Positions 1 through 42,658 of a DNA stretch of 42,658 nt are shown in pieces. The notes under the pieces were generated by a model. It was not told the DNA's origin. It searched no databases and saw nothing but the letters and a program-made list of their open reading frames with translations. The DNA comes from Vicinamibacteria bacterium (GTDB lineage Bacteria; Acidobacteriota; Vicinamibacteria; Fen-336). Position numbers and translations under genes: made by a program. The number at the start of each line of letters is the position of its first letter. Positions within the stretch are counted from its first letter, which is position 1. The DNA is taken from NCBI GenBank assembly GCA_025923995.1, contig JAICEW010000012.1, positions 1 to 42,658 of the forward strand. The letters are read 5' to 3'.

Positions 1-1056
1 CAGCTCGTTGGACTTATCCTCCGCTGTCCGACCGTAGTTGCGGGTGACCTCCAGGTGGACGCTGGAGGGAAGGAGGCGGGGGCGAAGCGTCTCGACCTTG
101 CTGAGGGCGAGCTCGGCAAGGTGCGTGGCATTGGCGCCCGGTCGCTTCGCCAGGGCGATGGTCACGGCTGCGTACTCACGCCCGGCTGGCCGTTCGGTCG
201 TGGCTCGGGCATGCCCGACCGCGAAGAACACGGCGTCCGTGTTCTCGCCGGGGCCGTCGATCACCCTGGAAACCTCGGACACATAGATCGGCCGGCCCGC
301 TCGCAGGCCGACCACCACGCGGGCCACGTCCTCGGCGGTCTCGAACAGCGGACCCGCCTGGATCCGCGTCTCCCGGTTGTCGCGCACCATCGTCCCCGCG
401 GCCTGCTTGGCTGCCGCGGAGCGGAGTGCTCCCGAGAGCGCGATCCAGCTCACGCCGGCCGCGGCCATGCGGCCCGGGTCGGGCTCCACCCTGACCACGC
501 GGGGCTGTCCGCCGATCAGGTAGGCCTTGCTCGTCTCGGGGATCTCGGAGAGCTCCTCGGCCAGTTCCGCGGCCAGCGGGCGCAGCTCGTCGCTGGAGGA
601 GGTCTCGCTCCAGAGGGTCAGGGTCAGGAACGGCACGTCGTCGATCGAGTGGAGCTCGACGGCAGGAGGCAAGGCGTCGGCTGGCAGTGTTCCGCCCATG
701 GCGGACAGCCGCTCGTAGACCTTGACCAGGCTCTCCTCGTTCGATTCGTTCACGCGGAAGCGGACCGTCACGAGGGCCAGGCCGGAGCGGGCGGCGGCGT
801 AGACGTGCTCGACGCCGGAGAGGCCCCACATCGACCGCTCGAGAGGCTCGACGATGCGCGTTTCGATCTCGGCGGGCTCCGCCCCCGGCCAGGCAACGGC
901 CACGTCCACCATGGGGACGCGGATCTGCGGCTCCTCTTCGCGCGGCGTCGCCAGCAGGGCGAGAGCGCCCAGACCCAGGGACGCGGCGATGATCAGCGGC
1001 GTCAGCTTGCTGTCGAGGAAGGCATGGGCGATCCGCCCCGCGAGCCCGATGCGCAC
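1..1056 (-). CDS. RND efflux transporter permease subunit, N-terminal part (cut by window edge)
   Basis: This is an inner-membrane, proton-driven pump subunit of a tripartite efflux complex. The frame is open from GTG at 1056 to base 1 and gives 352 residues of a protein that is usually about 1030 long, so the C-terminal two thirds lie outside the window. Visible family marks are the first membrane helix near residues 15-35, the PREEEPQI motif just after it, an early porter domain, and the NYGRTAEDKSNEL segment at the edge, typical of AcrB-type pumps. The start GTG shares one base with the stop of the adaptor gene, so the two are translationally coupled. The ORF track misses this gene because it has no stop inside the window. 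The substrate cannot be deduced. Confidence 0.93.
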   Translation of the reverse strand, partial: MRIGLAGRIAHAFLDSKLTPLIIAASLGLGALALLATPREEEPQIRVPMVDVAVAWPGAEPAEIETRIVEPLERSMWGLSGVEHVYAAARSGLALVTVRFRVNESNEESLVKVYERLSAMGGTLPADALPPAVELHSIDDVPFLTLTLWSETSSSDELRPLAAELAEELSEIPETSKAYLIGGQPRVVRVEPDPGRMAAAGVSWIALSGALRSAAAKQAAGTMVRDNRETRIQAGPLFETAEDVARVVVGLRAGRPIYVSEVSRVIDGPGENTDAVFFAVGHARATTERPAGREYAAVTIALAKRPGANATHLAELALSKVETLRPRLLPSSVHLEVTRNYGRTAEDKSNEL

Positions 1057-2117
1057 TACCGGGCCTCCGCCACTTCCGCCACCGGCGCGCCGTCCACGAG
1101 GCCGGCGGGCTCGACCGCCACGCGCTCACCGGCGTCGATCCCGGCCCGGATCTCCGTCGACGGCCCGTCCGTCGCCCCGATCGCCACCCAGCGCAGCCGG
1201 GCCGTGCGCTCAGCCACCACGAAGAGCCCGTGCAGGCCGCCGCGCTGAAAGACGGCGGCGCTGGGAACGAGCAGCCGGGGAGCGCCGACCGGAGATGGAA
1301 CGAGAAGCCGCGCGAACAGGCCCGAGCGCAGTCCTGCCGCCGCGGGCAGGTCGGCTCTCACCTCGAAGCGGTGGGTGGTGGGATCGCCGGAAGCGGAGAC
1401 GGCCCTGAGCGTCGCCGTGAGGGGCGCGGGTTGGCCGTCGACCAGCGCCACCACGGCCAGGCCAGGGCGCAGGTCCGAGACGAGACCTCCCTCGACGGTG
1501 GCTCGCAGTTCGAGGCCGCCAGTGCCTTCGATCTCGATGAGCGTCGTCCCTGGGGTCACGACGTCCCCCACGTTGGCGGGCCTGGACGCCACGGTGCCGG
1601 CGAAGGGTGCGCGGAGGACGGCGTACGCAAGGCTATCGCGGGCGCCCGCGACGGCGGCGGCCGTCGCCGCCGCACGTGCGCGGCTCTCCTCGGCCTCCTT
1701 CGGCGTCGCCGCGCCTTTCTTCAGGAGGGTCTCCACTCGGGCGAGATCGACGTCCGCCGCCTTGGCCGCCGACTCCGCCGCGAGGAGGCCCGACTGCAAG
1801 GCTCTGTCATCGAGGCGGGCGAGCAGCGCCCCCGCAGGCACTCGGTCGCCTTCGCGCCACGGCAAGGCCACCACCGAAGCCGGGATGCGAGCGGCAAGAG
1901 CGGCGCGCTGTCTTGCCTGCACGGTGGCGGGCACCGCCGTGCGGCCGGGGCCACCGGCGCGCTCCACGACTGCCGTCCGGACTGGCTGAGCGGTTGCGTG
2001 CGTTTCGCGGGTAGCTGGTCGCGGAGACTCGCGACCGCAAGCGGCCAACCCCATGGCCGCGGCCGCTGCCGTTATCACCAGGCAGCCCCGGGTCCCTCGC
2101 ATGGGCCATGGACGCAT
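1056..2117 (-). CDS. RND efflux periplasmic adaptor (membrane fusion protein), lipoprotein
   Basis: This protein bridges the inner-membrane RND pump and the outer-membrane channel. The ATG at 2117 overlaps the stop of the channel gene (TGATG) and gives 353 residues; the longer ORF in the track reads back into that gene. It begins with a lipoprotein signal ending in the lipobox LAAC. A lipoyl/barrel-sandwich region follows (ALAARIPASVV, then ALLARLDD), then an alanine-rich helical hairpin near residues 110-160 and a beta-barrel (LRAPFAGTVASRPANVGDVV). The gene order channel-adaptor-pump is unambiguous. Confidence 0.93.
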   Translation of the reverse strand: MRPWPMRGTRGCLVITAAAAAMGLAACGRESPRPATRETHATAQPVRTAVVERAGGPGRTAVPATVQARQRAALAARIPASVVALPWREGDRVPAGALLARLDDRALQSGLLAAESAAKAADVDLARVETLLKKGAATPKEAEESRARAAATAAAVAGARDSLAYAVLRAPFAGTVASRPANVGDVVTPGTTLIEIEGTGGLELRATVEGGLVSDLRPGLAVVALVDGQPAPLTATLRAVSASGDPTTHRFEVRADLPAAAGLRSGLFARLLVPSPVGAPRLLVPSAAVFQRGGLHGLFVVAERTARLRWVAIGATDGPSTEIRAGIDAGERVAVEPAGLVDGAPVAEVAEAR

Positions 2118-3463
2118 CACAGTCCTCCCGCCGCTCGCAGCAGCGCCGCGTCGGCGATGGCGGCCTCGGTGGCGACGCGCAGCTCGTCGAGCTCGGCCGC
2201 CAGGCTCGCCGCCTCCGTTTCCAGCTCGTCGGTGAGCGTCGCCATGCCCTGCTGCCGCCGTTCCTGGACGACTCGCAGCGCTTCGCGTCCTTCCTCGGCA
2301 CCCCCGGCGGCAGCGGCGTAGCGGTCTCGAGAGGACGCCGCCCTCCGCCACGCCGTTTCCACCTCCAGTCGCACCTGGTCGCGGCTTGCCCGGACCTCGA
2401 GATCGGCTGCGTGGGACTCCGCCGCAGCGGCAGCCACGCGCTTGCCGCGGGTCGGGTCGAAGACCTTCCAGCGCATCAGGAACCCGAACGCACCCGACTG
2501 GCCCCCGCCCGAGAGGGCGCTGCGGTCGTCCTGGAACTGGCCCCAGGCTGCGAGCTCCGGCCAACTGGCCCGCTCCTCGGCGCGCAGGGACCAGCCCTGA
2601 GCCTTGAGGCGCTCGGCCGCCATCCGGAGGGACGGCCGATTGGTCAGGGCACGTGATTGCCAGGAAGGGCCGTCACCCTCCAGCGGCGGGGGGGCAGAAA
2701 CCAGCTCCGTGGGTCGGTAGGGGACGGTCGGGTCCGTGCCGAGAGCCCGCGAGAGCATCGCGAGGGCGACCTCGCTGTCGGCTCGCCGCTCGGCCAGGTC
2801 GGCCTCGCGCTGGCGGCGCCTGGCTCGCACCCGAAGAAGGTCCGCGCGGAGGGACGCGCCTTCATCGACCCGCGCCTCCATGTCGGCCTCGCGGGCGCGA
2901 GCGCTGGCAAGGGCGCGTTCCGCGACCTCCGCGACTCGTTGAGCCAGGGCGGTCCGTCGATAGGCTTCCACCACCCGGAGTCGCAGCTCCTGCACGCTCT
3001 CGTTGGCCTGCTCTTCCCCCGCCCGACCGATCGAGGATTGGGCCTCAGCGCGGGCCTTGATTGACCCGAAGGCGTCGACAGGCACCTCGGCCGCCAGGGT
3101 CGTCGTGAGATGCGACAGGGCATCGGGGGAGTTGAGCCGGTCGATCGCGAAGTCGTCCTGCGTGAAGTCCCCGGAGTTCAGCTTCTGGGCGAAGACCAGC
3201 GCCGGGGTGTTGCTGCGCGACCAGCCCGAGGTCACGGAGAGTCGCGGCCACCTCGTTCTGCTCACCACCTCGGCTCGTGCGGCCTCGGCCTCCGTCCTGG
3301 CCCGTTGCGCCCGGATCTCGGGGTTGTGCTGCTGTGCGAGATCCAGGGCCTGCGCAAGCGAGAGAGGCACCTCTTGAGCGCTCAGGGGGACCGCCGAAGC
3401 GATGAGGGTGAGGAGCGCAAACCCTGCCCATCTCGTCACTTCTCCCACGGCCCGAGCCCTCAT
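2117..3463 (-). CDS. TolC-family outer-membrane efflux channel
   Basis: This is the outer-membrane exit duct of the RND system and the first gene of its operon. I chose ATG 3463 because AGGAGGTG lies just upstream and a signal peptide follows directly (hydrophobic stretch ending PLSAQ), giving 448 residues; the track ORF starts 60 codons too early. The mature part opens with the family pattern LSLAQALDLAQQHNPEI. Long heptad-rich helices follow, with the two-fold internal repeat of outer-membrane efflux proteins, including LRLRVVEAYRR and VRLEVETAWRR. The 242 bases upstream separate it from a divergent gene and probably hold both promoters. Confidence 0.92.
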   Translation of the reverse strand: MRARAVGEVTRWAGFALLTLIASAVPLSAQEVPLSLAQALDLAQQHNPEIRAQRARTEAEAARAEVVSRTRWPRLSVTSGWSRSNTPALVFAQKLNSGDFTQDDFAIDRLNSPDALSHLTTTLAAEVPVDAFGSIKARAEAQSSIGRAGEEQANESVQELRLRVVEAYRRTALAQRVAEVAERALASARAREADMEARVDEGASLRADLLRVRARRRQREADLAERRADSEVALAMLSRALGTDPTVPYRPTELVSAPPPLEGDGPSWQSRALTNRPSLRMAAERLKAQGWSLRAEERASWPELAAWGQFQDDRSALSGGGQSGAFGFLMRWKVFDPTRGKRVAAAAAESHAADLEVRASRDQVRLEVETAWRRAASSRDRYAAAAGGAEEGREALRVVQERRQQGMATLTDELETEAASLAAELDELRVATEAAIADAALLRAAGGL

Positions 3464-3705
3464 CACACCTCCTGCGCACGATGAGAGCCAGACCGTGGAC
3501 GAAGGGTTCAGGCCGTTCTCGCCAACGCACCCGATCGAGAGTGGTGTGGCACGCAATGCCTGCGCGGCTGGCCCGCCGCCGCCGCAGTCGCTGCGCGCGA
3601 CAGGCATCGCCGTCGCGGCGAACCTCGAGTCGTCTCGTGGCAACGTCGTTGCACTCCGTCCACTTCAGTCTCGACCCTGCGAAGGGGTCGGCGAGGAGAG
3701 GGAAG

Positions 3706-3957
3706 ATGACGCCGTCTGTGAGCGTGATCGAAGTGCTGGGGCCCGGCTGCGCCCGCTGCTTCGAGACGTTGCGGGTCGTACGCGACGTGGTGGACGAGGC
3801 GCACCTGCAGTGCCTCGTACAGAAGGACGAGTCGGTGGAGCGCATGGCCGCACTCGGAGTCATGCGAACACCGGCCATCGCGTTCGATGGCAAGGTGGTC
3901 GTATCGGGACGGATCCCCAAAGCCCAGGAGGTCCGCCGATTACTGGGATTGGCGTGA
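3706..3957 (+). CDS. Small thioredoxin-like redox-active disulfide protein
   Basis: This 83-residue protein has the thioredoxin/glutaredoxin-like fold of the redox-active disulfide protein 2 (TM0996-like) family. The active-site CxxC is GCARC near residues 13-16. A cis-proline segment (RTPAIAFDGKVV) lies near residue 50. The start ATG 3706 follows the purine-rich site GAGGAGAGGGAAG; the longer ORF in the track is an artefact. The stop overlaps the GTG start of the downstream permease (GTGA), so the two proteins are made together. In related neighbourhoods such proteins pair with ArsP/YraQ permeases and may reduce or hand over a thiol-reactive metal or metalloid ligand; that role is inferred. 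Confidence 0.88.
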   Translation: MTPSVSVIEVLGPGCARCFETLRVVRDVVDEAHLQCLVQKDESVERMAALGVMRTPAIAFDGKVVVSGRIPKAQEVRRLLGLA

Positions 3958-5033
3958 CCGTCCTGGCCGATCGGAGCGCGCCCGCGGAAGCGGGGGGAGC
4001 GGCACCTGTCAGGACGCACCGGAGTCCCTGGCCTGAAGTCGCGCTGGCCGCACTACTCTGGGTGGCCGCCTACAACGTCGTCGAGCCCCTTTCCCGGTGG
4101 ATCTCGCACAACCTCCTCGGACTGCCGCGTGGCTCCCGCTCGGGTGAGGCGGTAGCGTTCTTCTTCTATGACGTGCCGAAGATCCTCCTCCTCCTCTCCG
4201 GCATGATCTTCCTCATCACGGTCGTCCGGTCCTTCTTCAGCGCCGAGCGGGCACGGCGGCTGCTCGGTGGGAAGCGGGTGGGCCTCGGCAATGGCCTGGC
4301 GGCCACTCTGGGCATCGTCACGCCGTTCTGCTCGTGCAGCGCGGTCCCCCTGTTCATCGGCTTCGTGGAATCCGGGATCCCTCTGGGCGTGACGTTCTCG
4401 TTCCTGATCGCAGCGCCGGTGATCAACGAGGTGGCGCTGGTCCTGTTGTTCGGCATGTTCGGATGGAGGGTGGCGGGCCTCTATGTCGCTTCCGGCCTGG
4501 CGGTCGCCATCGCGGCCGGATGGCTCCTCGGGAAGCTGCGCCTCGAGCGCTACGTCGAGGAGTTCGTGTGGCGCACGTCCTTTCGAGAGGGGACCGACGA
4601 GGCGCGCGGTCTCTCCTGGGAGGAGCGTTTCGGCCAGGCCCGGCAGGCGGTTCGCGAGACCCTGGTGAAGCTGTGGGTGTATGTCCTGGTGGGCATCGGC
4701 GTCGGGGCGGGCATCCACGGCTACGTTCCGGCGGACGCCCTTGCGGCCTACATGGGCAAGGACGGGCCCTGGTGGTCGGTGCCGCTGGTCGTCGTGGCGG
4801 CGCTCCCGCTCTATTCGAACGCGGCGGGGATGGCTCCCGTCCTGCAAGCGCTGGTGGAGAAGGGGGCCGCCCTCGGCACGGCCCTGGCCTTCATGATGGC
4901 GGTCGTGGGTGTGAGCCTGCCCGAGACGATCATGCTCCGGCGCGTCCTGAGGCCTCAGCTGATCGCCACTTTCGTCGGCGTCGTCACGGTTGCGATCATC
5001 CTCATTGGCTACCTGTTCAACGCGCTGCTGTGA
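3954..5033 (+). CDS. ArsP/YraQ-type permease (DUF318 family)
   Basis: This is an integral inner-membrane permease with about eight to nine predicted helices. The signature TPFCSCSAVPLF followed by FVESGIPLGV and FLIAAPVINE is diagnostic for this family, which includes ArsP (organoarsenical efflux) and several uncharacterised metal transporters. GTG 3954 overlaps the stop of the thioredoxin-like gene and gives 359 residues; the track ORF extends into upstream DNA. A second half (LPLYSNAAGMAPVLQALVEKG and ETIMLRRVLRPQL) mirrors the first, as in other members. The substrate is not predictable, but a CxC next to a CxxC partner protein points to a soft metal or metalloid. Confidence 0.88.
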   Translation: MTVLADRSAPAEAGGAAPVRTHRSPWPEVALAALLWVAAYNVVEPLSRWISHNLLGLPRGSRSGEAVAFFFYDVPKILLLLSGMIFLITVVRSFFSAERARRLLGGKRVGLGNGLAATLGIVTPFCSCSAVPLFIGFVESGIPLGVTFSFLIAAPVINEVALVLLFGMFGWRVAGLYVASGLAVAIAAGWLLGKLRLERYVEEFVWRTSFREGTDEARGLSWEERFGQARQAVRETLVKLWVYVLVGIGVGAGIHGYVPADALAAYMGKDGPWWSVPLVVVAALPLYSNAAGMAPVLQALVEKGAALGTALAFMMAVVGVSLPETIMLRRVLRPQLIATFVGVVTVAIILIGYLFNALL

Positions 5034-5263
5034 CGCGGACGCTCACTGCTCCGGCGCTCAGCGAGCGCGCCGTCTCCCTGGCACGCCGTGGGCTCAATGA
5101 CGCGCCGGGGAAGGGATGGATGGCGACACCAGGCGGGCGTCACAGTCGTGCCGCCGGATCCTGAGGGCGCAGGTCTACATCCACGAGAGGTCCATGAGCG
5201 AACTCGTGAATGGCATCCCTGAAACCCGAGGTGCGCTCTTGGCGATCGTCGAGCGGATGTGAG
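5034..5263. other. Non-coding stretch between permease and gene debris
   Basis: No recognisable gene is present. A 22-codon ORF (5194-5262, +) has no known relatives that I can name. The segment CTCGTGAATGGCAT (5203-5216) resembles the anticodon-arm end of the tRNA-derived repeat at 5611-5624, with one difference in 14, and may be a decayed attachment site; this is weak. Confidence 0.4.
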
Positions 5264-5590
5264 ATGACGAACGTCCTGATCCTCGGCGCCAACGGGCAGC
5301 TGGCTCGAAAGACGACGCGCGTGTTCTTGGTGCTGCGGACGACGGCCGGCCTCGTCGGCTTCGAGTTCGGATCTGCCTACGAGGCTTCGACGTTCGGCCT
5401 CGAGGGCTGGATGGCTTCGCTCCACGACGAGGTGGCGCCATTCGGCATCGCGACGCCCCGAGGACGAAGAATGACAAGGGGTCGCCTGACGGCGACCGCT
5501 CAGGGCGCTCCCGCCGAAATAGGTGGACACGGCGCGACGGGCGCTGCTACGGCCGTCTGGCTAACTTGTTGCTGGAGTTGGTGGAGCTGA
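5264..5590 (+). pseudogene. Chimeric remnant of SDR/NAD(P)-binding oxidoreductases
   Basis: The reading frame starts like an NAD(P)-binding epimerase (MTNVLILGANGQLARK, a Rossmann GxxGxxx turn). After about 22 residues it jumps to the active-site region of a classical short-chain dehydrogenase (TAGLVGFEFGSAYEASTFGLEGWM, where the catalytic YxxxK should be; here YEAST has lost the lysine). Similarity ends near 5470, and the frame then runs into the att repeat. About 150 residues expected between the two parts are missing. I read this as fused fragments of two decayed oxidoreductase genes, not a working protein. A 22-codon ORF ends just upstream at 5262. Confidence 0.55.
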
Positions 5591-5624
5591 CGGGGATCGA
5601 ACCCGTGACCTCGTGAATGCCATT
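5568..5624. repeat. attachment-site copy: tRNA-Ala 3' fragment, 57-bp exact direct repeat
   Basis: These 57 bases are identical to 10728-10784, exactly 5160 bases away. The stretch 5579-5624 equals tRNA-Ala(GGC) positions 31-76 on the minus strand, from the anticodon loop through the encoded CCA. Bases 5568-5578 match the DNA just downstream of the intact tRNA. Identity stops abruptly at both sides (T versus A on the left, T versus C on the right). This is the standard footprint of site-specific integration into a tRNA 3' end, with the intact tRNA regenerated at the other junction. Confidence 0.9.
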
Positions 5625-5655
5625 TCCTTGGTCGCCGGGCTGAGCCGTGAGCGTT

Positions 5656-6000
5656 TCACGACGGCTCCAGGGGAACCGGCACGCCGATCGCCCGGAGGAC
5701 GGCGCGCTCCACGGCGCGAAGAAGGCCCGGCGGCAGCGATCCCCCGAGCGGCCCATGGACGTCTGTCTTCGGCAGCGTAGTGATCTGCTCGCACTTGAGC
5801 ACCGTGCTCTCGGGCAGCCCGCCCTGGCCGCGTCGGAGCAGGACGTGCGTCGGCGCCTGCTTCAGGCGCGTCGAGCAGGGAACGACGATCACGTCGCTGG
5901 CGAGATCGTTGCGGTAGTCTGGCGAGAGGACCAACGCGGGCCGGCGCTTGTCCAGGCTCACCCAGTACAGGCGGCCGCGACGGGGCGGCTCCACCGTCAC
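5656..6000 (-). CDS. PemK/MazF-family toxin, mRNA endoribonuclease
   Basis: This 114-residue protein is the toxin of a type II toxin-antitoxin module. The family pattern is clear: RGRLYWVSLDKRRPALVLSPDYRN at the N-terminus (quoted in part), the VIVVPCST strand, and LKCEQITTLPKTDV near residue 75. The conserved arginine after LDKR and the following PALVLS strand form the catalytic surface in MazF. The start overlaps the stop of the antitoxin gene by 4 bases (ATGA), so synthesis is coupled. It sits just inside one island boundary, where it would penalise loss of the island. Confidence 0.92.
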   Translation of the reverse strand: MTVEPPRRGRLYWVSLDKRRPALVLSPDYRNDLASDVIVVPCSTRLKQAPTHVLLRRGQGGLPESTVLKCEQITTLPKTDVHGPLGGSLPPGLLRAVERAVLRAIGVPVPLEPS

Positions 6001-6308
6001 TTCTTCCTGCGGCGTGGCGATCGCGATTCCGGAGAGTCGTCCACACGCAGCCGCCGGGCGACGCGGGACGACGCGGCCGCGATCGCTTCGTCCTCCCCGC
6101 GGTCCTCGGATGTCATGGTCTGGTAATACGCGATGGTGGCCTGTTCCAACTCTCGCGCCGCGTTCTCCCGAGCCGTGGCCTGGAGCCAGCCCTCGAGGAC
6201 ACGGCTCCTCGATCGAGACTCTGCGCGGGCAGCGCGATCGATTCGCGCCACGAGATCGCGGGGAAGCGAGACGCTGATCTTGATCCGTCCTGTCTGCATA
6301 CTCCGCAT
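5997..6308 (-). CDS. Ribbon-helix-helix antitoxin (CopG/Arc-like)
   Basis: This is the cognate antitoxin and probable autorepressor of the downstream MazF toxin. The 103 residues open with an RHH DNA-binding unit: beta strand RIKISVSLP, then helices DLVARIDRAARAES and RSRVLEGWLQ. The acidic, flexible C-terminal half would wrap the toxin and is the usual protease target. I chose ATG 6308 because AGGAAG lies 9 bases upstream; ATG 6299 is a possible alternative. The operon promoter should lie in the 229-base gap 6309-6537, which otherwise shows no gene. Confidence 0.88.
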   Translation of the reverse strand: MRSMQTGRIKISVSLPRDLVARIDRAARAESRSRSRVLEGWLQATARENAARELEQATIAYYQTMTSEDRGEDEAIAAASSRVARRLRVDDSPESRSPRRRKK

Positions 6309-6537
6309 ACTACCATTCTTCCTACCTTGGACACCTCCGGTTGGCGGGGCGTGATCACGCTGGGGGAAGGATCTGCGGACGACCGTGTCGAGGCGGTATC
6401 TCGAGGACCCGGCCCCCGGACGAAAAGGGCGGGTTCCTGGCCGCGGAGACGCGGAAAGCGACTACCCGGATCAATGACCGTGTTTCCAGACCAACCCGCC
6501 ACAGGATCATGCGACCGACGCCATCTGATCTGGCTGA

Positions 6538-8094
6538 TCAGGCCGTAGCGAGCTGGTCGAAGTAGGCGCGGAGGTCGTGCTGGATTCCGGCGTCGTCGTC
6601 GAGCGGCACACCGGGCAGCTCGTGGCGGTGACGCAGGTAGTCGGCGTATGACACCGCGAAGAACTCGTCGGGGTTCGACAGCGCGTACTCGGTGTGCGCG
6701 TAGCCGAGCTGGATCGCGCGCTCGTACAGGTGCAGGAGTGGCTCGGCCTCGTGCTCGGCGAGATGAAAGAACACGAGGTGCGCGAGCTCGTGTGCGAACG
6801 TCAAGCCGTCCTCGCCCACGTCGAGCAGCTCCTCGATCTTCGCGATCGCGCCGCCGTGGGTCGCGACGCCGGTGATCGCGTCGTAGCTGCGGTGATCGTC
6901 GGCGCGCTCGCCCGCGGCGTCCTCGAACAGCCCGACGTCGGTCGCGCGCACGTCGATCGGCAGGATCCGGATCGCGACGTCGCGCTCGGCGAGGTCGGCG
7001 AGCCGCGGCGCGAACGTCTGCACCGACAGCCACACCACGCGGCGTTCGGCGTCGGTCAGCACCGGCCAGTCGGGCACGACCTCCTCGAGCTCGGCCGGCA
7101 GCGCCTTCGGCAGCGCGAGTTGCGCCGCGCGGCGATGCAGCGCGTGCGTTTCGTGGTCCATCGCGGCGCCCAGCCCGATGAAGGCGGCGAAGCATCGCCC
7201 GTCGGCCTCGCACGCGCGCTCGAACGTCGCGCGTGCGGCCGCGACCTCGCCGCGCCGCAGCTCGGCGCAGCCGACGAGCACGAGGCCGGGCGCGCTGTCG
7301 GGATCGTCGTCGAGTAGCGCGCGCCCGCGCCGCTCGGTCGCTTCGGGCGTCTCGAGCTCGAGCACGTCGGCGATCCGCTCGCCCGTCGCCGCGAGACGCG
7401 CGCCGAGCAGCTTGTAGTTGACGCCGGCCCGCGCGTCGAGGTTGCCCGCCCGGGCCGCGAGCTCGATCGTCGCCTCGCGGCCGTGCAGTTCGGCATAGAC
7501 ATCGTCGCGCAGGCGGGATGCCTCGTCCGCGCGCTCCTTGAGCGCCTGCCAGTCGGCGCCGGCGAGCTCCTTCATCTGTACATCGTAGTGATCGCAGACC
7601 TCGTCGAGGATCGCGAGCGCCTGAGCGGCCTCGCCGGTCACGAACAGCGCCTCGGCGAGCCGCGTCTCGAGCACGGGGTCGTGGAGGTCGCGCAGCGGCC
7701 GCAACAGCTCGATCGCTTCCGCGACGCGATCTGCGTCGATCAGCATCGCGGCGAGCGCGGCGGCGCTCGGTGCATTGCTCGGCTGCATCGCGACCACACG
7801 CCGCTGCGCGCCGATCGCTTCGTCGCGATCACCGATCTCGATCGCGATCGACGCCGCGAGCTGGTGGAGCTCGACGTCGTCGGGAGCCAGCGCGAGCGCG
7901 CGCGCGACGCTGTGCTGGGCCGCCGGGTACCACTCGCCCTCGAACAGCACGTTCGCCAGCCAGCCGTACGCCTGCGCCCGGTGGTCCTCGGGAAGCGCCT
8001 CGATCGGGGCGTGATCGGCGAGATCGTCCGCTCGCTCGAGACGAGCGATCGCTCGATCGACTGCCTTGCGGATCCGGGCCTTGCGACCGAACAC
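6538..8094 (-). CDS. TPR-repeat protein with C-terminal HExxH metallopeptidase-like domain
   Basis: This 518-residue soluble protein has no signal peptide. About residues 30-320 form tetratricopeptide-like helical pairs (LANVLFEGEWYPAAQHSVARAL, quoted in part, and GCAELRRGEVAAARATFERA). The last 170 residues look like a zincin: HELAH at 435-439, then NPDEFFAVSYADYL with a candidate third zinc ligand, Glu477. The HExxH plus PDEFFA layout resembles anthrax lethal-factor-like (ATLF) domains, though I cannot confirm membership. The GTG start at 8094 has no Shine-Dalgarno, but TACACT lies 7 bases upstream, matching the leaderless pattern in this window. It is the largest island gene; function and target are unknown. 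Confidence 0.75.
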   Translation of the reverse strand: MFGRKARIRKAVDRAIARLERADDLADHAPIEALPEDHRAQAYGWLANVLFEGEWYPAAQHSVARALALAPDDVELHQLAASIAIEIGDRDEAIGAQRRVVAMQPSNAPSAAALAAMLIDADRVAEAIELLRPLRDLHDPVLETRLAEALFVTGEAAQALAILDEVCDHYDVQMKELAGADWQALKERADEASRLRDDVYAELHGREATIELAARAGNLDARAGVNYKLLGARLAATGERIADVLELETPEATERRGRALLDDDPDSAPGLVLVGCAELRRGEVAAARATFERACEADGRCFAAFIGLGAAMDHETHALHRRAAQLALPKALPAELEEVVPDWPVLTDAERRVVWLSVQTFAPRLADLAERDVAIRILPIDVRATDVGLFEDAAGERADDHRSYDAITGVATHGGAIAKIEELLDVGEDGLTFAHELAHLVFFHLAEHEAEPLLHLYERAIQLGYAHTEYALSNPDEFFAVSYADYLRHRHELPGVPLDDDAGIQHDLRAYFDQLATA

Positions 8095-8541
8095 GCGACG
8101 CAGTGTAAGCGCGACGCCGGCCGGCGGGCGTCATCCGGATCAGGAATGATCACCGTCGCCGAGCTTCGCGCGGGTCAGCGCACGTTATCGCGGGTGCTGA
8201 TCGACGTGCTCCGCTCGCGATTCCCGTGGTCCGTGCCGGCGCTCTCTTCAGCGGTATGGCCGGGCCGCCGGCGGCGGCGCTCGGGCCCGCGAGCTACGTC
8301 CTCGTCGGCCTCACTTCGCTGGCAGGCGGGGTGGCCACGTTCGTTTGGTGGCGGCGGGCCGATCACACCGGATAGCGGGTCGACCTCATCGCCCTCTCGG
8401 CACATCCGTGCTGATCCGACGAGCAGCCAGGTGAATCGTCGTGCAGCAGTCGTATCTCTCCCTGCTTGCACCGCGCACGTGCGTCGGGGCACGACGCAAT
8501 CGCCGACGGGGCTCGCGTCTCTGCGCGGCGAAAGACGATAG
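8095..8541. other. Island intergenic stretch with a possible membrane-protein remnant
   Basis: No intact gene is evident. In one plus-strand frame, 8226-8375 encodes about 49 residues ending in a hydrophobic helix and a short basic tail (YVLVGLTSLAGGVATFVWW then RRADHTG). This is like the last helix of a major-facilitator transporter, and the frame continues upstream without a clear start. It could be the tail of a lost transporter gene or chance. The rest shows nothing I can name. Confidence 0.3.
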
Positions 8542-8931
8542 CTAAGCTTCCCGCTGCTTGACGGCGCCGGAGGTTCCAGTGGGCCCGTCTGGCAGAGCAG
8601 CGTGGCGCGCGGTCCAGCGGAGCAGGGCGTCGAGCACCGGGCTTAAGGACTGCCCCCAATCGGTGAGGCGGTATTCCACCTTCGGAGGAATCTGATGGTG
8701 CGCGGTCCGTGCCACGAGGCCGTCGGCCTCCATGTGGCGGAGCTGCTGGCTCAGCATCTTCTCCGATATAGAGGGGATCGCGCGCTGCAGCTCCGAGAAG
8801 CGACGGACCTCGCCTCCAAAGAGCTGGAACAGGATCATCAGTTTCCACCGCCCCGCGAGGAACTTCAGTGCCTCCTCGACGCCCTTCGCCGCCGACATCC
8901 GGGTGTGCGACCTACCGTTCGCGGTCGCCAT
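8542..8931 (-). CDS. HxlR-family winged-helix transcriptional regulator
   Basis: This 129-residue cytoplasmic regulator shows the HxlR core: FLAGRWKLMILFQLFGGEVR, FSELQRAIPSISEKMLSQQL, MEADGLV and PKVEYRLTDWG, in the correct order. The N-terminal cysteine used for redox sensing in YodB/HypR-type members is absent, so a redox role is not supported. The start at ATG 8931 is uncertain because there is no Shine-Dalgarno; ATG 8970 is the alternative. It lies 119 bases downstream of the SDR on the same strand and may control the SnoaL-SDR pair, as such regulators often do. Confidence 0.88.
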   Translation of the reverse strand: MATANGRSHTRMSAAKGVEEALKFLAGRWKLMILFQLFGGEVRRFSELQRAIPSISEKMLSQQLRHMEADGLVARTAHHQIPPKVEYRLTDWGQSLSPVLDALLRWTARHAALPDGPTGTSGAVKQREA

Positions 8932-9050
8932 TGGTGGAGGAGCGCGGCGTGACCTGGTCCTGTGTTGCATCGCCACATTGGAACGACATCGAGTATCACC
9001 GTCAAGGCGGGTCGGGCCCGCCTTGAAGGGAAGCCGAGGGCGGCGAGGCG

Positions 9051-9833
9051 CTAGGCGGTAGGCACCGAGCCTCCGTCGATGACGAACTCGGTACCGGTAA
9101 TCGACGCGGCCTGAGCCGACACGAGGAAAGCGACGAGGTCTGCCACTTCTCGTGGCTTCGCCGGACGGCCGATGGGGATGCCGCCGAGTGAAGCCATCAG
9201 TCGGCTCCGCGCCGCGTCCTCGTCGATGTGGTTCTCCCGCGCGATCCCTTGTACGAGGCCTACGGCGGCTTCCGTCTCGACCCAGCCGGGCGAGACCCGC
9301 ACCACTCGGATGCCTTTCGGGCTGACTTCCTTCGAGAGTCCCTTGCTGTAGTTCGAGAGCGCAGCTTTCGCTGCCGCGTAGGCCATGGTGGCTTCGGGGA
9401 GCGGCAACTGACTCTGGATCGACGTGACGTGGACGATCACGCCCGAACCTCGCGCGAGCATCCCAGGCAGGAGAGCGCGATCCAGTCTCACGGCGGGGAA
9501 CAAGTTGAGATCGAGCGCACGCCGCCACTCCTCGTCGTCGAGGACAGCAAAGCCGCCCGCTGGCGCTGACGATCCACCGACAACGTGGACGACGATATCC
9601 ACGTCTCCGAGACGGTCTCGAACCGCCGCCGCCACCGCGGCGCAGCCGTCTCGGGTTCCCACATCGGCGGCCACGAAGAGAATGCCGGCGGTCGCGTGGC
9701 CAGGCGGTTTGCGGGCGGTTCCGAGGACAGTTGCGCCCGCCTCTCGCAGACGAGCCGCGACGGCCTGCCCGATGCCTTTCGATGCACCGGTGACCAGCGC
9801 CTTGCGGCCGTCGAGGTCGATGGAGGCGCTCAT
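9051..9833 (-). CDS. Short-chain dehydrogenase/reductase (SDR)
   Basis: This 260-residue NAD(P)-dependent oxidoreductase has the classical SDR marks: the cofactor turn [13 protein letters not shown] near residue 14, a variant of the NNAG strand (VHVVGGSS), the catalytic serine in [13 protein letters not shown], and [15 protein letters not shown] carrying the YxxxK dyad. The C-terminus ([15 protein letters not shown]) is the usual substrate-side loop. The ATG at 9833 overlaps the SnoaL-like stop by 4 bases (ATGA). The longer ORF in the track starts inside the upstream gene. The substrate is unknown. Confidence 0.92.
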
Positions 9834-10156
9834 CGGATCTCCAGCGACGCGATTGTCCCGCCTTCGATCGTGAAGACATGTTCGAGGTCGAGAGGGCTGT
9901 TGGGGAAGTTCCCGGCCGCTCGCGCGACGACGACCGTATTCCCGCCACGGCTCGCGACTTCGATCGGTTCGGCCGTGTGCTGGTACTTCGCCTTGGCTTC
10001 CTTCATCCACTGCTGGATGGCGGTCGGGCCTTCGATCGTCCGCCCCTCGTCACGTATGACGGCACGCTGGGTGAAGCATCCAGCCAGCGCGTCGAGGTTC
10101 TGCTCCCTCTCGGCCGCGAAGTAGGCGGCCACGGGCGTCGGTAGCGCGAGTGACAT
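9830..10156 (-). CDS. SnoaL-like / NTF2-fold small protein
   Basis: This 108-residue protein matches the cone-shaped NTF2/SnoaL fold. A helix contains [17 protein letters not shown], then [20 protein letters not shown], then beta strands with [20 protein letters not shown] and a closing TIASLEI. Many such proteins bind or isomerise small hydrophobic molecules; others have no catalytic role. A GAGGA site lies before the ATG. It is the first gene of the island's SnoaL-SDR pair, suggesting that the two act on one metabolite. Confidence 0.82.
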
Positions 10157-10263
10157 GATCGGTCCTCAGGTCACAGCCGGTGACCATCCCGAGGATACGC
10201 AGCGCCTTCGTCGCATGGCAAGAACGCACGAGAAGGTAAGGGACTTACCAGGACGTGAGCATT

Positions 10264-10404
10264 CGCGGCGCGGACACCCTTCGTTGTCCGTAGCGCCATG
10301 ACCCGCGCCTTCTGCCTTGGTTTCAGGCTACGCAAGTAGCCCATGTACTGGCCCTGAAGCTTCAGTGCTGGACGGCGCGCCGCCGACAGCCGCAGCCTGT
10401 GGCC
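10264..10404 (-). pseudogene. Remnant of a small basic conserved protein
   Basis: About 47 codons on the minus strand read RLRLSAARRPALKLQGQYMG, then LRSLKPRQKARV and KGVRAA. From memory this resembles a family of small lysine/arginine-rich proteins ending in a helix such as KGVRAAIxxA; here the end degenerates after NAHVL. The enclosing ORF would need a TTG start at 10458 and runs on to 10171 without similarity. Treated as decayed; no function assigned. Confidence 0.35.
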
Positions 10405-10662
10405 ACCGGTCGACGACTTCGCTGTTCCGTTGACGGCAACTGCGAGAGCGGGTGCCAATCGAGCCAGCGCGCGGTCGATTGAGCCTAGCGACGACGGGTG
10501 GCATGGACATCCCTGCTGACTGACTGCCGACGCGATCTCGCCAAGCGCCCGCCTCCAAGGCTGGTGCGACGGCGAATGGTACTACCGTGCACCCCTGCGG
10601 AGGCGGACCCGCGTTTCAGGCGGCAGACCGTCCCACGGCGTTCCGCGACGCTCCGAGGAAAA

Positions 10663-10682
10663 GTGACACAAGCGTGACACAA
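10663..10682. repeat. Tandem GTGACACAA direct repeat near the att site
   Basis: The 9-mer GTGACACAA occurs twice, at 10663-10671 and 10674-10682, offset by 11 bases or about one helical turn, 45 bases inside the att repeat. Position and phasing resemble integrase or accessory-protein arm sites, but this is inference from layout only. Confidence 0.45.
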
Positions 10683-10727
10683 AGGCGGCTCCGAGCCTGC
10701 CTCGGCCGTCCTGCGTACTCATAAGTA

Positions 10728-10784
10728 GTTGCTGGAGTTGGTGGAGCTGACGGGGATCGAACCCGTGACCTCGTGAATGCCATT
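10728..10784. repeat. attachment-site copy within intact tRNA-Ala, 57-bp exact direct repeat
   Basis: Identical to 5568-5624. It covers the 3' part of the tRNA-Ala gene from the anticodon loop to the encoded CCA plus 11 bases beyond it. The tRNA is complete at this junction, so this is the junction where the target gene was restored on integration. Confidence 0.9.
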
Positions 10785-10814
10785 CACGCGCGCTCCCAGC
10801 TGCGCTACAGCCCC
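10739..10814 (-). tRNA. tRNA-Ala (anticodon GGC)
   Basis: The 76-nt cloverleaf folds fully. The acceptor is GGGGCTG/CAGCTCC with one G-T pair, the D stem is GCGC/GCGC, the anticodon stem is CGTGA/TCACG with loop ATGGCAT (anticodon GGC, reads GCC), the T stem is ACGGG/CCCGT with loop TTCGATC, and CCA is encoded. It serves as the integration target of the adjacent island. A good promoter lies upstream at 10831-10859. Confidence 0.96.
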
Positions 10815-10830
10815 ACAGGTTGGAAGGAAG

Positions 10831-10859
10831 ATGGTATCAGCGGGCCGGCGGGGGGTCAA
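10831..10859 (-). promoter_or_regulatory. Sigma-70-type promoter of tRNA-Ala
   Basis: On the minus strand, TTGACC (10859-10854) and TACCAT (10836-10831) are separated by exactly 17 bases, with the tRNA 5' end 16 bases further on. The -35 lies inside the end of the anti-sigma gene. It is the best-matching two-box promoter I noticed in the window. Confidence 0.65.
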
Positions 10860-11568
10860 GATCGGCCGTCTGGACCGAGAGAGCGCGCGCGAACGCGTCG
10901 ACCGCGTCGGGCTGCTCGCTGGTGAGGCCGACCGTCAGGCCCCCGTTGTGCAGGAGCTGCACCGTGCGGCCCATGGACTCGCGGCGCTGGGGCCACCGGA
11001 AGCGCACGGGCCCGGGCACGACGTGCATCGAGAGCCGGTGCTCGCGGTCGGCGTAGTAGATGTGCGCGACGCGGCGGTCCATCAGCATGCAGTAGCGCGC
11101 CCCGACCAGCGTCAGGCCGAGGACGGACTCGGGCGCGCGCGGCACGCGCGTGCCCTGGTCCTCGAACCAGCGCTCGATGACGGCGGGATCGCTGCTCCAG
11201 ACCTTCGCCGGCAGCTTCTCCTTGCCGAAGCAGTGCCCGTGGTCCCACGCGAGCTGGGTCGCGATCAGCCCCGGTGCCCCGCGCACCCAGAGCAGCGCGA
11301 GCACGAGCATTGCGGCCAGCGGAAGGAGCACCCTCCAGGCGCGCCGGGGCCGGGGCGCGTACACCAGGCGCGCGCGGACCGTGGACTCGAGGGCCTTCGG
11401 GAACTCCGGGTGCGGCAGGCTCAGCAGGCGCGCCCTCAGCGCGCGCTCCTGCTCGGCCTGGGCGCGGCAGGACGGGCACGTCCCGAGGTGGGCCTCCAGC
11501 TCGGCGCGCTCGGCCGGCCCCAGAGCGCCGTCGACGTAACCGGTGACGCGGACGGGATCGCAGCTCAC
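10837..11568 (-). CDS. Anti-sigma factor with zinc-finger (zf-HC2) domain
   Basis: This 243-residue membrane protein is likely to sequester the ECF sigma factor encoded just upstream. The N-terminus carries the zf-HC2/ZAS signature: an early Cys, then HLGTCPSC near residues 30-37. A single membrane helix follows (VLLPLAAMLVLALLWV, near residue 90). About 150 further residues outside the cytoplasm include CFGKEKLPAKVW and ARYCMLMDRRVAHIYY, perhaps a sensing domain. The GTG start at 11568 overlaps the sigma stop (GTGA). The longer ORF in the track is a frame artefact through the sigma gene. Confidence 0.9.
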   Translation of the reverse strand: MSCDPVRVTGYVDGALGPAERAELEAHLGTCPSCRAQAEQERALRARLLSLPHPEFPKALESTVRARLVYAPRPRRAWRVLLPLAAMLVLALLWVRGAPGLIATQLAWDHGHCFGKEKLPAKVWSSDPAVIERWFEDQGTRVPRAPESVLGLTLVGARYCMLMDRRVAHIYYADREHRLSMHVVPGPVRFRWPQRRESMGRTVQLLHNGGLTVGLTSEQPDAVDAFARALSVQTADLDPPPAR

Positions 11569-12059
11569 GTGCGTCCTCCGGTGAGCGCGGCGCGCAGCTG
11601 CGCGCGGCCGCGATGGATGCGGGACATCACGGTGCCGATGGGCACGCGCAGCACCTGCGCGATCTCCTCGTAGGACAGCTCCTCCAGGTCGCGCAGGACG
11701 ACCGCGGTGTGGAAGGGCTCCGGCAGCGCCGAGAGAGCCCGCGTCAGCTCCTCCTGCCCGCCGGCCAGGGCCTCCTGCGGGGCGGGCACCGCGGGCCCCT
11801 CGTCGACCAGCTCCACGGTGCGCGGTGAGCGGCCGGCCTTGCGGAAGCTGTCCGTGCGCACGCGGTAGAGGATCGTGTAGAGCCAGGCGCGGATGTTCGT
11901 CCCGGGCGTGAAGGTGTCGTAGGCGCGGAAGGCGCGGAGCATGGTCTCCTGCACCAGGTCCTCGGCGTCGGAGGCGTTGCGGGTCATGCGATAGGCGGTG
12001 CGGTAGAGCGCCCGCAGGTGAGGGAGGGCCTCCGCCTCGAATCGCTCCTCCCGCTTCAC
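11565..12059 (-). CDS. ECF-type RNA polymerase sigma factor
   Basis: This 164-residue group IV sigma factor shows region 2 (ALYRTAYRMTRNASDAEDLV with QETMLRAFRAYDTF, then NIRAWLYTILYRVRTDSFRK) and region 4 (ALSALPEPFHTAVVLRDLEE, then LSYEEIAQVLRVPIGTVMSR with the helix-turn-helix). Start is GTG 12059. It is paired with the overlapping zf-HC2 anti-sigma gene, so activity is probably controlled by release from that protein. Its target promoters cannot be read from the window. Confidence 0.95.
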   Translation of the reverse strand: MKREERFEAEALPHLRALYRTAYRMTRNASDAEDLVQETMLRAFRAYDTFTPGTNIRAWLYTILYRVRTDSFRKAGRSPRTVELVDEGPAVPAPQEALAGGQEELTRALSALPEPFHTAVVLRDLEELSYEEIAQVLRVPIGTVMSRIHRGRAQLRAALTGGRT

Positions 12060-12238
12060 TCTCGGTTCGCCGGACCGGTCCCACGTAGGGGAACGCCGGC
12101 CGGCCGCCTCCTATTCCTCATGCTTGCCGCCCGCCGGCGCGCGATTCTGCCATGGCGCGGCCCGGTTTCCACCGCAGGAGCCAAATCCTGGCGTGTCGTT
12201 GACGGTCCCCGGGGGCGAGGCGAGAATCGAAGTGTAGT

Positions 12239-12616
12239 ATGAAGTACCTGACCACGCTCGAGGTCGCGAACCAGCTGCAGGTCAGCAAGCAGACGCTGCT
12301 CAACTGGCTCTACGACGGGAAGGTCCCCGAGCCTCCCCGCAACCGCAAGGGGTATCGCCTGTGGAGCCCCTCGCGCGTCTCGCTGGTCCGGAAGCTGATC
12401 TCCGACGGCCGCCTCCACACGCGCACGGTCATCCACCGGCAGGCGACCAACCGCCCGGACCTGGTGTCCGAGTACGCGCGCGAGGTCCACCAGTTCCTGG
12501 TCGAAGGCACGGTGGACGTCGAGTCCTTCCTGCGCGAGTTGGCCCGCCTCAACCCGGCCGTGGCCCGCCGCCTGGTCGCGCGCAAGAGCGTCGCGGGCAG
12601 CGCCCGCTCCGCCTGA
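12239..12616 (+). CDS. MerR-like helix-turn-helix DNA-binding protein
   Basis: This 125-residue protein opens with a MerR/excisionase-type winged helix: YLTTLEVANQLQVSKQTLLN, then WLYDGKVPEPPRNRKGYRLW with the typical wing. The C-terminal 60 residues are helical and contain no ligand-binding domain or metal-binding cysteines, so this is not a classical metal-responsive MerR. It diverges from the sigma/anti-sigma pair with a 179-base gap that may hold both promoters. Its regulatory target is unknown. Confidence 0.8.
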   Translation: MKYLTTLEVANQLQVSKQTLLNWLYDGKVPEPPRNRKGYRLWSPSRVSLVRKLISDGRLHTRTVIHRQATNRPDLVSEYAREVHQFLVEGTVDVESFLRELARLNPAVARRLVARKSVAGSARSA

Positions 12617-12674
12617 CCGCCTCCCGAGCGGCGTGTTATCCTGCCCGGTCGTCTTTCAGAAGGAGCGTCGAACC

Positions 12675-13433
12675 ATGCGCAGTCACCGTGTGTTGGGGGC
12701 CGTCGCGCTCTCTTTCGTCATCGCCGCCGCCGCCGCCGCGCAGGACGTGACCATCGTCTACAACATCACCGAAAACGGCCAGCCCAAGGGCACGTCCACG
12801 CAGTACGTGAGCTCGGAGAAGCTGCGGATGGCGAACCCCGAGGGCGACCTCATCATCGAGTACGCCTCGGGACGCCTCGTGTCGATCGACCACAAGAAGA
12901 AGGAGTACTGGGAGACGACGCGCGACGAGATGACCGCCCAGATCGCCCAGATGAACGCGAAGATGGAGGAGTCGATGAAGAACCTCCCGCCCGCCATGCG
13001 CGAGAAGATGGGCAGCATGATGGGCGGCGTCGCCGCCCAGGTCACGGTCACGCCCGGCACGGCGACCAAGAAGATCGCCGGCTACGACACGAAGCAGTAC
13101 ACGGTCTCGATGGGCGAGATGATGAAGCAGGAGATGTGGAACACCGAGGCCGTCCCGTTCCCGACTCCCGCCATCGACGCGCGCAACAGCATGATGACCC
13201 TGGGCAACCCCATGATGAAGGGCGCCAAGGACCTGGTCGAGAAGATGAAGCAGGTGAAGGGCATCCCCCTGGCCGAGACCACCACGGTCAAGATCCTCAC
13301 CAAGACCACCACGACCAGCCGCGAGGCCACGTCGGTCAAGACCGGCGCCATCGACCCCTCCGTCTTCGCGCTGCCCAGCGGCTACAAGAAGGTGGAGTCG
13401 CCGCTCGCGAAGATGTCCAAGTCGGGCAAGTGA
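12675..13433 (+). CDS. Exported DUF4412-like protein
   Basis: This 252-residue protein begins with a signal peptide (VLGAVALSFVIAAAAAAQ). The mature part (DVTIVYNITENGQPKGTSTQ, then DLIIEYASGRLVSIDHKKKEYWE) looks like DUF4412-type beta-rich periplasmic proteins. A methionine-rich segment near residues 95-125 (MNAKMEESMKNLPPAMREKM) is notable and could bind metal, though that is speculative. ATG 12675 is preceded by AGAAGGAGCG; the track ORF starts 14 codons early. The stop overlaps the sulfurtransferase start (GTGA). Confidence 0.75.
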   Translation: MRSHRVLGAVALSFVIAAAAAAQDVTIVYNITENGQPKGTSTQYVSSEKLRMANPEGDLIIEYASGRLVSIDHKKKEYWETTRDEMTAQIAQMNAKMEESMKNLPPAMREKMGSMMGGVAAQVTVTPGTATKKIAGYDTKQYTVSMGEMMKQEMWNTEAVPFPTPAIDARNSMMTLGNPMMKGAKDLVEKMKQVKGIPLAETTTVKILTKTTTTSREATSVKTGAIDPSVFALPSGYKKVESPLAKMSKSGK

Positions 13434-14275
13434 GCGCCGGCGCCGTCGTCTCCACGGAGTGGCTGGCCGGCCACCTGGGGGACGACGGCCTTCGCGTCGT
13501 CGACACCCGCTGGTATCTCGACCCGGCCCGGCGCGGACGCGACGCCTACGCGGCCGGCCACATCCCCGGCGCCATCTACCTCGAGATCGACGGCGACCTC
13601 TCGGCTCCCGGCGGCCGTCGCGGCGGCCCCATCGGGCGCCATCCCTGGCCGTCCGTCGAGCAGGTCGAGCGCGTCATGGGCGCGGCCGGCATCGGGCCCG
13701 ACACGTTCGTCGTCGCCTACGACGACCAGTGGGGCTCGGTGTCCGCGCGGCTGTGGTTCCTGCTGCGCGCGCACGGGCACGACGGCGCCGCGGTATTGGA
13801 CGGCGGCCTGCCGAAGTGGACGGCCGAGGGGCGGCCGCTCGACACCGCGGTCCCCACCGTCGCGCCCCGGCCGTTCGCCGCCCGCCTGCGGCCCGAGCTG
13901 CTCGCGTCGAAGGAGGAGCTGCGGGCGCCTTCGGCGTCGCGCCTGGTGATCGACGCGCGCGCGGCCGAGCGCTATCGGGGCGAGACGGAGCCGATCGACC
14001 CGCGCGCGGGCCACATCCCGGGCGCGGTCAACGCGCCGTACACGGGCAACCTCACGAACGGCGCCGAGCGGGTCTTCCTCTCGCCGGACGAGCTGCGCGC
14101 GCGCTTCGCCGGGCTGGGTGCCGATCGCACCGAGCCGGTCGTCTACTGCGGCTCGGGCGTCACGGCCTGCCACGACATCCTGGCGCTGCACCTGGCCGGC
14201 CTGCCCGCGCGGCTGTACCCCGGCTCGTGGAGCGAGTGGAGCTCGAACCCGGACCTGCCGATCGAGACCTCCTAG
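13430..14275 (+). CDS. Thiosulfate/3-mercaptopyruvate sulfurtransferase (double rhodanese)
   Basis: This 281-residue protein has two rhodanese domains. The inactive N-terminal one contains VVDTRWYLDP and AGHIPGAIYLEIDGDL. The C-terminal one carries the active-site loop YCGSGVTACH with the catalytic cysteine. CGSGVTA is the loop commonly seen in this SseA-like group. It transfers sulfane sulfur to thiols or cyanide. The GTG at 13430 overlaps the upstream stop by 4 bases, so the two form one unit; the link between the products is unclear. The gene overlaps the convergent rmlC end by 4 bases. Confidence 0.93.
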   Translation: MSAGAVVSTEWLAGHLGDDGLRVVDTRWYLDPARRGRDAYAAGHIPGAIYLEIDGDLSAPGGRRGGPIGRHPWPSVEQVERVMGAAGIGPDTFVVAYDDQWGSVSARLWFLLRAHGHDGAAVLDGGLPKWTAEGRPLDTAVPTVAPRPFAARLRPELLASKEELRAPSASRLVIDARAAERYRGETEPIDPRAGHIPGAVNAPYTGNLTNGAERVFLSPDELRARFAGLGADRTEPVVYCGSGVTACHDILALHLAGLPARLYPGSWSEWSSNPDLPIETS

Positions 14276-14826
14276 CGGTCGAAGACGGGCAGGCGGTCGG
14301 TGAGGTCCGCCAGGCGGGGCGCGCGGCGGTCCTTGTCCGACACGATGGGCTCGCGGATGGGCCAGGCCACGCCGATCGCGGGATCGTCCCACGCGACGCT
14401 GATCTCGCCCCCCGGGTCGTAGACGTCGGTGCACTTGTACTCGACGTCGACGCGCTCCGAGAGCACGCAGAAGCCGTGCGCGAACCCGGGCGGGATGTAG
14501 AGCTGGCGGAAGTTCTCGCCCGACAGGTGCACGCCCACCCACTGGCCGAAGGTGGGCGACCCTCGCCGGATGTCGACCGCCACGTCGAACATCTCGCCCG
14601 CGACGGCGCGCACCAGCTTGCCCTGCGGGCGCCGCACCTGCGCGTGCAGGCCGCGCAGCGTCCCGCGCACCGAGTGCGAGTGGTTGTCCTGGACGAAGGG
14701 CCCGGAGACGCCGCCCTCGCGGTACTTGTCCGCGTGGAAGGTCTCGAGGAAGAACCCGCGGGCGTCGCGGTGGACGTCCGGCTCCACGATCACGACGCCG
14801 GGCAGGCCAGTGGGCAGGAACCTCAC
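14272..14826 (-). CDS. rfbC: dTDP-4-dehydrorhamnose 3,5-epimerase
   Basis: This 184-residue cupin enzyme catalyses the third step of dTDP-L-rhamnose synthesis. Family marks are [37 protein letters not shown] with the catalytic histidine, and [15 protein letters not shown], then [20 protein letters not shown]. The GTG at 14826 overlaps the rmlA stop by 4 bases. The ORF in the track runs on into rmlA in another frame. rmlB and rmlD are not in the window, so the pathway is completed elsewhere. Confidence 0.95.
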
Positions 14827-15704
14827 GGAGCGCCGGCGGCGTCCTCGACCAGCTGCTCCAGGTACTGGCCGTACTCGTTGTGGCGCATCGAGCGCGCGAT
14901 GCGCAGCACGTCCTCGGCCGTGATGAACCCGAGCTTGAAGGCGATCTCCTCGGGACAGGCCACCTTGAGGCCCTGTCGCTGCTCGATGGCCTGGATGAAG
15001 TTCGAGGCCTGCAGCAGCGCCTCCTGGGTGCCGGTGTCGAGCCAGGCCATGCCGCGCCCCAGCACCTCGACCTGCAGCTCGTTCCACTCGAGGTACGCGC
15101 GGTTGACGTCCGTGATCTCCAGCTCGCCGCGCGCGGAGGGCTTGAGCGCGGCCGCCACGTCGAGCACGCGGTTGTCGTAGAAGTACAGGCCGGTGACCGC
15201 GTAGGGCGACCGGGGCTGGGCCGGCTTCTCCTCCAGCCCGATCGCGCGGCCGCCCTGGCCGAACCACACGACGCCGTAGCGCTGGGGATCGCGGACGCGG
15301 TACGCGAACACCGTCGCGCCGCGCTCGCGGCCGGCGGCGTTCTGCAGCATCTCGGACAGGTCGTTCCCGTAGAAGACGTTGTCGCCCAGGGCGAGGGCGA
15401 CGGGGGAGCGGCCCACGAAGTCACGCCCGATGAGGAACGCCTGCGCCAGCCCCTCCGGCCGGGGCTGCGCCGCGTACTCGATGCGGATGCCGAGCGCGCT
15501 CCCGTCGCCCAGGAGGCGCCGGAAGCTCTCCTGGTCGTGAGGCGTCGTGATGACCAGCACCTCGCGGATCCCCGCCAGCATCAGCGTGGACAGCGGGTAG
15601 TAGATCATCGGCTTGTCGTAGATGGGGACGAGCTGCTTGCTGACCGCCAGCGTCAGCGGGTACAGGCGCGTGCCCGAGCCCCCGGCCAGGATGATGCCCT
15701 TCAT
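14823..15704 (-). CDS. rfbA: Glucose-1-phosphate thymidylyltransferase
   Basis: This 293-residue nucleotidyltransferase makes dTDP-glucose, the entry point to dTDP-rhamnose for surface polysaccharide. The N-terminus [20 protein letters not shown] is diagnostic, with [38 protein letters not shown] and [16 protein letters not shown] further on. The start ATG 15704 has no Shine-Dalgarno, but TATGTT lies 12 bases upstream. The 1450-residue ORF of the track is this gene plus a long antisense artefact over the TonB-receptor gene. Confidence 0.96.
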
Positions 15705-15736
15705 GATCAGCCGCAAAACATACCACGCGACCCGCG

Positions 15737-18316
15737 TTAGAACGAGTACGCGAGGCCCAGGCGCAGGATGCGCGGCCGCATCAGCTCGCGGGCCCGTCCG
15801 AACACCGGCAGCTCCACGTCGCGCGAGACCTGCAGCGCGGTGCCCTCGTTGAGCAGGTTGAAGACGTCCGCCGTCGCGGTCAGCGTCCCGTGGCCGATCC
15901 CGAAGCCGCGCGCGAGGCGGGCGTCGAGCAGGATCACGGCCGGCAGCCGGTAGCTGTCGGCGTGGGGCGCCACCAGCACGTTCTTGGTGCCCGCGGTCGG
16001 GTCGCCGCTGCTGGCCGCCTGGAAGTACGGGATGGGGAAGCCGTCGCGCGCGTTCAGGACGGCCGCGGCCAGCAGGTGCAGCGGCAGCTCCGCCTCCAGC
16101 GTGGCGCCGGCGTTCCAGCGCGCGTGGACGAACAGGTCGCTCCGGCCCAGCCCGGTCGCGCGCACCGTCACGCGCCCGGCGTCCTGCAGCGGCTCGCCTT
16201 CCAGCGGCGTCGGGTCCTGGACGGCGACGGCCGTGTCCTCGAAGTACTCGCGCCAGTCGGCGTAGGCGCCCCAGGCCGACCAGCGGACGCGCGGCCCCGC
16301 GCGCCCGGCCAGCGTGGCCTCGACCGTCCCGGACTCCTGTCGATAGGCCTCGCGGTTGGTGAGCACCCGCCCGTTGCCCGGCGCGATCCGCGACTCCGAC
16401 GCGGGCGCGAAGTACCCGACGCTGTACGGCTCGCCGAACAGCGTGCCCTGGACGGCGCCGCGGATGACGTAGTCGGCCATCGTGAGGCTCTGGAGCGGCG
16501 TGTACCGCGGGTGGCGATGGCGCCTCCAGCTGGCGCGGACCACGGCGCGCACGCCCCAGCGCCCGGTCTCGACCGAGCCGGACACTTCCCTCGTGCGCGG
16601 TGCCCGGTACTCCGGGTCGATCTCGTGCGGGCTCACGAGGGACGCCGGCTGCCGCGGGTCGATCCCGGCGCTGCCCAGCCGTCCGCGCGCCAGGTCCAGC
16701 TCGTCCGCCTGCACCGAGCGGTCGCCGTTGCGGTCGAGCCAGTAGTACGTGAAGGACGCCGGCTCGCGCCCGATCGGGTTGTCGAAGGTGACGTCGCCCG
16801 CGCCCAGCTCCGCGGCGTACTCCGCGTACGCGGCGCGCGCGACGGTGCGGCCCTGCCCCTCGACGTCGAACGAGACCGAGGCGCGCGGCAGCACGTCGAG
16901 CCAGGCGAAGCGCCCCGGCGTGCCCGGGAAGGAGACGGCCGGCAGCAGGCGGGGCAGGATGGGGTTGGCCTCGACCGACGAGTCGAGGTTGTGTCCCGCC
17001 TGACGGTCCAGGCGCAGGCCCAGCGTGATCTCGAAGCGACCCCGCCGCGCGCGGTCCTGCGCGTACGCCTCGAAGTGATCGTGGACGCTGCGTGCGGACT
17101 GGTCGCGCGTGGGCAGCGCGAAACCGGTGAGCCCGAAGGTGCGGAAGAAGACGCTCTGCCGCTCGAAGCCCAGGACCTGGCTCCCCGGCCACTCCTGCGT
17201 CGTGTCCACCTGGCTCCGCCGATAGCCGGCGCCCGCCAGCAGCTCGTGGCGCAGGCCGAAGGCGTCGCGCATGCCCTGCGACTCGAGGAGCGCCTGCAGG
17301 CGCGGGCGGTCGCTCTCGAACGTGTAGTACGAGCCCTTCAGCACGCCGCGGAAGTCCTCGAAGACGTCCTGCTGCGGCCCTCCCTCGGCGTCGAGCCGGA
17401 ACCCGCCGTCGAGCCAGGAGACGCGCGCGAGCGTGTCGAACCCCGCCACCGGCCGCCGTCCCTCCAGCGCGAACAGGTAGCTGGGCCCCGACTGCCGCCA
17501 GCGCGCGGAGGGCTCGGTGGCGAGGCCCGTGTCGCGGCCTTCGTGGACCTTCTCGCTGCGCAGGCCCAGCAGGCCCAGCGTGCCCGCACCCCCCTGCCAG
17601 CGCGCCTTGAGCGCGAGGTCGGTGACGCGCAGCGTCTCCTCGTGGTCGGTGAAGGCCTGCTGGCGGAGCGCGTTGCGCGAGAACGCGCCCCACAGGCGCA
17701 GCGTGCCCTGGCGCAGGGCGCCGCCCAGCTCCGCCCCCACCTCGCTGAGGCGCTCGGTCTCGTTGCGGAAGAACGGCCGGCCCGAGAGCTCGTCGGGCCG
17801 GTTGTCGGACTGCAGCGCGTCGTCCGACCCGCGCAGGTGGACCTCGCCACGGAGCCGCTCGGGCGGGGGACGCAGCTGCAGGTCGACGCGCACGCCCGCC
17901 GTGTGGACGCGGACGTCCACGGCCCGCGTGCGCGCCAGCACGCTCTCGACCGCGTCCATGTCCGGGAAGACTGCGAGCGAGCCCAGCGCGACGGGGTCGG
18001 TCACGTCGATCCCGTCGAGCGTCCAGACCGTCCCCGCGCCGCCGTCGCCGCCCGCGACGACGAGCGACTGCAGGCCGGTCTCGGAGCCGCCGACGTTGAC
18101 GCGGTCGAGGAACACTCCCGGGACCTCGCGCAGCAGGGACCAGGGATCGGAGGGGCGCGGCAGCGCGCGCAGGTTCTCGCGCGGGAAGCGGGTGGCGGCG
18201 TCCGCGGGATGCGCGGGCGGCGCTCCGGGTGAGGGCGACGGCTGGGGGGTCTCCTCGCCCATGGCCGCGCGGCAGAAGAGGAGCGCCATCGCGGCGCAGG
18301 CGAGTCGCCGGACCAC
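15737..18316 (-). CDS. TonB-dependent receptor-like outer-membrane protein
   Basis: This 859-residue protein has a short signal peptide and a proline-rich linker. A plug-like domain follows ([20 protein letters not shown] near residue 60, [15 protein letters not shown]). The rest is a long beta-barrel ending in the aromatic-terminated strand LGLAYSF, typical of BAM substrates. The plug and overall length resemble Oar-like receptors, but the usual N-terminal carboxypeptidase-like domain is missing. A loop near residue 510 ([12 protein letters not shown]) looks like a calcium-binding EF/dockerin loop with the central glycine replaced. The GTG start lies 6 bases after the GNAT stop, so the two are co-transcribed. 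The substrate is unknown. Confidence 0.85.
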
Positions 18317-18322
18317 GGCGGT

Positions 18323-19156
18323 TCAGTCCTTGCGCAGCAGGTACAGCGGACGGCGGCGGCCGCCCTCTTCGGTGGGGGCGAAGTCCGCGACGGTGTAGCC
18401 CCGGCCCAGGTACCTCTGGAACGCGCGGCCGACCTTGCCCTGCCAGTCCGCGGCGACGCGCGGGGCCGCCTGGCACAACACGTCCCACTCGGGCGGGATC
18501 TCGAGCAGCAGCTCGGGCTCGCCCAGCTCCAGCCGCGGCTCGGAGGAGACTGGCCAGCCCGCCTGCCACTTCACGTCGTTGATGCGCGGCAGGCTCGGCG
18601 TGGCGACGGTCCGCGGAGGATCGCCTTCCGCCAGCCGCTCGCGCACGCGGGGCGCGTTCAGCTCCCAGCGCACCAGGAGCCGGTCCGTCGGCAGGCCGTG
18701 GTGGAGCGACGCGGTCGTGCGGCCGTAGAAGTCGGGGAAGAACTCGGCCGCGGTGCCGCCCAGGCGGCGCAGGTTGAGGTTCGCGTTGCGGGCCTGCAGC
18801 GGGTCGAAGGTCCAGACGATGAGCGCCACGCCGCGCGCCATCGCCTCGTCGCGCTGGGCCCACTTGAGGCGCACGCCCACCCCCCGCTGCTGGTGCTCCG
18901 GCAGGACCGCCAGCATGTCCGAGTGCAGGTGGGCGACGCCGCCGCGTAGCGCGGGGAAGGCGTAGGCGAAGCCGACCGCCGTGCCCGACCCGGTCTCGGC
19001 CAGCTGCAGGATGCCGCCCGCGTGCGTGGTGGCGATGAGCTGGATGGCCCCCGTCACCTCCACGTCGGCCAGCCCCCACACGACCTTCTGGAGCAGCACA
19101 CAGGTGTCGAAGTCGGTGCGGTCGCGGGCCAAACGGATGCGGAGGTCGTCTTCCAT
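18323..19156 (-). CDS. GNAT-superfamily acetyltransferase-like protein (COG3375 type)
   Basis: This 277-residue cytoplasmic protein has a GNAT fold: [13 protein letters not shown] near the start, [29 protein letters not shown] (acetyl-CoA loop variant Q-R-G-V-G) and [20 protein letters not shown], which is characteristic of COG3375 proteins. The C-terminal 110 residues have no assignment. It lacks a Shine-Dalgarno, and TAGACT lies 9 bases before the ATG. It heads the unit that also carries the TonB-type receptor and diverges from the amino-acid permease. Confidence 0.85.
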
Positions 19157-19165
19157 CGCGTGCGG

Positions 19166-19171
19166 AGTCTA
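19166..19171 (-). promoter_or_regulatory. Candidate -10 (TAGACT) of the GNAT gene
   Basis: TAGACT is followed by 9 bases and then the ATG at 19156, with no ribosome-binding site between them. It shares a 69-base divergent gap with the permease promoter. The spacing implies a nearly leaderless transcript. Confidence 0.4.
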
Positions 19172-19208
19172 CCATCTGGCCCGCGAGGGTGTCCCCGCGC
19201 GGCGCTGC

Positions 19209-19214
19209 TACAAT
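19209..19214 (+). promoter_or_regulatory. Candidate -10 (TACAAT) of the amino-acid permease
   Basis: TACAAT lies 11 bases before the ATG at 19226 and no Shine-Dalgarno intervenes. No clear -35 is visible at the usual distance. Confidence 0.42.
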
Positions 19215-19225
19215 CCCGCGATTCC

Positions 19226-20611
19226 ATGGCCCTGGAGGAGCCGGCCGACAGCTCGGGACTGGTCCGCCGCCTGGGCACCTGGGACGCGGTCCTGGTCACC
19301 ATCGGCTCCGTCCTGGGGACCGGCATCTTCCTCACGACGTCGGACGTGGCGCGGGCGCTGCCGCACCCGGGCCTGATCCTGCTCGCGTGGGCGGCGGGAG
19401 GGCTGCTGACGCTCGCGGGTGCGCTCACGTACGCCGAGCTGGGCGTGATGTTCCCGCGGGCGGGCGGCCAGTACCACTACCTCAAGGAGGCGTACGGCCC
19501 GCTGTGGGGCTTCCTGTTCGGCTGGACGTGCTTCCTCGTCATCATGAGCGGCGGCATCGCCGCGCTGGCGGTCGGCTTCGGCGAGTACCTGGGCTTCTTC
19601 CTGCCGTTCTTCTCCACGAAGCACGAGCTGTTCCGCGTGCCGCTGGGGCCGGTGACGTGGGCCGTCAACGGGGGGCAGCTCGCGGGCGCGCTCGCGATCG
19701 CCTTCCTGACCGCCGTGAACTGCCTGGGCCTCAAGGAGGGCGCGCGCCTGCAGAACGCCGTGACGCTGGTCAAGATCGGCTCCATCGTGGGGCTGGCGGT
19801 GTTCGGGCTGCTCGGACCCGCGCCGGCGATGCCCGACTACGACGCCCCCTTGCCGAGCGGCGGGCTCATGGCCGCCTTCGGCGTCGCGATGATCGCGGTG
19901 CTGTGGAGCTACGACGGCTGGTACGGGTTCACGCCGCTCGCGGGCGAGGCGCGCGAGCCGCAACGCACCATCCCCCGCGGGCTGATCGGGGGCACCGCGG
20001 TGATCACGCTGCTGTACGTGCTCATGAACGTGCTCTACGTGCGCGTGCTGCCCATCGGCGTCATGACGGAGACGGCCCGCATCGGCGAGGCGGCGGCGGG
20101 AGTGCTGTTCGGGCCCTGGGGCGCACGCGTCATCTCGGTCGCGGTCGTGGTGTCGACCTTCGGCTGCCTGTCCTCCACCATCCTCTACGCGGCGCGCATC
20201 TACCTGCCGATGGCGCAGGACGGGCTGTTCTTCCGCGCGCTGGCGACGGTTCACCCGCGCTCGCTCGTGCCCGCCGCGTGCCTGCTGGCCCAGGGCGCGT
20301 GGGCCATCGCCCAGACGTTCTCGGGGACGTACGAGCAGCTCTACACGTACGTGACGTTCGCCCTGTTCGTCTTCCACGCCGCCACCGGCGCGGCCGTCAT
20401 GGTGCTGCGGCGGACGCGGCCCGACGCGCCGCGTCCGTACCGCACATGGGGCTACCCCTGGGTGCCCCTCGTGTTCATCGCCTGGTCGCTCGTGTTCGTG
20501 GCCAACACGCTCGTGAGCCGGCCGGTCGAGTCGGGGATCGGCCTCCTGCTCATCGCGCTGGGCGTGCCCGCCTACCTCGGGTGGCGGCGCGGGGTCAGCG
20601 CTGCAGGGTGA
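19226..20611 (+). CDS. APC-superfamily amino-acid permease
   Basis: This 461-residue inner-membrane transporter has about 12 helices. The first helix carries the substrate-binding break [13 protein letters not shown], then [20 protein letters not shown] with [18 protein letters not shown], and [20 protein letters not shown], all hallmarks of LAT/SteT-like APC permeases. The C-terminus has [15 protein letters not shown] chose ATG 19226 over the longer track ORF because the extension lies over the divergent gene. The transported amino acid cannot be deduced. The 3' end overlaps the convergent lipoprotein gene by 17 bases. Confidence 0.93.
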
Positions 20612-21083
20612 TCAGGATCGTCCCCGACTCTCCCGTGGGACCCAGGTTGACGATGTATACGCGCGCCCCCTGGGGCTGGGTGACGTTGATCGTGATCACG
20701 GCCGGCTTGACGGAGGGGTTGATGTTGGCACCCAGCGGCGTGCACGCCGCCGAGGCGCTCAGGTTCTGCTCGATGAGGTCGATGAAGTCGTCCACGGTGC
20801 AGGTGGTGCCCGAGAAGATGATCAGCCCCATCCGGTTGGTGGCGAACGTCCATTCCAGGGTCGCGCGCAGGGTGCCGGGAGCGGAGATGGTGAAGTCGCC
20901 GATCGCGATCTCGCCCGGGTCGAGCGGGGGAAAGGTCGACTGCAGGAGGACGAAGGGGGCGAGCGTGGGCGTCGGTACCGGCGTGCTCACCGGATCCGGT
21001 CCGGTGCCGCCGCCGCAGGAGGGCAGCAGCGCCGCCAGGACCAGCCCGAGCGCCAGCCGGAGACCACGCGATCGCAGGATCAC
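20595..21083 (-). CDS. Small secreted lipoprotein, unknown function
   Basis: This 162-residue protein starts with a lipoprotein signal (LALGLVLAALLPSC, lipobox LPSC). A proline/threonine-rich linker and a beta-rich domain follow, the latter resembling pre-peptidase C-terminal or jelly-roll modules (GTLRATLEWTFATNRMGLII, then [20 protein letters not shown]). Two cysteines in the mature part (TTCTV, SAACT) may pair. GTG 21083 is preceded by AAGGAGGG at good spacing. I do not recognise a named family. Confidence 0.7.
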   Translation of the reverse strand: MILRSRGLRLALGLVLAALLPSCGGGTGPDPVSTPVPTPTLAPFVLLQSTFPPLDPGEIAIGDFTISAPGTLRATLEWTFATNRMGLIIFSGTTCTVDDFIDLIEQNLSASAACTPLGANINPSVKPAVITINVTQPQGARVYIVNLGPTGESGTILITLQR

Positions 21084-21166
21084 GGTTCTACCCTCCTTCT
21101 TGCCGTTCGAGCCACGAGTGCCCGATTGCCACACCTGAGAGTGTCGGAATTGCGCGAGATGTTACA

Positions 21167-21185
21167 CCCCCTCGGCTTCAGGGGG
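21167..21185 (+). other. Short hairpin just upstream of yihY-like start
   Basis: CCCCCT, a 7-base loop and AGGGGG form a 6-bp GC stem ending 11 bases before the ATG at 21197. It could mask the weak G-rich ribosome-binding region. This is structural reasoning only. Confidence 0.3.
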
Positions 21186-21196
21186 CCGGGCAGGGC

Positions 21197-22000
21197 ATGA
21201 GCGGGCCGGGAAGGGGACTGGCCGCGGTCGGGAGGCGCCTCTGGAAGGTGGGCGGTACCCTGCTGGGCCGCGACACGATGGTCATGACCAACGCGATCGC
21301 GTTCAACTTCCTGCTCTGCCTGTTCCCGCTGCTCCTGGTGCTGGTGGCCGCGGCGCAGTCGCTGCCCGGCCGCCGCGCCTCTTCGGCGGTGCTGCTGGTG
21401 ATGCACGAGCTCATCCCGTTCGAGCGGGAGGCGCTCGCACTGTCGGTGCAGAGCCTGCGTCGGCTGGCCCCTGGGCTCACGGCCGTCTCGCTGCTCATGA
21501 TCGTGTGGGGCTCCTCGGGCATCTTCATGCCCGTCGAGATGGCGCTGGCGCAGGCCTGGGGCAGCCAGCCCCGCGCCTGGGCCAAGAGCCGGGGGCTGGC
21601 CTTTGCGGCGACGCTGGGCGGCGGCCTGCTCGCGTTCCTGTCGGTCGCAGTGACCGTGCTGGCGCGCAGCTACGACGACGTCTGGCCGCGGCTCGCGGAA
21701 TACGGGGCCCGCGCGAGCGCGCTGCTGCTCACGTACGTCCTCTTCTACCTGATCTACCTGCTCATCCCGTCGCCGTCGGTGGGCAGCGGCGTCGCGCTGC
21801 GCAGCGCGCTGTGGGCGGGCACGGCCTGGGAGGCGGCCAAATACGTGTTCGTCATCAACCTGGCCCGCGCGAACCTCCGGCTGTTCTACGGGCCGCTCGC
21901 GTTCGCGGTGTCGCTCGTGCTGTGGGCGCAGCTCACCAGCATGGTGCTCGTCTTCGGCGCGCTCATGGTCCCGGCGCCGGGACGACGTCGTCAGGAGTGA
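21197..22000 (+). CDS. YihY/UPF0761 family inner-membrane protein (BrkB-like)
   Basis: This 267-residue membrane protein has about six helices. The family core is visible: AIAFNFLLCLFPLLLVLVAA, SLLMIVWGSSGIFMPVEMAL, FYLIYLLIPSPSV, and a C-terminal AWEAAKYVFVINLARANLRL followed by YGPLAFAVSLVLWAQLTSMV. Family members are sometimes annotated as ribonuclease BN by historical error; the molecular role is unknown. The 3' end overlaps the convergent glycosidase gene by 38 bases. Confidence 0.9.
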   Translation: MSGPGRGLAAVGRRLWKVGGTLLGRDTMVMTNAIAFNFLLCLFPLLLVLVAAAQSLPGRRASSAVLLVMHELIPFEREALALSVQSLRRLAPGLTAVSLLMIVWGSSGIFMPVEMALAQAWGSQPRAWAKSRGLAFAATLGGGLLAFLSVAVTVLARSYDDVWPRLAEYGARASALLLTYVLFYLIYLLIPSPSVGSGVALRSALWAGTAWEAAKYVFVINLARANLRLFYGPLAFAVSLVLWAQLTSMVLVFGALMVPAPGRRRQE

Positions 22001-23864
22001 GCCAGAGCACCTCGTAGGGCCGAAGCGTCACCCGGAACCCATCGCCGGTGACGGCGCCCCGCTCGCGCCCGGTGATGCGGTCGCGCCAGGCGATCGCGCG
22101 GGAGCCGAGGTCGTCGCGCGCGAGGTCGACCTCCTGGGTCCCGGTCGTGACGTTGGTCAGCGCCAGCACGGGCGGGGGGCCGCTCGCGCCGCCCCGGCGC
22201 ACGGCGAACACCCCGGGCCCGGCGTCCAGCACGCGCTGGGTCGCGTTGGGGTGGAACGCCGGCGTCGCGATCCGCCGCCGCACCAGCCGGCGGAACCGGA
22301 CCGCCACCTCGTGCACCCACGAGTGGCGGTCGCGCAGCTTCTCGAACAGCGCGGTCTCGTCGATCGTCTTGCGGTTGATGCTGCGTGCCTCCGAGCCCTT
22401 CAGCACGGGCGCCGTGTCGTTCTTCGCGCCGAACAGGCTGGGCAGGTAGACGCCGGGGACGCCCATCAGCGCGAGCGCGATCGAGCGGCTGGCCAGGAAC
22501 CGGTTGACCTGCAGCGACTGGGTCTCGTCCGCGTCCTCGCGGTTGAGCGCGCTGTACCAGGTCACGTTCAGCTCGTACGGGCTGCGCGTGCCGTCCCCGT
22601 TCGCGCGGTGGGAGACGAGGCCGCCGTGCGCGAGCGCCCGCTCCACCAGCGCGTCGATCTGCTCGGCGGTGAGGATGCCCTTGGCTCCCGAGAGCCCGAT
22701 GCCGTCGTGCGAGTCGAGGAAGTTGAAGTAGGTCGCGGTGGTCGAGATGCGGCGCAGGGACGCCGCCCACTCGCGCAGCCGCGTGACATCGCCCGTGTGG
22801 AACGTGTGCAGGACGAGGGGAGGCAGCGCGAAGTTGTAGACCATCTGCGCCTCGTTCGTCCCGTCGCCGAAGTAGCTGACGTTGTCCTCGTGCGGCACGT
22901 TGGTCTCGGTGACCAGCGCGACCTGCGGCGCCACCACGTCCAGCACCGCGCGGAAGAGCTGGACGAGCGCGTGCGTCTCGCGCAGGTGCGCGCAGCGCGT
23001 GCCCAGCTCGCGCCAGATGTAGGTCACCGCGTCCAGCCGGATCATGTCGGCTCCGCGCCGGACGTAGTCGAGCAGGATGTCCAGCACGCGCAGCAGGACC
23101 CGCTCGCTCCTGAAGTTGAGGTCCACCTGGTCGGGGCTGAACGTGGTCCAGACCCACCGCGGGCCGTGCAGTCCCTGGAAACGCGTGAGCAGGTCCGACG
23201 TGCGCGGACGCAGGATGAGCCGCAGGTGGTCGGGATCGATGGCGTCGCGCGTGTTGAAGGCGACGAAGAAGTCCTCGTAGCCCGGGCGGCCGTTCAGGTA
23301 GCGCTGGAACCAGCGGCTCTTGGCGGAGGCGTGGTTGAAGACGCCGTCGAACATCAGGCGGAAGCGGCTGCTGAGCTGCTCGATCTCCTGCCAGGTCCCC
23401 AGCCGCGGGTCCACCTCGGTGTAGTCGATGATCGAGAAGCCGCGGTCGGACGTGTAGGGGAAGAAGGGCAGGATGTGCACGGTGTTGATGGCGCCGCGCA
23501 TGAAGAGGTCGAGGAAGTCGGAGAGGGCGCGCAGCGGCGTCTTGCCGGGGCTGGTCAGCAGGTCGCCGTAGGTGATGAGGATGACGTCCCGCTCGGTGAA
23601 GCGCTCGTTGGGGTCGAAGGTCGGCTCCTCCGCCAGCATCTCGGGCGTCTTGTGGGCGTGGTAGACCTTCATCAGGCGCTCGACCTCGGCGTAGCACGCC
23701 TGCGCACGCTCGGGGCCGTAGAGCACCGTCAGCTTCTCCAGCACGCGCGCCCGCTGATCCGGCCGCACCTCGAGCAGCGGCCGGCTGAAGTCGGGCTCGG
23801 GCAGATGGGTGCGCTGGTAGCGGGCGGGCAGGAGCGGGGCCGCCTGCGGGGAATCCCCAACCAT
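21963..23864 (-). CDS. GH13_18 glycoside phosphorylase (sucrose/glucosylglycerate phosphorylase-like)
   Basis: This 633-residue cytoplasmic enzyme belongs to the sucrose-phosphorylase branch of GH13. Visible landmarks are ILPFFPYTSDRGFSIIDYTE, MFDGVFNHAS, MIRLDAVTYIW with the nucleophile Asp, LVTETNVPHEDNVSYFG with the acid/base Glu, and FNFLDSHDGIGLSG with the transition-state Asp. Length and motifs favour a glucosylglycerate or sucrose-6-phosphate type phosphorylase, releasing glucose-1-phosphate; the exact substrate is unsure. I prefer ATG 23864 over GTG 23876 because TACGGT lies 10 bases before it. The promoter region is shared with the divergent antiporter. Confidence 0.9.
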   Translation of the reverse strand: MVGDSPQAAPLLPARYQRTHLPEPDFSRPLLEVRPDQRARVLEKLTVLYGPERAQACYAEVERLMKVYHAHKTPEMLAEEPTFDPNERFTERDVILITYGDLLTSPGKTPLRALSDFLDLFMRGAINTVHILPFFPYTSDRGFSIIDYTEVDPRLGTWQEIEQLSSRFRLMFDGVFNHASAKSRWFQRYLNGRPGYEDFFVAFNTRDAIDPDHLRLILRPRTSDLLTRFQGLHGPRWVWTTFSPDQVDLNFRSERVLLRVLDILLDYVRRGADMIRLDAVTYIWRELGTRCAHLRETHALVQLFRAVLDVVAPQVALVTETNVPHEDNVSYFGDGTNEAQMVYNFALPPLVLHTFHTGDVTRLREWAASLRRISTTATYFNFLDSHDGIGLSGAKGILTAEQIDALVERALAHGGLVSHRANGDGTRSPYELNVTWYSALNREDADETQSLQVNRFLASRSIALALMGVPGVYLPSLFGAKNDTAPVLKGSEARSINRKTIDETALFEKLRDRHSWVHEVAVRFRRLVRRRIATPAFHPNATQRVLDAGPGVFAVRRGGASGPPPVLALTNVTTGTQEVDLARDDLGSRAIAWRDRITGRERGAVTGDGFRVTLRPYEVLWLTPDDVVPAPGP

Positions 23865-23874
23865 CGGTGATTCC

Positions 23875-23880
23875 ACCGTA
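23875..23880 (-). promoter_or_regulatory. Candidate -10 (TACGGT) of the GH13 gene
   Basis: TAnnnT hexamer 10 bases before ATG 23864, with no Shine-Dalgarno. It is the weakest match of the set and also overlaps the alternative GTG start, so treat it with caution. Confidence 0.28.
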
Positions 23881-23919
23881 ACGCCGCGCCCGACCGGCGG
23901 TCAAGGCGCGCGCGCACAG

Positions 23920-23925
23920 TAGAAT
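23920..23925 (+). promoter_or_regulatory. Candidate -10 (TAGAAT) of the antiporter
   Basis: TAGAAT lies 8 bases before the ATG at 23934 and no Shine-Dalgarno is present, so the transcript would start at or within a few bases of the start codon. Confidence 0.45.
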
Positions 23926-23933
23926 CACGCGTC

Positions 23934-25211
23934 ATGCTCCATCCGCTGCTGCTGGCGGCGGGCGAGGGCGGCCACGACGCCGTGCCCCTGCTGCTGGCGG
24001 TGCTGGCGCTGGTCATCGCGGGGGCCAAGGTGGGCGCGGCGGTGGCCGCGCGGCTGGGGCTGCCTGGCGTCCTGGGCGAGCTGCTGGCCGGCCTGCTGCT
24101 CGGGAACCTGGTCCTGCTCGGCGGGCCCGACCTGCGGGTCGTGATGGACAGCGGCGCGCTGCTGCTGCTGGCCGAGCTGGGCGCCGTCCTGCTGCTGTTC
24201 AAGGTCGGGCTGGAGTCCTCGGCCAGCGAGATGATGGCCGTGGGTGGCCGCGCCACGCTGGTGGCGGCGGCCGGAGTGGTCACGCCCATGGCCCTGGGCT
24301 TCGGCGTGGGCGAGCTCATGCGGCCCGACGACCCGTGGATGCTGCACGCGTTCCTGGGCTCGATGCTGGCCGCGACGAGCGTGGGCATCACCGCCCGCGT
24401 GCTGGCGGACGCCGGGGCCGTGCAGACCCCCGCCGCGCGCATCGTGCTGGGCGCGGCCGTGATCGACGACGTGATGGGCCTGGTGGTGCTGGCGGTGGTG
24501 GCCGGGATCATCAACGCGGCCGCCACCGGCGCCGCGCTGGCCGCGGGCACCATCGTCTGGATCGTGGTGAAGGCGGTGCTCTTCCTGGTCGGCGCGCTCC
24601 TGGTCGGAGGCCTGCTGGCCCCGCGCCTGTTCAAGTCCGCGCTGATCCTGCCCGCGGGGGGCGTCTCGGCGGCGCTGGCGCTCGCGCTGTGCCTGCTGTC
24701 CGCCTACCTGGCGGCGGTGGCGGGGCTGGCGCCGATCGTGGGGGCTTTCGCGGCCGGGCTGGTGCTGGACGAGCAGCACGCGGCCGACCACGTCGCCCGC
24801 GGCGAGCGGACGCTCGAGGAGTCGCTGGGCTCGCTGTCGGCGTTCCTGGTGCCGGTCTTCTTCGTCCGGATGGGCATGCTCGTGGACGTGTCGGCGTTCG
24901 CGTCGGCGTCGGTGCTGGGCTTCGCGCTGCTGCTCACGCTGGCGGCGGTCGTCGGCAAGCAGGTGTGCGGGCTGCTGGCCCCGCGCGGCGTGTCCGGCCT
25001 CGTCATCGGCATCGGCATGATGCCGCGCGGCGAGGTCGGCCTCATCTTCGCCGGCATGGGGGCCAAGCTGATGCTGGACGGCCGGCCCGTGGTCGACGCG
25101 GGCACGTACGCGGCCGCGGTGTTCATGGTGATGGCGACGAGCATCGTCACGCCGCCGCTGCTGCAGTGGGCGCTGCGGAGGTCGGAGCGGCGCCGGCTGG
25201 AGGCGGCCTAG
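23934..25211 (+). CDS. CPA2-family Na+(K+)/H+ antiporter
   Basis: This 425-residue membrane protein has about 12-13 helices of the KefB/GerN/NapA type. Key segments are LGLPGVLGELLAGLLLGNLV, LLAELGAVLLLFKVGLESS, ATSVGITARVLADAG, VLGAAVIDDVMGLVVLAVVA with the ion-binding DD pair, and GIGMMPRGEVGLIFAGMG with the conserved RGE. There is no C-terminal RCK domain. The gene ends overlap the convergent carbonic anhydrase by 4 bases; both relate to proton/bicarbonate balance, though a shared role is only inferred. Confidence 0.95.
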   Translation: MLHPLLLAAGEGGHDAVPLLLAVLALVIAGAKVGAAVAARLGLPGVLGELLAGLLLGNLVLLGGPDLRVVMDSGALLLLAELGAVLLLFKVGLESSASEMMAVGGRATLVAAAGVVTPMALGFGVGELMRPDDPWMLHAFLGSMLAATSVGITARVLADAGAVQTPAARIVLGAAVIDDVMGLVVLAVVAGIINAAATGAALAAGTIVWIVVKAVLFLVGALLVGGLLAPRLFKSALILPAGGVSAALALALCLLSAYLAAVAGLAPIVGAFAAGLVLDEQHAADHVARGERTLEESLGSLSAFLVPVFFVRMGMLVDVSAFASASVLGFALLLTLAAVVGKQVCGLLAPRGVSGLVIGIGMMPRGEVGLIFAGMGAKLMLDGRPVVDAGTYAAAVFMVMATSIVTPPLLQWALRRSERRRLEAA

Positions 25212-25837
25212 GGGGTCCCGAGCCCGTCGAACAGGTGGACGCGCCCGCTCTCGAGGAAGTACTCGGCGCCGACGACGAGCAGCCCATCGTCCGCGATCAG
25301 CCGCTCGAGCGACTCGGACCCGTGGCGGAGCTGGTCGACCGCGACCCGCACGTTCGCACGGACGGCCTCGTGGACGAGCGTCTCGAAGTCCATCGGCTGG
25401 CCGGAGCGCAGCAGGCCCTCGACCGACGGGCGGATGCGGTCGACGATCGAGGACAGGCCCCGCGAGGGCGCGCCCTCGGTGCGCCCCAGCGCCTCGAGCG
25501 TCGCCAGGATGGCCCCGCACTGCGAGTGGCCCAGCACCATCACCAGACGCGTGCGGAAGCGCTCGGCCGCGAACTCCACGCTGCCCACCTGCGAGGGCGC
25601 CACGATGTTGCCGGCGACGCGGATCACGAACAGGTCGCCCAGGCCCTGGTCGAACACCAGCTCCGCCGGCACGCGCGAGTCGGAGCAGCCCAGGACGATC
25701 GCGAACGGCGCCTGGCCGGCCACCAGCTCCGCCCGCCGCGCGCGGCTCTCCATCGCGTCGCTGCTGGCCCGCCCCGACGCGAACCGTTCGTTCCCTTCGA
25801 GCAGGCGCGTGAGCGCCCTGGTCGCAGCCGTGGTCAA
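25208..25837 (-). CDS. Beta-class carbonic anhydrase
   Basis: This 209-residue zinc enzyme interconverts CO2 and bicarbonate in the cytoplasm. The zinc ligands are visible in VLGCSDSRVPAE (Cys, Asp-Arg dyad) and VLGHSQCGAI (His, Cys). RVAGNIVAPSQVGSVEFA is also typical. The start is TTG 25837, placed after GGGAGG; the track shows it as Met. A perfect inverted repeat containing TAGAAT (25856-25874) lies 18 bases upstream and may carry its promoter. Confidence 0.95.
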   Translation of the reverse strand: MTTAATRALTRLLEGNERFASGRASSDAMESRARRAELVAGQAPFAIVLGCSDSRVPAELVFDQGLGDLFVIRVAGNIVAPSQVGSVEFAAERFRTRLVMVLGHSQCGAILATLEALGRTEGAPSRGLSSIVDRIRPSVEGLLRSGQPMDFETLVHEAVRANVRVAVDQLRHGSESLERLIADDGLLVVGAEYFLESGRVHLFDGLGTP

Positions 25838-25855
25838 CGTGCCTCCCGTGTCGCC

Positions 25856-25874
25856 GGGCGCATTCTATGCGCCC
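25856..25874 (-). promoter_or_regulatory. Perfect inverted repeat with embedded -10, between glycosyltransferase stop and carbonic anhydrase start
   Basis: GGGCGCAT, a 3-base loop and ATGCGCCC form a perfect 8-bp stem two bases after the glycosyltransferase stop. On the minus strand the centre reads TAGAAT, a good -10 for the carbonic anhydrase gene. No T-run follows, so a classical terminator is less likely than an operator-like promoter palindrome, but both are possible. Confidence 0.42.
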
Positions 25875-25876
25875 CG

Positions 25877-27664
25877 TTACCGTACGCGAACGGCCTGGTC
25901 GCGATGTTCGCGGACGGGGAAGGGGTCGGCCGGGCCAATCGCCCGACCCTCGATGGTGACGTCCGGGCGCGACAGCCAGCGGCCGGCCTCGAGCACGACC
26001 GGCGCCGCGAGAAGGGTCGCCGCCAGCGCGGCCGCGCGCCGCGGGGGCATCGCGGGCACGCGCGGGAGGACCCACCGCTCGGCCGCCAGCGCGGCGAGGA
26101 GCGCGATCACGGGCACCGTCGTCGCGCCCTGGCGGGCGTAGCCGAAGAACAGGACCGTCGCGGCCAGCTTGCTCGCGAGCAGGGCGAGCCAGGGGAGGAG
26201 CGCCGGCCGCCGCCATCCGGCGAGGAGCCCGGCCGCCGCGACGACCAGCACGAGCACGCTCCAGGCGCTCGCGAGCGCGCCCTGGGGCACGACCAGGTCC
26301 ACCGCGCGCCGCACGCCGGAGAGCCCCACGGGCAGGCCGAAGCCGCCGACGCCGAGCGAGGCGCCCTGCCAGCAGATGCGCAGCTTGCGCGCGCACAGGC
26401 GCAGCCACTCGGCCGGGCGCTCCCGGATCGCCCGCCAGCCCAGCCGGTAGCCCTCGTTGTACAGGCGCACGTGCGGCGGGTAGACGAACGCGAGGTCGGC
26501 GGGCGGCAGCCCCTGGACCAGGAACGCGGGATAGCGCTCGCGCCCGCCGGAGAGGGGCGGGGGCTCGTCCAGCGGCGAGCGATCGAAACCGCCCGTGGCG
26601 CCCGGGTGGTTCGCCAGGAAGAAGTTGAGCGGGCCGTACCCGGACACGAACGGATGGCGGGCGAGGGGGCGCGGGACGTACCCGAAGGCCTCCTCCAGGA
26701 TGCCGAAGTCCGCCGCGCGGACCTCGTGGCCCCCGCGATGGGCGACGGTCGCTGCCACGAACACGGACGTGGTGCGCCGCAGGAACGCGGGCAGCTCGTC
26801 GCGCCTCGTCTCCGCGTCCGGCCGGTAGGGGACGCCAGCCAGCGCGCGCTCCACGCGTCCGATGGCGGCGTCCTCGGCCGGGTCGAACACGCGTGGGCCG
26901 TCGTTGAAGGCCGCGATCCCACGCCACGCGGTGACGTGCCACGGCACCAGGGGCGCGGCGATCGCCGCGGCCGTCAGGGCGAGGCGCGCCGCGGCCGGCT
27001 TCCAGCCGGCGCGGCGCCAGGCGGGAAGCAGCGCCGCGATCACCAGCCCCGCGTACAGGACGTGCTCGACGCGGAAGAGGCACGCGATCCCGTTGAGAGC
27101 CCCGAAGGCGATGAGGGCTGCACCGCGGCCGGCCCGCGCGTCCTCCCAGAGGACGAGCGAGCCGGCGACGAGCAGCAGGTAGGGGACCTCGTTGTTGACC
27201 GCGCTGCCCAGGATCAGGAGGCCGCTCCCGACGGCACAGAGCGCGCCGGCCGTGGCGGCGACGGCGAGCCCGAACGAGCGCAGCACGGCGAGGTAGACGA
27301 GCGCGACCACCAGCGCGCCCATCAGGGCCCACGCGAACCGCAGCCAGGCGAACCCGTCGGCCCGGCCGTTCCACAGCGCGGCCACCAGGTAGCCCGCGCC
27401 GGGCGGGTGGATGGGCAGGCCGAGCTCGAACGCGCGTCCCGTCTGCAGGGCGTGCGCGTAGTCCATCCAGACGGGGGCGTCGCCCTTGTACCAGGCCGTG
27501 TACGGCCACGAGCGGTCCGGCGTCGCCTGCCAGAACAGCACGCGCATGGCGAGCGCGGCGGCGAACAGCGCGAGGCCGACCTGCCACGCGCGCCGGCGAG
27601 AAGGGGTGAGCGCGCCCGGCGGGGCGGGAGGTGCTTTCCGCGGCCCCTTGGGCCGTCGGCTCAC
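25877..27664 (-). CDS. Polytopic membrane glycosyltransferase (GT39/ArnT-like, GT-C fold)
   Basis: This 595-residue protein has about ten or more membrane helices. The first luminal loop carries WPYTAWYKGDAPVWMDYAHA and, after the next turn, LPIHPPGAGYL, matching the acidic loop and PPG motif of dolichyl/undecaprenyl-phosphate mannosyl/ArnT-type transferases. A later soluble part (residues about 260-420) is followed by more helices. GTG 27664 overlaps the K+ channel stop (GTGA), so the two are cotranslated; the large ORF in the track is partly artefact. The acceptor (lipid, protein or polysaccharide) is unknown. Confidence 0.75.
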   Translation of the reverse strand: MSRRPKGPRKAPPAPPGALTPSRRRAWQVGLALFAAALAMRVLFWQATPDRSWPYTAWYKGDAPVWMDYAHALQTGRAFELGLPIHPPGAGYLVAALWNGRADGFAWLRFAWALMGALVVALVYLAVLRSFGLAVAATAGALCAVGSGLLILGSAVNNEVPYLLLVAGSLVLWEDARAGRGAALIAFGALNGIACLFRVEHVLYAGLVIAALLPAWRRAGWKPAAARLALTAAAIAAPLVPWHVTAWRGIAAFNDGPRVFDPAEDAAIGRVERALAGVPYRPDAETRRDELPAFLRRTTSVFVAATVAHRGGHEVRAADFGILEEAFGYVPRPLARHPFVSGYGPLNFFLANHPGATGGFDRSPLDEPPPLSGGRERYPAFLVQGLPPADLAFVYPPHVRLYNEGYRLGWRAIRERPAEWLRLCARKLRICWQGASLGVGGFGLPVGLSGVRRAVDLVVPQGALASAWSVLVLVVAAAGLLAGWRRPALLPWLALLASKLAATVLFFGYARQGATTVPVIALLAALAAERWVLPRVPAMPPRRAAALAATLLAAPVVLEAGRWLSRPDVTIEGRAIGPADPFPVREHRDQAVRVR

Positions 27665-28686
27665 GAGCGGGCCAGGGCCGTCAGCCGGGCCAGCTGATCC
27701 TTGTGGCCGAGCGCGATCACGACGTCGCCGGCTTCGAGCGTGGTGTCCGGCGTCGGGTTGAACATCATCTGGCCGTTGGGCTTGCGCACGGCCACCACCA
27801 TGATCCCCAGCTCCTGGCGGATGCGGTTGTCCTTGATCTGCGCGTCCACCAGCGACCCGCGCGGGCCGATCGTGACCTCCTCGATCTGCAGCTCCAGGTA
27901 GTCCTCGCGCGTGGCCAGCTCGATGAAGTCGAGCACCGCGGGACGCAGCACCGCCTGCGCGACGCGCTGGCCGCCGATCACGTAGGGGGACACCACGCGG
28001 TTGGCGCCCGCGCGCTTGAGCTTCTTCTCGGCCTCCTCGTCCGCCGCGCGGGCCACGATGTGGAGCTTGTCGCTCATGAGCCGCGCGCTCATCACGATGT
28101 AGAGGTTGTCGGCGTCCGACGCGGCCACGGTCACGAGCGTCCGCGCGCGCTCGACGCCGGCCTTGCGCAGCACGTCGTCCGAGGTGGCGTCGCCGGCCAG
28201 GCCGATCCCGTGTGGGATGTTCAGGTTCTCGACCAGGGCCGCTTCGCGGTCGATGACCACGAACGGCATCTCCATGTTGGAGAACTCCTGGCAGACGATG
28301 TGGCCCATGCGTCCCAGGCCGCACACGACGACGTGACCCTCGATGGTGCTGAGCGTGCGCTCCATGAGCTGCCTCCCCAGCTGCGCCCTGACCTCGCCGC
28401 TCACGATCGAACGGATGATGGCGGTGGCGACGTAGAACAACGAGAAGACGCCCACCAGCAGGTAGGCGATGGTGAAGATCCGCCCCGCCTGGGACAGCGG
28501 GTGGACCTCGAGATAGCCGACGGTCGTGACCGTGATCGCGCTCATGTAGAGGGCGTCGAACGCGTTCCAGCCCTCGACCAGCATGTAGCCGCCCGTGCCG
28601 GCGACGAGCAGCAGCACGGGGACGGCCAGGGCCAGCAGGAACGCCCGCAGGCGAGGTCCGCCCAGGGTAATGGTCGAAGGGTCCAT
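27661..28686 (-). CDS. Potassium-channel protein with RCK (TrkA-N/TrkA-C) domains
   Basis: This 341-residue two-helix channel is of the MthK type. The first helix is near residues 13-35 (AFLLALAVPVLLLVAGTGGY), the pore is ALYMSAITVTTVGYLEVHPL and the second helix follows. Then come the RCK Rossmann domain (VVVCGLGRMGHIVCQEF, VVIDREAALVE, GDATSDDVLRKAGV) and TrkA-C (LGIMVVAVRKPNGQMMF, GDVVIALGH). The selectivity filter is TVGYLE instead of TVGYGD/E, as seen in a subgroup of prokaryotic channels. TATGCT lies 11 bases before the ATG and there is no Shine-Dalgarno. Confidence 0.92.
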   Translation of the reverse strand: MDPSTITLGGPRLRAFLLALAVPVLLLVAGTGGYMLVEGWNAFDALYMSAITVTTVGYLEVHPLSQAGRIFTIAYLLVGVFSLFYVATAIIRSIVSGEVRAQLGRQLMERTLSTIEGHVVVCGLGRMGHIVCQEFSNMEMPFVVIDREAALVENLNIPHGIGLAGDATSDDVLRKAGVERARTLVTVAASDADNLYIVMSARLMSDKLHIVARAADEEAEKKLKRAGANRVVSPYVIGGQRVAQAVLRPAVLDFIELATREDYLELQIEEVTIGPRGSLVDAQIKDNRIRQELGIMVVAVRKPNGQMMFNPTPDTTLEAGDVVIALGHKDQLARLTALARS

Positions 28687-28697
28687 GGAAGGCCACG

Positions 28698-28707
28698 AGC
28701 ATACAAT
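28698..28707. promoter_or_regulatory. Overlapping divergent -10 elements (TATGCT minus, TACAAT plus)
   Basis: TACAAT (28702-28707, +) lies 9 bases before the aminotransferase ATG at 28717. TATGCT (28703-28698, -) lies 11 bases before the channel ATG at 28686. They overlap by two bases in a 30-base divergent gap, so the two promoters would compete for polymerase. Neither gene has a Shine-Dalgarno. Confidence 0.45.
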
Positions 28708-28716
28708 GGCCGAACC

Positions 28717-30048
28717 ATGCCGGCGCTGCACACCGATTCGCACGTGTTCTCGCGCGTGCTGGGCCGGCCGCTCCCCGTCGTGGCCCGCGCGAAGGGCGTC
28801 GAGGTCTGGGACACGGACGGCCGCCGGTACCTGGACGGCGCCGGCGGCGCGGTGGTCGTGAACGTGGGCCACGGACGCGAGGAGGTGGCCGCCGCCATCG
28901 GGCGGCAGGCCGCGACGGCCGGCTACGTGCACGGCACCCAGTTCACGAGCGACGCGCTGGAGGAGTACGCGCGTCGCGTCGCCACACATGCGCCCGCGGG
29001 GTGCGACCGGCTCTACCTGGTGTCGGGCGGGTCCGAGGCCAACGAGACCGCGGTGAAGATCGCGCGCGCGTACCATCGGTCGCGCGGCGAGCCCGGACGC
29101 CGCAAGGTGATCCGGCGGTCGGTCTCGTACCACGGCAACACGCTCTACACGCTCTCGTTGTCGGGCCGTCCGAACCTGCGCGCGCCCTACGAGCCGATGC
29201 TCGTCGAAGCACCCGAGGTGGCCGCGCCGTTCTGCTACCACTGCCCGCTCGAGCGCACGTTCCCGGACTGCGGAGTCGCGTGCGCGGACGACCTCGAGGC
29301 CGTGATCGCGCGCGAAGGAGGCGACACCGTCGCGGCGTTCGTGGCCGAGCCCATCCTCGGCGCGTCCGCGGGCGCGGCGGTCCCGCCCGAGGAGTACGTG
29401 CGCCGCACGGCCGAGACCTGCCGGCGGCACGGGATCCTGTACATCGACGACGAGGTGATGACCGGCTTCGGCCGCACCGGCGCCTGGTTCGCGGCCGAGT
29501 GGAGCGGGCTTCGGCCCGACCTCTTGACCTGCGGCAAGGGGATGAGCGGCGGGTACGTGCCGGTCGGCGGCGTCCTGGCGCGTCCCGCGATCGTGGACGC
29601 GCTGGAGTCCGCGGGCGGCTTCGTCCACGGCTTCACGTTTTCGCACCATCCGGTGACCGCGGCCGCCTGCCTGGCGGTGCTCGACATCCTGGAGCGCGAG
29701 CGGCTCGTGGAGCGTGCACAGGCGATGGGCGCGCGGCTCGGGCAGCGGCTCGCGCGGCTGCGCTCGCATCCGCACGTGGGCGACGTGCGCGGCCGCGGGC
29801 TGATGTGGGGCGTGGAGCTGGTGGAGGACGCGCCGACGCGGCGTCCGTTCCCGCGCGCGGCGGGCCGCGCCGCCGCCGTCACGGCGCGCTGCCTCCAGGC
29901 GGGGCTCATCGTGTACCCGAGCACCGGCTGCGCGAACGGCGTCGACGGCGACGCCGTGATGCTGGCGCCGCCGTTCGTCGTCACCGAGCCGGAGCTCGAC
30001 GAGATGGTGGACGTCCTCGACCGCGTGTTGTCCGCGCTGGGACTCTAG
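28717..30048 (+). CDS. Class-III (aspartate-type family) PLP aminotransferase
   Basis: This 443-residue PLP enzyme transfers omega- or beta-amino groups. Visible marks are YLDGAGGAVVVNVGHGREEV, LYLVSGGSEANETAVKIARA, SYHGNTLYTLSLSG, ILYIDDEVMTGFGRTGAW and DLLTCGKGMSGGYVPVGG with the PLP lysine. Near residue 175 it has a four-cysteine insert C-x2-C-x8-C-x3-C (CYHCP ... CGVAC) shared with the next gene. ATG 28717 is leaderless-like; the longer track ORF covers the divergent channel gene. The substrate is not predictable from sequence. Confidence 0.92.
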   Translation: MPALHTDSHVFSRVLGRPLPVVARAKGVEVWDTDGRRYLDGAGGAVVVNVGHGREEVAAAIGRQAATAGYVHGTQFTSDALEEYARRVATHAPAGCDRLYLVSGGSEANETAVKIARAYHRSRGEPGRRKVIRRSVSYHGNTLYTLSLSGRPNLRAPYEPMLVEAPEVAAPFCYHCPLERTFPDCGVACADDLEAVIAREGGDTVAAFVAEPILGASAGAAVPPEEYVRRTAETCRRHGILYIDDEVMTGFGRTGAWFAAEWSGLRPDLLTCGKGMSGGYVPVGGVLARPAIVDALESAGGFVHGFTFSHHPVTAAACLAVLDILERERLVERAQAMGARLGQRLARLRSHPHVGDVRGRGLMWGVELVEDAPTRRPFPRAAGRAAAVTARCLQAGLIVYPSTGCANGVDGDAVMLAPPFVVTEPELDEMVDVLDRVLSALGL

Positions 30049-30057
30049 GAGGCCTCG

Positions 30058-31392
30058 ATGCCCGATCGCGACTACCCCCGCATCCTGGAAGCGCCTCCGG
30101 GGCCGAACGCCCGCGCGCTGATCGAGCGCGACGAGCGCGTGATGTCCCAGAACTTCCGCAAGGACTACCCGCTGGTGGTGTCGCACGGGCGCGGGGCCAT
30201 GGTCGAGGACGTGGACGGCAACCGGTACCTCGACTTCGCGGCCGGCATCGCGGTGACCGCGACCGGCCACTGCCACCCGGACGTGGTGGCCGCGATCCGC
30301 GCCCAGACCGAGCGCTTCCTCCACATGTGCGCGACCGACTTCTTCTACGAGAACGTGGTCGCGCTGGCCGAGGGCCTCGCGCGCCGCGCGCCCGGCCCCG
30401 GGCCGTGGCGCGTGTTCTTCGCCAACTCGGGCGCGGAGGTGGTGGAGGCGGCGATCAAGCTGGCCCGCCTGCGCACCGGCCGGCAGAAGATCGTGGCGTT
30501 CTACGGCGCGTTCCACGGACGCACCTTCGGGGCCATGAGCCTCACGGCCAGCAAGCCGGTCCAGCGCAAGGGCTACGCGCCGCTGGTGCCCGAGGTGCTG
30601 CACACGCACTACGCGCACTGCTACCGCTGTCCCGTGAACCGCGAGCCGGCCACCTGCTCCGTGCAGTGCCTGGACCTGCTGACCGAGACCATGTTCGGCA
30701 CGACCGTGGACCCGTCGGAGATCGCGGCCGTCATCGTAGAGCCGGTGCAGGGCGAGGGAGGCTACGTCGTCCCGCATCCCGGGTTCCTGCCGCGCCTGCG
30801 CGAGCTCACGCGGAAGCACGGCATCCTGCTGATCGCGGACGAGGTGCAGTGCGGCATGGGGCGCACCGGCCGCCTCTTCGCGAGCGAGCACTTCGGCCTG
30901 GAGCCCGACATCGTCACGCTGGCCAAGGGCATCGCGTCGGGCCTGCCGCTGGGCGCGCTCGTGGCGCGCGACGAGGTCATGCAGTGGAACAACGGCGGCC
31001 ACGGCTCGACGTTCGGGGGCAACCCCGTATCGGTCGCGGCGGCGCTGGCGACGCTGCGGCTGCTCGAGGGCGGCCTCATCGAGAACGCGGGCCGGGTGGG
31101 CGCGCGGCTGATCGAGCAGCTCCGCGCCCGTCTGGGGCGCCACCCCGCAGTCGGCGACGTCCGCGGCCTGGGGCTCATGATCGGCGTGGACGTCGTGCGC
31201 GATCGTGGGAGCCGCACGCCCGCGCCCGAGCTGCGCGAGCGGATCCTCGAAGAGGCCTACCGCCGCGGCCTGCTGCTGCTCGGCTGCGGCAAGAGCACGA
31301 TCCGCCTCGCCCCGCCGCTGATCATCGACGACCAGGACGCGGACACGGCGGCCCGCATCCTCGACGAGGCGATCGGAGCCGTGACCGCGTAG
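30058..31392 (+). CDS. Class-III aminotransferase, 4-aminobutyrate aminotransferase-like
   Basis: This 444-residue PLP enzyme resembles GabT/acetylornithine-type transaminases: YLDFAAGIAVTATGHCHPDV, VFFANSGAEVVEAAIKLAR, FYGAFHGRTFGAMSLTASK, ILLIADEVQCGMGRTG and LAKGIASGLPLGALV with the PLP lysine. It carries the same C-x2-C-x8-C-x3-C insert (CYRCP ... CSVQC) as its upstream neighbour. Nine bases separate the two genes and AGGAGG precedes the ATG, so they are one operon. Together they may act on related omega-amino acids. Confidence 0.92.
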   Translation: MPDRDYPRILEAPPGPNARALIERDERVMSQNFRKDYPLVVSHGRGAMVEDVDGNRYLDFAAGIAVTATGHCHPDVVAAIRAQTERFLHMCATDFFYENVVALAEGLARRAPGPGPWRVFFANSGAEVVEAAIKLARLRTGRQKIVAFYGAFHGRTFGAMSLTASKPVQRKGYAPLVPEVLHTHYAHCYRCPVNREPATCSVQCLDLLTETMFGTTVDPSEIAAVIVEPVQGEGGYVVPHPGFLPRLRELTRKHGILLIADEVQCGMGRTGRLFASEHFGLEPDIVTLAKGIASGLPLGALVARDEVMQWNNGGHGSTFGGNPVSVAAALATLRLLEGGLIENAGRVGARLIEQLRARLGRHPAVGDVRGLGLMIGVDVVRDRGSRTPAPELRERILEEAYRRGLLLLGCGKSTIRLAPPLIIDDQDADTAARILDEAIGAVTA

Positions 31393-31473
31393 GGTTCAGC
31401 GATCGGCGCCGAATGGACGGCGCCGCCACCAGCCCCTGGCTGATCGGCGCCGTGCGGACCCTGCGCGCCGATG

Positions 31474-31501
31474 ACTCAACATGTTCCGGAACATGTTGAG
31501 T
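31474..31501. repeat. 28-bp perfect palindrome 1
   Basis: Arms ACTCAAC and GTTGAGT surround the self-complementary core ATGTTCCGGAACAT. All 28 bases are perfectly self-complementary. The next palindrome has the same arms and a different core. Confidence 0.9.
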
Positions 31502-31508
31502 GCTCGTG

Positions 31509-31536
31509 ACTCAACCGGCCGCGCGGCCGGTTGAGT
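31509..31536. repeat. 28-bp perfect palindrome 2
   Basis: Arms ACTCAAC and GTTGAGT surround the core CGGCCGCGCGGCCG. It starts 35 bases after palindrome 1, with a 7-base spacer GCTCGTG. The core shares symmetry and length but not sequence with palindrome 1. Confidence 0.9.
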
Positions 31537-31577
31537 GGCCAGGTCGCAGCGATCGGCGCCGCTGGTGGCGCGCGAAC

Positions 31578-31637
31578 GGCGTACCCGAAGCGGCGCGTGA
31601 ACCGCCCGCTGTCCGCGCCGCCGCGAAGCGGTACGCC
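31578..31637. other. Nested inverted repeat (two-tier hairpin)
   Basis: The outer arms GGCGTACC (31578-31585) and GGTACGCC (31630-31637) enclose the inner arms GCGGCGCG (31590-31597) and CGCGCCGC (31614-31621), with a 16-base terminal loop and unequal internal loops. As RNA this would form a stable two-tier stem. It lies between the twin palindromes and the end of the minus-strand gene. Confidence 0.6.
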
Positions 31638-31682
31638 TGAGCGCGCCGATCGGGCGGCGCCGTCACGAGCCCAGGTCGGCCG

Positions 31683-31898
31683 CTATGCGCGCGGGTAGTT
31701 CTTCTCCACCCAGGCCCGCACGGCCTCTTCGACCTTCGCTTCGGTCGCGCCCGTGATCGTGGGCAGCGGCTCTCCGTTCGTGTTGCGCTCGGGGCAGTAC
31801 AGGAACATCGCGGCGTGGTACTGGCCGGCCTCCCGGTACAGGTACGCCTGCACCTCGCCGCCCGGGCGCTGGAACTTGATGAGCCGGCCGGTCTTCAT
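31683..31898 (-). CDS. Small conserved hypothetical protein, 71 residues
   Basis: The protein starts MKTGRLIKFQRPGGEVQAYL and ends in a helix (EEAVRAWVEKNYPRA). The layout, a beta hairpin and strand (YHAAMFLYCPERN) then one C-terminal helix, suggests a compact single domain. I do not recognise a family. ATG 31898 has no Shine-Dalgarno, but TATCAT lies 9 bases upstream, so the short gene has its own promoter. The 434-residue track ORF is an artefact through the SGNH gene. Confidence 0.7.
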   Translation of the reverse strand: MKTGRLIKFQRPGGEVQAYLYREAGQYHAAMFLYCPERNTNGEPLPTITGATEAKVEEAVRAWVEKNYPRA

Positions 31899-31907
31899 CG
31901 TGGGGCG

Positions 31908-31913
31908 ATGATA
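31908..31913 (-). promoter_or_regulatory. Candidate -10 (TATCAT) of the 71-residue protein gene
   Basis: TATCAT lies 9 bases before ATG 31898 in the 56-base gap after the SGNH stop. No ribosome-binding site follows. Confidence 0.42.
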
Positions 31914-31954
31914 GCGGCCGCGGGCGGGGCTGTCAGCCGTGCGCGGCGCGATGC

Positions 31955-32968
31955 CTACGGACGTCGGAACAGCGAGCGCAGCGACGTCGACGACGAGCCC
32001 GAAGCGCGGCTCGTGATCGCCCGGAAGAACTCGTTCGCGATGACCCGGTAGCCGCGGTCGTTCGGGTGGACCAGGTCCACGAACAGGTCCTCCAGGCGCC
32101 CGTTGGCCTCGCGGACGAACCCCGCGTGCACGTCCGCCACCGGCACGCCTTCCTGCGCCGCCATCGCGCGCACCGCCACGTTCATGCGCGTGATCCACTC
32201 GTTCCGCTCGGGCAGGTTGTCGTGCGGGTTGCACGGGGGGATGGTCCCGAGGACCGGCAGGCTCGAGATCGACTTCACGGCGCCGATCATGCTCTGGAGG
32301 CTGTCGACCGTGTGGCAGGGCACTTCGCCGTTGCAGCGCTTCCAGTCGTTGGTGCCGTAGAGGATCAGCGTGTACGCCGGGCGCACGCGGTTGATCACGC
32401 TCGTGATGCGCGCCGAGCCGTCGTCGCTCTTGCTGCCACCCAGGCCGTCCGCCTCGACCACGCCCCGGCCGAAGTGGCGCTGCAGCGCCTCCTCCAGCGG
32501 CCCGCGGAAGCCGTCGATGTCGCGCGAGCCCAGGCCGTCGGTGATGCTGTCGCCGAACGTCAGGTAGCGGTTGGCCCGGTTGCTGCCGATGGGCAGCGTC
32601 AGCGCCACCGTGCCGGCGCCGGCCTGGGGGACCGACACCGAGGGGGGCGTGCCGGACAGGCGGTAGTAGGGCGGCACGGTCGTGCTGCGCAGCGCGACCG
32701 TGTGCGGGCCGTCCGGAACGTCCGGGACCGTCGTCAGCCCGGTGACCTTGGCCGAGCGGCCGGTCTGGCCGGCGATGTCGACGTCCACGTCGGGGACGGC
32801 CGCGTTCTCGGTGGGCTCCGCGCTGCCGTTCCCGTTCTCGTCGTAGAACAGCACGAGCTGCACCGGATGGCGGGACACCGGCGAGGTCGGGGAGGTGCCG
32901 CCGCCCCCGCCGCAGCCGGCGGCGGTCAGGAGGATCGCGGCGACTGGCCAGCGTGCTGCGCGCTTCAT
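31955..32968 (-). CDS. SGNH/GDSL-type hydrolase lipoprotein
   Basis: This 337-residue lipoprotein (signal ending LLTAAGCGGGGG) has an SdrD-like beta-sandwich (FYDENGNGSAEPTENAAVPD, near residues 40-130) followed by a GDSL esterase domain. Catalytic blocks are FGDSITDGLGSRD (Ser), YGTNDW (block III Asn) and DLVHPNDRGY (Asp-x2-His dyad). It probably deacylates or de-esterifies an envelope or extracellular glycan. ATG 32968 has no Shine-Dalgarno, and TATCTT lies 9 bases upstream. It is divergent from the PilZ gene. Confidence 0.9.
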   Translation of the reverse strand: MKRAARWPVAAILLTAAGCGGGGGTSPTSPVSRHPVQLVLFYDENGNGSAEPTENAAVPDVDVDIAGQTGRSAKVTGLTTVPDVPDGPHTVALRSTTVPPYYRLSGTPPSVSVPQAGAGTVALTLPIGSNRANRYLTFGDSITDGLGSRDIDGFRGPLEEALQRHFGRGVVEADGLGGSKSDDGSARITSVINRVRPAYTLILYGTNDWKRCNGEVPCHTVDSLQSMIGAVKSISSLPVLGTIPPCNPHDNLPERNEWITRMNVAVRAMAAQEGVPVADVHAGFVREANGRLEDLFVDLVHPNDRGYRVIANEFFRAITSRASGSSSTSLRSLFRRP

Positions 32969-32977
32969 GAGCCGCCA

Positions 32978-32983
32978 AAGATA
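32978..32983 (-). promoter_or_regulatory. Candidate -10 (TATCTT) of the SGNH gene
   Basis: TATCTT lies 9 bases before ATG 32968, in a 63-base gap shared with the PilZ promoter. Confidence 0.35.
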
Positions 32984-33014
32984 CCATACCGAGACGCCCC
33001 TTGCCTCCGGGGGG

Positions 33015-33020
33015 TATACT
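33015..33020 (+). promoter_or_regulatory. Candidate -10 (TATACT) of the PilZ gene
   Basis: TATACT is close to consensus and lies 11 bases before ATG 33032; the bases between contain no Shine-Dalgarno. No -35 is seen at 16-18 bases upstream. Confidence 0.45.
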
Positions 33021-33031
33021 GGCGCATCCCC

Positions 33032-33373
33032 ATGGACGACCAGCCGACGACGCCCCGGTCCAACCGGCGCCTGACCGCCCGTCGCGCCTGCAAGCTGACG
33101 GTGCGCTACCGCGCGGACGATGGCTGGCACCCGGCGACCGCGATGGACCTCTCGCACAAGGGGTGCCGCCTGCGGCTGGGCGAGGACCTCGCGCGCGGCA
33201 TCGCCCTCACGGTCGCGTTCGAGACGCCCGAGGGAGACAAGGGTGGCGCGCCGATCGAGGTCGAGGTGGAGGGGGCCGTGATCTGGTCCCGTCGGGAGGG
33301 CCTCTCGCACCAGGCCGGCATCCACTTCGCCGAGCCCCCGGCCGCACTTTCCGCGATCCTCGCCCGGGCCTGA
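33032..33373 (+). CDS. PilZ-domain protein, probable c-di-GMP receptor
   Basis: This 113-residue protein is essentially one PilZ domain. The N-terminal RSNRRLTARRACKLTVRY carries a basic RxxxR-like motif, followed by DLSHKGCRLRLGEDL (the D/NxSxxG-type motif, here DLSHKG) and GAVIWSRREGLSHQAGIHF. These residues form the c-di-GMP site in characterised PilZ proteins. Its output is unknown. It is the first gene before the M23 peptidase, which has its own promoter-like TAAGAT at 33388. Confidence 0.85.
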   Translation: MDDQPTTPRSNRRLTARRACKLTVRYRADDGWHPATAMDLSHKGCRLRLGEDLARGIALTVAFETPEGDKGGAPIEVEVEGAVIWSRREGLSHQAGIHFAEPPAALSAILARA

Positions 33374-33447
33374 CGCGCGGCCCGCGCTAAGATGGGCACG
33401 GGCCTCCCGGCCCGCTCGCGTTCCCGCAAGACTCCGGAGGAGATGGC

Positions 33448-34854
33448 TTGGCTCATCGCGGAGGGGCGACCGCCCCGCGCTTTCGCTTCGTCACGACGCT
33501 CGTGATCGTGCTCTGCCTGGCCGCGCTGGCCGGGCTCGTCTACGTGGCCGCGCGCATGATCACCGCGCCCCGGCCCACGATCGCGTTCCTCTCGCCGTTC
33601 GACAAGGTCGGGCGCACCACGCCGCTCGCCATCGACATCGCGGACCTGAGCGGCCTGCGCACGGTCTCGGTGACGGTCGAGCAGGAGGGCGCGCGCCACG
33701 AGGTCCTGCGACGGGCCTACGAGCAGCCGCCGGCCAAGGTGGAGGTCCGCTGGGCGCCCAACCAGGAACCGAAGATCCCCCTCCAGGAGGGGCGCGGGAC
33801 GGTTCGCGTGGAGGCGCGCAACGCGTCGTGGGGCGACTGGCTGCAGGGCCGCGTGGTCCACGCCGCGCAGGAGTTCGAGGCGCGCCTCAAGCCGCCCCGC
33901 CTGGAGGTGCTGACGGGACAGCACTACGTGAACCAGGGAGGCTGCGACGTGGTCGTCTACAAGGTCACCCCGCCGGACGTCGAGAGCGGCGTGGCGGTGG
34001 GCGACCGCTTCTTCCGCGGCTTCCCCGTGCCGGGCTCGCCCGACCCCGCGGTGCGCATGGCGCTCTTCGCGTTCCCCTACAACGCCAAGGCCGACACGCC
34101 GGTGCGCATCCGCGCGCGCGACGACTTCGGGAACGAAGGGCTGGCCGGGTTCACGCTGAAGGTCTTCCCGAAGGCGTTCCGCACGCGCGAGCTGCCCGTC
34201 GACGGCGCGTTCCTGGGCAAGGTCGTGCCCGAGATCGTGAGCCAGACCCCGTCGTTCACGGACCAGGGCGACCTGCTCAAGAACTACCTGGCGATCAACC
34301 GCGACCTGCGGCAGGCCAACAACAAGGTGCTGGCGGAGCTCGCGCAGCGCAGCAAGCCGGAGCGGCTGTGGAGCGAGCCCTTCCGGCAGCTCAGCGGGTC
34401 CTCGGTGGAGGCGCAGTTCGCCGACCACCGCATCTACTCGTACCAGGGGCAGGAGGTCGACCGGCAGGACCACCTCGGATACGACCTGGCCACCACCGCC
34501 AACGCCGCGGTGACGGCGGCCAACGACGGCGTGGTGATGCAGGCCGAGTACTTCGGCATCTACGGCAACGCGGTCGTGATCGACCATGGGTACGGCCTGC
34601 TCTCGCTGTACGGCCACCTGAGCCGCTTCGGCGTCAAGCCCGGCGACGCCGTCAAGCGCGGCCAGACGATCGGCTGGTCGGGCGCCACCGGCCTGGCCGG
34701 GGGCGACCATCTTCACTTCTCGATGATCCTGCAGGGCGAGCAGGTGGACGCGCGCGAGTGGTGGGACCCGCACTGGCTCGAGGACCGCTGGCTCTCGAAG
34801 CTGAAGGAGTTCGGCGCGAAGCCGGCGTCCCCCGCGCCCTCGCCGGCCTCCTAG
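33448..34854 (+). CDS. M23-family (LytM-type) peptidoglycan endopeptidase, membrane-anchored
   Basis: This 468-residue protein has an N-terminal membrane anchor (FVTTLVIVLCLAALAGLVYV), about 250 residues of beta-rich domains, and a C-terminal LytM domain. The zinc and catalytic residues are in DHLGYDLATT (H-x3-D), LYGHLSRFG and GGDHLHFSM (HxH). The start is TTG 33448 after GGAGGAG; a nearer ATG at 33443 is in a frame that stops after about 20 codons. It probably cuts or remodels peptide cross-links in the periplasm. Confidence 0.9.
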   Translation: MAHRGGATAPRFRFVTTLVIVLCLAALAGLVYVAARMITAPRPTIAFLSPFDKVGRTTPLAIDIADLSGLRTVSVTVEQEGARHEVLRRAYEQPPAKVEVRWAPNQEPKIPLQEGRGTVRVEARNASWGDWLQGRVVHAAQEFEARLKPPRLEVLTGQHYVNQGGCDVVVYKVTPPDVESGVAVGDRFFRGFPVPGSPDPAVRMALFAFPYNAKADTPVRIRARDDFGNEGLAGFTLKVFPKAFRTRELPVDGAFLGKVVPEIVSQTPSFTDQGDLLKNYLAINRDLRQANNKVLAELAQRSKPERLWSEPFRQLSGSSVEAQFADHRIYSYQGQEVDRQDHLGYDLATTANAAVTAANDGVVMQAEYFGIYGNAVVIDHGYGLLSLYGHLSRFGVKPGDAVKRGQTIGWSGATGLAGGDHLHFSMILQGEQVDAREWWDPHWLEDRWLSKLKEFGAKPASPAPSPAS

Positions 34855-34864
34855 CCGTCCCGTC

Positions 34865-36889
34865 CTACTTCAGCCACCTGGCGAGCCAGCCCAGCACCTC
34901 GCCGTACCAGTGCTTCGCGTTCTGGCCCTTCAGGATCCAGTGGTTCTCGTCGGGGTAGTAGACGAGCCGGGCCGGCACGCCCTTGGTCTTGAGCACGCCG
35001 TAGAGCTCGAGGCCCTGGCCCACGGGCACGCGGAAGTCCCGCTCGCCGTGCAGCACCAGCATCGGCGTCTTGAAGTTCGCGGCGAAGCGGTTGGGCGTCC
35101 AGCGCTCGATGTTGGCCAGGTTCGTGTGCGGATAGCCGCCGTAGGAGTGCTGGCGGCCGAAGTAGGTGTCGGACGCCGACTGGCCCAGCAGGCTGTAGAC
35201 GCCCGCGTGGCTCACGAGCGCCTTGAAACGGTCCGTGTGGCCCTCGATCCAGTTCACGAGGAACCCGCCGTACGAGCCGCCGGCGGCCGCCAGGCGCGCG
35301 GGATCGACGTGGCCCTGCGCGATCAGGTGGTCGGTGGCCTTCATCACGTCGGTGAACGGCTTGTCCGGGTGCGCGCCCAGGATCGAGTCGACCCAGGCCT
35401 GGCCGAAGCTCGACGAGCCGTGGAAGTTCACCATGGCCACGACGTATCCCGGCGCCGCGAACGCGTGGGGATGCCAGCGGAAGCTCCAGGAGTCGCCGAA
35501 GGTGCCGACCGGACCGCCGTGGATGAGCTGGACCAGCGGGTACTTCTTCGTCTCGTCGAACCCCGGCGGATACACGACGAACATCTGCACGTCGTCGTTG
35601 CTGGCGCCCTTGAACGTCATCTCGCGCACCGGGCCCATCGCGGTCGCGGCCATCAGGCCGTCGTTGGTCGTGGTGACGTAGCGGAAGCCGGAGCCGTCGA
35701 GCTTGATGGCCGCCACCTCGGGCGGACGGTCGAGATCGTTCCGCTGGAAGGCGACCTGGCCGTCGCGCGCGACCGCGATGCCGGCGACCGTCCCGCCGCG
35801 ATGGACCTCACGCGCGGACCCGCCGGCGGACGGCACCGCGTACAGGTTCGAGCGACCTCGCACCTCGGCCGCGAACACGATCTGCGCGCCGTCGGGCGTC
35901 CACTGCCAGCCGGAAGCACTCGCGTCGAGCGCCTCGGTGAGGATCGTCGCGGCGCCGGAGGCGAAGTCGATCGTCCCCAGCCGCGTGTGGTCCGGCCAGC
36001 CCTCCGCCTTCTTCTCCAGGCCGTACGCGATCGTCTTCCCGTCCGGGCTCCACACGGGGTCGCTGTCCTGCGCGGGGTTCGAGGCCGTCAGGTTGCGCAC
36101 CGCGCCGCCGTCGACGGGGACCACGAAGATGTCGGTGTTGAGCACCGGGTACGGCGCCTCGGAGGCGTTGGCCTCGAACGCGATCGTCTTCCCGTCCGGC
36201 GAGACGTCGTAGCTGGCCTCGCCCGCCTGCAGGCCGAACAGCCGCTTCGAGCCGGACAGCAGGTCGGTGACCTTGTGCGTCTCGATGTCGACCACGAACA
36301 GGTGCGGGAACTCCTGGTCCGTGAGCCAGCGGTCCCAGAAGCGGAACAGGCGGTCCTCGGTCACGTGCGCCTTGACCTTGTTCTTCTCGCGCGCCTCCAG
36401 CGCCTTCTTCGTCTCCTCGGGCGACTCGGCGCCGGCGATCACGTGCGAGGCGAACACGATCCGCTTCCCGTCCGGCAGGAAGCGCGGGGTCGCCACGTCC
36501 ATGGGCATGTCGGTGAGCCGCTCGGGCTCGCCGCCGGCCAGCGGCAGCAGGTAGAGCTGCGCCGCCTTGTCGGCGTCGCGCCTGGACACGAAGACGAGGC
36601 GCGTCCCGTCGGGGCTGAAGTCGGGCGTGCCGTCGCTGGCCCGGTGCGCCGTCAGGCGGCGCGGCATGCCGCCGGCGAGGGGGACCATCCACAGGTCCGC
36701 CAGCACGCGGTTCTCGTCCGCGTCGTACGTGCCCAGCGAGTAGACGACCTGCGTGCCGTCGGGCGACAGCAGCGGCACGCCGACCCGCTTCACGGTCCAC
36801 AGGGTGTCGACCGTGAACGGCCGCGTGTCAGCGGCGGCGGCCGCGATCGGCCAGGGGAGCGCCAGGAGCAGGACTCCCCGGTGCCTCAT
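34865..36889 (-). CDS. S9-family serine peptidase (acylaminoacyl/prolyl oligopeptidase-like), exported
   Basis: This 674-residue protein has a signal peptide (LLLALPWPIAAAAA) and a seven-bladed propeller of PD40-type repeats (LLSPDGTQVVYSLG, DFSPDGTRLVFVS, VWSPDGKTIAYGL). The C-terminal alpha/beta hydrolase carries the triad GGSYGGFLVNW (Ser), HGERDFRVP (Asp) and DENHWI (His). It cleaves short peptides, probably in the periplasm. GGGAGGATCG precedes the ATG. The ends lie 10 bases from both the M23 and nucleotidyltransferase genes. Confidence 0.95.
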   Translation of the reverse strand: MRHRGVLLLALPWPIAAAAADTRPFTVDTLWTVKRVGVPLLSPDGTQVVYSLGTYDADENRVLADLWMVPLAGGMPRRLTAHRASDGTPDFSPDGTRLVFVSRRDADKAAQLYLLPLAGGEPERLTDMPMDVATPRFLPDGKRIVFASHVIAGAESPEETKKALEAREKNKVKAHVTEDRLFRFWDRWLTDQEFPHLFVVDIETHKVTDLLSGSKRLFGLQAGEASYDVSPDGKTIAFEANASEAPYPVLNTDIFVVPVDGGAVRNLTASNPAQDSDPVWSPDGKTIAYGLEKKAEGWPDHTRLGTIDFASGAATILTEALDASASGWQWTPDGAQIVFAAEVRGRSNLYAVPSAGGSAREVHRGGTVAGIAVARDGQVAFQRNDLDRPPEVAAIKLDGSGFRYVTTTNDGLMAATAMGPVREMTFKGASNDDVQMFVVYPPGFDETKKYPLVQLIHGGPVGTFGDSWSFRWHPHAFAAPGYVVAMVNFHGSSSFGQAWVDSILGAHPDKPFTDVMKATDHLIAQGHVDPARLAAAGGSYGGFLVNWIEGHTDRFKALVSHAGVYSLLGQSASDTYFGRQHSYGGYPHTNLANIERWTPNRFAANFKTPMLVLHGERDFRVPVGQGLELYGVLKTKGVPARLVYYPDENHWILKGQNAKHWYGEVLGWLARWLK

Positions 36890-36898
36890 CGATCCTCC

Positions 36899-37351
36899 CT
36901 ATGGTTGGTTCTCCGCTTCCTCGAGCAGGGCGATGTCGGCCAGGTCCTTAGGCCTTCCTGCGCTGCGCTTGTTGCGCAGGAAGTCGTCGCGCCCGATGAC
37001 GGGAACGCCCTGGCCCGCGAGCGCGACGTTGATGCGATTGGGCCAGGCTTCCTCGAACGAGATGCCGGAGATGCCCGTGAGGATGTCGATGCGAGACGGC
37101 GGCAAGCCGATCTGGAAGACGGTGTCGGGACCGACCAGGTCCTCGGCGGTCAGGTCGAACAGCGGCGCCCCGAACGCCCGCAGGGCCTCCAAAACGCGGG
37201 AGGCGTTCGCTGCCTCCGGCCGGACCCAGATGTCGAGATCACCGGTGGCCCGTGGGACCCCGTGTGCCGCCAGGGCGTGGGCTCCCACGATCATGAAGTC
37301 CACGCGAGCCGCGCCGAGTGCAGACAACATCTCGACGAAGTCTCGGTTCAT
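36899..37351 (-). CDS. MNT-fold nucleotidyltransferase (DUF6036-like)
   Basis: This 150-residue protein carries a minimal nucleotidyltransferase core: DFMIVGAHALAAHGVPRATG, then DLDIWVRPE with the paired acidic residues, and later SRIDILTGISG. It ends with KDLADIALLEEAE, a helix common in this group. The conserved G-x-S of the polymerase-beta fold is G-A-H here. The start ATG 37351 is preceded by AAGGAGGG and lies inside the end of an upstream small gene. Relatives include antitoxin-like nucleotidyltransferases; its role here is unknown. Confidence 0.85.
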   Translation of the reverse strand: MNRDFVEMLSALGAARVDFMIVGAHALAAHGVPRATGDLDIWVRPEAANASRVLEALRAFGAPLFDLTAEDLVGPDTVFQIGLPPSRIDILTGISGISFEEAWPNRINVALAGQGVPVIGRDDFLRNKRSAGRPKDLADIALLEEAENQP

Positions 37352-37505
37352 CGGTGACGCCCTCCTTGAACATCCAGGCTTGCAGGGTGAGCGTCCACAC
37401 CATGGCGACGCGGTCGGACGGGCTCAGCGCCGCCAGCGAGGCGTCGCGCCCGACGTCACCGAGGCGCGTCTTGCGGACGGGATAGGCGGAACGATCCGGG
37501 ACCAT
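37239..37505 (-). CDS. Small companion protein of the nucleotidyltransferase (WTLTLQAW type)
   Basis: This 88-residue ORF starts MVPDRSAYPVRKTRLGDVG and contains SPSDRVAMVWTLTLQAWMFK, EG and DEPRLRRDVV, a pattern I recall directly before nucleotidyltransferases of this kind. Its last 37 codons overlap the nucleotidyltransferase start by 113 bases in another frame, and the ribosome-binding site of that gene is coded within it. TAAGCT lies 8 bases upstream of the ATG. The tail after residue 62 may be nonfunctional read-through. Confidence 0.6.
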   Translation of the reverse strand: MVPDRSAYPVRKTRLGDVGRDASLAALSPSDRVAMVWTLTLQAWMFKEGVTDEPRLRRDVVCTRRGSRGLHDRGSPRPGGTRGPTGHR

Positions 37506-37513
37506 TGGGGCAC

Positions 37514-37519
37514 AGCTTA
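37514..37519 (-). promoter_or_regulatory. Candidate -10 (TAAGCT) of the small companion gene
   Basis: TAAGCT lies 8 bases before ATG 37505. Its first three bases are the stop codon of the pseudouridine synthase gene, so the match could partly be chance. Confidence 0.28.
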
Positions 37520-38464
37520 GCGCAGCCGCGCGTGTCTTTCAGGGCGCCGCAGCTGCTTCAGGGCCTCGCGGAAGTCCGGCGGCAGCGGGCTCTCCACGCG
37601 GATGGACGCGCCGGTGCGCGGGTGGCTGAACGCCAGCGTGCGCGCGTGGAGCATCTGGCGAGGTGCGGCGGGCGCCTGTCGGGATGCCACCCGGGGGCTG
37701 GCTGCCTTCGCCGACTTGTCCGTCGCCCGGCCGTACACCGGATCGCCCAGCACGGACAGGCCGACGTGCGCCAGGTGCAGGCGGATCTGGTGCTGGCGGC
37801 CCGTCTCCAGCGCGACCTCCAGCAGCGCCCCGCCCGCGAACCGCTCCAGCACCTTGAAGCGCGTCACCGCCTCGCGCGAGGGCTCGTCGCCTCTTGCGAT
37901 CCGCCGCCGGCCGCCCTCGTACGCGTCGTGGATGGGCGCGTCGATCGTGCCCTGGTCCGCGCGCGGCGCGCCGAGCACGATCGCGGCGTACCTGCGCTCG
38001 ATGCGGTGCTCGCGGAAGAGGTCGCGCAGGGCGGACTTCGTCTCCGCGTTCAGCGCGAACGCGAGCGCGCCCGAGGTGTCGCGGTCCAGCCGATGGACGG
38101 CGCCGGCGAACGGCCGGTGCGGCTGGCGGTGGCGTGCGTAGTCCATCACCCGCGCGAGCGCGGTGTCCTCGTTCTTCGCGTCCGCCGACGTCGGGACCGA
38201 CAGCAGCCCGGCCGGCTTGTCGACGATCACGAGGTCCTCGTCCGCGTACAGCAGCGGCAGCGAGATGCGCGTCTTGGGCGTGGCCTTGCGGTTGCGGTCC
38301 CAGCGGACCTCGGCCGCTTCGGTCACGCGCTCGCCCGGCTCGCGGGACACGCGGCCGTCGATCGAGACCTGGCCCTTCTCGATCGCCGCCTGCGCCTGGC
38401 GGCGGGACAGCTCCGGATGGAGGCGGATCAGCGCGAGATCGAGTCGGAGGGGCTTGTCGCTCAC
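37517..38464 (-). CDS. RluA-family pseudouridine synthase
   Basis: This 315-residue RNA-modifying enzyme has an N-terminal S4 RNA-binding domain (LALIRLHPELSRRQAQAAIE, then GQVSIDGRVS). The catalytic domain contains VIVDKPAGLLSVPT, VHRLDRDTSGALAFA with the catalytic Asp, RRYAAIVLG, GRQHQIRLHLAHVG and VLGDPVYG. The target rRNA or tRNA position cannot be told from the sequence. GTG 38464 overlaps the MtfA-like stop (GTGA). It is the last gene of a four-gene chain with overlapping starts and stops. Confidence 0.95.
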   Translation of the reverse strand: MSDKPLRLDLALIRLHPELSRRQAQAAIEKGQVSIDGRVSREPGERVTEAAEVRWDRNRKATPKTRISLPLLYADEDLVIVDKPAGLLSVPTSADAKNEDTALARVMDYARHRQPHRPFAGAVHRLDRDTSGALAFALNAETKSALRDLFREHRIERRYAAIVLGAPRADQGTIDAPIHDAYEGGRRRIARGDEPSREAVTRFKVLERFAGGALLEVALETGRQHQIRLHLAHVGLSVLGDPVYGRATDKSAKAASPRVASRQAPAAPRQMLHARTLAFSHPRTGASIRVESPLPPDFREALKQLRRPERHARLR

Positions 38465-39357
38465 AGCACCAGCCCCCGCTCGTCGTCCCACGCGGCGGGG
38501 TCCTGGCGGAAGTACTCGCCCAGGATCGCATAGACCTCGCGGTGGCGCTGGCGCAGCGCCTGCGGGATCTCGAAGAAGGCCTCGACCGCCACGGCCACGA
38601 ACTCGACGTCGCTCTCCTCGCCGTAGTCGTCGATCACCGACTTGCCACGCCGCAGGCGCTCGCGCTCCTTCTCGACCACCTGCAGCCACTCCTGGGCGCG
38701 CTCGCCGGGAAAGCCGACCGGCACCGCCCCGAACTCGGTCTGCGCCAGCCCCAGCATGTGCGCGAACTCGTGCAGGCCGACGTGGAACGCGTCCCACGGG
38801 TCCTCGAAGCTCTCGAGGAGCGCGGGCACGGACAGGATCACGGTGCCCCAAGGGTGCGCCTGGCCCGCCAGCTCGGGATCGTCGACGAACTCGTAGTCGC
38901 GGTCGAAGTCCTGCGGGTAGAGCAGGACCTCGGTGAGCTGGTCCCACTCGTACTCGGGCCAGCACAGGCTCAGCGTGACCGCGGACGCGGCGACCAGCAG
39001 CCTCAGGTCGTCCGTCGCCTCGATGCCCACGCCGGTGATGCGCTTCTCCGCCAGGAACACGCGGACGTCCGCCTCGAACCGGCGCCGCAGCGTTTCCGGC
39101 AGGCGCTCGTAGTGCTCGTAGCGGTCGTGCAGGAAGCGGCGCCAGGTGTCGGGGAAGGGCGCCTCCACCACCTCGCGGCGCAAGGCGCGGCGCCGCTGGC
39201 CCTGCGTCCACAGCACCGCCGCGCCCAGGGCCCCCAGAGCGCCGCCGACCATCGCGCCGGACGCTCCGGCCAGCGCCAGGCCCATCCCCGCCGCCACGAC
39301 CAGCACCAGCGCGCCCAGCGCGACCTCGTACCAGCGCTCGGCCGGCCGCGTCCTCAA
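38461..39357 (-). CDS. MtfA-family zinc peptidase (M90-like), membrane-anchored
   Basis: This is about 298 residues long if TTG 39357 is the start (overlapping the upstream stop as TTGA); later starts are possible. Two N-terminal hydrophobic helices (VALGALVLVVAAGMGLALAG, then VGGALGALGAAVLW) precede the MtfA domain. That domain has FLAEKRITGVGIEATDDLRL, the zinc site VGLHEFAHMLG (HExxH) and DVEFVAVAVEAFFEIP with a candidate third ligand. MtfA-type proteins regulate glucose uptake by binding Mlc in Escherichia coli; this role need not hold here. Confidence 0.88.
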   Translation of the reverse strand: MRTRPAERWYEVALGALVLVVAAGMGLALAGASGAMVGGALGALGAAVLWTQGQRRRALRREVVEAPFPDTWRRFLHDRYEHYERLPETLRRRFEADVRVFLAEKRITGVGIEATDDLRLLVAASAVTLSLCWPEYEWDQLTEVLLYPQDFDRDYEFVDDPELAGQAHPWGTVILSVPALLESFEDPWDAFHVGLHEFAHMLGLAQTEFGAVPVGFPGERAQEWLQVVEKERERLRRGKSVIDDYGEESDVEFVAVAVEAFFEIPQALRQRHREVYAILGEYFRQDPAAWDDERGLVL

Positions 39358-40331
39358 GCGCGTTCGTGCAGGAGGCGCTCGAGCAGCGACGCGTCCACGT
39401 TGGCGCCAGTGATCACGACCGCGACCGGGCGTCCCTCGGCCGCGTGGACCCGGCCCGCGCGAAGCGCGGCCACGCCGACGGCGCCCGACCCCTCCGCCAC
39501 CACCTGGTCCTGCGCCAGCAGGGCGACCATCGCGTCGGCGATCTCCTCCTCGCTCACCAGCACGTCCTCGTCCACGAGCGCGCGGTGCGCGAACACCAGC
39601 TCGCCGATGCCGCCCGCGATCCCGTCCGCGACGGTGGGTCCCGCGGGGTACTCGAGGAGGGCCTGGCCGCGCTTCAGCGACTCGCGGTAGGACGGCGAGG
39701 CGTCGGCCTGGACGCCCACGATGCGCACGCTCGGATCGATCGCCTTGGCCGCGATCGCGATGGACGCGATCAGCCCGCCGCCGCCGATCGGGACCACGAT
39801 CGTGCCGACGTCCGGCCGCTGGGACAGGATCTCCAGGCCGATCGTGCCCTGGCCCGCCGCGGTGGCCGGATCGTCGAACGCGTGCACGTAGGTGGCGCCC
39901 GTGCGTGCGCGCTCGCCGAGCGCGGCCGCGTGCGCGTCGTCGTAGGTCGCGCCCTGCTCGCGCACGTCCACGGGGAAGGTGCGCAGCTTCTCGACCTTCG
40001 CGCGCGGCGCGGTCTCCGGCACGTACACGGTCGCCTTGACCCGCCCGCCCAGGGCCTGCGCGGCGAACGCGACGCCGAGCGCGTGGTTGCCGGCGGAGGC
40101 GGTGACGATCCCCTGCGCGCACTGCTCGGGCGTCAGCCGGGACAGGTTCGAGAGCGCGCCGCGCACCTTGAACGACCCGGTCGGCTGCCAGCACTCCAGC
40201 TTCAGCAGGACGTCGTCGCGCCACGGCAGCGCGTACGAGCGACGCAGCGGCGTGGGCGGGAGGTGCGGGCGGATCGCCGTCTCCGCGCGGCGGATGTCGT
40301 CCGCCGTGAGCACGGTCGTGTACTCGCTCAT
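39354..40331 (-). CDS. PLP-dependent threonine/serine dehydratase family enzyme
   Basis: This 325-residue fold-type II enzyme carries the PLP lysine in QPTGSFKVRGAL, TASAGNHALGVAFAAQ, the phosphate loop PIGGGGLIASIAIAAK, and GSGAVGVAALRAG. It lacks a C-terminal ACT domain, so feedback regulation by isoleucine is unlikely. It would deaminate threonine or serine to 2-oxo acids. ATG 40331 overlaps the stop of the acyl-activating fusion by 4 bases (ATGA). Serine racemase-like activity is an alternative. Confidence 0.9.
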   Translation of the reverse strand: MSEYTTVLTADDIRRAETAIRPHLPPTPLRRSYALPWRDDVLLKLECWQPTGSFKVRGALSNLSRLTPEQCAQGIVTASAGNHALGVAFAAQALGGRVKATVYVPETAPRAKVEKLRTFPVDVREQGATYDDAHAAALGERARTGATYVHAFDDPATAAGQGTIGLEILSQRPDVGTIVVPIGGGGLIASIAIAAKAIDPSVRIVGVQADASPSYRESLKRGQALLEYPAGPTVADGIAGGIGELVFAHRALVDEDVLVSEEEIADAMVALLAQDQVVAEGSGAVGVAALRAGRVHAAEGRPVAVVITGANVDASLLERLLHERA

Positions 40332-42658
40332 GCGCGCTCCGGTCCCGCGGCCACCAGGTCCAGGCGCGGCTCGCCGCAGTGGGCCGCGATCTGGTCGGCC
40401 ACGCGGTCGCGCAGGGAGACGACCGCGCGCCAGCCTTCGCCCTCGGGGTGCACGGCGTGGCCGATCCAGAGGTGCACCGGCCCCGGCCGCGGGGCCCACC
40501 AGGTGCGCAGCCAGCGGCGGGTTCCTCGCAGCGCGATGGGCACGACCGGCAGGCCCCGCTCGGCCGCCGCCTTGAACGCGCCCAGCCGGAACGGACGCAG
40601 GCCCACGGTCTCGGTGAACGTGCCCTCGGGGAAGAAGAGCACGGCGTCGCCGTCGCCCAGGGCCCGGTCGATCTGGCCCGTGTCGGCGACCCCCTGCTGC
40701 GCGTCCCAGCGGTCGACCGGCAGGTGCCCGGCCTTGCGCGCGAACGGGCCGATCAGCGGCCAGCCCAGGACCTCCTTCTTGGCCACGATGCGCACGTGCC
40801 GCGGCAGCGCGGCCAGCATCGCGGGCACGTCCACGTAGGACGCGTGGTTGGCCGCGATCACGACCGGTCCGCTGGGCGGAAGGCGCTCGAGCCCTTCGAT
40901 CTCGATCCGCGCGCCGGCCAGCCGCGCCAGCAGCCGCGCGGCGAAGCGTCCCACGGCCGCGGAGCGCTTGCGTCCGGGCGCCACCATCGCCGGGGCCCAG
41001 AACACGGCGAACAGGGCGGCGACGAGCGCTGTCACGTAGGGGAGATACAGGACGCGCAGGGCGACGCCGGCTCGCGACGCGACCGCGGCCCATGCCGTGC
41101 CCGCCACCAGCCGCGCCTTGCGCCAGACCGGCGTGGCCGCGCTGCGCCCCAGGCCACCCGTCCGGTACAGCTCGCGCGTGGCCTGGCGCTGGATCTTGCC
41201 GGAGGACGTCTTGGGCACCGCGCCCGGCGCGACCAGCTCGACCACGTCGGGGGGCATGCCGATCGCGCCGTTGAGCGCGTCGATGACGGCGGCCGCGATC
41301 GTGTCGCGCTGCTTCGCGTCGCTGGCGCGCGTCTCGGCCACCACCACCAGGCTCTCCGTGCCCAGCGTGGGGTGCGGCACGCCGAACGCCACCACGCAGC
41401 CACGCCGCACGCCCGGCACGTCCGCGACCACCTCCTCGACCTCCTGCGGGATCAGGTTGCGGCCGCCCTTGATGATCAGGTCCTTGCTGCGGCCGGCGAT
41501 GTGGATCTCGCCGCCCAGCGCAAACGCCAGGTCGCCGCTGTCCAGGAACCCGCCCTCGCGCGTCATGGCCGCGGTGGCCTCGGGCTGGCGGTAGTAGCCC
41601 GACGTCATCGACGGTCCGCGGAAGTGGAGGCGTCCCACGCGGCCCTCGCCGACGGAAGCGCCGGCCTCGTCCACCAGGCGCACTTCGTGCTCCGGAAGCG
41701 CGGCCCCCACCGAGACGAACCGCAGCGCTCCCGGCGCGTCGCTCGGCGTCGCGACCCCGTCCCGCTCGAACGGCTCGCGCGCGACGCTCGTGACGCGCGG
41801 TCCCCGCCCGACCGGCGGGAACGCGAGCGCAACCGAGCTCTCGGCCAGGCCGTAGACCGGCATCATCGCCTCGCGCCGGAAGCCGTAGCGCTCGAAGCGC
41901 TGCGCGAACCGCTCCAGCGTGTCGGGGTTGACGGGCTCCGCGCCGTTGAGCGCGACGCGCCAGCTCGACAGGTCGAGCCCCTCGATCGCGTGGTCCGGGA
42001 TGCGGCGCGCGCACAGCTCGTACGCGAAGTTGGGCGCGGGGGAGAGCGTGGCCCTCCGTTCGTGGATGGCCCACAGCCAGCGCTCCGGCCGGCTCAGGAA
42101 CCGGAGCGGCGACTGGATGTCCACCGGCAGGCCCTGGTGCATGCAGAACAGCCAGGTCCCGATGAGACCCATGTCATGGTACAGGGGCAGCCACGACGCG
42201 CCCACGTCGCTCGGCCGCACGTCGATGCCGCGGCCGATCGCGCGGATGTTCGCGAGCAGGTTGTCGTGCGTGAGCAGCACGCCCTTGGGCCGCCCGGTGC
42301 TGCCCGAGGTGTACTGGATGAACGCGGGATCGGCGCCCTTCCCGGACGGCTCGACGACCGCGGCCCCGCGTCCGGCCAGCTCGCCCGCGGTCGTCACCCG
42401 CTTGAGCGTCGGGACCTTGGGCTTGAGCAGGCCCGCGACGCCGCGCGCGCGGTCGATCGTGATGAGCGACCGCACCTCCGCGTTGGCCAGGATCGCCGCC
42501 TGGCGGTCCGCGTACTCCTCGAGTCGATCGAGACGGACGGGCGGGTAGATCGGCACCGGGACCGCGCCGGCCAGCAGGATGCCCTGGAACGCGCGCAGGA
42601 AGTCGAACCCCGTGGGGAGCATCAGCGCGACCGCGTCGCCCGGCGCGATCCCGTCGTC
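40328..42658 (-). CDS. Acyl-CoA/acyl-AMP synthetase fused to PlsC acyltransferase (N-terminus cut by window edge)
   Basis: The frame is open to the window edge (777 codons including stop); the true start is outside. The N-terminal 560 or so residues form an AMP-binding enzyme: YTSGSTGRPKGVLLTHDNL, YGLAESSVALAFP, DSGDLAFALGGEIHIAGRSK and KTSSGKIQR. The C-terminal part, after a hydrophobic region, is a PlsC acyltransferase: ANHASYVDVPAM (HX4D) and FFPEGTFTETVG (EGT). The long first half resembles FAAL-like acyl-AMP ligases. This is the reverse of the Aas order. It probably activates a fatty acid and transfers it to a lysophospholipid or similar acceptor. Confidence 0.9.
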   Translation of the reverse strand, partial: DDGIAPGDAVALMLPTGFDFLRAFQGILLAGAVPVPIYPPVRLDRLEEYADRQAAILANAEVRSLITIDRARGVAGLLKPKVPTLKRVTTAGELAGRGAAVVEPSGKGADPAFIQYTSGSTGRPKGVLLTHDNLLANIRAIGRGIDVRPSDVGASWLPLYHDMGLIGTWLFCMHQGLPVDIQSPLRFLSRPERWLWAIHERRATLSPAPNFAYELCARRIPDHAIEGLDLSSWRVALNGAEPVNPDTLERFAQRFERYGFRREAMMPVYGLAESSVALAFPPVGRGPRVTSVAREPFERDGVATPSDAPGALRFVSVGAALPEHEVRLVDEAGASVGEGRVGRLHFRGPSMTSGYYRQPEATAAMTREGGFLDSGDLAFALGGEIHIAGRSKDLIIKGGRNLIPQEVEEVVADVPGVRRGCVVAFGVPHPTLGTESLVVVAETRASDAKQRDTIAAAVIDALNGAIGMPPDVVELVAPGAVPKTSSGKIQRQATRELYRTGGLGRSAATPVWRKARLVAGTAWAAVASRAGVALRVLYLPYVTALVAALFAVFWAPAMVAPGRKRSAAVGRFAARLLARLAGARIEIEGLERLPPSGPVVIAANHASYVDVPAMLAALPRHVRIVAKKEVLGWPLIGPFARKAGHLPVDRWDAQQGVADTGQIDRALGDGDAVLFFPEGTFTETVGLRPFRLGAFKAAAERGLPVVPIALRGTRRWLRTWWAPRPGPVHLWIGHAVHPEGEGWRAVVSLRDRVADQIAAHCGEPRLDLVAAGPERA

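Follow-up and report, generated by a model that had tools for sequence, protein, structure and literature searches.

The closest described systems are the GTAG-tagged REPs, REPINs and BIMEs of E. coli and Pseudomonas, which go together with RAYT transposases (PMC3733652, PMC3116915). A second group, the CGTC-tagged REPs of alpha-Proteobacteria and others, consists mostly of dimers and has been reported without a dedicated transposase or a known mobiliser, while Rickettsia palindromic elements are palindromes able to sit in frame within coding sequence (PMC3733652). Here we describe a previously unnamed palindrome family of about 55–60 copies from a soil bacterium; the gene most closely linked to it codes for a multicopy HNH nuclease instead of the usual transposase. 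The window, i.e. the whole stretch of 42,658 nucleotides that was analysed, is contig C12 of a 6.8-Mb Vicinamibacteria-like MAG of 592 contigs (G000).

Twin palindromes in a convergent gene gap

Two perfect 28-bp palindromes, A (ACTCAACATGTTCCGGAACATGTTGAGT) and G (ACTCAACCGGCCGCGCGGCCGGTTGAGT), share the arms ACTCAAC/GTTGAGT and start 35 bp apart (Table 1), exactly as an earlier sequence-only reading had described them; their cores are unrelated and each is self-complementary, again as that reading had it. At the window's own base composition about 0.002 palindromes of 28 bp are expected by chance, no other perfect palindrome of the window exceeds 16 bp, and the arm pattern had no match in the shuffled window. 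A TG had also been pointed out before each palindrome, which is true in the window but not genome-wide, where the seven bases before the arm differ among copies. Most A-type copies carry nTTGCGY-N7 at the place of the left outer half-site variant seen here.

Table 1 Features at and around the twin palindromes. Positions are those of the window; R1 is a covariance model of hairpin, tag, linker and half-site.
Feature	Positions	Strand	Evidence or remark
Acetylornithine/GABA-type aminotransferase family protein, upstream convergent gene	30058..31392	+	NF004426, 622 bits, above cut-off
Left outer half-site variant CCTGCGC and 7-bp linker GCCGATG	31460..31473	.	R1 match C12:31461-31495, E=1.1e-8
Palindrome A: half-site ACTCAA, 16-bp core CATGTTCCGGAACATG (31480-31495), half-site TTGAGT	31474..31501	.	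R1 match C12:31480-31514, E=2.7e-11
Joint TTGAGT-GCTCGTG-ACTCAA: half-site, 7-bp linker (31502-31508), half-site	31496..31514	.	Joint pattern: 51 in genome, 0 in backward control
Palindrome G: half-site ACTCAA, 16-bp core CCGGCCGCGCGGCCGG (31515-31530), half-site TTGAGT	31509..31536	.	R1 match C12:31496-31530, - strand, E=6e-10
Right outer 7-bp linker and degenerate half-site, GGCCAGG TCGCAG	31537..31549	.	R1 match C12:31515-31549, E=6e-6
Y module, separate hairpin-rich repeat	31555..31661	+	Elsewhere in the genome both with and without palindromes
71-aa ORF, convergent partner, no known family	31683..31898	-	Adjoins the aminotransferase in relatives too (tblastn: L031, L019, L021, L022)

In the predicted RNA fold of 31460-31550, an outer CUGCG/CGCAG stem encloses both hairpins of this copy. 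An Rfam search gave no match at the element, its sole match in the window being a tRNA. The short motif GATCGGCGCCG recurs around the element (31397-31411, 31442-31452 and 31547-31561).

Two further repeats were observed next to copies of the palindromes. The Y module is independent, about 100 bp long, and adjoins palindromes at several sites; it stands without them on contigs C90, C168, C227, C39, C69 and C341. The W module, a second repeat around GCCTCGCCGCCATCCGCCTGCGC...TTCGAAC, lies on the A-palindrome side of five copies (L002, L113, L144, L103 and L118), and its true extent is greater than the part shown.

A dispersed family with a fixed joint and covarying cores

The sequence-only reading had been prepared to give up its proposal if the genome held copies with cores that are not self-complementary, or if there were neither further copies nor conservation in relatives. 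The arm-core-arm pattern ACTCAAC-N14-GTTGAGT was found at 28 places genome-wide, 27 of them with a 14-base core and one with 13, and at none in the backward-pattern control, the kind of control from which all genome-wide chance rates were taken. Perfectly self-complementary cores are present at 20 of these places; at the rest, one or two pairs are mismatched.

Alignment of the copies shows conservation of the unit core16-TTGAGY-N7-RCTCAA-core16 rather than of the 28-bp palindrome as such; this unit also forms longer chains with a 35-bp period. Exact joints, TTGAGY-N7-RCTCAA, number 51 in the genome and 0 in the backward control; among 60 relatives there are at most three per genome, which is chance level. 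Pattern, BLAST and model searches combined put the family at approximately 55–60 sites, a figure for a draft genome in which several copies lie at contig ends. All genomes used are MAGs or drafts, where repeats break assemblies and may be collapsed or missing.

The 79 cores collected comprise 52 perfect ones, 21 with one mismatched pair and six with two. At least ten types of perfect core are represented (e.g. CCGGCCGCGCGGCCGG, CATGTTCCGGAACATG, CACGTTGCGCAACGTG, TCCGCCCCGGGGCGGA and CTCGGTCCGGACCGAG), and core types are linked by intermediates. Both sides change in 5/6 scored pairs, 97.5% of cells are paired, and none of 500 shuffles reached the covariation observed. Fixed arms with covarying, self-complementary cores, as proposed from the twins, are therefore a property of the family across the genome (60 distinct palindromes).

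Conservation of an arm is confined to places where a second arm lies opposite it over the 7-bp gap. Arms facing outward from the joint decay (pairs 1-3 of A2 are unpaired in 19, 18 and 26 of 60), whereas bare terminal half-sites, which lack a hairpin behind them, are conserved. At the joint, the variable Y/R ends show no covariation across the gap. From the decay of the outward arms and the independent Y/R ends we take the arms to be sequence half-sites and the cores to be structure; half-site sequence recognition fits the decay better than base pairing of the arms. Selection on folding, or on a dimeric binder of the arms, had been suggested earlier; the copies support this in part and refine it, in that the constraint on the arms differs from that on the cores. 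Base pairing across the 7-bp joint was considered and rejected, given the lack of covariation between the Y/R ends and the poor pairing of TTGCGY with RCTCAA.

Linkers vary from copy to copy. Those of A-G twins have a mean identity of 59%, against 30% expected at random, which means that these twins share an ancestor and that arms and hairpins have been held meanwhile. The arm pattern also turns up in viral contigs, where the cores are not palindromic (about 2/7 pairs); these were discarded as chance matches, and palindromic cores are thus no consequence of the arms. As a separate observation, two loci (L146 on C46 and L144 on C209) have near-identical left flanks and one of them lacks the A palindrome cleanly between the linkers, which looks as if one module was deleted.

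Genomic location and relatives of the repeat

Copies are mostly intergenic and often lie only a few bases past stop codons. Among 49 classified copies, 26 lie in convergent, 19 in tandem and four in divergent gene gaps, as placed by a rough codon-usage caller with which single placements may be wrong; the clustering between convergent genes answers the earlier call to map the palindromes relative to such genes. The twins occupy a 290-bp gap between the aminotransferase gene, whose nearest relatives are in Acidobacteria/Vicinamibacteria MAGs, and the 71-aa ORF. In one relative (L031) the same convergent pair is about 15 bp apart, by reading of the sequence, and is without the repeat, which makes the element look like an insertion in this lineage. 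No flanking direct repeats indicating target-site duplication were seen by eye, and the ends of the element are ragged.

R1 gave 157 one-sided matches in the own genome. In other genera of the family there are a few strong matches (G009, G012 and G006) and weaker ones (G010), in which the grammar is unchanged and the cores are partly new, such as CTCGTTCCGGAACGAG-TTGAGC-N7-GCTCAA-TCCGTTCCGGGACGGA on contig C212 of G009 and the cores CTCTGCACGTGCAGAG and CTCGGGGCGCCCCGAG on contig C200 of G012. A phylum sample of 297 genomes, searched with stricter filters, contained no further genome with an R1 match at E<=1e-5, and DNA similar to the repeat was not found in plasmids. The family is amplified in this genome and has low-copy relatives in other genera.

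A multicopy HNH nuclease family is linked to the palindromes

Three joint-bearing copies overlap the 3' ends of multicopy HNH-type nuclease genes (p about 7e-4), a link absent from the sequence-only reading. The HNH residues of the protein are intact (HH...N...H) and it scores just below the cut-off of Pfam PF01844; a PDB sequence search gave no meaningful relative. The family has about nine genes in G000, with 24 matches in G009, 10 in G002, three in G006 and two in G008. It was not found in G001, G003, G004, G005, G007 and G014-G018, and nearby genomes without it had no convincing palindrome match. Close relatives (E<=1e-40) in the 297-genome phylum sample were found, besides the own genome, only in G008 and G055. 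Phages and viral contigs yielded no relative of the protein, and plasmids only a weak 92-residue match in Deinococcus.

Many of the HNH genes are followed by a palindrome of this kind at no more than 150 bp, with examples in G000 (CAACCGGCCCCGGGGCCGGTTG and ACTCGTTCCGGAACGAGT), G002 and G009 (TTCACCCGTCCCGGGACGGGTGAA) and a near-perfect one in G055, which belongs to another family (ACTCGGTCTGGACCGAGT). The G002 palindrome (C101, L397), 20 bp past the HNH match, is a perfect 30-bp one, GCGCGAACTCTTCCCGGGAAGAGTTCGCGC, and longer than any in the window. A perfect palindrome of at least 18 bp was present within 150 bp in 11/34 HNH 3' flanks compared to 0/69 others (Fisher p=1.4e-6); the control set was 71 gene 3' flanks from three genomes, from which the two with a palindrome (the window twin and an HNH palindrome) had been removed, and flanks started at the conserved protein end for HNH genes and at the called stop for controls.

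The palindrome type is often the same in related HNH genes. In the HNH tree, three of the four strict sister pairs with a palindrome on both members share its first four bases (p=0.003), and the HNH genes of C77 and C71 have a common palindrome core, although the tree does not resolve them as a pair. In G010 and G012 the palindrome is 5' of, or inside, an HNH gene. The deeper HNH branch (the G006 genes and the C167 gene of G000) has no 3' palindrome, and the C167 gene has one 5' of it.

Copy numbers of the two families do not scale: G009 has 24 HNH matches and 11 palindrome matches, G000 about nine genes and 51 joints, and G002 10 HNH matches and one weak palindrome match. Two further points speak against a role of the nuclease: no more than three of the joint-bearing copies in G000 touch an HNH gene, and the protein hardly attains known HNH profiles. 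The palindromes 3' of HNH genes could alternatively be the genes' own 3' hairpins, copied by gene duplication. The W and Y modules had no convincing match at HNH loci.

Possible origin of the repeats

The account we favour, at about even weight, is that the twins belong to a dispersed, modular family of REP/REPIN-like repeats, of which they are one copy, and that the RAYT's place is probably taken by an HNH nuclease. The solo twins are most likely non-autonomous copies, with the HNH family as their partner. The unit consists of two hairpin-forming 16-bp cores, set head to head via TTGAGY-N7-RCTCAA, with a 35-bp period in longer chains. Replacing a RAYT, the HNH nuclease would recognise the TTGAGY-tagged hairpins, and it may have helped to spread them directly, or may nick or break them so that repair copies them. 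Because a hairpin must stay foldable to be recognised, cores would change only in compensating pairs. At the 3' end of a gene a hairpin would do no harm or be of slight use (transcript end, mRNA protection), and for this reason copies would have been retained chiefly there. The fuller version, an HNH-driven analogue of the REP/RAYT system and a mobile bacterial repeat of a new kind, in which the multicopy nuclease recognises the tagged hairpins, cores co-evolve with it lineage by lineage and non-autonomous twins have spread to gene 3' ends, we advance only tentatively.

The leading alternative is a simple hairpin at the 3' end that serves the transcript. The repeats would then be host elements without mobility, bidirectional terminators or mRNA-protecting hairpins, and the HNH genes would use the same kind of terminator. 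We consider this unlikely, although the strong bias to gene 3' ends, often a few bases past stop codons, is what it would lead one to expect, the RNA fold of the element is very stable (z=-6.9) and its symmetry makes it usable on both strands. Termination had been raised by the sequence-only reading, but the element has no U-tract, its tail after the hairpin is TTGAGY, and no terminator-like site was found in 30500-33000. Most other convergent gene pairs of the window overlap or nearly touch and have no such element, so that it is no general terminator here, and the relative that retains the aminotransferase pair does so without it. The conservation of bare terminal half-sites is not explained by a hairpin either. 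Mismatched pairs on the tag-followed strand showed, by inspection, no consistent G-U over A-C that would assign an RNA strand.

Self-complementarity might also be maintained by mutation and not by selection. Correction of quasi-palindromes by template switching, which perfects imperfect ones, is a known process, and both the excess of perfect cores over those with one and two mismatched pairs (52 > 21 > 6) and the intermediates between core types are consistent with it. However, the outer arms of the same palindromes decay uncorrected, and HNH-linked palindromes of independent history keep similar length and layout, which makes this account improbable.

Slightly more improbable still is that TTGAGY-N7-RCTCAA is the binding site of a dimeric DNA-binding protein, perhaps one that organises the nucleoid or chromosome, the hairpin cores being a by-product. 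Half-sites invariant only across joints, a linker fixed at 7 and an R/Y pattern without covariation across the gap suit such a binder; neither the cores, which stay self-complementary despite sequence change, nor the HNH association is explained by it, and the sites are nearly absent from relatives, where those of a conserved regulator should persist.

Integron attC sites are longer, asymmetric, imperfect hairpins with bulges, arranged in a cassette array beside intI, and have the R-box consensus RYYYAAC/GTTRRRY. Although the arms ACTCAAC/GTTGAGT fit this consensus and the genome encodes an IntI on contig C414 (TIGR02249, 453 bits against a cut-off of 265), an attC-like recombination site is very improbable and was rejected, as the elements are 28 bp and perfectly symmetric, TTGCGY half-site variants depart from the consensus, a scan (L394) showed none of them on the intI contig, and what appears by eye to be an ordinary attC, starting GTCCAAC, follows intI there. 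That region (L166, 1084-2190) holds an intact-looking IntI, a gene and the apparent attC, unlinked to the palindromes.

If hairpin sequence tracks a different multicopy nuclease, the favoured account, in which the HNH family partners the repeat, would amount to a second and testable REP partner system. A fixed tag, a fixed 7-bp gap and freely covarying cores make sequence recognition and hairpin recognition separable in one natural data set.

Comparison with known systems

The element differs from intrinsic terminators in that TTGAGY, and no U-rich tract, follows the hairpin. With attC sites it has in common the fit of its arms and the capacity to fold as hairpins; it differs in size, symmetry, spacing and position. 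The structured element of IscB/HEARO systems is a long upstream RNA. An HNH nuclease gene beside a structured element is found here too, but the element is a short 3' palindrome that Rfam does not match in the window, and the match to IscB is insignificant and only over the HNH motif (E=0.015). As in Rickettsia palindromic elements, palindromes occur in frame, here at the C-termini of HNH genes; the sequence is unrelated and most copies are extragenic.

Like CGTC-tagged REPs, the repeats are palindromic and mostly dimers. They have no consistent CGTC tag and no CCA tail, and a different stem and loop. Only some of the A-type copies have CGTC after the arm, and the combination of a CGTC/TGTC/CCTC tag with a CCA tail is not seen. 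Unlike CGTC REPs, the repeats have a candidate partner gene.

A RAYT-type transposase, for which the sequence-only reading had suggested looking, is absent: PF01797 (Y1-type RAYT) had 0 matches in G000 and none in the repeat-bearing G009, and as it is present in G012, RAYT presence in relatives does not follow the repeats. The invariant tag is TTGAGY, not GTAG. With both the tag and the transposase of GTAG/RAYT systems lacking, the family is not a member of that class, and its fixed 7-bp joint linker, its loopless 16-bp palindromic cores and its HNH-type partner gene set it further apart. The likenesses to GTAG REPs and REPINs are nevertheless several: palindromes of 20-40 bp that recur tens of times, mostly in extragenic DNA, stem variants whose changes on the two sides are complementary, tagged inverted doublets (here core-TTGAGY-N7-RCTCAA-core), convergent and tandem over divergent location (here 26/19/4), and a linked nuclease or transposase gene that carries a copy at its own border.
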